A DNA stretch of 64,000 bases from Candidatus Gastranaerophilales bacterium (GTDB lineage Bacteria; Cyanobacteriota; Vampirovibrionia; Gastranaerophilales; Gastranaerophilaceae), in the NCBI GenBank assembly GCA_944325875.1, contig CALVBU010000001.1, positions 248,001-312,000 of the forward strand, given 5' to 3'. Shown in pieces: positions 1 through 64,000 of this stretch. Every line of letters starts with the position of its first letter. The first letter of the stretch is position 1. The notes below the pieces were generated by a model. The model was not told where the DNA came from. It was given only the letters and a program-made list of their open reading frames with translations, and did no database searches. Made by a program: the position numbers and the translations under genes.

Positions 1-386
1 ACCGGAGTTATTCTGATAGCCAAAGCCGTCATTAGAATCCACGCAATTAAATTAAAAAAACGGCCTAAATAAAACATTACTTTTCCGCCAAAAACTTTGC
101 CAACAGCTAAACCTGCAGCAGAGAAAGTATACATTATCGGTGAATATCCAGTAGCTTGATGCATAGAAACTGGTCTATCAACTTCTAGCGCTTTTTGAAT
201 ATATTTATCGCATTCGACATTTTGTGCAGGAGTTTTATTATACAAAATACCATCAGCTACTTCACAAGCACGCATAATATGCGCATTTTCATCAGGAACT
301 AAATATGGCGGAGTAATAAACATCATTATAACTCCGAAAATAAAAGCAAAAATTATAAAAATAAACTCAGGTTTTCTAATCCACAT
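1..386 (-). CDS. DUF2142-family membrane protein, N-terminal part
   Basis: Only the first 128 codons are inside the window; the gene runs off the left edge. Translating the reverse strand from the ATG at 386 gives a hydrophobic helix (about residues 7-24), then TPPYLVPDENAHIMRA, then a soluble stretch and the start of further membrane segments. The PPxxxPDExxH pattern just after the first helix is typical of DUF2142 polytopic membrane proteins, which resemble GT-C glycosyltransferases; a role in surface polysaccharide assembly is inference. No Shine-Dalgarno sequence precedes the ATG. A terminator for the upstream same-strand genes lies 14 bases away, so this gene probably has its own promoter or depends on readthrough. 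Confidence 0.7.
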   Translation of the reverse strand, partial: MWIRKPEFIFIIFAFIFGVIMMFITPPYLVPDENAHIMRACEVADGILYNKTPAQNVECDKYIQKALEVDRPVSMHQATGYSPIMYTFSAAGLAVGKVFGGKVMFYLGRFFNLIAWILMTALAIRITP

Positions 387-399
387 ATCCAAGCTAACT

Positions 400-427
400 A
401 AAAAAGGGGGCCCGTAACAAGCCCCCT
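400..427 (-). terminator. Intrinsic terminator of the stomatin/NfeD operon
   Basis: Read on the reverse strand, AGGGGGC pairs with GCCCCCT around a 9-nt loop and is followed by six T. It starts 13 bases after the stomatin stop codon. Confidence 0.85.
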
Positions 428-439
428 ACAACTCATAAA

Positions 440-1411
440 CTATTTCTTATCAAACATTTGTTTAATACCATCTACAGAAGACAATATTCCTGTAGCTTCA
501 TAAGGCATGTAAACAACCTTATTATTTTCACCAGCAGTAATATCAGATAAAGTCTCTAAATATTTCATTGCAATAAGATATTTATCAGGTTGACCTTTAT
601 CCGCTAAAGCGTTAATAATTCTTTGAATAGCCTCTTTTTCAGCATCAGCTTCAATCACACGAGCTTGAGCAACACCTTCTGCTCTCAAAATTGCTGCTTG
701 TTTTTCACCTTCTGCTTGATTAATAGCTGCTTCTTTTTGACCTTCAGCTTTAAGAATTGCAGATTTTTTCAAACCTTCAGCTTCCAAAATAGCTGCACGT
801 CTGTCTCTTTCTGCTTTCATTTGTTTTTCCATTGAGCTTTGAATATCAGCTGGAGGAATAATATCTTGTAATTCAACACGGTTAACTTTTACGCCCCATT
901 TGTTAGTTGCTTCATCCAATATAGCTCTCAACTCTTGGTTAATTTTATCTCTTGAAACAAGAGTTTCATCTAAATCTAATTGGCCTACTAAGTTTCTTAA
1001 AGTTGTTTGAGTAAGTTTTTCGATTGCATCAGGCAAATTAGCAATAGCATAAACAGCTTTTTTAGCATCTACAATTTGATAATACAAAAGAGCGTTAATA
1101 GTGATTGTAACATTATCTTTTGTAATAACATTCTGACGAGGAAAATCAAACACAGTCTCTCTCAAATCAATTCTGGCAACATCTTTTGAATAAGAATAAA
1201 CCATACCATCCAAACCTCTTTGAGTGACTCGCTTTGCCATTGGACGAGGAGCTTCAAGAATAGGAATAATAAAATTCAAACCTGATTCCAATGTCTTTTG
1301 ATATTTACCAAGACGTTCAATAATCATAACCTCTTGCTGTTGTACAATCAAAACACCTTTAGCAATATAAATAATTAATGCTACAAGTAAAATCCATAAT
1401 AAAACTGTCAT
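440..1411 (-). CDS. SPFH-domain stomatin/paraslipin-like membrane protein
   Basis: This is a 323-residue stomatin-family protein. It has one N-terminal membrane helix (residues 2-20), an SPFH/band 7 domain starting at VLIVQQQEVMIIERLGKYQ, then a long alanine/glutamate-rich coiled coil (about 195-260) with repeats of the AILEAEG/AILKAEG kind, as in QmcA and paraslipins. Members oligomerise into membrane microdomain scaffolds. It follows the NfeD gene by 4 bases on the same strand; stomatin-NfeD pairs are a well-known bacterial arrangement in which the two proteins act together at the membrane. It ends just before an intrinsic terminator, so it is the last gene of the pair. Confidence 0.92.
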   Translation of the reverse strand: MTVLLWILLVALIIYIAKGVLIVQQQEVMIIERLGKYQKTLESGLNFIIPILEAPRPMAKRVTQRGLDGMVYSYSKDVARIDLRETVFDFPRQNVITKDNVTITINALLYYQIVDAKKAVYAIANLPDAIEKLTQTTLRNLVGQLDLDETLVSRDKINQELRAILDEATNKWGVKVNRVELQDIIPPADIQSSMEKQMKAERDRRAAILEAEGLKKSAILKAEGQKEAAINQAEGEKQAAILRAEGVAQARVIEADAEKEAIQRIINALADKGQPDKYLIAMKYLETLSDITAGENNKVVYMPYEATGILSSVDGIKQMFDKK

Positions 1412-1415
1412 AAAC

Positions 1416-1844
1416 TTACACCCTTTCTACAAACATAACAAGACTATCATTTTTAATAATTTTCACTTCTGAACCTGCAGGAATTTCATCATCATTCTCA
1501 ACACGAGCTTCCCAACGTTCATCATATATCGTAATCGCACCGGAAGACTTTGTAATCGGAGCTATAACCTTTACAACCTTTCCGATATAATCACCCTTAA
1601 TACCGGTTTCTCTTTCTTTTGTTGGTTTTATTAACCTCAACAATAACGGTCTTAATACAAATATTGCAACCAAAGACAAAACTATAAAATCTATAATAAG
1701 CATATCAACATTATTAACAAATAATGAAATTATTGCGGTAATAAAACCCGCAATAGCAAGATTTAAGAAAAACATTGAAGGAACAATCATTTCCAGAATC
1801 ACACAAATTACGCCTATAATTGAAAATATTTGCCACAATACCAT
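1416..1844 (-). CDS. NfeD-family membrane protein
   Basis: A 142-residue short-form NfeD protein. Three hydrophobic helices (about 5-22, 24-44 and 48-66) are followed by a C-terminal beta-rich OB-like domain (about 85-142, beginning near KGDYIGKVVKVIAPI). The long form with an N-terminal serine-protease domain is not present here. The start is set by an AGGAG site 8 bases before the ATG. It is the first gene of a two-gene operon with the stomatin-like protein. Its upstream region borders the hairpin array at 1931-2353. Confidence 0.88.
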   Translation of the reverse strand: MVLWQIFSIIGVICVILEMIVPSMFFLNLAIAGFITAIISLFVNNVDMLIIDFIVLSLVAIFVLRPLLLRLIKPTKERETGIKGDYIGKVVKVIAPITKSSGAITIYDERWEARVENDDEIPAGSEVKIIKNDSLVMFVERV

Positions 1845-1930
1845 ATAAAAACTCCTATTTCTCTAATACTGTACATTATTATAGCATATACTGCAGTTTT
1901 GGGCAATTACATAATATATGTTATAAGTAT

Positions 1931-2353
1931 GTTCATTTCTTTCTCTTTTATTGCGAGTAAAAGAGAAAGAAATGAACCAAAGAAAGAGAAAAACGCTAAG
2001 TTCACAGCATCGCAAAGCGATGCAAAAATCAAATGGATGTCGTTAAATGCTAACGCATTTAACCGTTCAAGCCTCACTATCGCACAATAAATTGTGCACG
2101 TTCGGCAAATATTTAGCGAGCGTGTGCGAAGCACAATAGCGAGCAAAGTAGTGAAAAGCTTTAGCTTTTCACGAACAGTAATTTGGTCTTGCAATGCCAT
2201 AATGGCATTGCTGGAAACTCAGCGAGTTTTTCTTTTTGCCTTCTTTTGCAGTTGAAAGCTTTGCTTGAAACGTGCAAAATGGCCTCACTTAGTTGTTCAG
2301 TTGTGAGCTGGTTCACTTTTTCTTTTTGCTTCACAACAAAAAGAAAAAGTGAA
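1931..2353. repeat. Array of perfect hairpins forming one large imperfect palindrome
   Basis: This fills most of the 555-base gap between nfeD and the rqcH-like gene. Perfect inverted repeats occur in order: 1931-1977 (20-bp stem, 7-nt loop), 2007-2023 (7 bp), 2042-2063 (9 bp), 2082-2097 (7 bp), 2123-2135 (5 bp), 2151-2172 (10 bp), 2191-2211 (10 bp), 2215-2229 (6 bp) and 2312-2353 (17 bp). The inner six are arranged symmetrically about AAATATTT at 2107-2114. The sequences between hairpins match on opposite strands (for example CTAAGTTCACAGCA at about 1994-2009 against CTGAGTTTCCAGCA read in reverse from about 2222). The stems at matching positions differ but remain self-complementary. The two outer hairpins both begin GTTCA and are pyrimidine-rich on one arm. 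A 60-70 base segment near 2252-2311 makes the right half longer. Nature unknown: a non-autonomous mobile repeat or a structured RNA/ssDNA are both possible. Confidence 0.85.
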
Positions 2354-2399
2354 TAGGACCAATAACATATATTATGCTTTTCTGTGGTAACATAATCGT

Positions 2400-3983
2400 A
2401 TGATAACATTCGATAGTTTAACTCTAAAAGCGTGGATAAACGAAAACCAAGAATTTCTTCAGGGTGCAAGAATTCAAAAAATTCAACAACCAACAAGGAG
2501 AGAATTCGTATTTTCTATTAGAAAACAAGGTGAAACTAAAAAGTTTTATATTAATATTAATCCTCAACTTCATCACATTTGTTTTATGAACAAGCAAAAC
2601 GAAGCAAAAAGGTTAATAGAGATACCTCAAAAACCACCTATGTTTTGTATGCTTTTAAGAAAGTATCTTGAAAATTCAGTAATTTCTAAAGTTAATCAAC
2701 CTAAATATGAGAGGATTTTAGAATTTTATATTGAAACTTATAACGAACTATCTGAAAAAATTTATCTATGCCTAGCAATTGAACTTATGGGGAAACATTC
2801 TAATGTAATCCTATATAACTACGACACAAATATTATTATAGGATGTGCCCATAATATCGGAGCCGAAAAAAGCAGTGTAAGAGAAATGGCGGGAACTCTA
2901 CCTTACGTTTATCCTCCTAAGCAAAATAAAATTGATATATTAAACTATAACGGTGAAATCAATTTCCAAGAACAAGAATTCTATTGGATTTCAAAATCAT
3001 TTGCAAATCAACTTTCTAATTCGACTATTGATGAAATCAGAAACTTTGTTGAACTTAATAACATATCTCCGGCAATTTCATCTGATATAAAAGAGTTTTC
3101 ATTATTCGGCAATCTTCTAAAAAATCCAATATATGGAAATTCCGTAAACGAAATGATTGATAATTACTTCACGTACTACCAAGCTAAAGAAAAATATCAA
3201 TCACTAAAAACTCACCTGACAACTTTAACAAATCAAAAAATCAAAAAGCTTAAAAACACTATAACTAAACTTGAGGCACAGCTAAAAAGAGAAGAAAATG
3301 CAAATAAATACAGATTATATGGCGATCTTATTATGGCTAATTTGTATAATAACAAAGATTTTTCACCATCTATTTCTGTATATGACTATGAAAATAATAA
3401 AAACATAGATATTGAACTTGATAGTACAAAAACATTAAAAGAAAATGCCAATAAATTTTACAAACTATACAACAAAGGAAAAACTACAAAACTAAAACTT
3501 GGAGAATTATATCAAACAACAAAAGAGAATTTGGACTATGAAGAACAAATTTTATACTCTATAGAATTTGCAAATGATATAAACGATTTACTCGAAATCA
3601 AATCTGAGATTATCCACGAAGATACAAAAAAACAAGAGTTAAAAAAATCTCTTGAACCTGAAAAACTCCAACTAGGAGATTTCACTGTATTTATCGGCAA
3701 AAACAATCGGCAAAACGACTTTATAGTTTCAAAATTAGCAAAAGATGAAGATCTTTGGTTTCATACAAAAGACTGCGCAGGCTCTCATGTACTGTTAAAA
3801 GGAGAGAATCCGCCTGATAAAATAGTACTTGAATGTGCAAAACTTGCAAAAAAATATTCTTCTGCACCTGACTCCTCAAAAATAGGTGTAATTTACACAA
3901 AAAGAAAATATCTTAGAAAACCACCTAAAGCCAATTTAGGTTATGTAACATATAAATGCGAAAAAGAAATCGTAATTGACTAA
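2400..3983 (+). CDS. rqcH: NFACT/FbpA-family ribosome quality control protein (RqcH-like)
   Basis: A 527-residue NFACT protein. The N-terminal NFACT-N domain carries IELMGKHSN near residue 125, followed by HhH and coiled-coil regions (coiled coil about 265-305) and a C-terminal NFACT-R domain with DLWFHTKDCAGSHV near residue 450. Bacterial RqcH binds stalled 50S subunits and recruits tRNA-Ala to add C-terminal alanine tails. Older annotations call the family fibronectin-binding proteins. No Shine-Dalgarno sequence precedes the ATG. Instead an extended -10-like TGGTAACAT (2385-2393) ends six bases before it, which suggests a leaderless mRNA. Its TAA overlaps the ATG of the next gene (TAATG), so the two are probably translationally coupled. 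Confidence 0.88.
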   Translation: MITFDSLTLKAWINENQEFLQGARIQKIQQPTRREFVFSIRKQGETKKFYININPQLHHICFMNKQNEAKRLIEIPQKPPMFCMLLRKYLENSVISKVNQPKYERILEFYIETYNELSEKIYLCLAIELMGKHSNVILYNYDTNIIIGCAHNIGAEKSSVREMAGTLPYVYPPKQNKIDILNYNGEINFQEQEFYWISKSFANQLSNSTIDEIRNFVELNNISPAISSDIKEFSLFGNLLKNPIYGNSVNEMIDNYFTYYQAKEKYQSLKTHLTTLTNQKIKKLKNTITKLEAQLKREENANKYRLYGDLIMANLYNNKDFSPSISVYDYENNKNIDIELDSTKTLKENANKFYKLYNKGKTTKLKLGELYQTTKENLDYEEQILYSIEFANDINDLLEIKSEIIHEDTKKQELKKSLEPEKLQLGDFTVFIGKNNRQNDFIVSKLAKDEDLWFHTKDCAGSHVLLKGENPPDKIVLECAKLAKKYSSAPDSSKIGVIYTKRKYLRKPPKANLGYVTYKCEKEIVID

Positions 3984-5212
3984 TGACAAACGGATTAGAT
4001 GAAATTCAAAAAGTAATTGATAATATTGCTATGACAAAAAAACATGTAATAGCATTAGTTGATTGCGACTCATTTTTTGTATCCTGCGAACAGAAGGTTA
4101 ATCCTGAACTTAAAAACAAACCCGTATGCGTTATGTCTGGGCGAGGACAATGCGTAATTTCCCGTTCTAAAGAAGCAAAAGCTCTGGGAATAAGAATGGG
4201 GATGCCCTATTTCCAAATTGAAGGAAAAATGAAAGAAGCGACCTACATTAACGCAAGCCACGATTTATACGGAGAAATATCACAAAAAGTTATGTCGGTT
4301 CTAAAAAGATTTTCACCAAAAGTCGAAATCTATTCAATTGATGAAGCATTTGTAGACTTAACAGGACTTGAAAGATTATATAAAAAGAATTACTTGGAAA
4401 TCGCTCAAATGATCAGACAAACAATAAAGGATGAAGTTGATATTCCAGTATCAATTGGTTTAAGTTCATCGAAATCACTTGCAAAACTCGCCTCAGACAA
4501 AGCAAAAACAAATGGAGAAGGCGTATTTTTAATAGGATCAAGAAAAATTATACCTGTCTTAGAAAATACAAGTATTGATGAAATTTGGGGCATTGGTAGA
4601 AATATTTCAGCAATGCTAAGAAGAAACGGAATCTTAACAGCTTATGAATTGGTTAAACAATCTGATATCTGGCTTAACAAACAAATCGGAATTCATGGAC
4701 TGGAAATGAAACATGAATTACTCGGAGAAATGGTCTCACCTGTATCAGATGAAGTAAAACTGCCAAAATCAATACAAAAAACAAGCGCAATGGCAAAATT
4801 CACATCTGACAAAGAATATATAAAAAACTCCTTAAACTACCATATTCATAGAGCTTGCGTAAAACTAAGAAAAATTAACGCAAAATGTCATGGCATAGGA
4901 ATCATGCTAAGAACAAAAGATTTCAAGGTCTATTACGATAAAAGGATGCTAACTCAAGCAACAAGCTTCGAGCTGGAAATTTCTGATATTATATTTGAAA
5001 TGCTTAATGACCTATATAATCCTGAGATTTTATATCGCAGTACAGGCGTAATTTTAGATACCTTCGTGCACAATTCAGAAGCTCAGCTTTCGTTATTTGC
5101 AGATAATGAAATTGAAACTAAAAAAGATAAATTATCAAAATGTTTTGACAAATTAGAAGAAAAATTCGGGAAAAATATAATTCAAACAGGATTTATCACA
5201 AAAGATGTCTAA
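3983..5212 (+). CDS. Y-family translesion DNA polymerase, UmuC/DinB type
   Basis: A 409-residue Y-family polymerase. Catalytic motifs are visible: ALVDCDSFF (metal-binding Asp27 and the adjacent Asp29) and YSIDEAF near residues 117-123. GQCVISRSKEAKALGIRMGMPYF is closer to UmuC than to Pol IV. A clamp-binding motif QLSLF lies near residue 370. Members copy damaged templates with low fidelity. The start overlaps the upstream stop; an internal Met17 is a possible alternative because the family usually begins shortly before the first catalytic Asp. No umuD-like gene is adjacent. The 3' end overlaps the convergent XRE gene by 4 bases. Confidence 0.88.
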   Translation: MTNGLDEIQKVIDNIAMTKKHVIALVDCDSFFVSCEQKVNPELKNKPVCVMSGRGQCVISRSKEAKALGIRMGMPYFQIEGKMKEATYINASHDLYGEISQKVMSVLKRFSPKVEIYSIDEAFVDLTGLERLYKKNYLEIAQMIRQTIKDEVDIPVSIGLSSSKSLAKLASDKAKTNGEGVFLIGSRKIIPVLENTSIDEIWGIGRNISAMLRRNGILTAYELVKQSDIWLNKQIGIHGLEMKHELLGEMVSPVSDEVKLPKSIQKTSAMAKFTSDKEYIKNSLNYHIHRACVKLRKINAKCHGIGIMLRTKDFKVYYDKRMLTQATSFELEISDIIFEMLNDLYNPEILYRSTGVILDTFVHNSEAQLSLFADNEIETKKDKLSKCFDKLEEKFGKNIIQTGFITKDV

Positions 5213-5526
5213 TTAAAAGTTTGCACAATTCTATAAATTTGTCTAAATTTTTCATCTGACATTTTTTGTAAATCCGAAATAAGCTTTTGGGTTAAAATTT
5301 CACGATCCTCAAGATGATCATTTTCTAGAAATAATGCTACAGGGGTATTTAAACTTTGTGCAATTTTGTCTAATAATTCAAATGACGGAAAGCATCTTCC
5401 GCACTCTATTTTGCTCATATGTTTTGAATCTATCCCAACAAGTTCCGCAAATTCATTTTGTTTTAAGCCCTTGAGCTTTCTGATTTCTTGAATTCTTGCA
5501 CCTAAATATTTCTTTGTATTCTGCAT
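5209..5526 (-). CDS. XRE-family helix-turn-helix regulator
   Basis: A 105-residue protein with an N-terminal Cro/CI-type helix-turn-helix (about residues 8-62: LGARIQEIRKLKGLKQNEFA, then LVGIDSKHMSKIECGRCFPS). A short charged C-terminal helix (about 70-105) may be for dimerisation. A perfect inverted repeat ATCCTTTT-TT-AAAAGGAT (5532-5549) overlaps its own ribosome site, suggesting autoregulation. It faces away from the prepilin gene at 5676, which it might also control; this is inference from position. It overlaps the 3' end of the polymerase gene by 4 bases. Confidence 0.85.
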   Translation of the reverse strand: MQNTKKYLGARIQEIRKLKGLKQNEFAELVGIDSKHMSKIECGRCFPSFELLDKIAQSLNTPVALFLENDHLEDREILTQKLISDLQKMSDEKFRQIYRIVQTFN

Positions 5527-5531
5527 AACCC

Positions 5532-5549
5532 ATCCTTTTTTAAAAGGAT
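5532..5549. promoter_or_regulatory. Candidate operator overlapping the XRE gene's ribosome site
   Basis: Perfect 8-bp inverted repeat with a 2-bp spacer, ATCCTTTT TT AAAAGGAT, six bases from the XRE start codon. The reverse-strand arm AAGGAT also serves as the Shine-Dalgarno sequence. Binding by the dimeric XRE protein is inferred. Confidence 0.4.
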
Positions 5550-5593
5550 AGATTATAAGTTCAGAAAATTAAACATTCTCATTTTACTATATA

Positions 5594-5622
5594 TTGACAA
5601 TTATATACAAATAAAGCATAAT
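5594..5622 (+). promoter_or_regulatory. Sigma70-type promoter for the prepilin gene
   Basis: TTGACA, a 17-base spacer, then CATAAT. The predicted start near 5629 gives a leader of about 47 bases ending in an AAGGAGG ribosome site. Confidence 0.6.
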
Positions 5623-5675
5623 AAAATATATAATATCACACTTTTTGTAGAAAAGTAGTCATATAAGGAGGATTA

Positions 5676-6362
5676 ATGAATAAAAAAGCTTTTACATTGG
5701 CAGAAGTACTTATTACATTGGGGATAATAGGAATAGTAGCTGCAATAACTCTTCCTGCATTAGTGGGCAAATACAGGAGCAAAGTAGCTGTTGCTCAATT
5801 AAAAAAAATGTATTCAATTATTTCCCAAGCAATGTTAAGAGCCATGCCTGATGGTGATTATGGGAATTTAACATTTGCAGCTGGTGGAGGTCTTGATTCT
5901 GTAAATGATTTCTTTTATAACTACCTAAAACCTCAATTAAAAATCACCCAAATATGTACAGGGCAATCTAACTGTGCAACTTTTAAAAAATTAAATAAAA
6001 AGAATCAAACAATAGGTTGTGGATCTGGAATTATTACTTTTAAAACACCTGATGGGTACCAATTTTGTATTGATACTTGGTCCAACAGGGATAGTGATAC
6101 TGTAGAAAATACATTTGGAGTTGATATGAATGGAGTAACAGGAAGTATAGTAACCGTATTTGCAGATATAAACGGAGAACAAAAACCAAATATTCTAGGC
6201 AAAGATGTTTTTGTATTTGTATTAAATAAAAAAGGACTTGTACCAGCAGGATATAGTAAAACAGATACAGAAATTGAAAACGAATGTAAAAACACAGGAT
6301 ACTATTGTTTCACAAAAATAATCAGAAATAACTGGGAAATAAATCAAGAAGACTTATTTTAA
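5676..6362 (+). CDS. Type IV prepilin-like protein
   Basis: A 228-residue secreted fibre-type protein. The N-terminus MNKKAFTLAEVLITLGIIGI is a class III prepilin signal: a short Lys-rich leader, predicted cleavage before Phe6, Glu at mature position 5, then a hydrophobic helix to about residue 30. Alanine rather than glycine precedes the cleavage site. The C-terminal part is soluble and contains paired cysteines (CTGQSNC, CKNTGYYC) that may form disulfides. The start is set by an ideal AAGGAGG site. A matching prepilin peptidase is not in the window. It is one of three such genes here (others at 46082-46750 and 58722-59553) and stands alone between a promoter and a terminator. Confidence 0.9.
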   Translation: MNKKAFTLAEVLITLGIIGIVAAITLPALVGKYRSKVAVAQLKKMYSIISQAMLRAMPDGDYGNLTFAAGGGLDSVNDFFYNYLKPQLKITQICTGQSNCATFKKLNKKNQTIGCGSGIITFKTPDGYQFCIDTWSNRDSDTVENTFGVDMNGVTGSIVTVFADINGEQKPNILGKDVFVFVLNKKGLVPAGYSKTDTEIENECKNTGYYCFTKIIRNNWEINQEDLF

Positions 6363-6364
6363 AC

Positions 6365-6397
6365 AAAAAAAGCTCCCGAGAATTCGAGAGCTTTTTT
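6365..6397. terminator. Bidirectional intrinsic terminator
   Basis: An A-rich arm plus AGCTC pairs with GAGCT followed by six T, with inner CGA/TCG pairing. It lies between the convergent prepilin and SLH genes and can serve both strands. Confidence 0.85.
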
Positions 6398-6400
6398 CTA

Positions 6401-7555
6401 TTATTCAAATATCCAACCGTTTGTTAAATCAATTTTAACAGGTTTTAACAGTTTCAAGTTAACTGTATTTTCCGGAGTTACTTCTAACTTTTCACCTTTC
6501 AAGATTGCTCTTACTATTTTCATAAAGATGTTTCTGTGTTTTTTAACATCACCAACACCTTGGAAAGCTGCAGTTTGGTCATTGTTTGTTGTAATTAGGG
6601 AATTGTCTAAAATCAATACACCATTTCTTACAAACCATTTACCACTTCTTACGTCAATTAACTGACCTTTTAAGGTTGAACCTTTATATACCAAAATAAA
6701 TTTGTCTTTTGTTACATAATTTTGTGGAGCAACTGCCACATACAAATCACCTGATTGAGATGATTGAGAACTAATATATTTTGTTAATTGAACAGGAACA
6801 ATTGTACCTTCTGGGATTATACCAACACTTCCTTGAACTGTAGCATTTTCTATAACAAAACCTTCTCCGGTTTTCTTTCTCATAGCTTCAGCAAGTTTAG
6901 CATTCGGATTAAGTTTAGCTTGTTCCATCATATTATACAAAATTGCAGCAACTTCGGCTCTTGTTGCAGGTCTTGTAGGCTCTAAACTAGCTTTTTTACC
7001 TTCATCAACAGGCATTGTAACTATCATATCTAAGATTTCAGCTTTTCCTGCAGGAATAACAAATGACTCTGGAATTGAATTTGCATCTGCATATTTCAAA
7101 AGAACTGATTTAGCTTTTTCTACACTAATTTCTTCAGTAGTTAAAGCATTAACGGCAACAGTCATTGATTCTTCTCTTGTTACAGTATCATCAGGTCTAA
7201 AAAGTCCGCCGTTATCAGGACAAGATATCAATTCAAAATATAAAGCTTTTTGAATTGAATCATAAGCCCAATACTCAGAATCAATATCAGTGAAATTTAC
7301 AGGCTGAGCAACCGAAGCATGTTCTTGTCCTAAAGCTCTAATTGCCATAGAAGCAAACTCAGCTCTGGTAACATTATCATCAGGCTTAAATGTACCGTCA
7401 GGATAACCTACAATTACACCTTTATCAGACAATTCATCAATTTGAGATGCTGCCCAATGATCTTTTGCAACATCAGGAAATTGAAACGCCATTGATGGCA
7501 TTATGCTAAATGTTAATACAAATGTTGCGAGTAAAACTTTGATTAGATTTTTCAT
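6401..7555 (-). CDS. SLH-domain surface protein
   Basis: A 384-residue secreted protein. A signal peptide (about residues 1-24, ending SMAF) is followed by SLH domains: FPDVAKDHWAASQIDELSDK (about 25-70), FTDIDSEYWAYDSIQKALYF (about 80-135), and a third more divergent unit up to about 210 (TRPATRAEVAAILYNMM). SLH domains anchor proteins to secondary cell-wall polymers or peptidoglycan. The C-terminal 170 residues are beta-rich and unrecognised. The start is the ATG at 7555, served by GGAGG seven bases upstream. An in-frame TTG at 7561 is too close to that site. It has its own terminator shared with the convergent prepilin gene. Confidence 0.88.
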   Translation of the reverse strand: MKNLIKVLLATFVLTFSIMPSMAFQFPDVAKDHWAASQIDELSDKGVIVGYPDGTFKPDDNVTRAEFASMAIRALGQEHASVAQPVNFTDIDSEYWAYDSIQKALYFELISCPDNGGLFRPDDTVTREESMTVAVNALTTEEISVEKAKSVLLKYADANSIPESFVIPAGKAEILDMIVTMPVDEGKKASLEPTRPATRAEVAAILYNMMEQAKLNPNAKLAEAMRKKTGEGFVIENATVQGSVGIIPEGTIVPVQLTKYISSQSSQSGDLYVAVAPQNYVTKDKFILVYKGSTLKGQLIDVRSGKWFVRNGVLILDNSLITTNNDQTAAFQGVGDVKKHRNIFMKIVRAILKGEKLEVTPENTVNLKLLKPVKIDLTNGWIFE

Positions 7556-7653
7556 ATCCAACCCTCCAAATTATAAAGATACACATAGGACATGGTACAC
7601 GTAAAATAACAATCTCGCAATGATAAATAAAGTTATGTAAATATTATATAACC

Positions 7654-8316
7654 CTATAACCCGCCTTGCAAACGAGAAAGAGGCTCTTTATTGTGGGGTG
7701 GTATTATCATAGCATTAGGATTGTGAAAACAGAATTTCATACCAAAATTATTTTTTGATGGTGGAAATTCTTCAATCATGCCTATTACATTTTTGTAAAA
7801 CATTTTAGATTCATTTTTTGCAATTAACTTCAAATTACCATTACACATAGCTTCATCACTTCTACGCTGTGCAATTTGAAGAAGCCTTGTTCCAACATCT
7901 TTCATATATTCTAAACCTTGTCTATAATAAGGCGTATCAGGCTTTGAATAATTACGGAGTTCATCTACAAATACATGACTTGGATCTTCTTTATATTCAA
8001 ATTCAGACCAACTACCAGGTTGGAATTTTTTAATCTTGATATTCATTTCTCCAACAAGGTCTCCAAAATCATTTTTTAATGAATAATTTTCTTCGTTATA
8101 ACCAATATATTTTTTGAATACATTTAAAAAAGTTTCACTTTTATCAGAACCTCTTCGAACTCTTACTTTACCTATATAACCTTCCATACAACTGCCGATA
8201 TTTGTATGAGTAAGAGTTTGAATCCCTGTGAAACTAGGAGTAGTTTTATTGGATTTAAATTGGGCAGAACTTAATCCGAAATTTTGGAATTTATAGTTAT
8301 TAATATTGTTTATCAT
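7654..8316 (-). CDS. FTG-motif protein with a possible GNAT-like C-terminal half
   Basis: A 220-residue protein that I cannot assign to a named family. A low-complexity Asn/Ser-rich N-terminus carries PSFTGIQ at residues 27-33, the short motif shared by five proteins in this window. The segment GTRLLQIAQRRSDEAMCNG followed by KLIAKNESKMFYKNVIGM (about 145-183) resembles the acetyl-CoA-binding loop and last strand of GNAT acetyltransferases; this is weak evidence. No signal peptide or membrane helix is visible. AGGA precedes the ATG. Confidence 0.6.
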   Translation of the reverse strand: MINNINNYKFQNFGLSSAQFKSNKTTPSFTGIQTLTHTNIGSCMEGYIGKVRVRRGSDKSETFLNVFKKYIGYNEENYSLKNDFGDLVGEMNIKIKKFQPGSWSEFEYKEDPSHVFVDELRNYSKPDTPYYRQGLEYMKDVGTRLLQIAQRRSDEAMCNGNLKLIAKNESKMFYKNVIGMIEEFPPSKNNFGMKFCFHNPNAMIIPPHNKEPLSRLQGGL

Positions 8317-8385
8317 ATTTTTCCTAAGAGTGGTGATAATTAAAAATTTACTAATATTATACTTTTTGATACATTTCTTTATACT

Positions 8386-9168
8386 TTAGGCTTTTTTAGC
8401 CAATTCATCTAATAGGGATGGAATTTCATTAATAAACTTCTTATCTCCACTAATTTTAAGAAGTTCATAAGCAGATTTTAATTCATGTAATGCATCTTTT
8501 GGTGATTTGTCTTTAATTGATTTAGCTATTTGTATTTTTATTGCACCAAGCATTGTTTGATAATTTTTTAAAGGTTTCATTTCCCTTCTAAGCGACTTAT
8601 ATCTATTCTGAGCTCCGTCATAGTTTGTACAAATAGTTTTTAATGCTCGTTTTTCGTCGTACAGCACTTTCACCAATTTTTCATCTTGCACACCATTAGC
8701 TACATAAAGTCTTCTTAAGTCTTCACATCTGGCCATTATATGTACTGGATCATTAAACCTTTTTGCTATAGCTAATCCGTTTAAAACCAAACCTTCAAGA
8801 AGTTTAGGGTTATCCAAATTTAATTTAATCAATAAACTATATATTATTGAAGCTAGCGCACCATTACCTAAAGACACCAAATTTTCAGCAAATCTTTTAA
8901 TATTTTTATTCATCAAGTCAATTTGAGATCTATTCTTAAACTCATTACAAATAGAATTTAACTGAACATAAAAAGATTCCTGATTAACTTTTCCATTATT
9001 TTTAACGGCTTTCGTAATACGATATTCAAAGAGATCAAAAGCTTTTTTAGGATTTGTAATACTTTTCTCATCAAGCAATTGAGGCTCGATAGTTTGTTTT
9101 GACTTTAGCGGTTTAACGTCAGAGATTAATTTTGATTTAGATGCATTGAGATTTAGTTTTACTTTCAT
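8386..9168 (-). CDS. Uncharacterised helical protein
   Basis: 260 residues, Lys-rich, predicted almost entirely helical from residue 30 on, with no signal peptide, membrane helix or recognised motif. Segments such as LLEGLVLNGLAIAKRFNDPV and DALHELKSAYELLKISGDKK have the alternating pattern of TPR-like helical hairpins; this is only a suggestion. It follows the gene at 7654-8316 on the opposite side of a short gap and may share a transcript with it. No clear Shine-Dalgarno sequence was found. Confidence 0.6.
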   Translation of the reverse strand: MKVKLNLNASKSKLISDVKPLKSKQTIEPQLLDEKSITNPKKAFDLFEYRITKAVKNNGKVNQESFYVQLNSICNEFKNRSQIDLMNKNIKRFAENLVSLGNGALASIIYSLLIKLNLDNPKLLEGLVLNGLAIAKRFNDPVHIMARCEDLRRLYVANGVQDEKLVKVLYDEKRALKTICTNYDGAQNRYKSLRREMKPLKNYQTMLGAIKIQIAKSIKDKSPKDALHELKSAYELLKISGDKKFINEIPSLLDELAKKA

Positions 9169-9325
9169 ATAATTAAAAAACCTTTTTGTATATAAACATT
9201 TAGTAATGCTAATTTAAAAGTTATAAAAATTTATTTTGATAGAATTTCATTAAATAAAACAAAAATATTTACATTTATATACACAAAAGTTAGCAATTTT
9301 TTTTAGTTTTTGCTTTGTAAATAAT

Positions 9326-9949
9326 ATGAATATATCACTAAACAACAATCAACAAAATTTTACCGGTCGTTCACAAATCATCAAAGATGCCGATAAAATA
9401 TGCAGAAAAATAAACACATCGTTCCCTCATATTTCGCCATCTTATAGTTGGGTTAACCTTGGAAAACCAGAGCAATATGAAGAGCTATTTCAAAAAATCG
9501 AAAAAAAACTAAACATAATAAGATTTAAAGAACAAGAAGCTCCAAATGCTTACAATTATTACAAAACACTTCTAAAACTAACTAGAAGATACAAATGCGC
9601 AAATTGCGGAGAACTAGCAGACATTGCCTATATATCTTGTAAAAATAAAAAATTAAAAGATGTCGCAATTGTTGGCGTCTATGGTTACGATACTAAAAAA
9701 AATAAATATATTGACTATGACCATGTTGCGGTAAGATTTAAGCATGGGAAAAAAGAAGTTATTATAGACCCTTGGTTTGGGTTTGCAGATTTTACAAAAA
9801 ATTGCCTATTAAAGTACAAAGAAAAATATCATGAATTCTTTCAAGAATTTGACTCTAACTTAAAAATATTATTTCAAAGAGAAGCAGAAGTTCATATAAA
9901 TCAATTAGACTTATCCAAATTAATGGAAAAATTTCCGGAATTACAATAA
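9326..9949 (+). CDS. FTG-motif protein with a Cys-His-Asp hydrolase-like domain
   Basis: 207 residues. NFTGR occurs at residues 11-15 after an Asn/Gln-rich start. The rest looks like a papain- or transglutaminase-like catalytic domain: CANCGELADIAYISC (candidate nucleophile Cys94), DYDHVAVRF (His133) and VIIDPWFGF (Asp148), in the order and spacing typical of bacterial cysteine hydrolases with an NCGE-DH-DPW pattern. The enzyme class is inferred from these motifs alone; substrate unknown. No signal peptide. It lies just upstream of a terminator and the tRNA cluster on the other strand. Confidence 0.6.
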   Translation: MNISLNNNQQNFTGRSQIIKDADKICRKINTSFPHISPSYSWVNLGKPEQYEELFQKIEKKLNIIRFKEQEAPNAYNYYKTLLKLTRRYKCANCGELADIAYISCKNKKLKDVAIVGVYGYDTKKNKYIDYDHVAVRFKHGKKEVIIDPWFGFADFTKNCLLKYKEKYHEFFQEFDSNLKILFQREAEVHINQLDLSKLMEKFPELQ

Positions 9950-9969
9950 ACAAATTATATATAAAACAA

Positions 9970-9989
9970 AAAGAGCCTTTCGGCTCTTT
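9970..9989. terminator. Bidirectional intrinsic terminator
   Basis: AAAGAGCC-TTTC-GGCTCTTT, a perfect 8-bp stem with a tetraloop, between the FTG hydrolase-like gene and the 3' end of the Tyr tRNA. Confidence 0.8.
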
Positions 9990-9992
9990 AAA

Positions 9993-10079
<87 letters not shown>

Positions 10080-10128
10080 AAATTCAATTTTCAATCATCA
10101 CCTTGATATTCCTGCCAGATAGCACAAA

Positions 10129-10200
10129 TGCCTTTGACGGGATTTGAACCCGTGGCCTCTCCCTTACCAAGGGAGTGCGCTACCCCTGCGCCACAAAGGC
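10129..10200 (-). tRNA. tRNA-Thr (anticodon GGT)
   Basis: Reverse strand: acceptor GCCTTTG/CAAAGGC, anticodon stem CTCCC/GGGAG around TTGGTAA, T-arm CGGGTTCAAATCCCG. CCA is not encoded. Middle gene of the tRNA cluster. Confidence 0.93.
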
Positions 10201-10219
10201 TAGCCTCAAGGTGTAAAAA

Positions 10220-10291
10220 AGCCGGCAATAGGAATCGAACCTACAACCTACGGTTTACAAAACCGTTGCTCTACCGTTGAGCTATGCCGGC
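10220..10291 (-). tRNA. tRNA-Thr (anticodon TGT)
   Basis: Reverse strand: acceptor GCCGGCA/TGCCGGC, anticodon stem ACGGT/ACCGT around TTTGTAA, T-arm TAGGTTCGATTCCTA. CCA is not encoded. First gene after the cluster promoter. Confidence 0.93.
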
Positions 10292-10302
10292 TAACAGAAT
10301 TT

Positions 10303-10331
10303 ATTGTATTAAGAAAAAAATTAAATGTCAA
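10303..10331 (-). promoter_or_regulatory. Promoter of the Thr-Thr-Tyr tRNA cluster
   Basis: Reverse strand: consensus TTGACA, 17-base spacer, TACAAT. The predicted start is about 5 bases before the first tRNA. Its -35 box overlaps, on the other strand, the upstream promoter region of the DUF486 gene. Confidence 0.8.
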
Positions 10332-10361
10332 GAGTTTTATTTGTTGTATAATTAAATTGTT

Positions 10362-10703
10362 ATGATTAAAGCTATTGCGCCTATATTATTACTTACAATT
10401 TCTAATATATTTATGACTTTCGCTTGGTATGGACACTTGAAATTCAAGGCTGCACCTATCATTCTTGTTGTACTTGTGAGCTGGGGAATAGCTTTTTTTG
10501 AATACTGCTTTCAAGTTCCTGCAAACAGAATTGGAAGTTATGTATATAATGCAGCTCAATTAAAAACTATTCAAGAAGTTATTACACTAATTGTATTCAG
10601 CTTCTTTTCCGTTTTTTATTTAAAAGAACAATTTAAATGGAACTATTTGGTTGGTTTCTTTTTTGTAGTTCTTGCCGTATTTTTCATTTTTAAGAAATGG
10701 TAA
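10362..10703 (+). CDS. DMT-superfamily DUF486 membrane protein
   Basis: 113 residues with four membrane helices and the family's characteristic sequences: NIFMTFAWYGHLKFK near residue 15, WGIAFFEYCFQVPANRIG (about 41-58) and AQLKTIQEVITL. The length matches the usual 110-120 residues. DUF486 proteins are small members of the drug/metabolite transporter group with unknown substrate. There is no Shine-Dalgarno sequence; TATAAT at 10347-10352 ends nine bases before the ATG, so the mRNA is probably leaderless or nearly so. It is divergent from the tRNA cluster. Confidence 0.9.
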   Translation: MIKAIAPILLLTISNIFMTFAWYGHLKFKAAPIILVVLVSWGIAFFEYCFQVPANRIGSYVYNAAQLKTIQEVITLIVFSFFSVFYLKEQFKWNYLVGFFFVVLAVFFIFKKW

Positions 10704-10793
10704 GCATGTAAATTATTCGGAAACATTAATAGAAAAATATCCTCATTCATGATTTACTTAGAATGTTAGGTTTATTATGAAAGGGGTATAATA

Positions 10794-11276
10794 ATGGTCA
10801 ATATTTCACCAATTACTACTGCACTTAGAGAGTGTGGAGCGAAAGCGTACGGACATAACAGGTACGTTACTAGAAACATAACACCTATGAAAGAGTGTCA
10901 TTTTAAAGACAGAAACGGAAATTATGTTGGAACACTAAAAAGAGCTACTAACAGATGGGTTAAAGGACATGCCTATCACAGAAACTATATTGAAATGGGA
11001 CATATGGCTCAACAAAGAGATTTTGATATACAATTTGCTAAAATCATAGGAAAAAACGGGCAAAAAGACATGTTTATACCCGAAAAAATCACAAAAGAAT
11101 TCACTATCAGGGATAAAAATAATAATTTCACAAAAGAAATTAGAGAACGAGTAGTATCAAGCAAGCTCAAACTGATAGGAGAAGATAAACACGATAAGTT
11201 TAAAATTTATGAGGCTCTTGAGCCAATAAAATATGAAGAAAAAGTTATTAGCAGCGGACCTGTCAATGAACCATAA
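10794..11276 (+). CDS. Uncharacterised protein
   Basis: 160 residues, basic, no signal peptide or membrane helix, no recognised family. The N-terminal half has a run of aromatic/His residues (TNRWVKGHAYHRNYIEMGHM, about 61-80). The C-terminal half is Lys-rich and probably beta-strand-rich (ITKEFTIRDKNNNFTKEIRE). The start is supported by an AAGGGG ribosome site. It stands alone, ahead of a strong terminator. It may belong to the lineage-specific set of soluble unknowns in this block. Confidence 0.6.
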   Translation: MVNISPITTALRECGAKAYGHNRYVTRNITPMKECHFKDRNGNYVGTLKRATNRWVKGHAYHRNYIEMGHMAQQRDFDIQFAKIIGKNGQKDMFIPEKITKEFTIRDKNNNFTKEIRERVVSSKLKLIGEDKHDKFKIYEALEPIKYEEKVISSGPVNEP

Positions 11277-11301
11277 AATTTTTAAATACCTAAATTAATA
11301 T

Positions 11302-11338
11302 AAAAAACATGCATTATTTTAAAAAATGCATGTTTTTT
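11302..11338. terminator. Bidirectional intrinsic terminator
   Basis: A perfect 14-bp stem (six A, CATGCATT / AATGCATG, six T) with a 9-nt loop between convergent genes. Confidence 0.9.
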
Positions 11339-11347
11339 AGCTTATAT

Positions 11348-14014
11348 TTAGACTTCCACATTATCATCAATTTTTATTTTAGGTCTTGGCATGTTTTGTT
11401 TCATTGTATAAGTCAAATGCTCAACACTGTTAGTTTTTAACATATTCTTATTTCTTAAGAAATCCCATGCTTCTTTGAATGACATTTGGAATAAATTCTT
11501 TGTCTCTTGAACTGAATTTGCTGATTGATATTTTACACCAATATCAGCCATATCTTTTGTTGCTTGTGCAACCAAAGCAACTATTTCAGCCTTACTTGAT
11601 TCATCAAAAGACTTATTACCATATTTTTGTTCAAAGAATGATTCAAATAAATTTTCAAACGAATTTTTTGCGGAAACTTTAGCTTTATTAAGATTTAATT
11701 GAGTACTATTTGGAATAATACTATATTTTCTCAAGATATTGTCAGATAAAGCATAGAAAGTTTCCATGTTCATTGAATCAATTTTCGTTTTATTATCAAA
11801 GAATATAGTACTCAAATCTTTTTCAACTTTTGCAAAAGCTTCTTCTTTAGACAAACCTTTTGGTAATATTGCATCTTGTAATACAATATTTGCTAAGTCT
11901 TTTGTATTTCCGTTTTTAATAAAGCCAACAACCTTTAATGAAGCCATTGCCTGTTCTTTAGAGAGTTTAACTGTATTACCAGTATCAATAAGAGTCAATA
12001 ATTTGCCTTTACCAGTTTTTAAAGCTTCTAAATTAATAAATATATTTCCAGGGTGAATATCAGCATGGATAACTTTTCCGTTTTTATCAATCTTTGCAAA
12101 CTGTTCAACCTGTAAATCAATATATGTTTTTAGTAATTTTTTAATTTGAGCAGGCGTTAAATCAAAATCTTCAAACTCTGGAGCTCTTGATTTAATTGTG
12201 TGCAATTTTTGTTCTTGATCTCTAATCATATCTTGAATAACAGCACTTGATTCTGGATGTTTTTTAAGATCTCTACGCAACCATTTTAAAAACCGTTCAC
12301 AATCATAATAATCTACAAGAGTCTTTACACTTATACCTGGTGCTTTTTCCATAATATAAATACCAGGTTTAACTTCTTTTGGAACTACTACATCTGCGAC
12401 TTGGGTATATTTTTTCAACTCTTTCGCCGCATTCATTTCATTTACAAAATCAACTTCTTTAGCAATTCCATCTGCCAAATCATTTATATTTTTAAGCAGA
12501 TATTTTTGGTTATCATTAAGCTTGTCTGCTGGAGTATTACCGGTAATTAGCTTGATAAATTTTTCTTTATCTTTTGCTATTTTTTCTGCATTTATACCAT
12601 TTTTCAGAACCTTAATACAAACTTCTTTACCGGTTTTATCTTTTGCTAAATAAGTTTCAGCAATAGTACCAACACCCAATAGTTTTGATACTGTATAGTC
12701 TGAAGAACCCCAAAGTTTATTTATATGAGCTTGAGCCTCTTCTAAAGTACGAGTCGGAGGACAACTTTCTCTTAAGGCATCTGAAAGATCCATATACTGA
12801 TTATAATTACCAGTTAACATACCACTATTTTTGATTTGTAAAAATTTAACAGCAAAAATGTTTTCATTAGTCAACGCAGTAATACGATCTTCTAATGCTA
12901 AATATGTAGAGGCACCAGTTGGATTTATTATTTTTTGAATAGGTTCTGAATTAATTAATATATCCTCTAACTCTTGGTAAGCTGATTTTGAAGAAGGCAA
13001 ATCTGGAAGTGACAGGTTTACCCCACTCAAATTCTCAACTACTTTATTTAAATTTTTACCAAGAACATGGCTATAATTAGCTTTCTTAAATGCTGGAATT
13101 GCAACAGCTAAAGTTGCTATACTATTCACTACAGCATTATCTTTGAAGGATTCAGCAAAATCTTTTAACGACTTATCACCTTTATTATTTACTTGATATC
13201 TTAGTCCTGTTGTAGCTAGCAGATATGCAGGAACCCCAACAATACCGCCAGCAATAGCTGTAACCGGTGCTAGCAAACCATTTACAGCGCCTGTTAAGAA
13301 GCTTTTAAAATTAGTTTTACGTCTTGCCTTTCTTACCTTTTTCTTCTCCGCTTTTAATTCTTCTTTATCTGTGAACTCTTTTTTATTTACTTTAAATTCT
13401 TTTGAACCAATTCGCTCAGCCTTTGTTACAAAAAGCTTTGTCATACCGCCAACCATAGCTAAAACTGGTAGCATTAACATTGTTGCCTTAGATTTTGATT
13501 GCAGCATGGAATCGATATTTTTAATAAGACCTGAGATTTTAGATCCTTTTTTTATTCCTTTTAGGTAATAAGGCAAAGCATTTAATTTATCCATCGCCTT
13601 ATATTTGTTTATAAAGTCATTTGCTAGGAGATAACCCGAAATAGTTACAGCAGCGGAAGCCGTATCTCCCACAACCTGTACGGAATTTTGTTGTGAAGAT
13701 TTATATTTAGAAATGGTATTTTTTACTTGTTCTTCACTAATTTCACCTTTTTCATACTTTTCAATTTCTTTATCAACAGCCTTTGTACCAAGACCTACAT
13801 TGGTTGTATTTTTTAAAAAGTTATAAAATTTTCTAATCCAACCATTATTTTTTTTCTCTTTTAAAAATTCATCTCGAATTTGTAAATTTACAGATGCGGG
13901 CTTTGTTTGCACACTCTTAGAGGGTACATTCGTACTATTTTGAGATACTTGACTATTTATATAATTTTGATTTTGTGTTTTTTTATTTAAAAAATTATCT
14001 ATACCTGTCGACAT
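11348..14014 (-). CDS. ABC1/UbiB-family atypical kinase-like protein with long N-terminal extension
   Basis: 888 residues, much longer than the usual 450-560 of UbiB/ABC1 proteins. The C-terminal half holds the kinase-like fold: GVGTIAETYLAKDKTGKE (about 443-460), VCIKVLKNG (Lys near 468), HADIHPGNIF (about 649, catalytic-loop equivalent) and LIDTGN (about 674, DFG equivalent). The N-terminal 400 residues contain several hydrophobic stretches (about 110-125, 180-200, 240-275, 290-310) and a Lys-rich segment (KAEKKKVRKARRK), and look membrane-associated. The usual UbiB KxGQ motif is not evident. The start is the ATG at 14014 with AGGGG seven bases upstream, not the ATG nine codons earlier. Function unknown; quinone-related roles of the family should not be assumed. 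Confidence 0.75.
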   Translation of the reverse strand: MSTGIDNFLNKKTQNQNYINSQVSQNSTNVPSKSVQTKPASVNLQIRDEFLKEKKNNGWIRKFYNFLKNTTNVGLGTKAVDKEIEKYEKGEISEEQVKNTISKYKSSQQNSVQVVGDTASAAVTISGYLLANDFINKYKAMDKLNALPYYLKGIKKGSKISGLIKNIDSMLQSKSKATMLMLPVLAMVGGMTKLFVTKAERIGSKEFKVNKKEFTDKEELKAEKKKVRKARRKTNFKSFLTGAVNGLLAPVTAIAGGIVGVPAYLLATTGLRYQVNNKGDKSLKDFAESFKDNAVVNSIATLAVAIPAFKKANYSHVLGKNLNKVVENLSGVNLSLPDLPSSKSAYQELEDILINSEPIQKIINPTGASTYLALEDRITALTNENIFAVKFLQIKNSGMLTGNYNQYMDLSDALRESCPPTRTLEEAQAHINKLWGSSDYTVSKLLGVGTIAETYLAKDKTGKEVCIKVLKNGINAEKIAKDKEKFIKLITGNTPADKLNDNQKYLLKNINDLADGIAKEVDFVNEMNAAKELKKYTQVADVVVPKEVKPGIYIMEKAPGISVKTLVDYYDCERFLKWLRRDLKKHPESSAVIQDMIRDQEQKLHTIKSRAPEFEDFDLTPAQIKKLLKTYIDLQVEQFAKIDKNGKVIHADIHPGNIFINLEALKTGKGKLLTLIDTGNTVKLSKEQAMASLKVVGFIKNGNTKDLANIVLQDAILPKGLSKEEAFAKVEKDLSTIFFDNKTKIDSMNMETFYALSDNILRKYSIIPNSTQLNLNKAKVSAKNSFENLFESFFEQKYGNKSFDESSKAEIVALVAQATKDMADIGVKYQSANSVQETKNLFQMSFKEAWDFLRNKNMLKTNSVEHLTYTMKQNMPRPKIKIDDNVEV

Positions 14015-14195
14015 ATTTTTCCCCTTAATTAAATAAAACATAAAAAATATATTTATTTGCTATTAACTCTAAATAATATTAACTTATATTAATATCTATC
14101 TATACTAAGGAGCTCGCATACAAAACTTTTAAAAAGTTTTTGAATAATCAAAAACTTATAGCAATTATTTATAATCACATGTTTTTTACTTTTAT

Positions 14196-14924
14196 ATGAA
14201 AATCTTATCATTAGTTACTCAAAACCTATATGCGGCTAAATATTCAGTAAAAAAACTTATACTTCCAAAAACTCAAATACAAAAAGACGTATTTACAAAA
14301 CAAAATACATATAGTTTCAATAATTTAAATTATATAAAAGCTAAAAACTTAAAAGAGGCAGCTAACTTTGCTGAAAAACATTTTGGAGTAAAAAACTTTG
14401 ATATAAGCGACTTATCAAGTGCTAACTTACTAAATCAAACATTCACTAAAATATATAATAAGACAAGCGGTAAAGCAGAATTTCCACCAATTGTATCAAT
14501 AAAAAACAAAAAGAATTCTCGGTTTTCTGGTGAATGTGGCACGATACATATAGAAGTAATAAAAAATACCCATATGTCAGATGATATAATACACGAAATA
14601 GGGCACTACAACCACCAGAAATGCTGTAGTAATTATAAAAAAATGGGGAAATTATCTGAACTCCAAGATGATGGAATAACAGATTTATCAATTTATGAAC
14701 AATTCAAAAATGATAAAAAATCACAAAAACTTATAAAAAAACTCATACATCCTTATGCTACATCATCTCCAGATGAATTTGTAGCTTGCACTTTCAATGC
14801 GATAATTAACGGTAAAAAATTACCACCTGAAATCTATGAATTATATAAAAAATACGAAGGACCATTTGCAGAAATATTTATAAATACAAATACTCTTACC
14901 CCTAAAGAATTTATACTCCAATAA
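14196..14924 (+). CDS. Putative zinc metallopeptidase (HExxH)
   Basis: 242 residues. The zincin motif HEIGH lies at residues 133-137, preceded by SDDII as in many M-clan enzymes. SSPDEFVACTF near 190-200 offers Glu194 as a third zinc ligand. The region before it (NFAEKHFGVKNFDISDLSSA) is helical and resembles segments found upstream of such domains in bacterial effector-like or phage-linked proteins; that link is weak. No signal peptide. It is a single gene with no visible ribosome site and ends 7 bases before a tRNA-Gly on the other strand. Confidence 0.6.
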   Translation: MKILSLVTQNLYAAKYSVKKLILPKTQIQKDVFTKQNTYSFNNLNYIKAKNLKEAANFAEKHFGVKNFDISDLSSANLLNQTFTKIYNKTSGKAEFPPIVSIKNKKNSRFSGECGTIHIEVIKNTHMSDDIIHEIGHYNHQKCCSNYKKMGKLSELQDDGITDLSIYEQFKNDKKSQKLIKKLIHPYATSSPDEFVACTFNAIINGKKLPPEIYELYKKYEGPFAEIFINTNTLTPKEFILQ

Positions 14925-14931
14925 AATAAAC

Positions 14932-15003
14932 AGCGGACGACGGGACTCGAACCCGCGACGTCAACCTTGGGAAGGTTGCATTCTACCACTGAATTACATC
15001 CGC
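14932..15003 (-). tRNA. tRNA-Gly (anticodon CCC)
   Basis: Reverse strand: acceptor GCGGATG/CGTCCGC, anticodon stem CAACC/GGTTG around TTCCCAA, T-arm CGGGTTCGAGTCCCG. CCA is not encoded. Confidence 0.93.
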
Positions 15004-15121
15004 TTACGACTAAATCTTAATACAAGAGTTTAAAATCTTCAATATTAGACAAAACATCTAATCCATTTACTAATTTTGAATACAAATTTTTAGCGTAATG
15101 TATTGTTAATTGGAGGGTAAT

Positions 15122-15694
15122 ATGCATAAAATAATGTTAATTACTTGTATTGCTTTATTAACAGCATTAGTTATAACCTTTTTTGGTCCGGCAATTGCTG
15201 AAGAAATCCACTTTAATAATGACGTATATATTCTTAAATACAGTGAACTTTCTGACTTAACAAAAGGCTATGAAAATGAGTACTTTTTGAAAAATGAAAC
15301 AAAAAATAATTGGAACAAAATGGTGGGGATTTATTACTATCCAGAAATCTCTAATCCACTCAAATTCGCGGACAATGAATGTAAAAATATAGAATCCAAT
15401 GAAATTAACGTACTACTCAAATTTATAGAAAATAAACAAGCCGATAAAGCAGCATTAAGCTATCTTCAAAACGGATCTGAAAATGGTAAGAACTTCTTTG
15501 AATACAATATTTTTAAATATGAAAAACATCCTGATAAAGGCATGATGGCACTAAGATATGCCATTCGGTACTACTTTAATAACGATGATGGAATAAAATC
15601 TCTTGCTCAAAAAGTTAAAGATGAAAACGACTTATATTTGCAAAAAATTATAGAATCGCCAATTCCACCTATTGTTGAAAAAATTATAAATTAG
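15122..15694 (+). CDS. Secreted uncharacterised protein
   Basis: 190 residues with a clear signal peptide (MHKIMLITCIALLTALVITF, predicted cleavage after GPAIA near residue 25). The mature part is charged and mixed alpha/beta with no recognised domain; ALRYAIRYYFNNDDGIKSLA near 143-162 has a helical, TPR-like look. The start is the ATG at 15122 with GGAGG five bases upstream; the in-frame TTG at 15110 is part of that ribosome site. It ends just before an intrinsic terminator. Confidence 0.65.
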   Translation: MHKIMLITCIALLTALVITFFGPAIAEEIHFNNDVYILKYSELSDLTKGYENEYFLKNETKNNWNKMVGIYYYPEISNPLKFADNECKNIESNEINVLLKFIENKQADKAALSYLQNGSENGKNFFEYNIFKYEKHPDKGMMALRYAIRYYFNNDDGIKSLAQKVKDENDLYLQKIIESPIPPIVEKIIN

Positions 15695-15701
15695 CAAAAT
15701 A

Positions 15702-15730
15702 AAAAAGAGCCTGAATATCAGACTCTTTTT
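15702..15730 (+). terminator. Intrinsic terminator of the secreted-protein gene
   Basis: AAAAAGAG pairs with CTCTTTTT, with an inner CTGA/TCAG stem and one mismatch; the T run follows. Confidence 0.8.
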
Positions 15731-15732
15731 TA

Positions 15733-15807
15733 TGGAGCGGGAGACGAGGCTCGAACTCGCGACATCCTCCTTGGCAAGGAGGCATTCTACCACTGAATTA
15801 CCCCCGC
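15733..15807 (-). tRNA. tRNA-Gly (anticodon GCC)
   Basis: Reverse strand: acceptor GCGGGGG pairs with the 3' strand ending CTCCCGC (one G-T pair), then T and an encoded CCA. The anticodon loop is TTGCCAA. T-arm CGAGTTCGAGCCTCG. The body is nearly the same as the tRNA-Gly at 14932. Confidence 0.94.
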
Positions 15808-15861
15808 ATTGGGTACTTTTTTATTATTACATGGACAAAATTTTTTTGCAAGTGTTTTTTT

Positions 15862-16263
15862 CTATCTATTTTTGAAAAATTTTAAAAATTTATCCAAAAT
15901 ACTTTCTTTACGTGGCAAATTTCTTTCTACAGGCTCATTTTGTGAGACAGGAGCAAGTTTCTTTTTCCATAGTTGAACTTTATTAATATGAGCTTTCACA
16001 ATTTTATTAATCTTTTCTGAATCCTGAGACCCAGTTACATGCGAAAGTACATATGCAGTTACATCGTCAATTTTCTTTTTAGGTTCAAATGATGTTGTGA
16101 TTACAAAAAAATTTTTGTCATGTTGAATACTATGTGTAAAATTATTATTCCCACAATGATGCTTTAAATCATTAAGACTTTTTCTGTAGCCAGCAAAATT
16201 TTTATATGATTCATGATTCACAAAATGTACTCGCCCAGTAAAATTTAATCTATTATCTATCAT
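15862..16263 (-). CDS. FTG-motif protein coupled to dnaE
   Basis: 133 residues beginning MIDNRLNFTGRVHF, with the FTG motif at residues 8-10. A conserved-looking middle (DDVTAYVLSHVTGSQDSEKI) is followed by a Lys-rich helical tail (ILDKFLKFFKNR) that could bind membranes or nucleic acid. No named family recognised. Its ATG overlaps the dnaE stop by 4 bases (ATGA), implying translational coupling to the replicative polymerase gene. A functional link to replication is only suggested by position. Confidence 0.65.
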   Translation of the reverse strand: MIDNRLNFTGRVHFVNHESYKNFAGYRKSLNDLKHHCGNNNFTHSIQHDKNFFVITTSFEPKKKIDDVTAYVLSHVTGSQDSEKINKIVKAHINKVQLWKKKLAPVSQNEPVERNLPRKESILDKFLKFFKNR

Positions 16264-19200
16264 ACCAAAACATTCTCTTTAACTTCATCTTCTTTTACTG
16301 CAATTTCTTTTATTTCAGAATCCTTTACCTCATTTTTTTTTACTACGGACTCTTTTATTTCAGGTTCTTTAACTTCTTCTTTGCTATCCATTGATCGAAT
16401 ATTTATTGATATTCTCTCATTAAATGCTCTTTTCATCTTATTAACCAAATCATTTGTTGAGTTTACCCAAAACATTGATGCAGCTAAGATTTTTACCATA
16501 CCGTAATCATCTTTTACATTCAACATAACAGGATCTGACCCTTGGGACTCACACAATAAGTTTTTTAATAAGACAAGTTCTTCGAATTTAAAATCATCTT
16601 TTAATTCAATGGTAAAAATATTAGAATTATCGACAGTTTTAACATTATCAATAAGAATTACAGGTGCCTCATCATCTCCGCGACGAGAAACTTTTCCTGA
16701 AATAATTACTCGCTGCTCCGGCTCTAAATATTGACCGAACTCTTGGATTTTTCCATTAAAAGCAATCAAGTCAATTTTTCCACTCAAATCCTCAACTGTC
16801 ACAAATCTTATAAACTTTGTCGGATCTTTTTTGGTAGGAATTTGTCTTGTGGCAGTAATCAAACCGCAAATAGTAACTAACTTATCATTTGCAAGTTCCA
16901 TGACTTCAGATACTTTATGAGTCATTAAAAACGGTAATTTATCTCTTATCGTTGCAAGCGGATGACTTGTTACGTAAAATCCTAAAAACTCTTTTTCAAA
17001 TAGCTGGATTTGTCTTTGATCATACTCTTCATCTGAACCTGCTAAATGGAATTTTGCATCTTCTATTGCTGAAGTATCGCCTAACAAATCAAATAGACTG
17101 CCCTGACCTGATTCTTTTGCTTTAGCTTCTTTTGATGCTGTAGCAGTTATGTAATCAATATTATCCATTAACTGTTTTCTGCTTTTTTCGATATTAACAA
17201 AAGCCCCAGCCTTAATCAAACCTTCCAAAGTTTTCTTGTTGGAACATTTTGAATCAAGTCTTTTGCAATAATCATATATTGATTTAAATGGACCGTTAGC
17301 TTCTCGCTCTTTTATAATTTCCTCAATAACAGCTTCACCAACCTGTTTAATTGAAGCTAATCCAAATCTAATATTTCCGTTATCAGGTGTAAATGAAGCC
17401 TGTGAATGGTTAATATCTGGAGGTAGAACTTTTATGCCCTTTTTCAAAGCTTCTTCTATGTATAATTGAGTTTTTTCCTGATCACTTGAAACACTTGATA
17501 AAAGAGCTGACAAATATTCAACAGGATAATGACATTTCAAATAAGCAGTCTGATATGCTACAAAAGCATAAGCTGCAGAGTGGGATCTGTTAAAACAGTA
17601 TGAAGCAAATGCAAGGATTTGGTTAAATAAAGCTTCCGCATCCTTTGAAGTCATACCATGCTGAGCTGAACGTTCGATGAATTTTGTCTTTTGTTTTTCC
17701 ATTTCATCGACTTTTTTCTTACCCATCATACGACGGACCATGTCCGCTTGTCCCAATGTATAATCAGCAAGGACTTGGAACACCTGCATGATTTGCTCTT
17801 GATAAACAATTGTTCCATATGTATCTTTTAAAACAGGTTCCAAAAGAGGATGAGCATAAGTAATCTCTTGACGACCATGTTTTCTTTCTACGAAATCTGT
17901 TACCATACCTGAATCCAAAGGACCAGGTCTGAATAAGGCAACAAGAGCACCTAAATCTTCAAATACGTCAGGTTTTAATCGTTTAACAAGGTTTTTCATA
18001 CCTTGAGATTCAAGCTGGAATACCCCATCTGTATCACCTGTCATCAACATATCATATACAGGCTTATCATCTAATGGAATATGGTTTATATCAAGTTCAA
18101 TACCCTGCTGTTCTTTTATCAAGTCAACAGTTTTATAAATAGTTGTAAGGTTACGTAATCCCAAAAAGTCCATTTTCAAAAGACTTAGAACTTCTGTAAC
18201 ATCATGTGGTGGATACCCAGTCTGTACAATACCGTCTTTTGAAGGCTGCACAGGTAAAATTTCATCCAAAGGAACTCGAGAAATAATAACCCCTGCTGCG
18301 TGAGTACCGGTATTGTTTTTTATCCCTTCAATACCGATTGCCAAATCTACAATCTTTTTAACTCCTACAGTTTTACCTTCCATAGGATCTCCGGCAGGCA
18401 GCTGATCATCTCGGTCATACATACCTTTCAATTCAGACCCATCGCATTGCATTGCATCTTTCAATGTCTTTGCCTTAGGGTTAGTAGCCTGCGCAAGTTC
18501 TATTGCAGGTTCGATTAAAGAGGCGAGTTTATTACTTTCTGAAAAAGGAACTTTTAATATACGACAAATACCTTTTAAAGCTGCTTTTGCCGCATAAGTA
18601 CCAAAAGTAATGATTTGACAAACTTTATCTTCACCATACTTTTGAGTTACGTAATCAATAACTTCGCCACGACGCTCAATACAAAAGTCGATATCAATAT
18701 CGGGCATTGTAAAACGTTCAGGATTCAAAAATCTTTCGAACAACAGTTTATGCTGAATAGGATCCAAATCAGTAATTTCAAGAGCATATGCAACTACAGA
18801 TCCAGCTGCCGAACCTCTTCCTGGACCAACAGGAATTTCATGAGTCTTTGCATAGTGAATGAAATCCCAAGTAATTAAGAAATAAGCGGCAAATCCCATT
18901 TGCTCAATTACACCAATTTCATAATCAACACGTTCTTTCAACTCAGGAGAAATTTCTCCATAACGTTTTTTACAACCTTCATATACAAGATATTCCAAAT
19001 AAGAATCAATCGTATGCCCAGCCGGAACCCTATAATCTGGTAAGGGACTCTTACCTAATTCAAGCATTAAGTGGCATTTTTCAGCAATATCAACGGTATT
19101 TTGAATACATTTATCAAATGTTTCAGAATCCATCCACTTGAAAGAATCTCTTAACTGCTCTGCTGTTTTTACATAAAATTCATTATTTGGAAAATGGAAT

Positions 19201-19901
19201 CTGTTAGGATCATCCTTATCACTATTTGTTTGCATACATAACAAAGTGTCATGCATATCTGCATCCTCTCTTCGCAAATAGTGAGAGTCATTAGTGATTA
19301 CCATTTTTATATCAAGTTCATTTGCTAACTTTATTAATGGAGGATTTGTTCTTTTTTGTTCTTCAATACCATGATCTTGAAGTTCTATGTAATAATCATC
19401 TCCAAATAAATCTTTATACTTTTTAGCTGTCTCTTTTGCTGCTTCATAATCATCTTTTAGCAGATTTTGAAGTACCTCACCACCAAGACAAGCTGAAAGA
19501 CATATCAACCCTTCATGATGTTCCTGTAACATTTCAAAGTTAATACGTGGATGAACATATCTTCCTCTGCACCAAGCTGCTGATACCAATTTTATTAAAT
19601 TAGCATATCCAGCCTTATCTTTAGCTAACAAAACTAAGTGGTAACAAGGGTTATGAAGTTTATTTTTTTCTTCAATATCACCATCATGCACATAAAATTC
19701 ACACCCTAAAATTGGTTTTACACCATTTTCTTTAGCTGTTGTATACAACTCCATATCACCATACATAACACCGTGATCGGTGAGGGCAACAGCAGGCATG
19801 TCATTTTCTTTTGCAAAATTAACTAAATCTTTTATTCGTATTGCGCCATCCAGTAAAGAATATTCACTATGGACGTGTAGTGGTACATATGGTTTACTCA
19901 T
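16260..19901 (-). CDS. dnaE: DNA polymerase III alpha subunit
   Basis: 1213 residues, the catalytic subunit of the replicative polymerase. The N-terminal PHP domain starts at LHVHSEYSLLDGAIRI. The C-family catalytic core shows GPGRGSAAGS (about 358) and PDIDIDFC (about 400, with the catalytic Asp residues). The OB-fold domain (LVTICGLITATRQIPTKKD) lies near 1005-1080. Length fits type DnaE1. The last 45 residues are a Lys/Glu-rich tail of degenerate repeats (EVKEPEIKES, EVKDSEIKE, EVKEN) not normal for the family. The gene lies 48 bases after a WYL-regulator gene and overlaps the following FTG gene by 4 bases. Confidence 0.97.
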   Translation of the reverse strand: MSKPYVPLHVHSEYSLLDGAIRIKDLVNFAKENDMPAVALTDHGVMYGDMELYTTAKENGVKPILGCEFYVHDGDIEEKNKLHNPCYHLVLLAKDKAGYANLIKLVSAAWCRGRYVHPRINFEMLQEHHEGLICLSACLGGEVLQNLLKDDYEAAKETAKKYKDLFGDDYYIELQDHGIEEQKRTNPPLIKLANELDIKMVITNDSHYLRREDADMHDTLLCMQTNSDKDDPNRFHFPNNEFYVKTAEQLRDSFKWMDSETFDKCIQNTVDIAEKCHLMLELGKSPLPDYRVPAGHTIDSYLEYLVYEGCKKRYGEISPELKERVDYEIGVIEQMGFAAYFLITWDFIHYAKTHEIPVGPGRGSAAGSVVAYALEITDLDPIQHKLLFERFLNPERFTMPDIDIDFCIERRGEVIDYVTQKYGEDKVCQIITFGTYAAKAALKGICRILKVPFSESNKLASLIEPAIELAQATNPKAKTLKDAMQCDGSELKGMYDRDDQLPAGDPMEGKTVGVKKIVDLAIGIEGIKNNTGTHAAGVIISRVPLDEILPVQPSKDGIVQTGYPPHDVTEVLSLLKMDFLGLRNLTTIYKTVDLIKEQQGIELDINHIPLDDKPVYDMLMTGDTDGVFQLESQGMKNLVKRLKPDVFEDLGALVALFRPGPLDSGMVTDFVERKHGRQEITYAHPLLEPVLKDTYGTIVYQEQIMQVFQVLADYTLGQADMVRRMMGKKKVDEMEKQKTKFIERSAQHGMTSKDAEALFNQILAFASYCFNRSHSAAYAFVAYQTAYLKCHYPVEYLSALLSSVSSDQEKTQLYIEEALKKGIKVLPPDINHSQASFTPDNGNIRFGLASIKQVGEAVIEEIIKEREANGPFKSIYDYCKRLDSKCSNKKTLEGLIKAGAFVNIEKSRKQLMDNIDYITATASKEAKAKESGQGSLFDLLGDTSAIEDAKFHLAGSDEEYDQRQIQLFEKEFLGFYVTSHPLATIRDKLPFLMTHKVSEVMELANDKLVTICGLITATRQIPTKKDPTKFIRFVTVEDLSGKIDLIAFNGKIQEFGQYLEPEQRVIISGKVSRRGDDEAPVILIDNVKTVDNSNIFTIELKDDFKFEELVLLKNLLCESQGSDPVMLNVKDDYGMVKILAASMFWVNSTNDLVNKMKRAFNERISINIRSMDSKEEVKEPEIKESVVKKNEVKDSEIKEIAVKEDEVKENVLV

Positions 19902-19949
19902 AGCATTATAGTAGCAAAAACAAAATATATTGGAAAATGTAAACTAAAA

Positions 19950-20873
19950 TTAAGCTTGATAATTTTCTAACATTTTATTTATAGTATCAAACATTTTGCT
20001 ACGCATAGACAATGGGGTAAGCACTTCACAGTATTGAGCATAGCGCATTAGCCTTGATAAAAGTATCTCAAAATCTTCATTTTTATTTACAACTATCAAA
20101 TTGCCTTGAGAATCATATCCATTAGAATACTCCCATTCTCTTAGTTTATATGATTTTACTAAAGGACCTTTTAATAAATATACAACAGATGTACTTACCT
20201 CTTTAGATGTTGTAACTGTTGGCAATTGGCGAACTGTTTTTATTGCATCAACAGGAATTTCTATAATCTGCATACTCAATTGATTAAACACTATTAAACA
20301 TACTTTTCCATCTTGATATTTCACTTCTTTTGGAGAACAAATTATTGTATTAACCTCAAGATTAGTAGAATATGTCACTTCTAATTTTTTCTTATCACTA
20401 CAATATTTTTCACATTCAATAATTTTGTCTTGATTTTTTGAAAAATAATTCGTAAATGATTTATAAAATGAAGAATCTAATGAATCTGCATAAGTTTTCG
20501 CAAAATCAGAATATCTTATTTCCAAAGACTTAATAAAAGAAAGAAATGCATCCTTACTCTTTCTATTTGGTAATAAATCAACAGAAGCTTTCAATAATTG
20601 TACTATCTTAACATCTTCTGATGAAAATTCCACAATAAACGGAAAATTAGAAAGATAATATTTATTTTTTTCTTTCTTAACATTCATACCAAAAACTTTT
20701 AACGTATTAAGATACTTATTTAAAACAACAGGAATTGTTGCATGATTATTGCCGGTTTCATCTGAAAAAATTTTTATAACTTCTGAATACTCAGCCTTAT
20801 CTTCGATCAATAGTTTTAATAAACTAAAGATTTTTATGCAAGAGTCATTATATTTTTCACTTAATCTTGTCAT
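19950..20873 (-). CDS. WYL-domain-type transcriptional regulator, second of a pair
   Basis: 307 residues. The N-terminal winged-helix region (about 5-70) is followed by helices and a beta-rich domain of WYL type (about 155-235: KKLEVTYSTNLEVNTIICSP, then VCLIVFNQLSMQIIEIPVDA), and a C-terminal WCX-like segment (about 240-305). The family typically senses nucleic acid or small ligands and regulates DNA-damage or defence genes. It overlaps the upstream paralogue by 17 bases and starts with GAGAGGA. The arrangement recalls PafB/PafC pairs, which work as a heterodimer; that is inference. Confidence 0.7.
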   Translation of the reverse strand: MTRLSEKYNDSCIKIFSLLKLLIEDKAEYSEVIKIFSDETGNNHATIPVVLNKYLNTLKVFGMNVKKEKNKYYLSNFPFIVEFSSEDVKIVQLLKASVDLLPNRKSKDAFLSFIKSLEIRYSDFAKTYADSLDSSFYKSFTNYFSKNQDKIIECEKYCSDKKKLEVTYSTNLEVNTIICSPKEVKYQDGKVCLIVFNQLSMQIIEIPVDAIKTVRQLPTVTTSKEVSTSVVYLLKGPLVKSYKLREWEYSNGYDSQGNLIVVNKNEDFEILLSRLMRYAQYCEVLTPLSMRSKMFDTINKMLENYQA

Positions 20874-21807
20874 TTAAATATTCCTCTCGCATTTCTTTTA
20901 AAGTTTTTATAATATCATTTTTAAAGCTTTCAGGATACAAAACTTTGCAAGCATAACCTAAAGATAAAACTCGTTGTTTTACAACAAAAGGATTTGTTGC
21001 AGAGTTTTCTACAGTTAGAATTCCATCTTTAATATCCACCAATTTTTCATCATCAGTAAGCTTTAATTCACTAGGATTGATTCTTAATTCATAACCGACA
21101 CGAAGCTCTTTTAAGTCAGGTAAATTTGACTTTGAAACTCTCACCGCAGCTATAGATATAATCCTTGAAATTAAAAAATAACTATATTGTTCATATTCCA
21201 AACTTGTACCATATAAATATAATTTATTATTATTAAATTCGACTTTGTCTGTAACAATTTCAATATGCTTATTACCAGAACGAGGCGAATTATATACAAC
21301 AATAATCTGGTCTTTTTTTTCACAATGTGCAATTAAATTTTCAACAAGACTCATATCTAAAGAATTAAAAGAAGAAACCTTACTTAATGCTTCAGATAAT
21401 TGAGGATTTTTTACCATAGCAGCAATTTTTCTCAAAAATTTCTCAAGCATTATCAACTCTTTTAAATCAATATTACGAGCAATAGTTTTATACACTTTTA
21501 CAAGACTTTTTACCTGCTCTTCTGTAACATTTAATTCAAAGGGATGTAAAACCAGCTTATATTTAGAACCTTCAGCTTTTGAAGTCCTTACAATTTCACA
21601 ACCCATCATCCTGAGAGATGTGAGGTAAACTCTAAGTGTATCAATAGATACAGGTTCTTTTATGTATTCATGATTTTTAAAAAAATCGTTAATTTCACTA
21701 TAAGACTTTGGGCTTTCTAAAAGTAAAGAAAACACGATAAGAGATTTAAAGCCTGTAAAAGACATTAAATTATATGTCACAGTTTTATTTTTGATAAACT
21801 CTTTCAT
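20857..21807 (-). CDS. WYL-domain-type transcriptional regulator, first of a pair
   Basis: 316 residues with the same layout as its downstream neighbour: an N-terminal winged helix (LIVFSLLLESPKSYSEINDF, then SIDTLRVYLTSLRMMGCEIV), a central helical linker, a WYL-type beta domain (about 165-235: KKDQIIVVYNSPRSGNKHIE, then LYLYGTSLEYEQYSYFLISR) and a C-terminal extension. The two proteins are diverged paralogues and their reading frames overlap. Promoter and target genes are not evident. dnaE follows in the same direction. Confidence 0.7.
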   Translation of the reverse strand: MKEFIKNKTVTYNLMSFTGFKSLIVFSLLLESPKSYSEINDFFKNHEYIKEPVSIDTLRVYLTSLRMMGCEIVRTSKAEGSKYKLVLHPFELNVTEEQVKSLVKVYKTIARNIDLKELIMLEKFLRKIAAMVKNPQLSEALSKVSSFNSLDMSLVENLIAHCEKKDQIIVVYNSPRSGNKHIEIVTDKVEFNNNKLYLYGTSLEYEQYSYFLISRIISIAAVRVSKSNLPDLKELRVGYELRINPSELKLTDDEKLVDIKDGILTVENSATNPFVVKQRVLSLGYACKVLYPESFKNDIIKTLKEMREEYLNDKIK

Positions 21808-22079
21808 TCCAAAATATTCCTTACACCATTTTATTATAAAAGATTAAAAATTAAAAGAAAAACACAATAGCATGCTAAATATTCAAATATGCCAATAGTT
21901 TCAACCTAAACAAAGAAGTTGGATTTTCAAAAACAATACTTTCAAAATGTCAAGAAAAAATTTGAAAAATCTTTACCTAATTTCATTAAATATTCTTCAT
22001 TAAGATTTAAGAACACGAATTTTTTCTTACGGTTATGGGAGGCATGGTCGATTGTAAAAAATAATTAATTTTTTTTTGC

Positions 22080-22108
22080 TTGTCAAGAAATTAACTTAGT
22101 TTTACATT
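22080..22108 (+). promoter_or_regulatory. Promoter-like site in the 21808-22419 gap
   Basis: TTGTCA, a 17-base spacer, then TACATT. The predicted start falls near 22114. The region upstream of it (21808-22079) holds nothing I can recognise, only AT-rich sequence with T runs. Confidence 0.45.
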
Positions 22109-22113
22109 AAAAG

Positions 22114-22233
22114 ATGTGGAAGACAATTACCCACAAGGATAAAGAAAAGGCTACCGACCCGGGGGAGAGGGAGAGAGTAGTTAGGACAGTTGAAGAAAAA
22201 GAGGTGATGGCTAAAGTCCTTATTAAAAGTTAA
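22114..22233 (+). CDS. Possible leaderless small protein, 39 residues, or part of a small RNA
   Basis: An ORF starts exactly where the promoter at 22080-22108 should start transcription. It encodes a very charged peptide: MWKTITHKDKEKATDPGERE, then RVVRTVEEKEVMAKVLIKS. The region to 22400 is purine-rich and contains a G-rich patch (CCGGGGGAGAGGGAGAGAG) unlike its surroundings, and ends in a hairpin followed by T6, so a transcript of about 285 bases is possible. No tmRNA, RNase P, SRP or 6S signature was recognised. The ORF could be chance. Confidence 0.3.
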   Translation: MWKTITHKDKEKATDPGERERVVRTVEEKEVMAKVLIKS

Positions 22234-22373
22234 AGGAAAAAGAAGAAAAAAGAGAAAGTAAAAGTTTTATTTTGAGGTGAATGTATAAAGATTAGGGATT
22301 TATTACTAAAGGTGATTAGGGATATTTTTTAAAAGTTTTCGAGGAGTATTTGGGGATTAAGTTGCAAAATTGT

Positions 22374-22399
22374 AAACTGTTTGCTATTAGCAGTTTTTT
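22374..22399 (+). terminator. Intrinsic terminator upstream of anmK
   Basis: AAACTG pairs with CAGTTT around a short inner hairpin and runs into six T. It would end the transcript from 22114 and overlaps the anmK promoter. Confidence 0.55.
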
Positions 22400-22409
22400 A
22401 TCTTAAAAT
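22381..22409 (+). promoter_or_regulatory. Candidate anmK promoter
   Basis: TTGCTA, a 17-base spacer, TAAAAT. The -35 box lies in the loop region of the terminator at 22374-22399. The predicted start is about 4 bases before the anmK ATG. Confidence 0.45.
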
Positions 22410-22419
22410 TTTTAATGTA

Positions 22420-23550
22420 ATGGATGAATTAAAAAGTAAAAAAATAATAGCTCTAATGTCTGGTACTTCCTGCGATAGTATTGATGCAGGATTATGTATT
22501 GTCGAACCCGATATGAGCTGTAAATTAGTTCAAGGAATTAATTTTCAATATCCTGATCATATAAGAACAAAAATTTTCCAACTCTTTTCAGGAAATGCAA
22601 CTATTAAAGATGTTTGCCAGATGAACTTTGCTGTTGGTAAATGTTTTGCCGATGCTTGTAACGTGTTAATTTCTGAACATGGTAAACCCGATTTTATTGC
22701 AAGTCATGGACAAACAATATTTCATTCACCTAAAAAAGAAAAACTTGATGGTATCCAATTAAGAAGCACACTACAAATCGGTGAAAGTTCTGTAATCGCT
22801 GCAGAAACCGGATGTCCAGTAATTAGCAATTTCAGAGAAGCTGATATCGCAAATGGAGGAGAAGGAGCACCTTTAGTTTGTTTCGCCGATGAAAAATGGT
22901 TTAAAAAACATAAAAAAAACATAGCAGTCCAAAATATTGGCGGCATATCAAATGTTACTGTAATTTCAAAATCACATAAAACATTTGGTTTTGATACAGG
23001 AGTCGGTAATATTATGATTGACTACTGTATGAGTAAATATTTCGGACGAACTTTTGATATGGATGGTGAAATTGCAAATTCAGGTAAAATTTGCGATAGC
23101 TGGTTAGATTGTTTATTACAAGATGACTATTATTTTAAAAATCCACCTAAAACTACAGGAAGAGAATATTTCTCACCTATGTATATAGAAACAGCTCTAA
23201 GATTTGCACCTAAAGAACCAGAGGATATTATTGCAACATTAACCGCCCTTACGGCAAAAACTATTGCTCAGGCATATGAAAGATTTATTTATCCTGAATT
23301 GGATTTAGATGAAGTTGTCGTAGGAGGAGGAGGAGCTTACAATCCTGCATTAATGAAATTCTTACGACACTATTTGCCTAAACACGTAAACTTAAAAACT
23401 CATGAAGATTATGGAATTTCCAATAACTTTAAAGAAGTTATGGCATTTGCTTTGCTTGGGTATTGTACATACTATGGTATCCCTAACAATTTGCCAGAAT
23501 GCACCGGTGCAAAGAAAAGAGTTGTACTTGGGAAAATGACTAATTGCTAA
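22420..23550 (+). CDS. anmK: Anhydro-N-acetylmuramic acid kinase
   Basis: 376 residues. Phosphorylates 1,6-anhydro-MurNAc from peptidoglycan recycling to MurNAc-6-phosphate. The N-terminal IIALMSGTSCDSIDAGLC is the family phosphate-binding signature (usually GTSxDGxD). ASHGQTIFH, the FDTGVGNIMIDY loop and VVVGGGGAYNPALM also fit. The start is the ATG at 22420, giving the usual N-terminus; the in-frame TTG at 22381 lies in a terminator hairpin. No Shine-Dalgarno sequence is present. With nanE and a ROK kinase at 60730-62521 it suggests recycling of amino sugars, though no MurNAc-6-P etherase is in the window. Confidence 0.93.
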   Translation: MDELKSKKIIALMSGTSCDSIDAGLCIVEPDMSCKLVQGINFQYPDHIRTKIFQLFSGNATIKDVCQMNFAVGKCFADACNVLISEHGKPDFIASHGQTIFHSPKKEKLDGIQLRSTLQIGESSVIAAETGCPVISNFREADIANGGEGAPLVCFADEKWFKKHKKNIAVQNIGGISNVTVISKSHKTFGFDTGVGNIMIDYCMSKYFGRTFDMDGEIANSGKICDSWLDCLLQDDYYFKNPPKTTGREYFSPMYIETALRFAPKEPEDIIATLTALTAKTIAQAYERFIYPELDLDEVVVGGGGAYNPALMKFLRHYLPKHVNLKTHEDYGISNNFKEVMAFALLGYCTYYGIPNNLPECTGAKKRVVLGKMTNC

Positions 23551-23705
23551 AAATTGTTTTTGTATTAATATGGTAATATATTAATATTTGTAAATGTTAT
23601 ATGAGTCAGGTAGCAATTATATTATTTACGGGTTATAACTATAGTATAACAAACCAACAATATTACTTTTGTTACCCCGAACTTAAAAATTTAAAAGGAG
23701 AAAAT

Positions 23706-23936
23706 ATGATTAAAAAATTAGGACAAAGAATTGTTACAACGGGTATGAATTTAGATGGTTCAGCTAACCAAAGACTTTCTCGTATGTTACAAAATAAAGC
23801 GCAATTTGCAGCTAAAGATACAACAATGGATGAAAGAATTGCTTCTTATATGGCAGCTAAACAACAATACATGCCTGTAAATGCAAAAGTTGCTGAAGAA
23901 ATCATCCCAGAAAACAGCATTAACTATATCGCATAG
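23706..23936 (+). CDS. Uncharacterised small protein
   Basis: 76 residues: a basic N-terminus (MIKKLGQRIVTTGMNLDGSA), then Gln/Ala-rich helix (about 25-60) and a short C-terminal tail. The start is fixed by an AAAGGAG site six to seven bases upstream; the ATG at 23601 would add 35 unrelated residues and lacks such a site. No family recognised. It ends one base before the convergent nnrD stop. Confidence 0.6.
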   Translation: MIKKLGQRIVTTGMNLDGSANQRLSRMLQNKAQFAAKDTTMDERIASYMAAKQQYMPVNAKVAEEIIPENSINYIA

Positions 23937-23937
23937 T

Positions 23938-24741
23938 TTATAATAAAGTTTTTATAGAACTTGGAATGTACCTGATCAAATCGTGAGCCAAAACTCCGTA
24001 TTCGGTCAGGTCATTTTTTGCCAAATCGCCACATAGACCATGTAAATAAACACCTAACTTTGCAGCAAGATACAAGTCACATTTTTGCCCAAGCAAACCA
24101 GCAATCATCCCCGCAAGAACATCTCCGCTTCCGGCTTTTGCCAACGCACTATTTCCTGTAGTATTTTCATAAACCTCTAACTTTTCAGAACATACAACTG
24201 TTTTATGAGTTTTTAAAACGGTTACACAATTGTATTTTTTAGAAATTTCTTTCGCAGCTTGAACAGTATCTTCCAAAACTTCATCCACAGAAACATTAAG
24301 AAGTCTTGCAGCTTCTTTTGGATGCGGAGTTAAGACTAAACTTTTGGGTAAAACTATTGCATCAATATTTGATAAAATATTTAACCCATCGGCATCTATA
24401 ACAACAGGAATATCTTTAACATTGCTGATAGCTTTCTTAAACAAAGACTTTGCCTCATCAGACAGAGATAATCCACATCCTATTAACAAAACATCCGCGC
24501 ACTTAAGTTGTTCAAACAAATCGTTCAAAGGGGCAAACACAATATTTTGAGTTTGCGCAGCAACAGCATCTATAACTCTTTCTGTTGTACATAAGAAAAC
24601 ATAACCACAGCCAATTTTCAATGCAGAAAGAGATGATAATAAAGCTGCTCCAGGCATATAATCAGAACCTGAGATATTTAAAACTCTTCCAAAACTTCCT
24701 TTATGAGAAATTTCGGGCCTTATAGGCATTTTAAAGTCCAT
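23938..24741 (-). CDS. nnrD: ADP-dependent NAD(P)H-hydrate dehydratase
   Basis: 267 residues. Repairs hydrated NAD(P)H using ADP or ATP. It is the ribokinase-like C-terminal domain of YjeF/Nnr proteins: GSFGRVLNISGSDYMPGAAL at the start, VVIDADGLNIL (about 115), LTPHPKEAARLL (about 136) and the catalytic/ATP-site loop NSALAKAGSGDVLAGMIAGL (about 198-217). The epimerase domain (NnrE), often fused, is absent. It overlaps the upstream trmL gene by 11 bases, so the two are coupled within the operon running from 26818 down. Confidence 0.92.
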   Translation of the reverse strand: MDFKMPIRPEISHKGSFGRVLNISGSDYMPGAALLSSLSALKIGCGYVFLCTTERVIDAVAAQTQNIVFAPLNDLFEQLKCADVLLIGCGLSLSDEAKSLFKKAISNVKDIPVVIDADGLNILSNIDAIVLPKSLVLTPHPKEAARLLNVSVDEVLEDTVQAAKEISKKYNCVTVLKTHKTVVCSEKLEVYENTTGNSALAKAGSGDVLAGMIAGLLGQKCDLYLAAKLGVYLHGLCGDLAKNDLTEYGVLAHDLIRYIPSSIKTLL

Positions 24742-25180
24742 TTTGTCTTATTACCTCATAAGCAACGATTGCAACGGAATTTGATAAATTTAAACTTCTT
24801 TGACCCTCTTTCATTGGAATAGTAAGAGCATTTTTATCTTTCACATAAACATCTGGCAACCCTCTTGTTTCAGGACCGAATACAATAAAATCGCCATCTT
24901 GAAATTTTATATCCGTATACAATCTTTTAGTCTTTGTTGTCAGATAATAAAAATTAGCACCTTTATTTGCTTCAAACAATTCCTCCATAGTATCAATTTT
25001 ATGCAAATCAACACTATCCCAATAGTCTAATCCTGCTCGTTTGGTATATTTACTTGAAAGCGAAAATCCAAGTTTTCCAACCAAATACAAAGAGGCACCA
25101 GTACAAGCACATAATCTTGCAATATTCCCTGTATTTTGTGGAATTTCAGGTTCATATAAAACAATATTCAACTTTGCCAT
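24731..25180 (-). CDS. trmL: tRNA (cytidine/uridine-34 2'-O)-methyltransferase
   Basis: 149 residues, the usual length for a minimal SPOUT enzyme. Methylates the wobble ribose of tRNA-Leu isoacceptors using SAM. The N-terminus LNIVLYEPEIPQNTGNIARL and the knot-forming motifs FGPETRGLP (about 101) and IPMKEGQRSLNLSNSVAIVAYE (about 121-142, written here in part) are diagnostic. It sits 10 bases after the CDP-alcohol transferase gene and overlaps nnrD. Confidence 0.94.
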   Translation of the reverse strand: MAKLNIVLYEPEIPQNTGNIARLCACTGASLYLVGKLGFSLSSKYTKRAGLDYWDSVDLHKIDTMEELFEANKGANFYYLTTKTKRLYTDIKFQDGDFIVFGPETRGLPDVYVKDKNALTIPMKEGQRSLNLSNSVAIVAYEVIRQNGL

Positions 25181-25190
25181 TTCTTAAGCC

Positions 25191-25802
25191 TTATTTCTCA
25201 AATAACTTTCCGCTTTCAACAACAACCGGAATTGCTCTAACAACACAAAATAGAATAGCAATCCAAGCTAAAACTATTGCGATAATACTTACAGGAAACG
25301 CAATTGCAGTATCTAATCTTGGAGTAGTTGCAATAATCAACAATACAAAAGCTGCAACCTTAGCTACTGCATAGCTTATTCTCATAAATTTGGAAGCACA
25401 AATAAATCTTCCCCAAGAAGTAGACTGCATAGATTTATCACCAAAAGCTGTCATGCCTTTTGATAAAGCAACACTTCTTATACTGTCAGTCGTAAAGGCT
25501 CTTGTTATACAAACAATAGGGAACCAAAGAGGTAATAATCCAAAATATGCAAAAGCAATCCAATAAGAAGCTTCTACAATTCTATCACCCATAATATCCA
25601 AAACTGATCCAAGCTCAGATGCTTGATTATATTTTCTGGCAATATATCCATCGACTCCATCCATTGCAAAAGCGATTATAGTCAAAACCGCTGATAATAA
25701 ATACATTGATTTTGAATCAAAAAACAAAAGCCATATAGCCACAAATGCTACGAAAATTCTACTTATTGAAACGATATTAGCTGTATTATTTTTAATGTCC
25801 AT
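25191..25802 (-). CDS. CDP-alcohol phosphatidyltransferase
   Basis: 203 residues with about six membrane helices. The complete catalytic motif of the family is present: DG, AR, G and two Asp in DGVDGYIARKYNQ then ASELGSVLDIMGD (about residues 48-73). Members transfer a phosphatidyl group from CDP-diacylglycerol to an alcohol. PgsA-type (glycerol phosphate) is plausible, but the substrate cannot be told from the motif. GAGGA precedes the start. It is the second gene of the operon, 17 bases after the oxidoreductase. Confidence 0.88.
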   Translation of the reverse strand: MDIKNNTANIVSISRIFVAFVAIWLLFFDSKSMYLLSAVLTIIAFAMDGVDGYIARKYNQASELGSVLDIMGDRIVEASYWIAFAYFGLLPLWFPIVCITRAFTTDSIRSVALSKGMTAFGDKSMQSTSWGRFICASKFMRISYAVAKVAAFVLLIIATTPRLDTAIAFPVSIIAIVLAWIAILFCVVRAIPVVVESGKLFEK

Positions 25803-25819
25803 TTTACTAAATTCCTCTA

Positions 25820-26818
25820 CTATTTCTTTGTTCTTGATAATGCAAAATTAACTTTGTCTAAATATTTTCTTCTATCACCAAGCATAATTTTTTCAGCCTG
25901 TTCAAGAATAGTTGTAACCATAAATCCATTATCACCATCAGAACGAGCTTTTTTGCCTGATTCACAACAACTGATAAAATGTTGACATTCAAGTTTTAAT
26001 GGCTCAATTTCCAAATAATCTAAACTTATATTCTGCGAATTATCTTTCTTGAAATTATCATAAATAACTAATTTATTTTCTTGAACTGTATCATCTAAAA
26101 TCGCAGTAGCTTTTGTTCCTCTAACAAGAAGTTGAACATGTTTTTTAGGAGTAATCCAGCTATCTGAAATTTGTCCAACCATACCATCTTCAAATTCGAT
26201 ACTAATATGAGTAATATCCATAATATCATTTCTTTCAGAAGAACAGCCGACAGCAGAGATAATTCTTACAGGATCTTTACCAGTTACATAACTCATCATT
26301 GATACATCATGCGGAGCTAAATCCCACATAACACTTCTGTCATTTTTGAAGAAGTTAACATTTAATCTATCACTTTGAGCATAAACGATATCACCTAAAG
26401 CACCTTCTTCAATAAGCATTTTTAATCTATTAACAGCAGGGTGATAAAGCAACAAATGACCTACCATTAAAACAAGCCCTTTTTGATGAGCCAATTCTGT
26501 TAAATCTTTAGCTTCTTGAGCAACAGTAGAAATAGGTTTTTCAACATAAACATTCTTACCAGCCTCAAGCATAGCTTTAACAACTTTAAAATGTGTATGA
26601 CTTGGTGTAACGACAGCCACAGCTGTTATCTCAGGATTATTTATAATTTCATTAAAATCATTCGTGGTTTTTACGCCAGGATATTGCTCACGAACTTTTT
26701 CTAAATTACTTTCATCCAAATCACAAACTATCTCTAATACATTCAAATTATAAAAATTTCGGACAATATTTCTGCCCCATACTCCACAGCCGATAACTGC
26801 TATTCTCTGTTGTTTCAT
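25820..26818 (-). CDS. Gfo/Idh/MocA-family oxidoreductase
   Basis: 332 residues. The N-terminal Rossmann fold begins RIAVIGCGVWGRNIVRNF, with AVAVVTPSHTHF and VYVEKPIS (about 85-100) containing the conserved EKP. The C-terminal substrate domain includes DLAPHDVSMMSYVTGKDP (about 167). It resembles WlbA/WbpB-type sugar dehydrogenases of surface polysaccharide synthesis; the exact substrate is unknown. AGGGAT precedes the start. It heads the operon with the phosphatidyltransferase, trmL and nnrD; a glycosyltransferase gene lies upstream on the same strand. Confidence 0.88.
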   Translation of the reverse strand: MKQQRIAVIGCGVWGRNIVRNFYNLNVLEIVCDLDESNLEKVREQYPGVKTTNDFNEIINNPEITAVAVVTPSHTHFKVVKAMLEAGKNVYVEKPISTVAQEAKDLTELAHQKGLVLMVGHLLLYHPAVNRLKMLIEEGALGDIVYAQSDRLNVNFFKNDRSVMWDLAPHDVSMMSYVTGKDPVRIISAVGCSSERNDIMDITHISIEFEDGMVGQISDSWITPKKHVQLLVRGTKATAILDDTVQENKLVIYDNFKKDNSQNISLDYLEIEPLKLECQHFISCCESGKKARSDGDNGFMVTTILEQAEKIMLGDRRKYLDKVNFALSRTKK

Positions 26819-26900
26819 ATTTTATCCCTAACCTCTACTGTATTATTTCTCTATTTATATCATACGTTACACATAAATTTTTGCAAATATTTAAAATTGG

Positions 26901-27749
26901 TTAACCGCGCTGACTTTCTACACGAAGTTGATGCATAGTCTCACAACGTTCAAAAAATAGTTCTCTATCTTCTGGCGGATAACAATCAGCAAGTTTTTCC
27001 AATAATTCTCTAGGGAACTCTGAATCTCTTGCCATATATTCTAAAACATCATCATCCAGTCTTACTAAATGCTTATAATTCTTATAAAATATTGATTTAC
27101 ACTCTTGCATTGCCCTATCAGGATTTGCAAAAGCTTTTTCTCCTAATTTATAAGTTGTGTAATTTCCATCAAAATATATACCTCGATATTTCTTCATCAT
27201 TAAACGTATTATCATGTCGAATTCTGATAGAATTTTGAATTTTTCATCAAAATAATTTTCCTTTACCAAAACATCACGTTTAAAAAACATTGCTTGCCTT
27301 GCACAAGGCATAACCTGAAACGCATTATGCATTGCAGGCTGAAATAAAAATACAAACCCCTCAGGATGCCTACAATAAGCAGGAGAAAAAGTAAAATCAG
27401 CTTGATTAGCTTCCATTAAATTAACAACATCCTGGATTGCGGTAATATCATGAAAATAATCATCAACACTTAAAAAGCAAATATATTTTCCTTTTGCTCT
27501 CATTATACCCTTATTATATGCATGCACCTTGCTTGTATCTTTTTCCGAATAAAAATTTATATAACCTTTTGTCTTATATTCTTTTAATAAAACGTCAGTC
27601 TCATCTGTAGATGCACCATCAATTACAATATGTTCAATTTCAGGATAGGTCTGCTTATCAAGCAAATTTACCTGAAGATAAAAATCATCAGTTTGATCTT
27701 TATCAATTATATTTAAAGTAGTTGTAATAATAGATACTTTAGGGTCCAT
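26901..27749 (-). CDS. Family 2 glycosyltransferase
   Basis: 282 residues, soluble GT-A fold: VSIITTTLN at the start, IEHIVIDGASTDETDVLLKE (about 34-53), and the metal-binding FLSVDDYFH (about 94). The pattern fits GT2 enzymes of the WcaA type that add sugars to surface glycans. Strong ribosome site AGAGGAG. It is followed 82 bases later by the oxidoreductase gene, so the two may cooperate in surface glycan synthesis. Confidence 0.88.
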   Translation of the reverse strand: MDPKVSIITTTLNIIDKDQTDDFYLQVNLLDKQTYPEIEHIVIDGASTDETDVLLKEYKTKGYINFYSEKDTSKVHAYNKGIMRAKGKYICFLSVDDYFHDITAIQDVVNLMEANQADFTFSPAYCRHPEGFVFLFQPAMHNAFQVMPCARQAMFFKRDVLVKENYFDEKFKILSEFDMIIRLMMKKYRGIYFDGNYTTYKLGEKAFANPDRAMQECKSIFYKNYKHLVRLDDDVLEYMARDSEFPRELLEKLADCYPPEDRELFFERCETMHQLRVESQRG

Positions 27750-27913
27750 TCTTATATTCTCCTCTATGATAAGTATATCACGGGTAAGAGAGTTAGCCTA
27801 ATTGTAACAAGATGTAAATTTATATTTCAAAAACCCACAAAAATTTTTATTATGAGTTAACCTGTGAACAGGTTTATTAGGAGTTTATAGTAAGAATAAT
27901 TTTGGAGGCTGGT

Positions 27914-28738
27914 ATGAAAGATTCGACCTTGTCTATTAATCCTGCTGTCTCAACTATTGCTACAGGCGCTGCAATAGGAATGTGTACTGGTTTTGTATCA
28001 GCTCCTGATAAATATCCTTTAAAAAAATTATTAACGATGGATTCAGACACATTCACGAGTCTTTTTCCACAAAAAAAGATGAACATTCTTCAGCTTGATG
28101 CAATGCAAAAAATACAAAAAGCAACAGAAGAATATCTTGCTTCCGGAAAAACAGAAAAGGATGCAGTTAAAAATGCAGCAAGAAATTGGCGGGCTAAATT
28201 CAAAGCAATCCCAATTGATGAAACTCTTGCCCAAAACATAATCAACAAAAAAAATTACCTGCAAAAAGTTGCAGAAGATAATAATTTTGTTCTCATTAGA
28301 AAATATTACACCCAAACGAGAGAGCTTTTACTCCAAGATTTAGACAATCAATTTATGAGAGAATACTTTCATAAAATTGAAGAACAATACAAAATTGCGA
28401 AAAACAACCTAAAAAACCCAATTAAAGAATATCGAGCACTGATTAATCAAGCTTATGATGAAAGAGTTCGCCGACTAAAAGAAATGCCAAATAGAGGCAT
28501 TGAAATTAAAACAGCATTTGAAGACTTAAAAAAAGTTCTTGCTAAAAAAAGAACAATTTCTGCAAACAAACTTTATGAAATTACAAACAGACCAGAACTA
28601 AAAAAAGCTTATAAAACAATATCAGGATTTCTACCTAAAGCTAGAACCCGTGCAGCCATAAATGGCGCGTTATTACTATCGACACTGACAGCATTCGGGA
28701 TTATCTTCTTTAATCCGTCACCCCATAGTAAAAAATAG
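27914..28738 (+). CDS. Uncharacterised membrane-anchored protein
   Basis: 274 residues. Hydrophobic stretches near the N-terminus (about 10-30, NPAVSTIATGAAIGMCTGFV) and C-terminus (about 246-264, INGALLLSTLTAFGIIFFNP) flank a long Lys-rich helical, probably coiled-coil, middle. A hairpin of two anchored ends seems likely. The start is the ATG at 27914 with GGAGG five bases upstream; the TTG at 27902 is part of that site. A perfect inverted repeat AACCTGT-GA-ACAGGTT lies 40 bases upstream. No family recognised. Confidence 0.6.
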   Translation: MKDSTLSINPAVSTIATGAAIGMCTGFVSAPDKYPLKKLLTMDSDTFTSLFPQKKMNILQLDAMQKIQKATEEYLASGKTEKDAVKNAARNWRAKFKAIPIDETLAQNIINKKNYLQKVAEDNNFVLIRKYYTQTRELLLQDLDNQFMREYFHKIEEQYKIAKNNLKNPIKEYRALINQAYDERVRRLKEMPNRGIEIKTAFEDLKKVLAKKRTISANKLYEITNRPELKKAYKTISGFLPKARTRAAINGALLLSTLTAFGIIFFNPSPHSKK

Positions 28739-28746
28739 GTAGAATC

Positions 28747-28774
28747 AGAGTTGGAAAATCTTTCAACTCTTTTT
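28747..28774 (+). terminator. Intrinsic terminator
   Basis: AGAGTTG pairs with CAACTCT and is followed by four more T, eight bases after the stop of the gene at 27914. Confidence 0.75.
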
Positions 28775-28776
28775 CT

Positions 28777-30138
28777 TTAATAGAAATTATATACAGCACG
28801 CAAAATGTATTCTTCTAAAAGCTTTTTGTCATTAGGAGAAGATTTTGCATCGTTAATCATAATATCAAAAGCATAAGTTTTACCGCTTTGTGCTGTAATA
28901 TAACCAGTAATTGCACTTATATCAGAAAGGGTTCCGGTTTTTGCACGAAGATTATCTTTAAAATAAAGCATCCTATTTGCTAAAGTTCCTTCCCCTGCAG
29001 TAGGTAAAATATTTTTATACAAATCAAAACCAGGGAATTTAGATAAAGCAACAAGATAATCAGTCATAAAATTGGCACTCATAAGATTATTTTTAGAAAC
29101 ACCACTGCCATCAACTATTTTTATCTTTTCACAATTAACACCGATTTTTTTACAAAAAGCCTCAAACATTTTGACTGAAGAAGCAATAGAACCTGTATTA
29201 TTTACATACTTACCGCCTGCAATCTTGAATACAGATTCTGCAGCAGTATTATTACTGTTTTTTAGAATATCAGCAACAGCAATTTTTATAGGATGTTTAA
29301 TTGATGCAACTAAATATACATTATCACTTGGCAATTTTTTCTGAGAAATATTACCATAGTAATCAAGCTTTGCATCTTTTATTGCATCTTCTAACCTGAG
29401 TCTGAAATAACGTTTAGGATTAGGCACCGGAATCGGATAATATTGAATTTTAGAAACTGTACCCTTTACTGTTAATATATCAGGAGATATAGCATTATTA
29501 CGTTCAAATGTAATATCATTAACTTTCGTATCATCTGTTATAGCAAGATTCATAAAAGTTACCGGATAAAAGAACTTGGAATAAACATTTGCCGGTGCAC
29601 CATTACTTGTCGGAGCCACAAATATGTAAAGAAGGTTTCCATCCAAATTATAAGATCCGAATTTTGGCATTAATGGATTTAATTCATCATCCCATTGCCA
29701 GCCTTCGCCCCACATAACACCATCTACAATGTAATCATCAATATAGATTGCTTTTGGAGAAAGAATTTTCTTTGATTTAACCTCATTCATAAGAGTTGAT
29801 AAATCTTTCTCTCTTAAATAAGGATCCGCCCCAAGTTTTATGAATAACTCATTATTAGTATTTTTATAAACAGCTGTTTCAAAGTTGTAAGTTGGACCAA
29901 GAGTATAAAGAGATGCCGCCAAAGTAACAATTTTTTGAGTGGATGCAGGACTAACCAGTCTATCTTGGTTTAACTCATAAACAGTATTTCCAGACTCAAT
30001 ATCTTTTACTGATACTGAAATCGTATCACGACTGATTCCAGAAGAAGAAATTGCTTTATTTATATTATCAATGGCAAAAGCTGAAGAAAAAAGATTAGCA
30101 AAGAATAATACACCTAAAATACACAATAATTTTTTCAT
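28777..30138 (-). CDS. dacB: D-alanyl-D-alanine carboxypeptidase/endopeptidase, PBP4 type
   Basis: 453 residues with a signal peptide (MKKLLCILGVLFFANLFSSA, cleavage after AFA). Family S13 active-site motifs are all present: SxxK as STQK (Ser66, Lys69), SxN region in VDGSGVSKNNLMS (about 345), and KTG in RAKTGTLSDISAITGY (about 398). The large insert between SxxK and SxN is typical of PBP4. It trims or cleaves D-Ala-linked peptidoglycan peptides in the periplasm. The start overlaps the nitrilase stop by 4 bases. Confidence 0.93.
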   Translation of the reverse strand: MKKLLCILGVLFFANLFSSAFAIDNINKAISSSGISRDTISVSVKDIESGNTVYELNQDRLVSPASTQKIVTLAASLYTLGPTYNFETAVYKNTNNELFIKLGADPYLREKDLSTLMNEVKSKKILSPKAIYIDDYIVDGVMWGEGWQWDDELNPLMPKFGSYNLDGNLLYIFVAPTSNGAPANVYSKFFYPVTFMNLAITDDTKVNDITFERNNAISPDILTVKGTVSKIQYYPIPVPNPKRYFRLRLEDAIKDAKLDYYGNISQKKLPSDNVYLVASIKHPIKIAVADILKNSNNTAAESVFKIAGGKYVNNTGSIASSVKMFEAFCKKIGVNCEKIKIVDGSGVSKNNLMSANFMTDYLVALSKFPGFDLYKNILPTAGEGTLANRMLYFKDNLRAKTGTLSDISAITGYITAQSGKTYAFDIMINDAKSSPNDKKLLEEYILRAVYNFY

Positions 30139-30959
30139 ACAGTTTTTACCTCATAATTTTCTCTAATATCCTTGAGTATAGTACAAATTTTACGATATTC
30201 ATACATATTTGAAAAATCAATTTTACATGACATAATACCTTCTCTTTGATCTTTAATTTCAGCAATTGTCTCACCGCAATAATCAAAAATTCTTGAATGT
30301 CCTATGTTAAAATCATCATCTTTAATTCTGCCTGATTGTGTAAGTGCAATCATATAACACTGATTTTCTACAGCCCTTGCCCCTGTAAGATATTCCCAAG
30401 GAATAGGTTTCTTTAACCCCCAAGCTGCCATATTCACGAGCAAATCTGCCCCAGCAAGCCTGTATGCTCTGAATATTTCAGGAAATCTTATGTCATAACA
30501 AATCGTAAGCCCGATATTAAATCCTTCAATATTCACCATAACAGGGCTATCTCCAACTTTTATAAAATCACCCTCACTACAACCACAATATGAATATAAA
30601 TGATTTTTTGAATAAGTAGCAATTAATTTTCCATCCCTGTTAATAACAGGACAGGTATTCAAAGATTTACCATCCTTACATTTTTGAATAAAACTTCCAC
30701 CAAGAATATTCACATTATACTGCCTTGCTATAGCAGACAAAAATTGAATAGTCTCACAATTATCAATATACTCAGCACACTTAGGAAAATCTTCACAAGA
30801 CCAACCAACAGTCCATACTTCAGGTAAAACTAACAAATCAGTATCAGGAGATAATTCGTTACTTATAATCTTTTCAACCTTAGAATAATTAGCTTTTCTG
30901 TCTCCAATAACGGACTGCATCTGCAAAGCTGCAACATTTAAGACTTTTGCTTTTTCCAT
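30135..30959 (-). CDS. Carbon-nitrogen hydrolase (nitrilase superfamily)
   Basis: 274 residues with the full Glu-Lys-Cys triad: Glu47 in LPEVW, Lys118 in YSKNHLY and Cys154 in GLTICYDIRFPE. The last motif resembles omega-amidases and YafV-like repair amidases, so cleavage of deaminated glutamine/glutathione products is a reasonable guess; substrate not proven. It overlaps the acyltransferase gene upstream by 22 bases and the dacB gene downstream by 4, indicating one operon. Confidence 0.88.
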   Translation of the reverse strand: MEKAKVLNVAALQMQSVIGDRKANYSKVEKIISNELSPDTDLLVLPEVWTVGWSCEDFPKCAEYIDNCETIQFLSAIARQYNVNILGGSFIQKCKDGKSLNTCPVINRDGKLIATYSKNHLYSYCGCSEGDFIKVGDSPVMVNIEGFNIGLTICYDIRFPEIFRAYRLAGADLLVNMAAWGLKKPIPWEYLTGARAVENQCYMIALTQSGRIKDDDFNIGHSRIFDYCGETIAEIKDQREGIMSCKIDFSNMYEYRKICTILKDIRENYEVKTV

Positions 30960-31657
30960 AATTTATTTTTTTTCGCCTCCCTGTAGACATCGGGAGCTTT
31001 TTTCTGCAAAGCTTCCAAAGAGTTTTTTAATTTTAATTTTATATCCGCATAATCTTCATTAGTTAAATTTTCAGGAACATAAATAGGCTCCCCATAAAGA
31101 TTAACAATCTCCGCATTACCAATCGGAGCAGTCATTTTATCCCAAGATGGGAACGTGAAAAACATCTTATCTTTTGAATACCATATCATTGGCACAATAG
31201 GCGCTCCAGACTTTTGCGCGAGCTTAATCACCCCATTTTTTACAGAATGGTAAGGACCACGAGGACCATCAACAGTAATCGCAACGCATTCTCCAGATTT
31301 CAACTTGGAAATCATTTGCATAGAAGCTTCTACAGCACCTCTACTTTTAGAAGAACCTCTGACCGTTTTAAAACCTAAAGATTCACAACCTGCAGCAACA
31401 ATATCACCGTCAATTGAAGTGCTAATTAAAAAATTTACATTTTCTTTGTTCTTTACACCATAAATAGCAAATTGATCTGAATGCCACATAGCATAAATAC
31501 AAGGATTTATATACGGATTATCAAACTCAATAATATGCGTAAAATGCTTTTGCATTTGCATATATCCGATAATAATGTTCTTGAAAAATTGAATATTCTC
31601 TCTGTTAACCAATCTTACCATGTCATTCTTTATAACATAAAGTAATTTTCTTTGCAA
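30938..31657 (-). CDS. DUF374-family lysophospholipid-acyltransferase-like protein
   Basis: 239 residues. The DUF374 signature is clear: CIYAMWHSDQFAIYG (about 52-66), ISTSIDGDIVA, LGFKTVRGSSKSRGAVEASM (about 93-112), TVDGPRGPYHSVKNGVIKLA (about 128-147) and VPMIWYSKDKMFF. Related to LpxL/PlsC-type acyltransferases, often acting on lipid A or other lipids of diderms. The start is uncertain: the TTG at 31657 gives the full family-like N-terminus, while the first ATG is at 31621; neither has a good ribosome site. First gene of the operon with the nitrilase and dacB. Confidence 0.85.
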   Translation of the reverse strand: MQRKLLYVIKNDMVRLVNRENIQFFKNIIIGYMQMQKHFTHIIEFDNPYINPCIYAMWHSDQFAIYGVKNKENVNFLISTSIDGDIVAAGCESLGFKTVRGSSKSRGAVEASMQMISKLKSGECVAITVDGPRGPYHSVKNGVIKLAQKSGAPIVPMIWYSKDKMFFTFPSWDKMTAPIGNAEIVNLYGEPIYVPENLTNEDYADIKLKLKNSLEALQKKAPDVYREAKKNKLWKKQKS

Positions 31658-31695
31658 AAATGGCCAAAAACTTAATTCTCATCTATTTAACGTAC

Positions 31696-31723
31696 TTGCG
31701 TAAAAAGTTTTTTGCGGTATAAT
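31696..31723 (+). promoter_or_regulatory. Promoter of the tig-clpPX-polA run
   Basis: TTGCGT, a 16-base spacer, then a perfect TATAAT. The start near 31730 gives a leader of about 33 bases with AAGGGA ahead of the tig ATG. Confidence 0.7.
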
Positions 31724-31762
31724 CGGGGCAGATACATGTATATAATAGATAAGGGAAAGACA

Positions 31763-33076
31763 ATGAAAGTTACAGTTGAAAATGAAAAAGAGAATCTAGT
31801 CAAATTAAATATCACAATACCTGCTGAAGAAGCTACAAACGCATATAACTCAGCAGTAAAAAGAATTTCACAACACGTGAGTATCGACGGTTTCAGAATG
31901 GGTAAAGCTCCAAGAAATATGGTAGAAGCTCGTGTAGGAGTAGAAAGAATTAAACAAGAAGCTATTGAATCAATTATGCCTAAGGCTGTTAATGAAGCAG
32001 TAGCTGAAAATAAATTGGATTTAATCACTCAACCATACATCACTTCTTACGATTTTGAATTAGGAAAAGATCTAAACGTTACAGTTAGCGTAGAAACTCG
32101 TCCTGAAGTAAAACTTGGTGAATATAAAAGCTTAACAGTTGAAGCTGATGACGTTCCTGAAAGAACAGATGCTTATGATAAAGCTATCGAAAACTTACAA
32201 AACCAATTTGCTGAAGAAAAATTAGTTACTGGCAGAAAAACTACAGGAACAGATATCGTAAATATTGACTTTGATGGTTCTTCTAACGGTGAAAAAATCA
32301 AAGGCGGAGAAGCTAAAGGTTACAGATTAGACCTTGGACACTCAAACTTCATTCCTGGATTTGCTGAACAATTAGTAGGCAAAGATGCTGGTGAAGAATT
32401 TGATATTGACGTTACATTCCCAGAAGACTATCACGATGAAAAATTAAAAGGTCAAAAAGCAACATTTAAAATCAAAATCAATGAAATAAAAGAAAGAGTT
32501 CTACCAGAAATTAATGATGAATTTGCACAAAAAGTAGGACTTGAAAATCTTGAAGCATTGAAAGCTGATATTAAGAGCCATCTTGATCAAACAAGAGAAA
32601 ATGCAAAAAGAGCAAATGCAGAAAATGCTGTATTCAAAAAAGTTATAGATGCAGCTGAAGTTGAAATCTCTGAAAGAATGATTGAAAGAGAAGCTCAGTC
32701 TTTACTTGCTGAATATAAAAACAGACTAGCTGCTCAAGGCATCACTTGGGAAATGATGACAAAAGCTCAAAGTGAAGATGAAATAATGAAAACTATCCGT
32801 GAAGATGCTAAAAGCAGAATTAAAAATTCTTTAGTAATAGATAAAATTGCAAAAGAAGAAAAAATCACACTTGCGCAAGAAGATATTACAAAGAAATTTG
32901 ACCAATTAGGTGCAGCATACGGAGTTTCACCAAAAGAAATTATTCAACAAATAAGCAAAAATCCTGAAATCTTAAGCTCACTATCACAACAAGCAATGAA
33001 TGATAAAGTAAAAGAATTCTTGATGAACAATAACAAAGTTGAATACGTAGCACCAAAAGAAGTGGAAAAAAAATAA
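31763..33076 (+). CDS. tig: Trigger factor
   Basis: 437 residues. Ribosome-bound chaperone and peptidyl-prolyl isomerase. The N-terminal ribosome-binding domain contains IDGFRMGKAPRNMVEARVG (about 44-62, the GFRxGxxP signature). The central FKBP domain (about 150-235, DIVNIDFDGSSNGEKIKGGE, then FIPGFAEQLVGKDAGEEFDI) and the C-terminal helical cradle follow. The start is the ATG at 31763 with AAGGGA; the TTG at 31712 lies inside the promoter. clpP and clpX follow directly, the common tig-clpP-clpX order. Confidence 0.95.
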   Translation: MKVTVENEKENLVKLNITIPAEEATNAYNSAVKRISQHVSIDGFRMGKAPRNMVEARVGVERIKQEAIESIMPKAVNEAVAENKLDLITQPYITSYDFELGKDLNVTVSVETRPEVKLGEYKSLTVEADDVPERTDAYDKAIENLQNQFAEEKLVTGRKTTGTDIVNIDFDGSSNGEKIKGGEAKGYRLDLGHSNFIPGFAEQLVGKDAGEEFDIDVTFPEDYHDEKLKGQKATFKIKINEIKERVLPEINDEFAQKVGLENLEALKADIKSHLDQTRENAKRANAENAVFKKVIDAAEVEISERMIEREAQSLLAEYKNRLAAQGITWEMMTKAQSEDEIMKTIREDAKSRIKNSLVIDKIAKEEKITLAQEDITKKFDQLGAAYGVSPKEIIQQISKNPEILSSLSQQAMNDKVKEFLMNNNKVEYVAPKEVEKK

Positions 33077-33115
33077 GACAATAAATATAATGAAATAAGA
33101 AAGGGAAATTAAATC

Positions 33116-33706
33116 ATGAGTTTTGTACCTGTAGTAATAGAACAATCAAGCCGCGGCGAGCGTTCATTCGATATATTCTCAAGACTATTGAGAGAAAGAA
33201 TTATCTTTTTAGGAACACCTATTGATGATATGGTAGCGAACCTTGTAGTGGCACAGCTTTTATTGCTGGACAGTGAAAACCCAGAAAAAGATATTATGTT
33301 ATATATCAACAGCCCTGGGGGTAGCGTTACTGCAGGATTTGCAATTTATGATACAATGCAACACATAAGAGCAGATGTTTCAACCATTTGTTTGGGACAA
33401 GCTGCTTCTATGGGTGCATTCCTACTTTCTTCAGGTACAAAAGGAAAAAGATTAGCACTACCACACTCAAGAGTGCTTATCCACCAACCTTTAGGCGGTG
33501 CTCAAGGTCAAGCTACCGATATAGAAATTCAAGCTGCTGAAATTATAAGAATTAAGAAATCATTAAATGAAATCTTGGCTTCAAATACAGGTCAATCTAT
33601 CAAAAAAATTGAAAAAGATACTGACAGAGATTACATAATGACACCAGCAGAAGCTCTTGAATACGGTATGATTGATAAAATCGTTACACGTGATGCTATA
33701 AAATAG
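33116..33706 (+). CDS. clpP: ATP-dependent Clp protease proteolytic subunit
   Basis: 196 residues, the normal length. Catalytic triad Ser98 (GQAASMGAF), His123 (LIHQPLGG) and Asp172 (TDRDYIM). Forms the tetradecameric chamber that works with ClpX. It begins 39 bases after tig, with an AAGGGAAA site, and is followed 93 bases later by clpX. Confidence 0.97.
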
Positions 33707-33799
33707 ATTGGATATTTAAGAGTTCACAACAAACGATTAAATAAATAATAGTAATACAAATGTTACCGTATAAACAAATACGGAAGAGGTTAAGAAAAT

Positions 33800-35107
33800 A
33801 TGCCAAAGCATGATGACAGCAGATTAAAATGTTCGTTTTGTGGAAAATCACAGGACCAAGTAAAAAAACTTATAGCAGGTCCTGAGGTATATATTTGTGA
33901 TGAATGTGTAGAACTTTGTAACGAGATTCTTGATGAAGAATTCTTTGAAAACAAAGAAAAAGACGGTGAAAAAACTGATGAAATTACATCAGAAAAACCG
34001 ATACCAAAACCTCACGAAATAAAAGCATACCTTGATCAATACATAATCGGACAGGATGATGCTAAAAAAGTTTTATCAGTTGCAGTGTATAACCACTACA
34101 AACGATTAAAACATAACCAATCTGCTGACTTAAAGAATAATGTTGAAATCCAAAAATCAAATATTCTTTTAGTTGGACCGACAGGTTCTGGTAAAACTTT
34201 GCTTGCTCAGACTTTGGCAAAAATGCTTGATGTACCGTTTGCAGTTGCAGATGCTACAACTTTAACTGAAGCCGGCTATGTAGGTGATGATGTAGAAAAT
34301 ATTCTTTTAAGATTATATCAAAATGCTGATTTTGATTCAGCTAAAGCTGAGAGAGGAATTATATATATTGATGAAATAGATAAAATTTCTAGAAAATCAG
34401 AAAACACATCAATTACAAGAGACGTATCCGGTGAAGGTGTACAACAAGCTTTATTAAAAATGATAGAAGGTACAGTAGCTCATGTACCACCTCAGGGCGG
34501 AAGAAAACACCCTCATCAGGAATTTATAGAAGTAGATACTTCAAATATTCTATTCATAGTTGGTGGTGCTTTTGTAGGTCTTGAAAAAATTATCGAAAGA
34601 CGTGCTCAAGTTGGAAGCTCTGTTGGATTTGGCGCAAAAGCTCCTATGTCACAAGCAGAAAAAGAAGCTAATGCCGCTAAATTATTAAAGAAATTACAAC
34701 CAGATGACTTGCTTAAATTTGGTTTGATTCCAGAATTTATTGGACGTATCCCAACATATGCAGTTCTTGATCCGTTAAATGAAAAAACTTTAAAAATGAT
34801 TTTGACAGAACCAAAAAATGCGGTATTAAAACAATACAAATGCTTACTTGAAATGGATGGAGTTGACCTAGACTTTGAACCAGAAGCTATTGATTTAATC
34901 GCTCAAGAAGCATTAAAGAGAAATACTGGAGCAAGAGCATTAAGAGCAATAGTTGAAGAGATTATGCTTGATATAATGTACGATGTTCCATCAAAAGAAA
35001 ACAACGGCAAATTCCTTGTTACCGCAGAAATGGTAAAAAACAGAAACTCGGGGGAGTTAATACAGCTGCCGACTAAAAACGACAGCTCTAAAGAAATTAC
35101 AGCTTAA
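33800..35107 (+). CDS. clpX: ATP-dependent Clp protease ATP-binding subunit ClpX
   Basis: 435 residues. Zinc-binding domain with Cys11, Cys14, Cys33 and Cys36. AAA+ core with Walker A GPTGSGKT (about 125-132), Walker [11 protein letters not shown] (about 188) and sensor-2 [11 protein letters not shown] near 378. IGF-type ClpP-docking loop region around [19 protein letters not shown] to GSSVGFGAK. Unfolds substrates and feeds them to ClpP encoded just upstream. An AAGAGG ribosome site precedes the start. Confidence 0.97.
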
Positions 35108-35142
35108 TAAAGTTTTTTACCGTCACAATATTAGGACTGGAT

Positions 35143-37995
35143 ATGGGAAATGAAAAAACTTTAATATTAATAGATGGTCATGCATTAGCATTTAGACAAT
35201 ATTTTGCGTTGGAAAGAACTAATATGAAAACGACAGATGGCACACCTACGTGGGCCGTCTATGGTTTTTTTAAGGCAATATTTGATTTGCTTAAAAACTC
35301 CAGTTTAAAAGCTGATGCCATAGCAGTTGCTTTTGATGTAAGCCATCATACTTTTAGAACAGAAAAATATCCTGACTATAAATGTAACAGAGAAGCTATG
35401 CCAGACCCTATGAGATTACAAATGGGATTAATCTATGAAGGGTTAAAAGCTTTTAATATTCCTATATACACAAAAGAAGGATTTGAAGCTGACGACGTTA
35501 TAGGTACAATTTCTAAAAAAGCCTGCGAATTAGGACACAAAGTTCTAATATTAACAGGAGATCAAGATGCATTTCAGTTAGTCGATAAAAACGGATGCGT
35601 CAAAGTTATATTGCCTGCAAAAGGTGAATTAATTGAATATAACTGGGATGCAATACATGATAAACTTGGCGTCTATCCGGATCAAGTAATCGATTACAAA
35701 GCTCTTAGAGGAGATACATCAGATTGCATTCCTGGGATAAAAGGGATTGGCGAAAAAATGGCACAAAAGCTTCTTTCACGTTATTACACACTTGAAGAAG
35801 TTCTTGAACATTGTGAAGAAATCCCTGAAAAAGCGTTAAAAGCAAAAATTTGTTCGGGCAAAGAAGATGCGCTCTTAAGTCAATATCTTGCAACAATAGT
35901 TAGAGACTTAGATATAAACTTTGATTTTGATAACACAGTAGTTGAATTACCTGACATCAAAAAGGTTACTGAATTTTTAAAACAAATGCAGTTTTACAGC
36001 TATATAAAAAATATAAATGAAATACTCTCTTCATTTAATAAAGATGCGGTATTACCTAAACAAAGCGCATTAGAACAAAATGTTCCAAGCGGACAAATAC
36101 AACTTGGACTTTTTACAGAAGTCGTTCATGCTGAAATTAATAAATCATCATTAAACTATTCAAAACAATTAATTACAGATAGCACTGACTTTGAAAACTT
36201 AAAAAAGAAGCTTCAAGAACATTCCGTTATATATTTTGATGTAAAAGCTAACGTCAAAAGTGCTATAGACAATACAATTACTGGTATAGTATTAAGTTTT
36301 AACGATGGATTATCCTTTAAAGACAATATACTTACCAAAGCTGATGACAAAACTACAGAAGTATTTTATATACCACTAAATCATTCAAACTTAGCAAACC
36401 AATTAAACACATCTGAGATCTTAGAAAACTTAAAGCCAATCTTTGAGAGTTCTGAAATCAAAAAAATATCTTACGATTCAAAAAGTAAATATAATATACT
36501 AAAAACACATGGTATAAATCTTAATGGCGTAAATTTTGACGTATTATTAGCAAGCTATATAAAGAATCCATCAAGAAAACATGAATTAGATGTTCAAAGT
36601 ATGGAGCATCTGGATCATGCAATAAGAGAATTTGCACCTTTTGAAAAAGATAAGAAAAAACGTATAAAAATCGAAGATGCAGATATAAACAATGTTCTAA
36701 ACAGCGTTGCTGACGAAGCTGCAACAGTCACAGAATTAACTAAATTTTGGTTAGACTATCTTGATAATGATGAATTAAAAGTTTTATATAACATTGAAAT
36801 CCCAGTGGCAAAAGTTCTTTCTGAAATGGAATTTGTGGGAGTAACTGTAAATACAGATTATTTAGTTCAACTATCAAAAAATATGGATTCCTGCCTCCAC
36901 AAATTAGAACGAAAAATATATGATATTGCTGATTGCGGATTTAATATCAACTCACCACGACAAGTTGGAGAAATCCTTTTTGAAAAACTTGGATTAAAAA
37001 GTAAGAAAAAACGTGTAAAAGGTCATTATTCAACCAGTGCAGAAATTTTAGAGGATTTAGCAACTGATTATGAAATTGCAAGATTAATACTTGAATATAG
37101 AAAATATTCGAAACTAAAATCTACTTATACAGATGCATTACCAGCACTTATAGATAAAGATGGCAGAATTCACACAACATTCAACCAAACAATAACAGCA
37201 ACAGGACGCTTATCTTCTTCTAATCCGAATTTACAAAATATTCCAATTAGAACAGAAGAAGGGAATAAGATTAGAACAGCATTCGTGCCGGAAAATCAAG
37301 AATCTTCACTGATTTTATCAGCAGATTACTCACAAATTGAATTGAGAATTCTTGCTCACATATCACAAGACAAACATTTAATCGAAGCCTTTAAATCGGG
37401 AATTGATGTGCATACTCTTACAGCATCAAAAGTATTTGAAGTACCAATCGAAGAAGTTACTAAAGAAATGCGTTATAAAGCAAAAGCAGTAAACTTCGGT
37501 ATAATTTACGGACAAAGTAAATATGGGCTTTCCAAAGCTTTAGGAATATCAAATGCTGAGGCTGAAACATTTATCAATAAATACTTTGCAACATATCCGA
37601 AAATCAAAGCTTATATGGAAGCAACCGTAAAACAAGCAGAAATTGATGGTTTTGTAGAGACAATTTTCGGAAGAAAAAGATATCTAAAAGACGAACTGGA
37701 AAGTTCAAATACAATGATTAGAGAATTTGCAAAAAGAGCTGCAATAAATCAACCTATGCAAGGGACAGCGGCAGATTTAATAAAAATTGCAATGATAGAT
37801 TTTTCAAAAAAATTGAAAGAAAACAACTTAAAATCTAAAATGATACTACAAGTACACGATGAACTTGTAGTTGAAGTTGAAAAAGATGAACTGGACTTGG
37901 TAAAAAAACTAATAAAGGAATCTATGGAACTTAATCAGCCTCTTGAGGTTCCTTTAATTATAGATATTAATACAGGTGACACATGGAAAGAATAA
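35143..37995 (+). CDS. polA: DNA polymerase I
   Basis: 950 residues. The N-terminal 5'-3' exonuclease domain (residues 1-290) has LILIDGHALAFRQYFAL and GDTSDCIPGIKGIGEKMAQK. The middle domain (about 345-530) matches the 3'-5' exonuclease fold, but the usual first active-site motif DxE reads FDVKANVK (Asp366, Lys368), so proofreading is probably lost. The polymerase domain has motif A DYSQIELR (about 728), motif B RYKAKAVNFGIIYG (about 777) and motif C QVHDELVVEV (about 903). It follows clpX by 35 bases and overlaps the next gene by 13. Confidence 0.96.
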   Translation: MGNEKTLILIDGHALAFRQYFALERTNMKTTDGTPTWAVYGFFKAIFDLLKNSSLKADAIAVAFDVSHHTFRTEKYPDYKCNREAMPDPMRLQMGLIYEGLKAFNIPIYTKEGFEADDVIGTISKKACELGHKVLILTGDQDAFQLVDKNGCVKVILPAKGELIEYNWDAIHDKLGVYPDQVIDYKALRGDTSDCIPGIKGIGEKMAQKLLSRYYTLEEVLEHCEEIPEKALKAKICSGKEDALLSQYLATIVRDLDINFDFDNTVVELPDIKKVTEFLKQMQFYSYIKNINEILSSFNKDAVLPKQSALEQNVPSGQIQLGLFTEVVHAEINKSSLNYSKQLITDSTDFENLKKKLQEHSVIYFDVKANVKSAIDNTITGIVLSFNDGLSFKDNILTKADDKTTEVFYIPLNHSNLANQLNTSEILENLKPIFESSEIKKISYDSKSKYNILKTHGINLNGVNFDVLLASYIKNPSRKHELDVQSMEHLDHAIREFAPFEKDKKKRIKIEDADINNVLNSVADEAATVTELTKFWLDYLDNDELKVLYNIEIPVAKVLSEMEFVGVTVNTDYLVQLSKNMDSCLHKLERKIYDIADCGFNINSPRQVGEILFEKLGLKSKKKRVKGHYSTSAEILEDLATDYEIARLILEYRKYSKLKSTYTDALPALIDKDGRIHTTFNQTITATGRLSSSNPNLQNIPIRTEEGNKIRTAFVPENQESSLILSADYSQIELRILAHISQDKHLIEAFKSGIDVHTLTASKVFEVPIEEVTKEMRYKAKAVNFGIIYGQSKYGLSKALGISNAEAETFINKYFATYPKIKAYMEATVKQAEIDGFVETIFGRKRYLKDELESSNTMIREFAKRAAINQPMQGTAADLIKIAMIDFSKKLKENNLKSKMILQVHDELVVEVEKDELDLVKKLIKESMELNQPLEVPLIIDINTGDTWKE

Positions 37996-38411
37996 AAACA
38001 GGCTTTATAATTGTTATTACTTGCATAATTACATTTTTAACAAATTGTGCATTTGCAGAAGAATCGACTTTAAGTGCACTTATCACTCCACAAAATGTAG
38101 AATTTGAAAAATGCACCAAACAATATAATCTTCCACCAGAAAAACTATACTACTTAACTGCAGGTGCAATCAATGCAAATCGTTTTGAAATTGAAGAATT
38201 ACAGTCTAAAACAGGATATATTTTATTCAGAGCAGTAGGCAAAGAATTTCTGGCAAGTGTTGTTAAATTAAGCACTCAAAAAAGTATGCTAAAAATTACG
38301 CCTACAGATGGAAACTATTACTTTGCCCCAGGAATTGTATCTAACACATTCAAATATATTGACCTAAATCTTGCAGCACCGCTTACTCAAGTCAAACCAA
38401 CATCTAACTAG
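37983..38411 (+). CDS. Secreted uncharacterised protein coupled to polA
   Basis: 142 residues with a signal peptide (MERIKTGFIIVITCIITFLT, cleavage near AFA-EES at about residue 25; a Cys in the segment is not a standard lipobox). The mature part (about 115 residues) is probably alpha/beta with no recognised family. Its ATG is 13 bases inside polA, so its translation is likely coupled to it. It converges on tlyA with 3 bases between stops. Confidence 0.65.
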   Translation: MERIKTGFIIVITCIITFLTNCAFAEESTLSALITPQNVEFEKCTKQYNLPPEKLYYLTAGAINANRFEIEELQSKTGYILFRAVGKEFLASVVKLSTQKSMLKITPTDGNYYFAPGIVSNTFKYIDLNLAAPLTQVKPTSN

Positions 38412-38414
38412 CAA

Positions 38415-39224
38415 TTAGTTTAAAGTTTCAAAAGCAGAATTTACTATATCTGAAATATTCAAATCTATAGAATCCCCTTGAGTAGAAATCCAGATTAAGT
38501 ATTCAATATTTCCAGAAGGTCCTTTGATAGAGGAAAAAGTAAGTCCTTTAACCTTATAATCAAGGGTTAGAGCAAAATTAACAACATTTTCTATAACTTC
38601 TTCATGAGTTTTTTTACTGCGAACAACTCCGCCTTTTTCAACTTTATCTTTCCCCGCTTCAAATTGAGGTTTTATAAGACAAATCATCTCGTGGAATTCG
38701 GGACTCAAGAGCTTTTTTAAATTTTCCAAAACTTTTGTAAGAGAAATAAAAGACAAATCACTCACCAAAAGATTAGCCACAGGCTCATCTTCAGTATAAA
38801 TATCTTCAAAGCTGCATATTTTCAAGTTAGTGCGTTCGATAGTCTTAACTCTTTTATCAGCACGAATTTTCCAATCAAGCTGCCCATAACCAACATCTAC
38901 AGCGTAGACAAAACTTGCACCGTTTTGCAAAAGACAATCAGTAAAACCACCAGTCGATGCTCCTGCATCAAAACAAATTCTGCCCTCAACATTCACAGGA
39001 AATGTATCAAGAGCTTTTTTTAATTTAAAACCGCCTCTTGAGACAAAAGGCATTGATTTAACTACAATATCATATTCTTTTTCCGGTGAAATTTGGAATC
39101 CGGCTTTAGTTATATATTCATCGTTGATTTTTACATGGCCTGCAAGAATAGCTGAAGATGCCTTACTTTTTGTTTCAAAGTAACCTAAATCAACGAGATA
39201 CTTATCGAGTCGTTCTTTTTTCAT
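38415..39224 (-). CDS. tlyA: TlyA-family rRNA 2'-O-methyltransferase
   Basis: 269 residues. The N-terminal S4 RNA-binding domain (about 1-60, ERLDKYLVDLGYFETKSKAS) is followed by an FtsJ/RrmJ-like methyltransferase fold with SAM-binding ICFDAGASTGGFTDCLLQNG (about 83-102) and LLVSDLSFISLTKVL (about 152). Mycobacterial and related TlyA methylates 16S and 23S rRNA; older annotation calls it hemolysin A. It is followed on the opposite side by tatD upstream of it on the same strand, 45 bases apart. Confidence 0.93.
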   Translation of the reverse strand: MKKERLDKYLVDLGYFETKSKASSAILAGHVKINDEYITKAGFQISPEKEYDIVVKSMPFVSRGGFKLKKALDTFPVNVEGRICFDAGASTGGFTDCLLQNGASFVYAVDVGYGQLDWKIRADKRVKTIERTNLKICSFEDIYTEDEPVANLLVSDLSFISLTKVLENLKKLLSPEFHEMICLIKPQFEAGKDKVEKGGVVRSKKTHEEVIENVVNFALTLDYKVKGLTFSSIKGPSGNIEYLIWISTQGDSIDLNISDIVNSAFETLN

Positions 39225-39269
39225 AAGTTAAAAATAACATAAAAACACTAATTTTAGTATTTGAAAATC

Positions 39270-40040
39270 TTAGAAGTTAAATATTAATTGTGCATTTTCA
39301 GATGTTTTTAACGCTACTTCTTCATAAGAAATACCACGCAATTTAGCAATTTCTTCTGCGACAAATTTTACATATGCAGGCTCATTTTCTTTACCTCGAT
39401 AAGGCACAGGTGTCAAATAAGGAGCATCCGTCTCTAAAAGAAGTCTATCTAGGGGAACATCAATTGCTACGTCCTTCATTTTTACAGCATTCTTAAAAGT
39501 AACAACACCACCTATCGCAAGATACCAGCCTTCTTTCAAGCATTCTCTTGCAAACTCAACACTTCCTGAAAAACAATGCATAATAATTTTTGAGTTTTTG
39601 TTATACTCTTTTAAGATATCAAAAGTATCCTTATGAGCTTCTCTATCATGAATCGATATCGGTAAATTCAATTCATTTGCAAGTTTAATCTGTTTTATAA
39701 AAACGTCTTTTTGCAAATCTATAAATGACTTGTCCCAATAATAATCAAGCCCTATTTCACCTATTCCAACAATTTTATTGGATTTTGAATATTCTTTTAT
39801 CTTATCGATCAAATTATCATCCCAATCTTTAACTTCTGATGGATGAACACCCAATAATCCATATAAATTTTCGTACTTGTTTACAAGCTCAAAAATTTTA
39901 TCAACATCTTTCGGGTAAGCGCAAGGCACAATAATCTTTTGAACCCCACAAGTAAATGCGTTTGCTATAATATCATCTATAGTTTTCCCCTCAATCATAT
40001 CAACATGGGAATGTGTATCTATCAAAAATGTTTCATTCAT
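39270..40040 (-). CDS. tatD: TatD-family metal-dependent deoxyribonuclease
   Basis: 256 residues, the normal length. Metal ligands: DTHSHVD at the N-terminus, GEIGLDYYW (about 96), SIHDREAHKDT (about 123), MHCFSGS (about 149) and LLETDAPYLTP (about 201). Amidohydrolase-fold nuclease/3'-exonuclease. There is no Shine-Dalgarno sequence; a reverse-strand TATAAT (40052-40047) ends exactly six bases before the ATG, which suggests a leaderless mRNA. It is divergent from gatD, with only 45 bases between the two start codons. Confidence 0.93.
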   Translation of the reverse strand: MNETFLIDTHSHVDMIEGKTIDDIIANAFTCGVQKIIVPCAYPKDVDKIFELVNKYENLYGLLGVHPSEVKDWDDNLIDKIKEYSKSNKIVGIGEIGLDYYWDKSFIDLQKDVFIKQIKLANELNLPISIHDREAHKDTFDILKEYNKNSKIIMHCFSGSVEFARECLKEGWYLAIGGVVTFKNAVKMKDVAIDVPLDRLLLETDAPYLTPVPYRGKENEPAYVKFVAEEIAKLRGISYEEVALKTSENAQLIFNF

Positions 40041-40046
40041 ATAATA

Positions 40047-40077
40047 ATTATACCACGCAAGAAATTTGTGATATAAT
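40047..40077. promoter_or_regulatory. Back-to-back -10 boxes for tatD and gatD
   Basis: Reverse-strand TATAAT at 40052-40047 (six bases to the tatD ATG) and forward TATAAT at 40072-40077 (eight bases to the gatD ATG). The -35 region of each promoter must lie on or near the -10 of the other; both -35 boxes are poor. Confidence 0.6.
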
Positions 40078-40085
40078 CGGCATAT

Positions 40086-40820
40086 ATGGAGAATAGAGAG
40101 TTAAAAATATCAATAGCACATCTTTATCCTGAACTATTAAACCTATATGGAGATATCGGGAATATTATCGCTTTGAAAAAACGTTGCGAATGGCGTGGTA
40201 TTGAAGTGGAATTTGAGGATATTCACTCTGGCGATACAATAAAAGAGCATGACATCTACTTTATAGGCGGCGGACAAGATAAGCAACAAGAAGAAGTTGC
40301 TGATGAGCTTTTTAAGAATAAATGGTTCTTACATAAAGAACGTGACTGTGGCGCTGTATTTTTAGGGATTTGTGGAGGATATCAGCTCTTTGGACACTAT
40401 TACCAACCACACGATAAAGAAAAGCTAAAAGGCATTTCTTTAATGGATGCCTATACAATAGCAGGAGATAATCGTTTTATCGGTAACGTTACTGCCAAAA
40501 CAGACTTTTTAACTCCAGATACTCTTGTAGGATTTGAAAATCATAGCGGACTAACATATTTGCAAGGAGAAACAAAACCTCTTGCTAGAGTTACAACAGG
40601 AAACGGAAACAACGGACAAGATGGAACAGAAGGTGCCAGATATAAAAATGTATTTGGAACATATCTTCATGGCTCATTCTTACCTAAAAATCCTCAATTT
40701 ACAGATTATTTGATAGAACTTGCGCTTGAAAAACGCTATGGAGAAAAAATTCCGCTAAAACTTCTTGATGATAAGCTTGAAATGGCAACTCACAATTCTC
40801 TAATAAATAAACCTTATTAA
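40086..40820 (+). CDS. gatD: Type 1 glutamine amidotransferase, GatD-like (lipid II amidation)
   Basis: 244 residues. CobB/CobQ-like glutaminase: LKISIAHLYPELLNLYGDIG at the start, nucleophile Cys in FLGICGGYQLFG (about 99), and His in FGTYLHGSFLPKNPQF (about 199). This matches GatD, which supplies ammonia to MurT for converting lipid II D-Glu to D-iGln. The partner murT is normally adjacent but is not found in this window. Leaderless-type start (TATAAT ends eight bases before the ATG, no ribosome site). Confidence 0.85.
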   Translation: MENRELKISIAHLYPELLNLYGDIGNIIALKKRCEWRGIEVEFEDIHSGDTIKEHDIYFIGGGQDKQQEEVADELFKNKWFLHKERDCGAVFLGICGGYQLFGHYYQPHDKEKLKGISLMDAYTIAGDNRFIGNVTAKTDFLTPDTLVGFENHSGLTYLQGETKPLARVTTGNGNNGQDGTEGARYKNVFGTYLHGSFLPKNPQFTDYLIELALEKRYGEKIPLKLLDDKLEMATHNSLINKPY

Positions 40821-40822
40821 AA

Positions 40823-40852
40823 TTGACTTAAAAAGATAAAATCAGGTATAAT
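40823..40852 (+). promoter_or_regulatory. Promoter of mlaE-mlaF, leaderless
   Basis: TTGACT, an 18-base spacer, perfect TATAAT, then six bases to the mlaE ATG, so transcription should start on the A of the ATG. There is no Shine-Dalgarno sequence. Confidence 0.75.
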
Positions 40853-40858
40853 CAAACA

Positions 40859-41668
40859 ATGAGCACCATAAGTAAATATTTGCGGCAATCCGCTACATAC
40901 AAAATATTCAAAGGATTCTCATCAAAACTTTATGATTTCCTAGATACTCTTGGTGAAATTTCAAAAAGCGGATTTAAAACACTTTTTTACCTTTTAACCG
41001 GTCAAATTAACATGACCGAACTTATGGATCAATGTCATCGATTTGGAATAAGTTCCTTACCGATCACGCTATCAATAGTCAGCATGACATCTATTATTGT
41101 TGCATCTCAAGTAGCCTCTGAAATGGTAAAACAAGGTGGTGGACATTTTGTCGGCCTAATGATGACAATGCTAATTGTAAGAGAAGTTGGAGCTATAATG
41201 TCAGGATTTGCAATCATATCAATGATTGGTTCCTCTCTTGCTTCTGAAATCGCAACAATGAGAGTTACCGAGCAAATTGATGCTATTAAAGTTTTAAAAG
41301 TTGATCCTATTAGATATCTTTTTGTACCAAGAGTACTATCAGGAATTTTAATGATGCCTGTAGTTGTTATCTTGGCATCTATCGCAGGAGTTCTCGCCGG
41401 CGCTGTAACGACAACACTTACTACAGATTTAGGCTATCGCGCATACTTCGATTCAGCATGGCTTGGACTTTATATGAAAGACCTCGGAGTATGTCTTTTA
41501 AAGGCCGTATTTTTTGGAGGTACAATTGCTTTAATTAGTTGTGCTTGCGGATATACGGCATCAGGCGGAGCTAAAGGCGTTGGACTTGCAACAACAAAAG
41601 CTGTTGTTTGGTCATTTGTCGCAATAGTTATATGGGATATGATTTTTGCGATTGCATTTTTCTTTTAA
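40859..41668 (+). CDS. mlaE: MlaE/YrbE-family ABC transporter permease
   Basis: 269 residues, five to six membrane helices. The family signature is present: VLKVDPIRYLFVPRVLSGIL (about 142-161), MLIVREVGAIMSGFAI and SSLASEIATMRVTEQIDA. Permease of the phospholipid/lipid transport system between inner and outer membranes in diderms. The next gene encodes its ATPase 18 bases later. The substrate-binding MlaD-type protein is not adjacent. Confidence 0.92.
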   Translation: MSTISKYLRQSATYKIFKGFSSKLYDFLDTLGEISKSGFKTLFYLLTGQINMTELMDQCHRFGISSLPITLSIVSMTSIIVASQVASEMVKQGGGHFVGLMMTMLIVREVGAIMSGFAIISMIGSSLASEIATMRVTEQIDAIKVLKVDPIRYLFVPRVLSGILMMPVVVILASIAGVLAGAVTTTLTTDLGYRAYFDSAWLGLYMKDLGVCLLKAVFFGGTIALISCACGYTASGGAKGVGLATTKAVVWSFVAIVIWDMIFAIAFFF

Positions 41669-41686
41669 TTTATAAGGAATAAATTT

Positions 41687-42406
41687 ATGAGCATTGAAGT
41701 TAAAAATCTAGTTAAAATATTTGATGATAAAAGAGTTATAGATGAAGTTTCATTCAAAGTTGAAGATGGAGAAACTCTTGCTATTGTTGGTTTTAGTGGT
41801 TCAGGAAAGAGTACAATCTTAAAACTTATATGCGGACTAATTGAAAAAGACAGCGGAGAAATCATTACATCAGAAGGCGATATTGCAATGGTTTTCCAAT
41901 ACTCAGCACTCTTTGACTCCTTAAATGTAGCAGATAACATCTCATTTGCGCTAAGGGAACGCAAAGATTTAAGAAATCAATATTCAGAAAAAGAATTGCA
42001 CGATATTGTCACTCAAAAACTTGAACTTGTCGGTCTAAAAGGAATTGAAAACAAATTTCCGTCAGAACTCTCCGGTGGCATGCAAAAACGTGTAAGTTTT
42101 GCAAGAGCAATAGTTACAGAACCTAAAACTATTCTTTATGATGAACCAACTGCAGGCTTAGATCCTATATCTTCAACACTTATCGAAGATTACATTGTAA
42201 GATTAAAAGAAGAAACAAATGCAGCCTCAATAGTTGTTACTCACCAAATGTCAACAATTACAAGAACTGCAAACAAGCTTATAATGCTTTATGGAGGTAA
42301 AATTGTCTTTGCCGGAACCCCTGAAGAAATGCTTAGACAAGATAACGAATACACAAAACAGTTTGTAACAGCCTCTTTAGAAGGTCCTATGAAAATGATT
42401 GCTTAA
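41687..42406 (+). CDS. mlaF: MlaF-family ABC transporter ATP-binding protein
   Basis: 239 residues. Walker A GFSGSGKST (about 36), Q-loop VFQYSALFDSLNV, ABC signature LSGGMQKR (about 127), Walker B TILYDEPTAGLDP (about 146), switch His in VTHQMST. The FDSLNVADN and GGMQKR forms match MlaF. It pairs with mlaE immediately upstream. AAGGA ribosome site. Confidence 0.93.
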   Translation: MSIEVKNLVKIFDDKRVIDEVSFKVEDGETLAIVGFSGSGKSTILKLICGLIEKDSGEIITSEGDIAMVFQYSALFDSLNVADNISFALRERKDLRNQYSEKELHDIVTQKLELVGLKGIENKFPSELSGGMQKRVSFARAIVTEPKTILYDEPTAGLDPISSTLIEDYIVRLKEETNAASIVVTHQMSTITRTANKLIMLYGGKIVFAGTPEEMLRQDNEYTKQFVTASLEGPMKMIA

Positions 42407-42491
42407 TTATCATATTTGAGATAATATAAAAATCAGACACACAAAATTTTTGTCTATAACTATAGACAATAGAATTAAGAGGGATGTGATT

Positions 42492-43757
42492 ATGGCTGAT
42501 ATGGTAAATTTTGAAAAAAAACTATTTAACGAAGATGTGATGACTTTGGACACTTATATTATGTTCAAACTAAAAGAAATCACCGAAAGATTAAAACCTG
42601 ATTTAATTGCCAGAAATCGAACCCCTATATCACTTTCTATGGGTGCGCCAACGGCAAACCCGCCGAAAGAGCTACTAGACAGATTAAAAGAAATTTTAAC
42701 TGAAGATGGAATCCATCTTTATTCAATTCCGAAAGGGGAAGCTTTCTTTAGAAAAGCTATTGCTCAAAGAATGAAATCAAGATTCGGTGTAGACATGGAT
42801 CCTGATAAGGAAATCTTCTCATTAATGGGATCTAAAGAAGGTATTGCAAATCTTGTAAGATTTTTAATTACCCCGAAAAAAGAAGTTAAAGAAAAAGATA
42901 TAATCTTAGTACCTGACCCAGGTTACGCTTCATATTTGCAGTTTATTAAATGTTCAGGCGGTTATGCATATCCAATACCTTTAACCGTTGAAAACGACTA
43001 TAAACCAAATATGGATGAAGTTTGGAATAATTTAATTAAAGACGGTTTTAATCCAGACAACGTCAAAGCTATGATTATCAATTATCCAAACAATCCTTTA
43101 GGTGCTAGTACAACAAAAGAATATGTAAAATCTGTAATTGAATTTTGTAAAAAACACGAAATTTTATTGATTTCAGATGCTGCTTACTGCGACTTGTATT
43201 TTGATGAAAAAGAAAAACCTTTCAGCGTATTTGAGCTTGAAGGCGCAAAAGATATTGCTGTAGAATTCTTCAGTTTTTCAAAACCTTATGCAATTACAGG
43301 CTGGAGACTTGGTTGGGTATGTGGTAACAGTACAGTTATCCAACGCTTTGGCAAAGGTAAGTCTACAATCGACAACGGCATATTTAAAGCACTACAAAAA
43401 GCATGTGGTGAAATTCTTAACTCCAAAGCAGGAGATGACTATATAGCAGAAAGCAATTTAAATTATGCAAAAAAACAAGCTATAATGGTTAAAGGCTTTA
43501 AAGAGCTAGGATGGCCTGTAGATGAAAAGAAAGTTCCGCATACAACTTTCTATTTATGGTTACCAATTCCTCCAAGATATAAATCAGCATTCGACTTCTG
43601 TCAAGATGTACTTGAAAAATCCGGAGTTGTTCTTGTACCTGGTAACGCTTTTGGCGCGCATGGCGAAGGCTATTTCAGATTATCTTTTGTATGTTCAGAT
43701 GAGCAGCTTCAAGAAGTTATTGATAGATTTAAAGCTGATGGTTTTACATTTAACTAA
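42492..43757 (+). CDS. Class I/II PLP-dependent aminotransferase
   Basis: 421 residues, fold type I. PLP lysine in FSFSKPYAITGWRLGW (about 264), NYPNNPLGA (about 199, Asn for PLP contact), SDAAYCDLYFD (about 231) and the carboxylate-binding Arg in GYFRLSFVCSD (about 396). It is close to aspartate / LL-diaminopimelate aminotransferases. A role in lysine/diaminopimelate synthesis with lysA is attractive but unproven. The start is the ATG at 42492 with AGAGG upstream; the TTG at 42450 was rejected. Ends before a strong terminator. Confidence 0.85.
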   Translation: MADMVNFEKKLFNEDVMTLDTYIMFKLKEITERLKPDLIARNRTPISLSMGAPTANPPKELLDRLKEILTEDGIHLYSIPKGEAFFRKAIAQRMKSRFGVDMDPDKEIFSLMGSKEGIANLVRFLITPKKEVKEKDIILVPDPGYASYLQFIKCSGGYAYPIPLTVENDYKPNMDEVWNNLIKDGFNPDNVKAMIINYPNNPLGASTTKEYVKSVIEFCKKHEILLISDAAYCDLYFDEKEKPFSVFELEGAKDIAVEFFSFSKPYAITGWRLGWVCGNSTVIQRFGKGKSTIDNGIFKALQKACGEILNSKAGDDYIAESNLNYAKKQAIMVKGFKELGWPVDEKKVPHTTFYLWLPIPPRYKSAFDFCQDVLEKSGVVLVPGNAFGAHGEGYFRLSFVCSDEQLQEVIDRFKADGFTFN

Positions 43758-43779
43758 AAATACATAACAATAAAACTAA

Positions 43780-43817
43780 AAATACTCTCGTTCATATAAC
43801 CAACGAGAGTATTTTTT
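43780..43817. terminator. Bidirectional intrinsic terminator
   Basis: AAATACTCTCGTT pairs perfectly with AACGAGAGTATTT over 13 bp, followed by T's; it lies between convergent genes. Confidence 0.9.
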
Positions 43818-43842
43818 TATTAAATCTATAAGAGCAAATTTA

Positions 43843-44205
43843 TTAGCAGCTCAAAGCCATTAAAGCTTTTACAGAGCGTGCATTATCTCTAACTTCTTCA
43901 TCAGAATGCATTTCAACAGTATCTTCAAGAATTTTGATAGCTTCTGATTTATCTTCAAGAGCAAGAAGTTCATTAATTGTACTCATAGCAACAAGAGTAC
44001 TTAAGTCATTAATACCTTTGCCTTTATTTGTAATAACAACTTCTAATGAATCGTGTACATTCTTTTTAACAAGTGCACGAGAAGTTAATTCTCTTACTTC
44101 ATCAATAGCTGAATTTGTACCAACTTCATTCAATACGTTGATTGAATCAGGGTCTTGATGACGATATAATGCTTCAATAATATTTTTAACTTTTCTTCTA
44201 TCCAT
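43843..44205 (-). CDS. Small helical protein, HEAT-like
   Basis: 120 residues, all-helical. Two similar units, for example NEVGTNSAIDEVRELTSRAL (about 26-45) and EDTVEMHSDEEVRDNARSVK (about 93-112), resemble HEAT-repeat hairpins, in which case it would be a protein-binding scaffold. No catalytic motif or signal peptide. It follows the FTG gene at 44218 by 12 bases on the same strand and so probably shares its mRNA. Confidence 0.6.
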   Translation of the reverse strand: MDRRKVKNIIEALYRHQDPDSINVLNEVGTNSAIDEVRELTSRALVKKNVHDSLEVVITNKGKGINDLSTLVAMSTINELLALEDKSEAIKILEDTVEMHSDEEVRDNARSVKALMALSC

Positions 44206-44217
44206 TTAATTACCCCC

Positions 44218-44745
44218 TTATGCTACTATGCCTAGTGAAGATTCTAACATTTCTTTCAAACCATTTTCTCCGCCACGAGTTGGATGTGTAAGATATGATT
44301 GAATCATATGTTCATCCTGCATAGCGTTCCATCTAGTTTTGAACATATCTACGATATCAGTATTCATAGCTGAGCTAAATTTAGATTTGAATTTTTCACT
44401 AGCTTTAGGGATGAAATCAAGTGATACTTCTGTGTTTTTAAGAGTATTCCAAGCATCAATACCCCAATTTTTCATTTTGTTGCAGAAAGCACCAACAGAT
44501 TCGATAGCTGCTGAAATTCTAGAACCAGCACTAGCTAAAGAACCTACAAGAGCACTAGCTTTTAACTTACCAGTAAAGCTTGGTTGAGATGCTTTTTCTT
44601 TTTCCGGTGCAAAAACATCTGCAGTTAAAACGTTACCTTTAAAAGATGTTGCAGCAAACGGATTTGAACTTCTAGCCACTGTTTGTTCGTGTTTTGTACT
44701 ATTAAAAATACGTTCACGAATTCCTGAGATTGATAAATTTGCCAT
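44218..44745 (-). CDS. FTG-motif protein
   Basis: 175 residues. Two copies of the motif appear in a disordered Ser/Thr-rich N-terminal third: TSFKGN (residues 33-38) and PSFTGK (55-60). The remainder is helical with an Ala/Ser-rich amphipathic segment (ASALVGSLASAGSRISAAIE, about 63-82). Starts with GGAAAGGA ahead of the ATG. A perfect palindrome AGGATAT-C-ATATCCT (44783-44797) lies 38 bases upstream and may be an operator. First gene of a two-gene unit. Function unknown. Confidence 0.6.
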   Translation of the reverse strand: MANLSISGIRERIFNSTKHEQTVARSSNPFAATSFKGNVLTADVFAPEKEKASQPSFTGKLKASALVGSLASAGSRISAAIESVGAFCNKMKNWGIDAWNTLKNTEVSLDFIPKASEKFKSKFSSAMNTDIVDMFKTRWNAMQDEHMIQSYLTHPTRGGENGLKEMLESSLGIVA

Positions 44746-44890
44746 TATATAATCCTTTCCTACCTAAATTCTTCACATATATAGGATATCATATCCTTTT
44801 TAAACGCCATCAACCTTTTGGTGTATTGTTTAGTCAAAATACTATACTTTTGTTGCAGATTTTCATTCATGTTCATGATAAAATTTGAAT

Positions 44891-45661
44891 ATGGGATGTG
44901 TTAAAGAAATAAGTGAATTAATCGATGTTGTAGCAAGACTTCGAGCTCCTGACGGTTGTCAATGGGATAGAGAACAGACTCATGAAACGCTTAGACCAAA
45001 TATGTTAGAGGAAGCGTATGAAGCCGTTGACGCTATTGACTCAGGGGATATGAAACACTTAAAAGAAGAACTTGGTGATGTTCTTTTACAAGTAGTTTTA
45101 CATTCTCAAATTGCTTCTGAAGAAGGGGCTTTTAATATTGAAGACGTAGCTAAAGAACTTAAAGAAAAACTTATACATAGACATCCGCATGTCTTTGGGG
45201 ATACAAAAGTTTCCTCAACTCAGGATATTCTTGACAATTGGGATAAATTAAAAGCTGAAGAAAAAACACATCGTAAATCTGCTATGGATGGAATTTCAAA
45301 GGCTCAATCTGCTTTAATGAGCGCTCAAAAGATAAGTAAAAAAGCCGTTAAAACAGGTTTTGAATGGCCAAATGAGCAATCTTTATACGACTGTATATTC
45401 TCTGAATTTAAAGAATTTCAAGAAGCAGAAAAGGAAAATGACAAGGCTCACATGGAAGAAGAATTCGGGGATATCCTTTTTGCAACAGTAAATCTTGCAC
45501 GATGGAATAAAATTGATGCAGAACAGGCTCTTTTAAAAGCTAACAAAAAATTCATGACCAGATTCAGAAAAATGGAAGAGCTAGCAACAAAACCTCTTAC
45601 TGAATATTCTTTTGAAGAATATGACAAATTATGGAAAACTGCTAAAAAGCAGGTTGGTTAA
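44891..45661 (+). CDS. mazG: Nucleoside triphosphate pyrophosphohydrolase MazG
   Basis: 256 residues, tandem MazG domains as in E. coli. Signature residues: RLRAPDGCQWDREQTHETLR (about 16-35), NMLEEAYEAVDAI, LKEELGDVLLQVV (EExxD metal site, about 58) and the second domain EEFGDILFATVNLARW (about 194). Hydrolyses NTPs to NMP and PPi. The start is the ATG at 44891; TAAAAT at 44879-44884 ends exactly six bases before it and no ribosome site is present, so it is a leaderless candidate. Confidence 0.93.
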   Translation: MGCVKEISELIDVVARLRAPDGCQWDREQTHETLRPNMLEEAYEAVDAIDSGDMKHLKEELGDVLLQVVLHSQIASEEGAFNIEDVAKELKEKLIHRHPHVFGDTKVSSTQDILDNWDKLKAEEKTHRKSAMDGISKAQSALMSAQKISKKAVKTGFEWPNEQSLYDCIFSEFKEFQEAEKENDKAHMEEEFGDILFATVNLARWNKIDAEQALLKANKKFMTRFRKMEELATKPLTEYSFEEYDKLWKTAKKQVG

Positions 45662-45768
45662 AGATATTTAGGGATATGTAAACAAATATTAACAAACTTA
45701 TTCTTAAAAAAGCAATTTCTTTAGAAAAAAATCCTTTATTAAAATATAAGGAAATGAGGATAAGCCAA

Positions 45769-45972
45769 ATGAAAGAACAAGAATTAAATACAATGATGTC
45801 AGTAGTTGCTGACCCTATCAAAAACGTATATAAAATTAATTCACGTAAAGATTTGGAAGAAATTCAAAGAATTATTCGTATTTTTAATATTGCAGAAGAA
45901 CAACACAACAAACATACAATGTTGTCTATCAAAAATCTTGCAACATTCAGACTTGTTCTAAGTAATAACTAA
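45769..45972 (+). CDS. Uncharacterised small protein
   Basis: 67 residues, charged and helical (NVYKINSRKDLEEIQRIIRI), no motif recognised. Two starts are possible: ATG 45769 with GAGGAT upstream (chosen) and ATG 45754, which sits only one base after AAGGA. Separated from mazG by 107 bases and followed by a terminator, so it may have its own promoter. Confidence 0.5.
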   Translation: MKEQELNTMMSVVADPIKNVYKINSRKDLEEIQRIIRIFNIAEEQHNKHTMLSIKNLATFRLVLSNN

Positions 45973-46043
45973 GACTGAGAAATTTAATCGGTCTAAAAAA
46001 GATTTCGTTGGAAAAATAAGGAAAAAGGAAGATTAGGAATAAT

Positions 46044-46075
46044 AAAAAGCCCGCTATATAAAAGCAGGCTTTTTT
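46044..46075. terminator. Bidirectional intrinsic terminator
   Basis: AAAAAGCC pairs with GGCTTTTT with a small inner GC/GC stem; it lies between the small-protein gene and the convergent prepilin gene. Confidence 0.85.
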
Positions 46076-46081
46076 ATTTTA

Positions 46082-46750
46082 CTAAATTTTAAACGGATAA
46101 TCATCCGTAAATTCCCAATTAGAAAGTTCTAAGATTCGAACACCACATTTCTTAGCTTGAATTAGGGCTTCTCTATCATTCCGAGAAGGATTATCACAGA
46201 GTGTTCCCCATTTTTTTAATTTATGATCAAAATAATACGATGAACTCCAGGGACAAATTACAAAAGCAAAAGTATCATAATCTCTTTTATTTGGTTTATT
46301 GGGGCCATTGACATCTAAATTAAAATCTATACAACCAGCACTTTTCGTATATGCAATACTACCATCAGCAAAATATATTGCTACCATCGTTTCACCTGTA
46401 TAATCAGGTATGACCGATTGTTCAATACGCGTATATTTGATATAAGGTGCAATATATTTCATTATAAACTCATAAGTATATTTAGGTCCCTTAACTGGAT
46501 CATAAACGCCATTGCCATTTTCATCGGCATGAGCACCATTAGTATGAGTCCAATACTTTGCATCACCATTAACGGCTTCTGAAAGCTGAATAGCCTGAGA
46601 CATCATACTATTAAACTTTTTTAATCTTGCAGTATATTCTTTCTTTTTATAATGCCCAACTAATACAGGCAACGTCATTGCAGCCACTATTCCAATTATT
46701 CCTAAGGTTATTAGTACTTCTGCTAATGTAAAAGCATTGTTCTTTTTCAT
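46082..46750 (-). CDS. Type IV prepilin-like protein
   Basis: 222 residues. Class III signal MKKNNAFTLAEVLITLGIIG with predicted cleavage before Phe7 and Glu at mature position 5; hydrophobic helix to about residue 32. The C-terminal domain has four cysteines (near residues 140, 164, 182 and 200) and an Asp/Asn-rich segment (HADENGNGVYDPVKG, about 74) that could bind calcium. GGAGG stands five bases before the ATG. Its upstream region is unusual: promoter, small ORF, 11-G tract and hairpin between 46989 and 46800 on the same strand. Confidence 0.9.
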   Translation of the reverse strand: MKKNNAFTLAEVLITLGIIGIVAAMTLPVLVGHYKKKEYTARLKKFNSMMSQAIQLSEAVNGDAKYWTHTNGAHADENGNGVYDPVKGPKYTYEFIMKYIAPYIKYTRIEQSVIPDYTGETMVAIYFADGSIAYTKSAGCIDFNLDVNGPNKPNKRDYDTFAFVICPWSSSYYFDHKLKKWGTLCDNPSRNDREALIQAKKCGVRILELSNWEFTDDYPFKI

Positions 46751-46801
46751 CTATCCCTCCGTTTTATATTTTATTTTCAAGTTAGCTTAAAACTTTGCAT
46801 C

Positions 46802-46827
46802 AAAAACCACCGTGTCTATTGGCACGG
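46802..46827 (-). terminator. Weak intrinsic terminator upstream of the prepilin gene
   Basis: Reverse strand: CCGTG pairs with CACGG around an 8-nt loop, then TGG and five T. The stem is short. Confidence 0.4.
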
Positions 46828-46893
46828 CTAAATTTTAACTTTTTATTTCGGAGGTCTAAGTCGAAAATGCTTGACTCAACTGTTAGTTGGCAG

Positions 46894-46904
46894 CCCCCCC
46901 CCCC
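46894..46904 (-). repeat. 11-nt homopolymer tract (G on the reverse strand)
   Basis: Eleven consecutive C on the forward strand, in a region otherwise AT-rich. It lies within the small ORF beginning at 46933, ten codons from its ATG, matching the position of the G tract at 58756. Confidence 0.95.
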
Positions 46905-46990
46905 GAAATTATCATTATAAGTAAGTCTTGCATTATTACCTCTTTTCTGATTTATTTATTATTCTAACAAATTTTTACATTTATTTCAAG

Positions 46991-47365
46991 TTACAACAAT
47001 GCTAATAATTCCGGTATGAAAATCAAAGCTCCAATAATCACCGCAATTATTGTAACAAACATCACCGCACCTGCCGATATATCTTTTGCCATTCCAACCA
47101 TTTTGGAATAACGGTTATGGAAAATTGCATCCAATGAAAATTCAATTGCAGAATTTAACATTTCCGCTGCAACAACTAAACCTATCGCAAGTAAAAGCAC
47201 ACTTATTTTTAAAGCACTAAATTCCAATATAAAACCTAATACAAGAACAAAAACCGCAGCCGTAAAGTGAATACGAATATTTCTCTCACTTTTTAAAACT
47301 AAACGCATTCCCTTTCTTGCATTTCTAAAAGTATTTCCAAACCCCTGCGACTTAAATTTACTCAT
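46991..47365 (-). CDS. dgkA: Diacylglycerol/undecaprenol kinase
   Basis: 124 residues, three membrane helices. The family signature is AAEMLNSAIEFSLDAI (about 65-80), with NFRNA/NIRIH elements near the N-terminus (NTFRNARKGMRLVLKSERNI). Phosphorylates undecaprenol or diacylglycerol at the inner membrane. It overlaps ybeY by 4 bases. The ybeY-dgkA order is widespread. Confidence 0.93.
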   Translation of the reverse strand: MSKFKSQGFGNTFRNARKGMRLVLKSERNIRIHFTAAVFVLVLGFILEFSALKISVLLLAIGLVVAAEMLNSAIEFSLDAIFHNRYSKMVGMAKDISAGAVMFVTIIAVIIGALIFIPELLALL

Positions 47366-47859
47366 ACTTCCCCCAAGCTATCAAGAGCTTTATTTTGCTG
47401 TGCTATAACAAAATTATAATCCTCCATTGTTTGGTGGTCAAATCCTAACAAATGCATTATGCCATGGCTAATTAAAAATGCGAGTTCATATTCTGGAGTC
47501 ACATCCTTCTTTTTAGCTTCTTCTTGCACCTTATCAAGAGCAATAATAACTTCACCTAAATTTATTTCCCCATCAAAGATAAACTTTTCTTCAGAATCTG
47601 CAAAAATAGCAAAAGTTATAATATCCGCAGGATAATCTTTTTGTCTGTATTCTCGATTTATCTCATGAGTTTTTTCACTATCACAATACAAAAAATCAAA
47701 AGATACTGTATTAAAAACTTGACAAGACAGGCAACAGCTATCTTTAATTTCCGGCTGTTTTAGATAAAACTTCAATATCTTCCGAGCAAGCTGTATAAAT
47801 TTCTTTTCATCAATATCCCAGTCAGGATAAATATTCTCCGAGAAAATATTAATTTTCAT
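47362..47859 (-). CDS. ybeY: Endoribonuclease / rRNA maturation factor YbeY
   Basis: 165 residues from the ATG at 47859. The zinc-binding signature HGIMHLLGFDH is present near residue 130. Needed for 16S rRNA 3' processing and 70S quality control. GAGGAT six bases upstream favours ATG 47859 over ATG 47871. It overlaps the pgpH end by 11 bases and dgkA by 4, so all are one operon. Confidence 0.93.
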   Translation of the reverse strand: MKINIFSENIYPDWDIDEKKFIQLARKILKFYLKQPEIKDSCCLSCQVFNTVSFDFLYCDSEKTHEINREYRQKDYPADIITFAIFADSEEKFIFDGEINLGEVIIALDKVQEEAKKKDVTPEYELAFLISHGIMHLLGFDHQTMEDYNFVIAQQNKALDSLGEV

Positions 47860-50047
47860 TTTTATCCTCATTTGAATTTTTATCTTCTAACTGCTTAATT
47901 TTATTTTCAAGATCTTCATCCAACATCTTTGATGGAAGATTAATTTTATTTTTCTTTAACTCTTCTTCAATATTTTCCTGATATTTAATTCGATTATGCT
48001 GCATACCTCTTAGAATTCTACTAAAGGTCGATGCAATAACTTTAATATCATGCAATGTCAAAGGACTATCTGTAAGTTGACCATCATTAAGACGTTCCAC
48101 AATAATCTTATCAATAATTTTTTCGATTTCTTCAGATGTAGGATTTTTTAACGAACGAACAGCTGATTCTACAGCATCGGCAATCATTAAAATTGCAGTT
48201 TCTTTCATATTTGGTTTAGGACCTGTATATCTAAACTGTTCCTCTTTTACATTTTCAATACCTTCTTCTTTTACCGCCTGATTATAGAAGTAACTAGCAA
48301 GCCCTTCTCCATGGTGCTGTAAAATAAAATTGTTTATCACAGGAGGCAGACCATATTCTTTTGCCAATTCAACACCATCTTTAGGGTGTGCGGTGATAAC
48401 CATTTTACTTAATCTTGGATTTAACTTTGAATGCGGGTTTTCAATCCCGAAATATGATTGGTTTTCAACGAAGAATAGAGGGCGTTTTAATTTACCGATG
48501 TCGTGATAAAAGGCCCCAACACGAGCTAAAATAGGATTTGCTCCAATAGCCTCAGCTGCAGCTTCACATAAATTTGAAACCATCAAACTGTGATGATAAG
48601 TTCCCGGAGCTTCAAACTGCAATCTTTTTAACAAAGGTTGATTATGGTCAGCTAATTCGGCCAAACCGTAAGGAGTATTGATCTTGAACATACTTTCCAA
48701 CAAAGGTAATGTTCCAAGAGCTATCATAGAACTTATAATACCGTTCAACGCAATGAACAAACTATTTTTGAAAATCAATATATTATTAACATCAATTAGA
48801 CAACGTTCAAGAACGTAAATTGCCAAAAGAATAATCAAACCTGAAGCTGAAATTACAAACCCAGCCTTTATTAAATCAAATCTTCTTGAATATCTGATTT
48901 GTGAAATTGTAATCATTGCAATTAAGCACAACAAAGAGAATGTTACTATAATTTGCGCAGAATACTGAGCCCCAACAGTCAATACCGCAAGCATGATTAA
49001 AGATGCTACAAAAGCAACCCTAGGATTTGTAAATATAGCAAGAAGCAATACAAAAGCTGGAATTGGCAAAACATAAGGTGAAAAACCTGTCGGAATTAAA
49101 ACTGCAATACCCGCTAATATAAGAGCTAATGTAGCCGAAATTGCCATATATCTTGGCTCTAGAAACTGCTTTTCGAAAAATTTCATATATGTAATGAAAA
49201 TCAATGTTGCTATGAATACTAAAATATAAATAGCAACCAGACCTTGTCCATTTAATTCATATACGTTATAACCGGCTTGTCTTAAAGCATCCCTTTTTAA
49301 TCTAGTAACAGGTTCACCTTCAAATAGAATTTTATCACCTTTTTGGAAGGTTATTTCGTAAGGTTTAACTGAATTTTCAGCATTCTTCTTTGCAATATCT
49401 GTTGCAAACTCATCTATCACTAGATTTGGAACAATAATTTGGCTTAATAAAGCATTTATAATTGAAATCTGACGTTTGGAAACATTTGAAATCAAATTAG
49501 CTTTGATTATATCATCCATGCTTACAGTCTCAAAGTCTTTTTCACTAATACCCTTTTGCAGAACATTAGTTAACGTCAAATTAGCCTTATCAAAGACTTC
49601 CCTTAATGCATGGTCATCCGATTTCAAGAAAAAATTTATTACAAAATTCTTTTTAGTTTCACTGGAAATATCAAACAATAAAGAAAGTTCTTCTAACTTA
49701 ACATCATCAGAAACAGACTTACGTCTTATTTGGATAATGGAATTCTCCAAAGTTTCCAAGTTTGTCTTGATAAAATCATCTTCAGCCGGAGCCAATATCG
49801 GATCAACTTTTTGAGCTACTTCTTTTTTATGTTGCTCAGTACGTTTTACATCAACAACAGTAATTGTTTTTTGAGCAACAACATCTTTTTTGCTTATACC
49901 ATTCTCTACAATTGTTTGAAAAAAGAAATTTTGAGAAGCTATAATTGAGGTCATTAAAATCGTAAAAATTAAAAAACCTACAGTCTTTATCGCTTGTGAC
50001 GAAAAGAAAAAGTCACGTATCCTAGTTACTAATATTATTTTATTCAT
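47849..50047 (-). CDS. pgpH: 7TM-HD cyclic di-AMP phosphodiesterase, PgpH family
   Basis: 732 residues. N-terminal membrane helix, then an extracytoplasmic 7TMR-HDED domain (about 50-270), seven membrane helices (about 275-465), and a cytoplasmic HD domain: YHHSLMVSNLCEAAAEAIGA (about 485), FYHDIGKLKRPLFF (His-Asp pair about 513) and ILQHHGEGLASYFY. PgpH proteins hydrolyse c-di-AMP. It matches the synthase gene cdaA at 56342-57250. The C-terminal tail is Lys/Glu/Asn-rich. Co-transcribed with ybeY and dgkA. Confidence 0.92.
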   Translation of the reverse strand: MNKIILVTRIRDFFFSSQAIKTVGFLIFTILMTSIIASQNFFFQTIVENGISKKDVVAQKTITVVDVKRTEQHKKEVAQKVDPILAPAEDDFIKTNLETLENSIIQIRRKSVSDDVKLEELSLLFDISSETKKNFVINFFLKSDDHALREVFDKANLTLTNVLQKGISEKDFETVSMDDIIKANLISNVSKRQISIINALLSQIIVPNLVIDEFATDIAKKNAENSVKPYEITFQKGDKILFEGEPVTRLKRDALRQAGYNVYELNGQGLVAIYILVFIATLIFITYMKFFEKQFLEPRYMAISATLALILAGIAVLIPTGFSPYVLPIPAFVLLLAIFTNPRVAFVASLIMLAVLTVGAQYSAQIIVTFSLLCLIAMITISQIRYSRRFDLIKAGFVISASGLIILLAIYVLERCLIDVNNILIFKNSLFIALNGIISSMIALGTLPLLESMFKINTPYGLAELADHNQPLLKRLQFEAPGTYHHSLMVSNLCEAAAEAIGANPILARVGAFYHDIGKLKRPLFFVENQSYFGIENPHSKLNPRLSKMVITAHPKDGVELAKEYGLPPVINNFILQHHGEGLASYFYNQAVKEEGIENVKEEQFRYTGPKPNMKETAILMIADAVESAVRSLKNPTSEEIEKIIDKIIVERLNDGQLTDSPLTLHDIKVIASTFSRILRGMQHNRIKYQENIEEELKKNKINLPSKMLDEDLENKIKQLEDKNSNEDKNEN

Positions 50048-50085
50048 TAAGTTTCATCCTATTATTTAAAACCAAATTTCCAACA

Positions 50086-51045
50086 TTATTTTATAACTTC
50101 CGAGTTTTTTTTCAACCCTGCCGATTTTACCATTCTTTGTACGTCTTCTATTAATTTTCGATTAATAGAAATCAATTCAGAAATAACAGCAAGCAATACA
50201 ACCTGAACCCCTGTAATTAAAAGGATTGCAGAAAGTATTAAGGATTGAATATGTCCTTGTCCGCTACCACTGAAAAAGAAATACAAAAATCTGGCACCTG
50301 GGATTAATCCAAGAAATAAAATCAAACTTCCCAAAAGTATAAAAAACCTGAAAGGACGGTATATAATAAACATCCTAAGCATTGTAAAAATTGAACGCCT
50401 TATATATTGAAACATATTTGAAAATAATCTTGATTTTCTAAGCTCAGGATTAACTTCAACATCCACAGATTGAACAACCAGTCCTTTTGCTTTTGCTTGA
50501 ATAATAGTTTCTAAAGTATAAGTATAATTATCAAAAACATTTAATTGCAAAGCTGCATTTCGAGAAAATGCTCGAAAACCGCTTGGCGCATCTTTTACAT
50601 CAGTCTTGCTAACAAGTCTCATTACAAAAGACCCAAGTTTTTGAAGCATTTTTTTTAATAATGAAAAATGCTTAATTTCAGAAACAGGTCTTGTCCCGAT
50701 AACTATATCTGCCTTATTTTCAATAATAGGCTTTACAATATCTTTAATATACGAAGCATTATACTGATTATCAGCATCAGTATTAACAATAATATCTGCG
50801 CCCATATCAAGAGCCTTATTAATCCCAGCAATAAAAGCTTTTGCAAGTCCCTTGTTATTTCCCAGAGAAACTATCGCACTTACACCAAGCTCTTCGGCAA
50901 CCTTAACTGTATTATCAACTGAGCCGTCATCTATTACTAAGACCTCAATTTCATCAATCCCGTCAATTTTATCAGGCAAACCCTTTAAAGTAACCGGAAG
51001 AGATTTCTCTTCATTATAGCAAGGAATCTGTATTACAAGTTTCAT
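50086..51045 (-). CDS. Family 2 glycosyltransferase, DPM1/GtrB-like with membrane helices
   Basis: 319 residues. The GT-A domain contains IQIPCYNEEKSLPVTLKGLP, EVLVIDDGSVDNTV (about 34) and DIIVNTDADNQY (about 80, metal-binding DxD). Two C-terminal membrane helices (about 233-255 and 268-292). Such enzymes charge polyprenyl phosphate with a sugar; the divergent gene at 51109 encodes a GT-C enzyme that could use such a donor. AGAGAG ribosome site. 38 bases before pgpH. Confidence 0.88.
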   Translation of the reverse strand: MKLVIQIPCYNEEKSLPVTLKGLPDKIDGIDEIEVLVIDDGSVDNTVKVAEELGVSAIVSLGNNKGLAKAFIAGINKALDMGADIIVNTDADNQYNASYIKDIVKPIIENKADIVIGTRPVSEIKHFSLLKKMLQKLGSFVMRLVSKTDVKDAPSGFRAFSRNAALQLNVFDNYTYTLETIIQAKAKGLVVQSVDVEVNPELRKSRLFSNMFQYIRRSIFTMLRMFIIYRPFRFFILLGSLILFLGLIPGARFLYFFFSGSGQGHIQSLILSAILLITGVQVVLLAVISELISINRKLIEDVQRMVKSAGLKKNSEVIK

Positions 51046-51108
51046 AAAAGCTCTCTTTCTTTTTTTATTATATAATTAAAATGTAATATTTACAAACGGG
51101 GATTAGAT

Positions 51109-52740
51109 ATGTGTATCTGGGCAATTACGATATTTGGGCTTTTATTAAGACTTTTGTTTATTAATAAGGCTGAAGGGTTATGGAATGATGAATATGTTTC
51201 TTGGTTTGTAGCTTCACAACCTTTTACAAATGGTTTTATTGAAAGCGTTAAATCACAATGTCACATGCCTTTTTATTACCTGTATTTGAAATTTTTCATG
51301 TTATTATTCGGTCAAAGCGACTTGTTACTAAGACTTACATCCGTACTTGCCGGTACAATTTCAATACCCGTTATGTATTTGGTAGGGAAAGAAAAAGATA
51401 AACAAACCGGAATATTTACTGCAATACTCACAGCTTTAAGCTCTTTTCTTATATATTATTCACAGGAAGTAAGATTTTATGCTATCCTATTCTTATTTTC
51501 AGCCCTTTCGCTATTGTTTACAATAAGAGTTTTAAAAAAACAAAATAACTATAATTTTATAGGTCTAATAATTTCAAACTTATTAATTCTCATAACTCAT
51601 ACGATTGGATTTGTTTATGTATTCTTTAACATTGTTATTCTAAGTATTTTGCTGTTTAAAACATACAAAAAACAAATTATAAAGCTATGGGCAATTTTAG
51701 CAATATTATTTATATGCACAACACCTTTAATTATAAAAATATTTACAACTCAATCATTTTCGCAATGGTGGGGAAAATTTAGCCTCGCGAAATTTGGATT
51801 TCTAATGACAGATTATTTTTCACCAATACTGACAAATCTGGTTGATTCGCCTGCTAAATTCTTCTACAACCCAACACCTGAATTTTTCATATTTGCTCTA
51901 TGTCCGGCTTTAATTGCAACTTTTTGGATCATAAAAGCAATTTTAAAAGATAAAGTAAATACTTTTCTATTCTTATGCACTGTCGGAGTCGTTATTGTAA
52001 TGAGTTTTGCGGCAATTCTTGGAAAGCTTGTATTCATAACTAAATATTCAATTGAAATTTATCCGACTTTAATTTTATTAGCAGCATTTGGAGCAATTAG
52101 TATTAATAAGAAATGGTTACGTTACGGAAGTATTTCCATATTTTGCCTTTTACAGATAATTTATTTATTATACAGTCCAATTTCAGCACCAAAAATTAAA
52201 AGAGCTCAAGGTCATGCCATAGTTGCAGATTTAATTAATAAAGCAAATTTAAAAGATGGGGATTACATAATTCTTGAATACTACCCTGCTGAAAGATTTG
52301 AAAAATATATCGATTTTTCAAAATACAAAGTAATATCAATCGATAAGGGAAACTTCCACCTTTATATGACTCCAGACACTAACTACAGAAAAGCATACAA
52401 AGATGGTAAAGAAATATATCGCGATCTTTTTAAATCAAACTCAAACCCATATCTGAAATTCCGAATTTATAACGATATAGTAAACCAAATGCAACCAAAC
52501 CAAAGTGTTTTAGTAGTCATGCTTAACAGTGTTGCATTTTATCCTTCAAATGTTATGATGGGCATGTCAGGTGATGATACTCTGTATGAAAAAGTACCAT
52601 TATTATTTTTGGTTTTCTCGCACATTAAATCACAAATATTCTTCGATTTATCTGAAACCCTTACTAGAATTGACTTTAGAAGTAGAGGGGACTGGGCTGC
52701 AATTAAGTTCACAAAACTTAATAATGGCAATCAAGAATAG
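51109..52740 (+). CDS. GT-C membrane glycosyltransferase (ArnT/PMT-like)
   Basis: 543 residues, about 11 membrane helices to residue 360 and a soluble C-terminal domain. The first loop has LWNDEYVSWFVA (catalytic-type Asp-Glu near residue 26) and the SQEVRFYAILFLF element (about 122) typical of GT39/PMT_2 enzymes that use lipid-linked sugars. Substrate unknown. Promoter TATAAT at about 51070 and a GGGGA site. Divergent from the polyprenol-phosphate glycosyltransferase gene at 50086. Confidence 0.85.
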   Translation: MCIWAITIFGLLLRLLFINKAEGLWNDEYVSWFVASQPFTNGFIESVKSQCHMPFYYLYLKFFMLLFGQSDLLLRLTSVLAGTISIPVMYLVGKEKDKQTGIFTAILTALSSFLIYYSQEVRFYAILFLFSALSLLFTIRVLKKQNNYNFIGLIISNLLILITHTIGFVYVFFNIVILSILLFKTYKKQIIKLWAILAILFICTTPLIIKIFTTQSFSQWWGKFSLAKFGFLMTDYFSPILTNLVDSPAKFFYNPTPEFFIFALCPALIATFWIIKAILKDKVNTFLFLCTVGVVIVMSFAAILGKLVFITKYSIEIYPTLILLAAFGAISINKKWLRYGSISIFCLLQIIYLLYSPISAPKIKRAQGHAIVADLINKANLKDGDYIILEYYPAERFEKYIDFSKYKVISIDKGNFHLYMTPDTNYRKAYKDGKEIYRDLFKSNSNPYLKFRIYNDIVNQMQPNQSVLVVMLNSVAFYPSNVMMGMSGDDTLYEKVPLLFLVFSHIKSQIFFDLSETLTRIDFRSRGDWAAIKFTKLNNGNQE

Positions 52741-52800
52741 CAATTTTTATTATGTTTGAACCTATATATATATAGAAGGGTTTAGTAAAAAAATAGTGTT

Positions 52801-54255
52801 ATGAAGGTAGAAAAGATTAGTTTAAATAGTTACGGCAACATGCCTAGGTCAAAGGACTCGGGAGGAACAAAGCTTTACGCAAACAGAGCTTTAAATACAA
52901 ACTTTACAGGTGGCATTCCTCAAGCCGATTTAGTAAAAGACATACAACAGCTTATGCCAAAAACAATTAAGGCAACAAACAGACTTGCAGATAGCATGGG
53001 CGAAATTCAAAACATCATAATCAACGCAGTTGGTACCGGTTTGGTTGCGCCAATATTTATCAAATATAATCCGTTATCAAAAACTGATGAAGACACAAGG
53101 ACATATTCAGCTTGGAGACAACCGCTCTCAGCAGTCTTAGCTATTGCAACCCAAGCTAGCATGGTTGCTCCGTTTAATAATTTAATTAACTGGATGGCAA
53201 ACACTGGAAAATTACCAGACCCATATAACAAAACAAACTTCCAAGACGACAAATATATTGCCAAAATAATTAAAAAGACACAACCTAATTTATCTAAAGA
53301 ACAACTGGGTGTAGCTGTCAAAAAAGAGCAAGAAAGACAATATAAAGAACTTTTAGAAAACTTAAGAAACCAAAATACTATTTTCATAAAACAACACAAA
53401 ATGCCATCTAAACCAATGGATGAAGCATCATATAAAAATCTTCTTTTAGAAACTGTCGATTCTATGATAAAAGAAGATAATAAAAAATTGGAAAATTGTG
53501 GAACAACAAAACAAAAAAGAGCAATCCGAAGTGAATTCTTCCGCAAACACAATGATTACGCAAAACAAGTAATGAGCGGAATCCAAAAAGATACTGAAAA
53601 ATATGCAACTCTTGATGAATATAGAAATTATTTATCAGGAAAAATCAAATCATTGAAATCAGAGCAAGCTGATCAAGAACTTATCTCAATGGTAAAAGAA
53701 ATCCAAGATAGAGCTCAAATTAAGCCACATGACGAAAATGCAGAAAAAGCTCTAATCAAGGAAGTTCAAAATAAAATTACAAAAATGTTAAAACAAGTAA
53801 ATACATATTCAAACATTCTTTCAGAAGAAGATGTTGTGAAACATGTAGATGAAAGTATTCAAACCTCAAAATCAGCACTTGAAAAATCAATCAGTACTTT
53901 AAATGAAATAAAAACAAAATTAAATACCCCAGACAGCATATCAATAAAAGAGATTGAAAAACAAATTGCTCAAAAATTAAAAGAAGGTAATATTACTGAT
54001 GAATGCAGTATAAAAACTTCTTTTGCAACAAAAGTAATTGAAAAATACAAATCAAATATTGAAGGAAGCTTAAAAGGCTACAAACAGTTTACAGGATTGG
54101 TAATATCACTAGCAGTTCTTCCTGTTTCTTGTTACCTATTGAACTGGATCTATCCATCATTTATGGATGCATTATTTCCTAATCTTTCTAACAAAAAACA
54201 TGACAATGAAGCTTCAGCCCTAGTCGCAAAAGCTCCTAAGAAAGAGGAGGTGTAA
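52801..54255 (+). CDS. FTG-motif membrane protein with coiled coil
   Basis: 484 residues. NTNFTGG occurs at residues 32-38 after a disordered start. A hydrophobic region follows (about 75-90 and 105-130, AVGTGLVAPIFIKYNPLSKT then PLSAVLAIATQASMV), then a long Lys/Glu/Gln-rich coiled coil (about 165-420), and one C-terminal membrane helix (about 432-450). No named family recognised. It is followed by the next gene after two bases; an AAAGAGGAGG-type site at its 3' end serves that gene. A 14-bp palindrome CTATATATATATAG lies 26 bases upstream of the start. Confidence 0.6.
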   Translation: MKVEKISLNSYGNMPRSKDSGGTKLYANRALNTNFTGGIPQADLVKDIQQLMPKTIKATNRLADSMGEIQNIIINAVGTGLVAPIFIKYNPLSKTDEDTRTYSAWRQPLSAVLAIATQASMVAPFNNLINWMANTGKLPDPYNKTNFQDDKYIAKIIKKTQPNLSKEQLGVAVKKEQERQYKELLENLRNQNTIFIKQHKMPSKPMDEASYKNLLLETVDSMIKEDNKKLENCGTTKQKRAIRSEFFRKHNDYAKQVMSGIQKDTEKYATLDEYRNYLSGKIKSLKSEQADQELISMVKEIQDRAQIKPHDENAEKALIKEVQNKITKMLKQVNTYSNILSEEDVVKHVDESIQTSKSALEKSISTLNEIKTKLNTPDSISIKEIEKQIAQKLKEGNITDECSIKTSFATKVIEKYKSNIEGSLKGYKQFTGLVISLAVLPVSCYLLNWIYPSFMDALFPNLSNKKHDNEASALVAKAPKKEEV

Positions 54256-54257
54256 TA

Positions 54258-54962
54258 ATGGCAAGGATTTCTAATATAATCTCAAATGCAACAAATAAAG
54301 TAGTTGATTATGCATTAGTAAAACCATTAAATAAACTTTCTACAGCTCCTGGAATGGCTCGCGTTAGAAAAGAATATTGCAACAAAAACATGAACTTTAT
54401 CAATGGTATCGGTATTGCATCTATCGTATTAAAAGACGGTTTAGGATGCTATATGTACGTAAACCAAAGTTTGCACAATGAAAAGATTCCTGATGATAAA
54501 AGAAAGTTTGTTGCTGCACTAGACTTAGCAAATGGTGGTTTGATGATTGCAATGCAAATATTAATGCACTTAACAATTTCCAATAAGCTTATGCAATCAA
54601 AAATGTTCAATAAACTTTACGGTAAATACTTTAACAGAAGTGTAACCAAAGGTTATCAAGCAATACTTAAAAACCACGATAAATACAAAGGAATGACAAA
54701 CAAAGAATTCACCGATGCAATGGGTGTAATCCGTGGCAAAGCAGTAGAAGCATTTAGTAATATTACATCACTTGCAGCTGCTACAATTATCGGAAAACGC
54801 GTAATTGTACCGTTCATAGCAACACCTTTAGCTGATAAAACAAAAGCTTGGATGTGCAGAAACGATAAGCCTGCAGAAATAAGCTCTGAAACTAAAAATA
54901 CATACTGTTGTGAAAAACATAATCACAAAAAAGATGAAGATGAAACGCAAAAGAAAGCATAA
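54258..54962 (+). CDS. Uncharacterised membrane protein, partner of the upstream FTG gene
   Basis: 234 residues. Hydrophobic segments near 50-70 (NGIGIASIVLKDGLGCYMYV), 88-108 (ALDLANGGLMIAMQILMHLT) and 160-185. The His/Cys/Lys-rich C-terminus (CCEKHNHKKDEDETQKKA) could bind metal. It starts 2 bases after the preceding stop with GAGGAGG, so the pair is made together. No family recognised. Ends before a strong terminator. Confidence 0.6.
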   Translation: MARISNIISNATNKVVDYALVKPLNKLSTAPGMARVRKEYCNKNMNFINGIGIASIVLKDGLGCYMYVNQSLHNEKIPDDKRKFVAALDLANGGLMIAMQILMHLTISNKLMQSKMFNKLYGKYFNRSVTKGYQAILKNHDKYKGMTNKEFTDAMGVIRGKAVEAFSNITSLAAATIIGKRVIVPFIATPLADKTKAWMCRNDKPAEISSETKNTYCCEKHNHKKDEDETQKKA

Positions 54963-55007
54963 CAAATCTATATTATAGATATTTAAATACTTAAATAATA
55001 ACACCAC

Positions 55008-55040
55008 AAAAAAAGCGATTTTAAAAATCGCTTTTTTTTT
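55008..55040. terminator. Bidirectional intrinsic terminator
   Basis: A-rich run plus GCGATT pairs with AATCGC followed by nine T, between convergent genes. Confidence 0.88.
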
Positions 55041-55044
55041 ATAT

Positions 55045-55392
55045 TTAAAATGGTTTTGTTTGATTTAATTTCAATCTTAGATCTCTAAACCTTGCAATGT
55101 CTTCCTGAGTCTTACCTGAATCTTTAAATACAGCCTGAGCTGAAGGATGAACCATCAAAACATAATCCATATGGATTTCTAAGAAATTATATTTTCTTGG
55201 AGCTTGATTTGCATTTCTCGGATAAATCTCAGCATTAGTTACTGCCAAAAATCTTCTTTCTTTATCGTTTAACAAATCTGTTAACTCACGGTTTGTATTA
55301 GTATATTTAGATACGTGAACAACACCTTTAATATCGTGATCAACAGTTAAAATACTTACTTCTATAGGAACTGTATCCAAATTTTTTGCCAT
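55045..55392 (-). CDS. Uncharacterised conserved-looking protein
   Basis: 115 residues, mostly beta: VPIEVSILTVDHDIKGVVHV, RRFLAVTNAEIYPRN and NFLEIHMDYVLMVHPS. The pattern (short beta barrel with an ILTVDHDIKG turn) suggests a small ligand- or nucleic-acid-binding fold, but no family was recognised. AAGGAT ribosome site. Last gene downstream of lysA-cdaA-yitT on the same strand, with a 64-base gap. Confidence 0.6.
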   Translation of the reverse strand: MAKNLDTVPIEVSILTVDHDIKGVVHVSKYTNTNRELTDLLNDKERRFLAVTNAEIYPRNANQAPRKYNFLEIHMDYVLMVHPSAQAVFKDSGKTQEDIARFRDLRLKLNQTKPF

Positions 55393-55456
55393 CTTCTTAT
55401 CCTTTAATAACTCTAATAACTCAAGTATAATATATTTTCTAAAAATTGTCTATATG

Positions 55457-56338
55457 TTAAATTTTATCAATTCTTTTTTTCATTCTTGTGCCATAGACTT
55501 CGTGCACGTCGACTACTGATAAAAATGCCATAGGATCAATTTTCCTTACAACTTCTTTTAATTTACTCATTTCAAGTCTCGAAACTACACAATAAATAAC
55601 GGTTTTATCAGCTCCAGAATAGCCACCTTTACCATATAAATAGGTAACACCAATTTCTAAGTCTTCAATTAGGACTTTTCCAATTTCTTCAGCACAATCA
55701 CTTATAATTCGAATTGATTTAGAAGTATCAAGACCGTCAATTACAACATCAATAACTCGATAAGCTACAAAATAAGTAAGGATTGAATACATTGCCTGCT
55801 CCCATCCAAAAATAAGTCCGGAAGCTCCATAAATAAATATATTAAATCCCATTATAATTTCACCAACAGACAATCCAAACTTTTTAGATAGAACAAGCGA
55901 CATAATCTCAGTGCCATCAAGCGAACCTTCGTTCTTTAAAACAAGTCCGACTCCAAAACCGAGAATAATACCGCCAAAAACAGTTGCTAATAAATGATCA
56001 TGAGTAACTTCATAATGGCTGAATAAATTTGTAGCTATACCAAGCATAGCAATCGCATAAAATGTTTGAAACAAAAAAGTTTTTCCCATTTTATTCAATG
56101 CTAAACACAAGAATGGGATATTTAAAACAACAATTAACAAACCTAAATTATATTTTAAAAGATGACTTAATATCATTGATACACCAACGACACCACCATC
56201 AATTATTTTATTCGGAACTAAAAAGCCCTCGATTGCGAAACCTGCTATAAAAGCCCCCAAAGATAAAAATATCATTTTTCTAATAATACTAAATACTGTT
56301 TTTCTTTGAGGTAATTTTATGCAGCTACTTAAGTTCAT
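55457..56338 (-). CDS. YitT-family membrane protein (DUF161/DUF2179)
   Basis: 293 residues. Five N-terminal membrane helices with the family motifs GFLVPNKIIDGGVVGVSMIL (about 44-63) and GFGVGLVLKNEGSLDGTEIM (about 126-145), and a C-terminal DUF2179 domain (about 205-290, VTYLYGKGGYSGADKTVIYC). Function unknown; widespread in bacteria. It follows cdaA by 3 bases, so it belongs to the lysA-cdaA operon. Confidence 0.9.
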   Translation of the reverse strand: MNLSSCIKLPQRKTVFSIIRKMIFLSLGAFIAGFAIEGFLVPNKIIDGGVVGVSMILSHLLKYNLGLLIVVLNIPFLCLALNKMGKTFLFQTFYAIAMLGIATNLFSHYEVTHDHLLATVFGGIILGFGVGLVLKNEGSLDGTEIMSLVLSKKFGLSVGEIIMGFNIFIYGASGLIFGWEQAMYSILTYFVAYRVIDVVIDGLDTSKSIRIISDCAEEIGKVLIEDLEIGVTYLYGKGGYSGADKTVIYCVVSRLEMSKLKEVVRKIDPMAFLSVVDVHEVYGTRMKKRIDKI

Positions 56339-56341
56339 ATC

Positions 56342-57250
56342 TTAGTCCTTCTTATCAATATTTTTTCTTATAGTAATGAAATTATTAATCTTAAATATAG
56401 TTTTCTTATTATCGAATTCTTCTTCTTTTCTATAGCCCAAGATATTTTCTAAGTCAGTTTTTAAAGTAATAAGATCTTCATATTTTTTGAGAGTACCATC
56501 AAGAGCAATAGAAACATCACCTGTTTCTTCTGATACAACAAGACAAGCTGCCTCACTTGCTTCTGACATACCTATAGCTGCTCGATGACGAGTACCATAT
56601 TTCCAACTTAATTTAGGATCTTCGGTTAATGGAAGTAACACACCTGCTGAAATTATTTTAGAATCATTAATTACAACAGCACCATCATGTAATGGGGTGT
56701 TTGGATGGAATATTGTTAATAACAATTCAGTTGATAAATCAGCATTTAATTTTGTACCGACATCGTAATATGTATTACTTAAATCATTTTGGAAAACAAT
56801 CAAAGCTCCAGTATGTGATTTTGAAAGAAATCTGACAGCTTCAACTATTTCTTTTATAACATCAATTTTTTCATCACTTTCTACCTTTGTATTACTTGGT
56901 GAAAATGCCCGACTAATAAAATCTACCTGACCTAAAAAGCCTAAGAATCTACGTAATTCCGGTTGGAAAATAACGATTAAACTCAAGGAAACTAAAGTAA
57001 CGATTGATTTCAAAAACATTCCTAATATTTTCAAATCAAAACGAACAAGGATTTCTCCAAATACCCAAACAAAAATAAGAATGAATATACCTTTTACGAA
57101 CTTTTCAGACTGAGTATTTTTAATGAACTTTTTATAAAAAGCGTACAATATCAGCACGATTAAAAATACTTCAAACATATTTGTCCAACTAAAAGTTAGA
57201 TCCATTGCGCCTATTTGAGATTGTAAATAAAAAAGAAAATCGTCGAACAT
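56342..57250 (-). CDS. cdaA: Diadenylate cyclase CdaA
   Basis: 302 residues. Three N-terminal membrane helices (about 20-90), a short coiled coil, then the DAC domain: ALIVFQNDLSNTYYDVGTKL, the DGA motif in NTPLHDGAVVIND (about 186) and the RHR motif in YGTRHRAAIGMSEAS (about 221). Makes c-di-AMP from two ATP at the membrane. No ybbR/cdaR gene follows, unlike Firmicutes; instead a YitT gene does. The degrading enzyme PgpH is encoded at 47849-50047. Confidence 0.94.
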   Translation of the reverse strand: MFDDFLFYLQSQIGAMDLTFSWTNMFEVFLIVLILYAFYKKFIKNTQSEKFVKGIFILIFVWVFGEILVRFDLKILGMFLKSIVTLVSLSLIVIFQPELRRFLGFLGQVDFISRAFSPSNTKVESDEKIDVIKEIVEAVRFLSKSHTGALIVFQNDLSNTYYDVGTKLNADLSTELLLTIFHPNTPLHDGAVVINDSKIISAGVLLPLTEDPKLSWKYGTRHRAAIGMSEASEAACLVVSEETGDVSIALDGTLKKYEDLITLKTDLENILGYRKEEEFDNKKTIFKINNFITIRKNIDKKD

Positions 57251-57251
57251 A

Positions 57252-58580
57252 CTACTTTAACCTGTCAGGAATTACATCTTTTGCAACTAAATCATCAAGA
57301 GTCTCTCTATTTACTATAATATCAGATTGAGAATTATTTACAAGTACCATTTGAGGTTTTTGTACTCTATTATAATTAGATGCCATAGAATAATTATAAG
57401 CACCTGTATTATAAACACATAGAATATCACCTTCTTCAATTTGAGGAAGAGAAATATCCTTAATCAAAATATCACCGCTTTCACAAAATCTGCCTGCAAT
57501 GGTAACTGTTTCTATATTTTCGTCTAAAGGTTTATTTGCGATTTGAGCAGAATATTCAGCCTGATACATAGATGGTCTAGGATTATCTGACATCCCACCA
57601 TCTACCGCAACGTATTTTTTACCTTTAGGCACTTGCTTAGAACTTCCTAGAGTATAAAGAGTTACACCAGATGTAGAAATTATACTTCTACCAGGCTCGA
57701 TAAATAATGTAGGCGGTTCTATACCATATTTTTCAACACTTGCATTTAAACTTTTTATAATTACATCGGCAATTTCAAAAGCGGAAGGTGGAAGATCTTT
57801 TTCTGTATATTTAACGCCTAAACCACCACCAATATTAATTTCATCGAGTTTTAAACCGAATTTTTCATCAAGTCTAGATAATTCTTTTACTAAAATTTCA
57901 ATTTCATCATGGTAGACTTGAGTTTCAAAAATTTGAGAACCAATATGCGCGTGAAGCCCGTGCAAATTAAGATTTTTATATTCATCAAGAATAAGACTTA
58001 CAGCTTCATCAACTTGGGTCAAATCAAACCCGAATTTTGAATCAAGATGACCTGTTTGAATATACTCATGGGTATGACATTCTATCCCCGGAGTTATTCT
58101 AAGCAAAATATTAGCAATTTTATTTTCACTTTTAGCAATTTCATTTAACAATGAAAGCTCTAAGAAATTATCTACAGAAAATCTTCCAACACCTAGATCT
58201 AATGCAAGCTTAATTTCATCAACTGATTTATTGTTTCCGTTAAACAAAACCTTACTCATATCAACACCGGCTTTATATACAGTGTAAATTTCACCACCTG
58301 ATACAACATCAAAACCAAAGCCTTCTGAAGATAAAATTGCAGAAGTAGCCATAGTACAAAGAGCTTTAGATGCATACATCATATTAACTTTTTCATAAGA
58401 AGAAAAAGCCTGTTTATAATTTTGACAAATACCTCTTAAAGTAGCTTCATCCAAAACATACAAAGGAGTCGAATACTTCTGAGCTAACTCAACTAAATCA
58501 CAACCACCGATTTCAAGATTTTGATTATCATTAATTTCCGTTGTAATTGGCTTTAAAGATTGATTAATGCTCTCTTGCAT
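57252..58580 (-). CDS. lysA: Diaminopimelate decarboxylase
   Basis: 442 residues, alanine-racemase fold. PLP lysine Lys72 in MMYASKALCTMA; HAHIGSQI (about 213), EINIGGGLGV (about 246), LFIEPGRSI (about 293), and catalytic Cys in AGRFCESGDI (about 364). Converts meso-DAP to lysine. AAAGGAG ribosome site. The cdaA gene follows after one base, coupling lysine/cell-wall precursor metabolism and c-di-AMP synthesis in one operon. Confidence 0.95.
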   Translation of the reverse strand: MQESINQSLKPITTEINDNQNLEIGGCDLVELAQKYSTPLYVLDEATLRGICQNYKQAFSSYEKVNMMYASKALCTMATSAILSSEGFGFDVVSGGEIYTVYKAGVDMSKVLFNGNNKSVDEIKLALDLGVGRFSVDNFLELSLLNEIAKSENKIANILLRITPGIECHTHEYIQTGHLDSKFGFDLTQVDEAVSLILDEYKNLNLHGLHAHIGSQIFETQVYHDEIEILVKELSRLDEKFGLKLDEINIGGGLGVKYTEKDLPPSAFEIADVIIKSLNASVEKYGIEPPTLFIEPGRSIISTSGVTLYTLGSSKQVPKGKKYVAVDGGMSDNPRPSMYQAEYSAQIANKPLDENIETVTIAGRFCESGDILIKDISLPQIEEGDILCVYNTGAYNYSMASNYNRVQKPQMVLVNNSQSDIIVNRETLDDLVAKDVIPDRLK

Positions 58581-58673
58581 AAAAAGCTCCTTTGACTGTC
58601 TCTCTACTTATATAACTAGTTTAACACAGGGAATTTTAAAATTAAATACAAAACATGAAGTAGTTATACGATA

Positions 58674-58702
58674 TTGAAATATTAACGAAAATAATTTATA
58701 CT
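58674..58702 (+). promoter_or_regulatory. Promoter of the phase-variable prepilin gene
   Basis: TTGAAA, a 17-base spacer, TATACT. The expected start near 58709 leaves a very short leader that contains the AGGAGG site. Confidence 0.65.
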
Positions 58703-58721
58703 ATATAAAAAGGAGGAATCT

Positions 58722-59553
58722 ATGAAAAACACAATTATAGCTTCAATCTTAAAGAGGGGGGGGGGGCTTTCACTCTGTAAATAAAGGACCTGGACGGGAT
58801 TGTTTAAAATTTAAAGAAAAGCTCAAGGCACAAAACCCTTTTTCCATTACGGAAGCTTTTACTCTGGCAGAAGTACTGATTACTCTTGGCATTATCGGAA
58901 TTATAGCAGCATTAACCTTACCACAAGTTATAGTTAATTATGAAAAAAAAGCAACCGAAGTTCGCCTAAGAAAAGATTACAGCACATTAGCTAATGCTTT
59001 GAAAATGGCAGAAGCCGAACATGGACCTATTGAGACCTGGGCTGGAGTAAATGGCGAAAATTTTAAAGAATATTTCAAAAAAATGGAACCATATATTCAA
59101 TTTGCAACTGAACCCTGCTTTGAAGAAGAAAAATGTTTACCTAAACAACATGGTGCGTATATGACAGGAATTTATTTCAGATTAAAAGACGGCACTTATG
59201 GACTATTTGCAGATAATAATGTACCAAACCCCGTCAATCCTAAATTTTACTTCACACTTTTAACTAGCGAAAAACATGCAATATACGGACGAACTTTTTT
59301 TAAGTTTTCGATAATGAATTTAAAAAATCTAAAGATAAAAGCAAACACTGGTGCAGCAGGGACCCCTATATGGTACTGGGACACACCGGCAGAATGTAAA
59401 AACAGTAATGCAGCTTGGAACGAATATTATTGTTTTATGAAATTTGCACAAGATGGCTTTACTTTCAAAGACAATTACAACTTTGAAAAATTAAATAACA
59501 TTAACAATGTATATAAGTCAATGTTAAAAACAAAACCTAGAGGGTGGTTTTAA
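58722..59553 (+). CDS. Type IV prepilin-like protein, frame interrupted at an 11-G tract
   Basis: An ideal AGGAGG site precedes ATG 58722, which opens MKNTIIASILKRGGG, but as sequenced this frame stops at 58782-58784. The prepilin signal AFTLAEVLITLGIIGIIAAL lies in the +1 frame from 58856, which continues to the stop at 59553 and has no ATG, GTG or TTG of its own between the TAA at 58750 and the signal. With 10 or 13 G instead of 11, one protein of about 276 residues would result, with an unusually long leader of about 45 residues (FHSVNKGPGRDCLKFKEK...). The mature region has cysteines in EPCFEEEKC and pairs near the C-terminus. Best read as a phase-variable gene in the off state; a sequencing error in the tract is the alternative. 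Confidence 0.7.
58756..58766 (+). repeat. 11-nt poly-G tract
   Basis: Eleven G's 34 bases after the prepilin ATG. Long G runs of this kind are prone to slipped-strand length changes. The tract separates the start codon from the prepilin reading frame. Confidence 0.95.
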
Positions 59554-59559
59554 TTAATT

Positions 59560-60522
59560 TTAAAACTTCAATAATATTCCAATACATAAAAGAAGACAGA
59601 ACCATATCATAAGATTTCTTGCTTGAAACAAAATAAAATAAAAAGATTCCGTACCCTCTTGCTTAACTGCATCCCAGTTATCAAGAGGGTAATTCCACCA
59701 TCTTATTTCAGGCACTATATCTTGATTACTATTATATCTTTTCATTTGATTATAAATATAACAAGCAAAAGGTATAGTTAAAAATGATAAAAATACCCAA
59801 TAGTTAGAAATTTTAATTCCAAATAAAGCCGCAAAAATATAACCTAATGAAACAAATACCCCAAATAAAATTAAAGCTTTATTCTTATCATTAATTCTGC
59901 AGCATAAAGTCTTTTTATGAGAAATTTTATCGCAATCAAAGTCAAGCAGAGTATGAATATATAAAAAAGCCACCGTAAACATAACAACCGCAAGAGATAA
60001 AATTAAAACATCTAAGGAAAAGTTTCCTTTCATAACATACCAAACACCTTCAAACATCAATGGTCCGAAAAGCAAGCCAATAACAACTTCACTTAATCCT
60101 ACAAGAGAAAATTTAGCATAAGTCAAAGTAAGAATACCACCAATCAGCATCAACCAGAATACGCCAAACCCACTCCTAAAAAACAGTATAACACCTATTA
60201 AAATTGCGACAAAACAGAATACAGCTATCATTTTAGCTAAATCTTTAAGAGTTATACTACCATCGCGTATAAAACAGCATTTAGTCGCAACAGCACTATT
60301 CATAAGTTTTTCATCTTTTGAAAGAATTCCATAATCTATATAATCATCCGCCATATTACCTGCAAGATGAGTAAAAGAAACTCCAATAAGTGCTAAAATT
60401 CCATTTATAATATCACCGCCATTTAACAACCCAAATACAAAAACTATCAACCAAGAAAGTATAGTAATAGGTAGGGCAAAAGCTCTGGAACATTGAAGCC
60501 AGAACGTTATTTTTTTTATCAT
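59560..60522 (-). CDS. UbiA-family prenyltransferase
   Basis: 320 residues, eight to nine membrane helices. First Asp-rich motif NMADDYIDYG (about 56) and second motif LLDFDCDKISHKK (about 192), both needed for Mg-prenyl diphosphate binding. Members prenylate aromatic acceptors (quinones, hemes, chlorophylls) or others; acceptor unknown. The gene overlaps the 72-residue gene upstream by 4 bases, so it is the last gene of the nanE operon. Confidence 0.85.
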   Translation of the reverse strand: MIKKITFWLQCSRAFALPITILSWLIVFVFGLLNGGDIINGILALIGVSFTHLAGNMADDYIDYGILSKDEKLMNSAVATKCCFIRDGSITLKDLAKMIAVFCFVAILIGVILFFRSGFGVFWLMLIGGILTLTYAKFSLVGLSEVVIGLLFGPLMFEGVWYVMKGNFSLDVLILSLAVVMFTVAFLYIHTLLDFDCDKISHKKTLCCRINDKNKALILFGVFVSLGYIFAALFGIKISNYWVFLSFLTIPFACYIYNQMKRYNSNQDIVPEIRWWNYPLDNWDAVKQEGTESFYFILFQARNLMIWFCLLLCIGILLKF

Positions 60523-60737
60523 TTTAAAAGTCCTCTTATCCCCATAACAGCTTCATAACTGGCACCAGCTTCCAATAGTTCTTCAGCTGAAAGTCCAAAA
60601 AGGGTTATCAACCCATAAACATCCTCAGCACCATTAACCAACTCTGAAGCAACAATTTTTACAGCATCTTCTCTTGAAAGATTAGACACCCTATCATTTA
60701 TACCTAAATGGAAACTTCTTTTTTTAGCCTTACCCAT
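60519..60737 (-). CDS. Small helical protein between the ROK kinase and the UbiA prenyltransferase
   Basis: 72 residues from the ATG at 60737 (MGKAKKRSFHLGINDRVSNL). Helical, with an acidic second half (SELVNGAEDVYGLITLFGLS). No family recognised; the pattern recalls small helix-hairpin protein-binding domains. Start choice: GAGAG upstream of 60737; an alternative ATG at 60761 lies further inside the kinase gene. It overlaps the kinase gene by 8 bases and the prenyltransferase gene by 4. Confidence 0.6.
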   Translation of the reverse strand: MGKAKKRSFHLGINDRVSNLSREDAVKIVASELVNGAEDVYGLITLFGLSAEELLEAGASYEAVMGIRGLLK

Positions 60738-61623
60738 TATGCTCTCTATCAACTCCCACATTCAATGCTAAGAGAGCTGCACCAATCATACCTGAATAAT
60801 TTCCAGCCTGAGCCTTAATTATTTTAGTAGGAGTAGTGACAATCTCATTATTTACCATTTGAGTCAAATATTCAGTATCCACAAATTCTGCCATTGAACC
60901 TGAGAGAACTATTGCATCAGGATCAAACAAGTTAGCAAGCCCAATAAGCCCTGCTAAAATATCATTTTGCCACTTATTAAAAATTTCACACATTAATTTA
61001 TCTTGTTTTTTCCATCCATCAATAACATCATAAGTAGTAATCTCAGGATTTCCTGAAATTTCTTCTGCAGTAAGTTTTAGCCCTGTACCGGAAGCATAAG
61101 CCTCAAAACAGTCATAACTTCCGCAAGTACATTTACGATGATTATCAGTCCTCAATTTAAAATGCATTTCACCGGCAGCACCTTTTTTACCTTTATATAA
61201 TCGGTTATTTAAAATAATACCGCCGCCAACACCTGTACCAAGGGTTATCATAATAGAATCAGCCATCCCTTTTGAGGCACCGATTATATGTTCAGCCCAA
61301 GCTGCAGCATTAGCATCATTCTCTACAAATACAGGTTTTTCACTCAAAGCTTTAAAATTCATAGACGGATATTCTTTTGCAATATTTCCTGTAGAACCTA
61401 AAATCCCATCATTTGAATTATTAACAGCACCACAAGTTGCAAAAGCAATAACATCAACTTCATTTGATCGTCTTGAGATTATATCTTTAAAAATATTCTG
61501 TATTTCACTGAAAGTCTTAGGGGTAGAAAACTTTTCTATTTCTTCTAAAATCTCCCCTCTTTCATTTATTATCGTATTATAAATTTTAGTTCCGCCAACA
61601 TCAATAGCTAAAGCTTTTTTCAT
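60730..61623 (-). CDS. nanK: ROK-family sugar kinase, probably N-acetylmannosamine kinase
   Basis: 297 residues. ATP-binding LAIDVGGTKIYNT at the start, catalytic Asp in VFVENDANAAAWAEHI (about 97), GTGVGGGIIL (about 130), and the ROK zinc site CTCGSYDCFEAYASG (about 163). ROK kinases act on glucose, ManNAc, GlcNAc and others. The nanE gene lies 206 bases upstream in the same operon, which favours ManNAc kinase (NanK), but glucokinase or GlcNAc kinase cannot be excluded. Its start overlaps the preceding small gene by 4 bases. Confidence 0.75.
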   Translation of the reverse strand: MKKALAIDVGGTKIYNTIINERGEILEEIEKFSTPKTFSEIQNIFKDIISRRSNEVDVIAFATCGAVNNSNDGILGSTGNIAKEYPSMNFKALSEKPVFVENDANAAAWAEHIIGASKGMADSIMITLGTGVGGGIILNNRLYKGKKGAAGEMHFKLRTDNHRKCTCGSYDCFEAYASGTGLKLTAEEISGNPEITTYDVIDGWKKQDKLMCEIFNKWQNDILAGLIGLANLFDPDAIVLSGSMAEFVDTEYLTQMVNNEIVTTPTKIIKAQAGNYSGMIGAALLALNVGVDREHNG

Positions 61624-61817
61624 TTATGAACTTCCTTATTAGCCTGTTTTACAAAGGTATCGCTATTACTAATATTTTTCGACATATTAGGTACGCTAGC
61701 AACCATACTATTTTGAACAACTTGCGCTGTTCTTTTGCTATTTGAATAGTCCGCACCATTTATTATATTTAAAAGGTTTTTGGCAATATCATAATTTGAC
61801 AAAAAACGTATTTTCAT
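61620..61817 (-). CDS. Uncharacterised small protein in the nanE operon
   Basis: 65 residues (MKIRFLSNYDIAKNLLNIIN, then Ser/Asn/Val-rich: SMVASVPNMSKNISNSDTF). The start at 61817 is set by AAGGAG upstream. Disordered C-terminal half; no family recognised. It lies 11 bases after nanE and overlaps the kinase gene by 4 bases (ATGA), so it is translated with them. Length and composition resemble the small lineage-type proteins elsewhere in the window, though no FTG motif is present. Confidence 0.6.
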   Translation of the reverse strand: MKIRFLSNYDIAKNLLNIINGADYSNSKRTAQVVQNSMVASVPNMSKNISNSDTFVKQANKEVHK

Positions 61818-61828
61818 TGATATACTCC

Positions 61829-62521
61829 TTAAACATTTCTTTGTACAAAACGCTTTGTAATAAGCTGTGGTCTGGTAATTGCAGATCCGATAACAACACA
61901 ATGTGCTCCCAATTCAAAAGCCTTATCAACTTGCCAAGGTTCCCATATTCTACCTTCCAAAACAACAGGGAGATTAGTCTCTTTTACCAAAGCTTCCAAA
62001 AGTTCAAAATCTGGACCATCTTCAGAAGCTTTAGAATGAGTTGTGTAGCCAGACAAAGTTGTAGAAAGTATATTTGCGCCAAGTTTTGCACAATTAACAC
62101 CTTCTTCAACAGTAGAAATATCAGCCATTGAAATACGTTTATTTATTTTAATATATTTAATAATATCATTTAACGTACACCCCTCACGAAGTCTTGAAGT
62201 TCCGTCAAAAGCAATAATATCAGCACCTGCATCAATTAACGATATAACATCTTTTAATGTCGGTGTAATATACACAATCTCTTTCCAGTTCTTAGGTATC
62301 ACATCCGGTTTTGTTAAACCGATAACCGGAACATCAAAAAGTGTTTTTGCGTTTCTTACATCTCTAGCACCAGCTACGCGAAGGCCACCGGCACCGCCTT
62401 TTACAACGGATTTCATCATTGCAGCCATGCATTTTTCTAAATACAAAGGTTCAGAAGGCATCGCCTGAACTGACACTACAACCTTATTTTTTAATCGATT
62501 AACCATTTCCATGGTACACAT
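61829..62521 (-). CDS. nanE: N-acetylmannosamine-6-phosphate 2-epimerase
   Basis: 230 residues, TIM barrel. VVSVQAMPSEPLY near the start, GAGGLRVAGARDV (about 44), ADIIAFDGTSRLR (about 95), MADISTVEEGVNCAKLGANI (about 131) and VVLEGRIWEPWQVDKAFELG (about 185) match NanE. Converts ManNAc-6-P to GlcNAc-6-P. There are alternative starts at Met4 and Met6. No Shine-Dalgarno sequence; reverse-strand TATAAT (62538-62533) is 11 bases before the ATG, so the leader is about five bases or none. First gene of a five-gene operon, divergent from the M16 peptidase gene. Confidence 0.92.
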   Translation of the reverse strand: MCTMEMVNRLKNKVVVSVQAMPSEPLYLEKCMAAMMKSVVKGGAGGLRVAGARDVRNAKTLFDVPVIGLTKPDVIPKNWKEIVYITPTLKDVISLIDAGADIIAFDGTSRLREGCTLNDIIKYIKINKRISMADISTVEEGVNCAKLGANILSTTLSGYTTHSKASEDGPDFELLEALVKETNLPVVLEGRIWEPWQVDKAFELGAHCVVIGSAITRPQLITKRFVQRNV

Positions 62522-62543
62522 TATAACTTAAAATTATAACTTA

Positions 62544-62552
62544 TGCTATAAT
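62544..62552 (+). promoter_or_regulatory. Extended -10 promoter of the M16 peptidase gene
   Basis: TGC followed by TATAAT (extended -10 type), giving a leader of about 22 bases with a GTGAGG ribosome site. Back-to-back with the nanE promoter. Confidence 0.55.
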
Positions 62553-62580
62553 AAATTTGAAAAAGGTGAGGAAAATTAAC

Positions 62581-63912
62581 ATGAAAAAAACATTAGTAAA
62601 ATATCCGTTTTTAACAAAAGAAGTTGAAGTATATACAAGAGAAAATGGTCATACGATTGTGCTTGCACACAAAGAAGGATCTATGGTAAACGTAAGCACA
62701 TGGGTTAAAACCGGTTCAATCAATGAAAATGACAAAAACAACGGAATTTCTCACTTTTTAGAACATTTGATGTTCAAAGGTACACATAAACACGTTGCCG
62801 GAGAATTCGACAGAATACTTGAAGCAAAAGGGGCAATAGTTAATGCTGCGACTTGGAAAGATTATACCTTTTACTATGTAACACTTCCAAAAGGTGAAAA
62901 CGGAAAAGATTTTTATGAAGCAATAGAACTGCATGCAGATATGATGCTCGATCCTATTTTACCTTACGAAGAAATCGGTGCTCCTTTTGACTTAAACGAT
63001 ACAACCGTAACAGATAAAAGAGAACGCCACGTTGTAATTGAAGAAATCAGAATGCGTAAAGACCAAAATTGGACAAAGGTTTACAATGCATGCAATTACA
63101 ATATGTATACAAAGCATCCTTACAAACGTGACGTAATTGGAACTCCTGAAATCATCTCTCAAGTTACTAGAGAAGATATCATGAACTACTATCAAACATT
63201 CTATTCTCCTGAAAATATGACAACAATAATAGTAGGAGATTTTGACTCAAAAGAAGTTCTTGAAAAAGTTGAAAAAGAATTTGATTTTAAAGGGCGCAAA
63301 AATTCACCTAAACAAATTAATGAAATTGATAAACCTGTTAGCTCAACAAAGACCATAAGAAATACCGGTCACATTAATACATCATATATGATGTTCGGAT
63401 GGTTAGGACCAAAAGCTGCTAACTTAAAAGATACAATATGTCTTGACTTGATAAGTATTATTTTCGGGGATGGTACAAGTTCAAGACTATACCAAAACTT
63501 AATTGAAAAACAATCTGAACCAATATTTAATATGGTAAATTGTGAGCATTATCAGTTTAAAGATGGAAATAATTTCTTTATTCAAGCAAACTTTAAACCT
63601 GAAAGACTTGAAATTGCCCAAAATCTTATAGAAGAAGAAATCGCAGGTCTATTAAAAAATCCAATTACTGATGCTGAAATTCAGAAAGCTAAGAAAAAAA
63701 CTAAATCTCGATTTGCATATTCTGCAGAAACTGTATCTGAAATAGGGGAAACTATCGGATATTACACAACAGTATGCGACAATCTAAAACTTATTGAAGA
63801 ATATTTGAATGACTTAGACTCAATCTCAATAGAAGATTTGAATACTGCAATAAAAACATACCTAAACATTGACAACGCAGTTATATCAATTCTTACTCCT
63901 GAGCAACAATAA
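62581..63912 (+). CDS. M16-family zinc metallopeptidase
   Basis: 443 residues, about the usual length of processing-peptidase-like M16B proteins. Inverted zinc motif HFLEH (His58, Glu61, His62) and the distal Glu in RERHVVIEEIRM (Glu154/155). The second M16 lobe follows from about residue 190 (YYQTFYSPENMTTIIVGDFD). The start is the ATG at 62581 with GTGAGG upstream; the TTG at 62557 was rejected. An ORF beginning at 63988 with a good ribosome site may encode a partner subunit, as M16B genes often come in pairs. Confidence 0.92.
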   Translation: MKKTLVKYPFLTKEVEVYTRENGHTIVLAHKEGSMVNVSTWVKTGSINENDKNNGISHFLEHLMFKGTHKHVAGEFDRILEAKGAIVNAATWKDYTFYYVTLPKGENGKDFYEAIELHADMMLDPILPYEEIGAPFDLNDTTVTDKRERHVVIEEIRMRKDQNWTKVYNACNYNMYTKHPYKRDVIGTPEIISQVTREDIMNYYQTFYSPENMTTIIVGDFDSKEVLEKVEKEFDFKGRKNSPKQINEIDKPVSSTKTIRNTGHINTSYMMFGWLGPKAANLKDTICLDLISIIFGDGTSSRLYQNLIEKQSEPIFNMVNCEHYQFKDGNNFFIQANFKPERLEIAQNLIEEEIAGLLKNPITDAEIQKAKKKTKSRFAYSAETVSEIGETIGYYTTVCDNLKLIEEYLNDLDSISIEDLNTAIKTYLNIDNAVISILTPEQQ

Positions 63913-63987
63913 GTTTTAACAAGAAATCTAATTATTTATAAACATCTGTAAGATTATGTATTCCATCCTTTTTCACAGGGAGGCAAT

Positions 63988-64000
63988 ATGATACATTACT
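63988..64000 (+). CDS. Start of a further gene, cut by the window edge
   Basis: ATG at 63988 preceded five bases earlier by AGGGAGG, giving MIHY before the edge. Too short to identify. It follows the M16 gene in the same direction after 75 bases. Confidence 0.45.

Follow-up and report, generated by a model that had tools for sequence, protein, structure and literature searches.

The window, meaning the whole stretch of 64,000 nucleotides of the Candidatus Gastranaerophilales genome that was analyzed, carries at 58722-59553 a prepilin-type gene with a run of 11 G shortly after its start codon. The gene is solitary, both flanking genes lying on the other strand. Its features and its neighbors are as follows:

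58674-58702, plus strand: promoter-like site TTGAAA-17-TATACT (a consensus match only; the scan is not above chance)
58710-58716, plus strand: Shine-Dalgarno sequence AAGGAGG
ATG at 58722 to stop TAA at 58782-58784, plus strand: open reading frame as stored with 11 G, MKNTIIASILKRGGGLSLCK
58736-58744, plus strand: conserved nucleotide box TATAGCTTC within the leader, retained in the leaders of the fused architecture (class II, below) in eight species of the genus
58756-58766, plus strand: G11 tract, the candidate switch; start and prepilin frame are joined at 10 or 13 G
58768-59553, plus strand: prepilin-like coding frame without a start codon, 261 aa, with a match to TIGR02532 and a GspG-like N-terminus
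58855-58920, plus strand: prepilin cleavage/methylation motif, A^FTLAEVLITLGIIGIIAALTLP
57252-58580, strand opposite to the prepilin gene: lysA-like gene (named by eye)
59560-60522, strand opposite to the prepilin gene: prenyltransferase-like gene (named by eye)

With the 11 G stored in the assembly, the frame that begins at ATG 58722 ends after 20 codons, before the prepilin motif is reached, while the prepilin frame (..SITEA^FTLAEVLITLGIIG..) is open from 58768 to its stop at 59551-59553. No ATG, GTG or TTG occurs in the prepilin frame upstream of TTG 58999, the region ahead of the FTLAEV motif included, which bears out the claim of the first-pass annotation that this frame is out of register with the ATG and has no start of its own. 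The AGGAGG, the ATG and the 11 G's at 58756-58766 had also been placed accurately at every coordinate that could be checked, and the expectation that 10 or 13 G's would restore one frame was confirmed by translation, which gives a single 276-residue protein. Read from its sequence, the gene as stored would be OFF, and one G less would join its only good start to the intact prepilin frame. The “strong promoter” proposed for it stood only in part: TTGAAA-17-TATACT is present, but its strength is a matter of consensus, and a promoter scan gave 2 matches against 4.4 expected. The window contains two tracts of at least eight G (8 nested matches against 0.10 expected from dinucleotide shuffles), which is beyond chance. 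Like a contingency locus, the gene has a run of at least eight G near its start, with tract length setting the frame. Both frames are intact, as in a reversible switch, the 261-residue frame being open and constraint in this gene itself being weak.

The 261-residue frame matches TIGR02532 at 16.5 bits against a cut-off of 16.3 (20.8 bits in the genome scan) and pseudopilin GspG weakly, and it scores under the cut-off of Pfam N_methyl. A hydrophobic stretch follows its class III signal [G/A]^F-T-x-A-E, and the genome encodes a prepilin peptidase (PF01478, 38.5 bits) and 115 prepilin N-termini. An AlphaFold2 model of the protein, computed without an alignment, was too poor for use (mean pLDDT of 39).

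The first-pass description of the locus was incomplete, as the tract is one of about 48 in the genome, distributed over two architectures. The 2.2-Mb genome contains 48 runs of at least eight G, nearly all of which sit at prepilin genes; 36 of the 48 are exactly 11 G long, and tracts of fewer than eight G are almost absent. Such assembled lengths represent consensus states. Most genomes of the genus, and several further genera of its family, have dozens of tracts of at least nine G per genome, as against zero to six in members of the order outside this family, so that dozens of tracts per genome occur only in the family of the finding. MutS is retained in these genomes. No copies of either leader class were found on viral contigs, a permissive Rfam search with the leaders returned no family, and a literature search returned no paper on G-tract switches in Gastranaerophilales. 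A few tracts lie at genes of other kinds. A stealth-type glycosyltransferase (IVYLWVDGNDPE, named by eye) has a start-proximal G tract of 11 G and is OFF in this genome (L022, G000 C3:111732), and has 12 G and is in frame in another (L267, G011 C5). A glycosyltransferase-like gene, also named by eye, has a class II leader with one surplus G in both species (L079, G000 C14; L259, G011 C1), and a gene that does not encode a pilin and whose start resembles a signal peptide (ILKRLLCASLLGLTILGANAAE; L252, G011 C1:98000-102000) contains a G17 tract.

In the class II architecture the tract is part of the coding frame: it follows the conserved box TATAGCTTYAAAA about 11 codons past the ATG, and the pilin lacks a separate start. 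This genome has the gene at 58722-59553 and five or six others of this kind, and there are many in relatives. Each tract with a Shine-Dalgarno sequence and a start was translated in three frames, at lengths of n-1, n and n+1 bases. Among 113 fused prepilins without their own Met, taken from 13 named genomes and further relatives (genomes and regions being picked non-randomly from tract lists, with ORFs of at least 100 aa required), 75 were one G too long, 20 were one too short, and 18 were in frame (two-sided binomial against 1/3: p=1e-12 for one G less needed and p=5e-5 for in frame). Because paralogs are not independent, the proteins were clustered at 40% identity, using the part beyond the N-terminal helix; about 29 of the resulting 48 clusters need one G less (p=1e-4) and about five are in frame (p=2e-4), a result that did not change when the genome richest in copies was removed. 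The out-of-frame state of the fused genes is strongly non-random, and across the assembled sequences of the family a position one base off is the majority state of fused prepilin genes. In the genus, this frame relation is kept because head and tract lengths compensate: a head of 33 bases occurs with 12 G, one of 34 with 11 G, and one of 35 with 10 G.

Further observations concern class II leaders and the poly-G prepilins of one other genus. The box TATAGCTTYAAAA is conserved at the nucleotide level inside the leader coding sequence of all class II leaders (58736-58744 in the window), with no synonymous change in ATA GCT, and its ATAG forms a stop in the ON frame upstream of the tract. The poly-G prepilins of the genus of G018 (L272-L279) are all one G short, not long, and most have their own Met ahead of the pilin. 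One class II leader of genome G003 (L294, C14:15951) has a broken tract (GGGGGGAGGG), is still one base out of frame, and is apparently locked OFF.

An ortholog of the prepilin gene in a second species, G012, has a 36-base head followed by G10 and is also OFF, one more G being needed, and its frame is intact over the aligned 330 bases. The two outcomes named in advance as fatal to a switch, a fixed length of 10 and a fixed 11 with a dead downstream frame, both fail, since this ortholog keeps the tract and an intact frame and is OFF with different numbers. The ON frame of this pair has a dN/dS of 0.67, indicating weak constraint. In two other fused ortholog pairs, both one base too long in both species, the ON-frame dN/dS is 0.31 and 0.23 and that of the other frames is 0.8-1.5; by this measure, the ON frame of these two pairs is under purifying selection. 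Tracts paired between this genome and G012 are 11/11 in 17 of 23 cases, some pairs being paralogs and most of these being class I. Among relatives, tract length shows some one-base differences and some long outliers, and most paralogs or matched orthologs have the same length. A near-identical paralog pair in G021 differs by one G, one copy being ON and the other OFF, and tracts of 15-17 G exist; therefore, the length of the DNA does change. In two other genera, represented by G023 and part of G018, poly-C (C8-C11) takes the same place in prepilin genes, about ten codons past the start:

G023, poly-C prepilins: L045, L137, L206, L216, L287-L290
G018, poly-C prepilins: L218, L223, L273, L274, L280

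Seven of 14 poly-C prepilins are one C too long, five are in frame, and two are one C short. As poly-C tracts occupy the same place, the homopolymer appears to work on either strand. This argues against a common principle that depends on G in the transcript, be it GGG decoding or pairing of the tract, and favors polymerase slippage on the homopolymer.

The second architecture (class I) accounts for about 38 elements in this genome, one of them in the window at 46894-46904. Its parts follow in the order promoter, Shine-Dalgarno sequence, a short ORF of the form MQKxxIxxISGGG.., G11, an invariant CCTCCG, a terminator-like hairpin, the Shine-Dalgarno sequence CGGAGG and the ATG of the prepilin, which starts about 145 bases past the tract. 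The element in the window is listed below, together with a third prepilin-type gene that serves as a contrast:

46931-46933, minus strand: start codon of the leader ORF
46894-46904, minus strand: G11 tract of the class I leader
46849-46854, minus strand: invariant CCTCCG (anti-Shine-Dalgarno)
46809-46827, minus strand: terminator-like hairpin CCGTGCCAATAGACACGG, followed by T-rich DNA
46756-46761, minus strand: Shine-Dalgarno sequence CGGAGG of the pilin, complementary to CCTCCG
46082-46750, minus strand: prepilin-type gene of 222 aa that follows the class I leader and starts at an ATG of its own
5676-6362, plus strand: third prepilin-type gene in the window, without a G tract

Partition-function folding of 36 class I leaders pairs CCUCCG with the pilin Shine-Dalgarno sequence at a mean probability of 0.78, leaving the latter free at 0.16, and pairs CCUCCG with the tract at 0.16. 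Changing CCUCC in silico raised access to the pilin Shine-Dalgarno sequence from 0.15 to 0.65, and shuffled leaders gave 0.54. With a simulated ribosome placed over CCUCC the site was free at 0.69, and with one at the 0-frame stop at 0.08-0.09; the outcome for the -1 frame is less clear because the value at its stop was 0.13 or 0.53, depending on the extent of leader masked. The reading frame is open through CCTCC in the +1 frame in all 38 distinct leaders from two species, in the 0 frame in none and in the -1 frame in three, these leaders being paralogs that are worth little more than one observation. The class I tract is predicted to set expression by frame too, with +1 as the ON frame. No frame of the class I leaders had a clear synonymous excess among distinct changes, and conservation of the -1 frame stop was no higher than expected from base composition at that site. 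Two other identities were considered for these elements and dropped: that of a mobile repeat, as nearly all lie about 145 bases before a prepilin start, and that of a double-glycine secreted peptide, as the leader stop changes with the frame and these elements serve as leaders of genes. By sequence and folding prediction, class I has the arrangement of an attenuator, a leader ORF with an anti-Shine-Dalgarno sequence that sequesters the downstream Shine-Dalgarno sequence. In the translational attenuation of erm and cat genes, translation of the leader ORF likewise decides whether the downstream Shine-Dalgarno sequence is sequestered, there through drug-stalled ribosomes; in class I, the decision would be made by frame after a homopolymer.

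The contingency loci of Campylobacter, Neisseria and Helicobacter have poly-G or poly-C tracts of about 8-13 bases in genes for surface structures, and share with the genes described here homopolymer frame switching and many loci per genome. The present set differs in being made up mostly of a single gene family, in an OFF state skewed toward exactly one surplus base, and in the presence of MutS (the mismatch repair status of the compared species being general knowledge). The closest precedent is the pair of sortase-dependent pilus genes bbr_0113 and bbr_1889 of Bifidobacterium breve UCC2003, which have a G10-G11 tract early in the gene, are out of frame in the reference, show mixtures of lengths measured in DNA, and turn ON mostly by loss of one base (PMC9187656). 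Both cases involve a gut commensal with a pilin-gene tract that is stored out of frame and for which one base less is ON. In B. breve, there are two sortase-pilus loci in an actinobacterium, whereas here about 48 tracts lie at type IV prepilin-like genes, the tract may be poly-G or poly-C, the offset is conserved family-wide, there is a second architecture with a leader ORF and an anti-Shine-Dalgarno sequence, and the system is known from assembled sequences. A G repeat in a leader also governs a downstream gene in Helicobacter pylori, where a variable repeat in the tlpB mRNA leader acts through the trans small RNA RepG (PMC8295292), while the tract described here is part of a translated leader ORF, with a predicted anti-Shine-Dalgarno sequence in cis.

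We consider it probable that the G tracts are length-dependent frame switches near the start of prepilin-like genes, OFF by default, with slippage turning them ON in a minority of cells. Replication slippage would supply the ON length in these cells, and few of the many surface pilins would be expressed at any one time. In class I, the tract would act one step earlier than in the fused genes: only a ribosome in the +1 frame would traverse the anti-Shine-Dalgarno CCUCCG and uncover the pilin ribosome site, as folding predicts. Default-OFF replication slippage explains the locus, the gene classes, the presence of tracts on either strand and the length outliers, and the occurrence of tracts in surface-glycan genes also supports a switch. 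The narrow lengths and the conserved offset go beyond the requirements of this model; they would be explained if selection disfavored the ON state in most cells, or if expression came from polymerase slippage at a fixed length. Under fast random phase variation, mixed frames and lengths would be expected, against which stand the 36 of 48 tracts of exactly 11 G, the 17 of 23 matched pairs that are 11/11, and the retention of MutS. Of the putative on/off adhesin switched by tract slippage that the first-pass annotation had proposed, the length-dependent frame switch on a prepilin gene is supported, but simple random phase variation does not predict an out-of-frame state biased to 75 of 113 genes one G long and 18 of 113 in frame. 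A broader proposal, which we offer tentatively and with some doubt, is a family-wide expression system: dozens of surface pilins would be encoded out of frame by a single base and would yield full-length protein only by slippage on the G/C run, the leader form being a frame-sorting attenuator in which one of three frames passes the anti-Shine-Dalgarno sequence and unlocks the pilin. The literature search found no precedent for a frame-sorting attenuator.

Alternatively, the slippage could be programmed into expression: the DNA length would stay out of frame, and each gene would yield a small, constant fraction of full-length protein as RNA polymerase slips on the G/C run (or the ribosome shifts by +1). 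We regard this as unlikely, although narrow tract lengths, a one-base offset conserved across paralogs and species, head and tract compensation, purifying selection on an ON frame that is stored OFF, and the near absence of tracts below eight, a length near that of the RNA-DNA hybrid in RNA polymerase, would all be consistent with it. The one-G difference between paralogs and the outliers of 15-17 G indicate that DNA length moves, 18 of 113 genes are in frame, and one genus has an offset of the other sign, all of which count against it; a shift by the ribosome only, on GGG codons, leaves the poly-C versions unexplained. It is improbable that the tract works mainly as RNA, with pairing to CCUCCG in class I or to a C-rich small RNA tuning expression and the frame being secondary. 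While RNAalifold predicts pairing between the tract and CCUCCG in every class I leader and RepG on tlpB of H. pylori offers a precedent (PMC8295292), partition-function folding prefers the pairing of CCUCCG with the pilin Shine-Dalgarno sequence (0.78) to that with the tract (0.16), poly-C versions exist, and frame must matter in the fused genes because they have no separate start.

That the gene at 58722-59553 is a dead or permanently OFF relic is very improbable: the 261 residues of its frame are uninterrupted here, as are the aligned 330 bases in G012, other ortholog pairs have dN/dS values of 0.23-0.31, and dozens of intact genes in many species are in the same state, even though the gene is stored out of frame, its own ortholog pair is weakly constrained (dN/dS of 0.67), and the related G003 leader with a broken tract is apparently locked OFF. 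Homopolymer G runs are difficult to sequence, and in B. breve the reference length was unlike the measured mixture, but an assembly or sequencing error in tract length is extremely improbable here, as the same offset recurs in many independent assemblies, across preferred lengths from 9 to 13, with either sign and on either strand.

In conclusion, homopolymer frame switching of pilus genes is already known, and what differs in the putative system of this family is its scale, the conserved offset and the leader architecture. Automatic annotation will label such genes as truncated or start-less. Gastranaerophilales are common, uncultured gut bacteria; with about 50 frame switches acting on a single family of surface proteins, they would have a repertoire, antigenic or adhesive, comparable in size to those known in pathogens. 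Given the conserved offset of one base, the question is whether selection keeps these surface genes OFF, one slip away from expression, or whether slippage is itself the means of expression.
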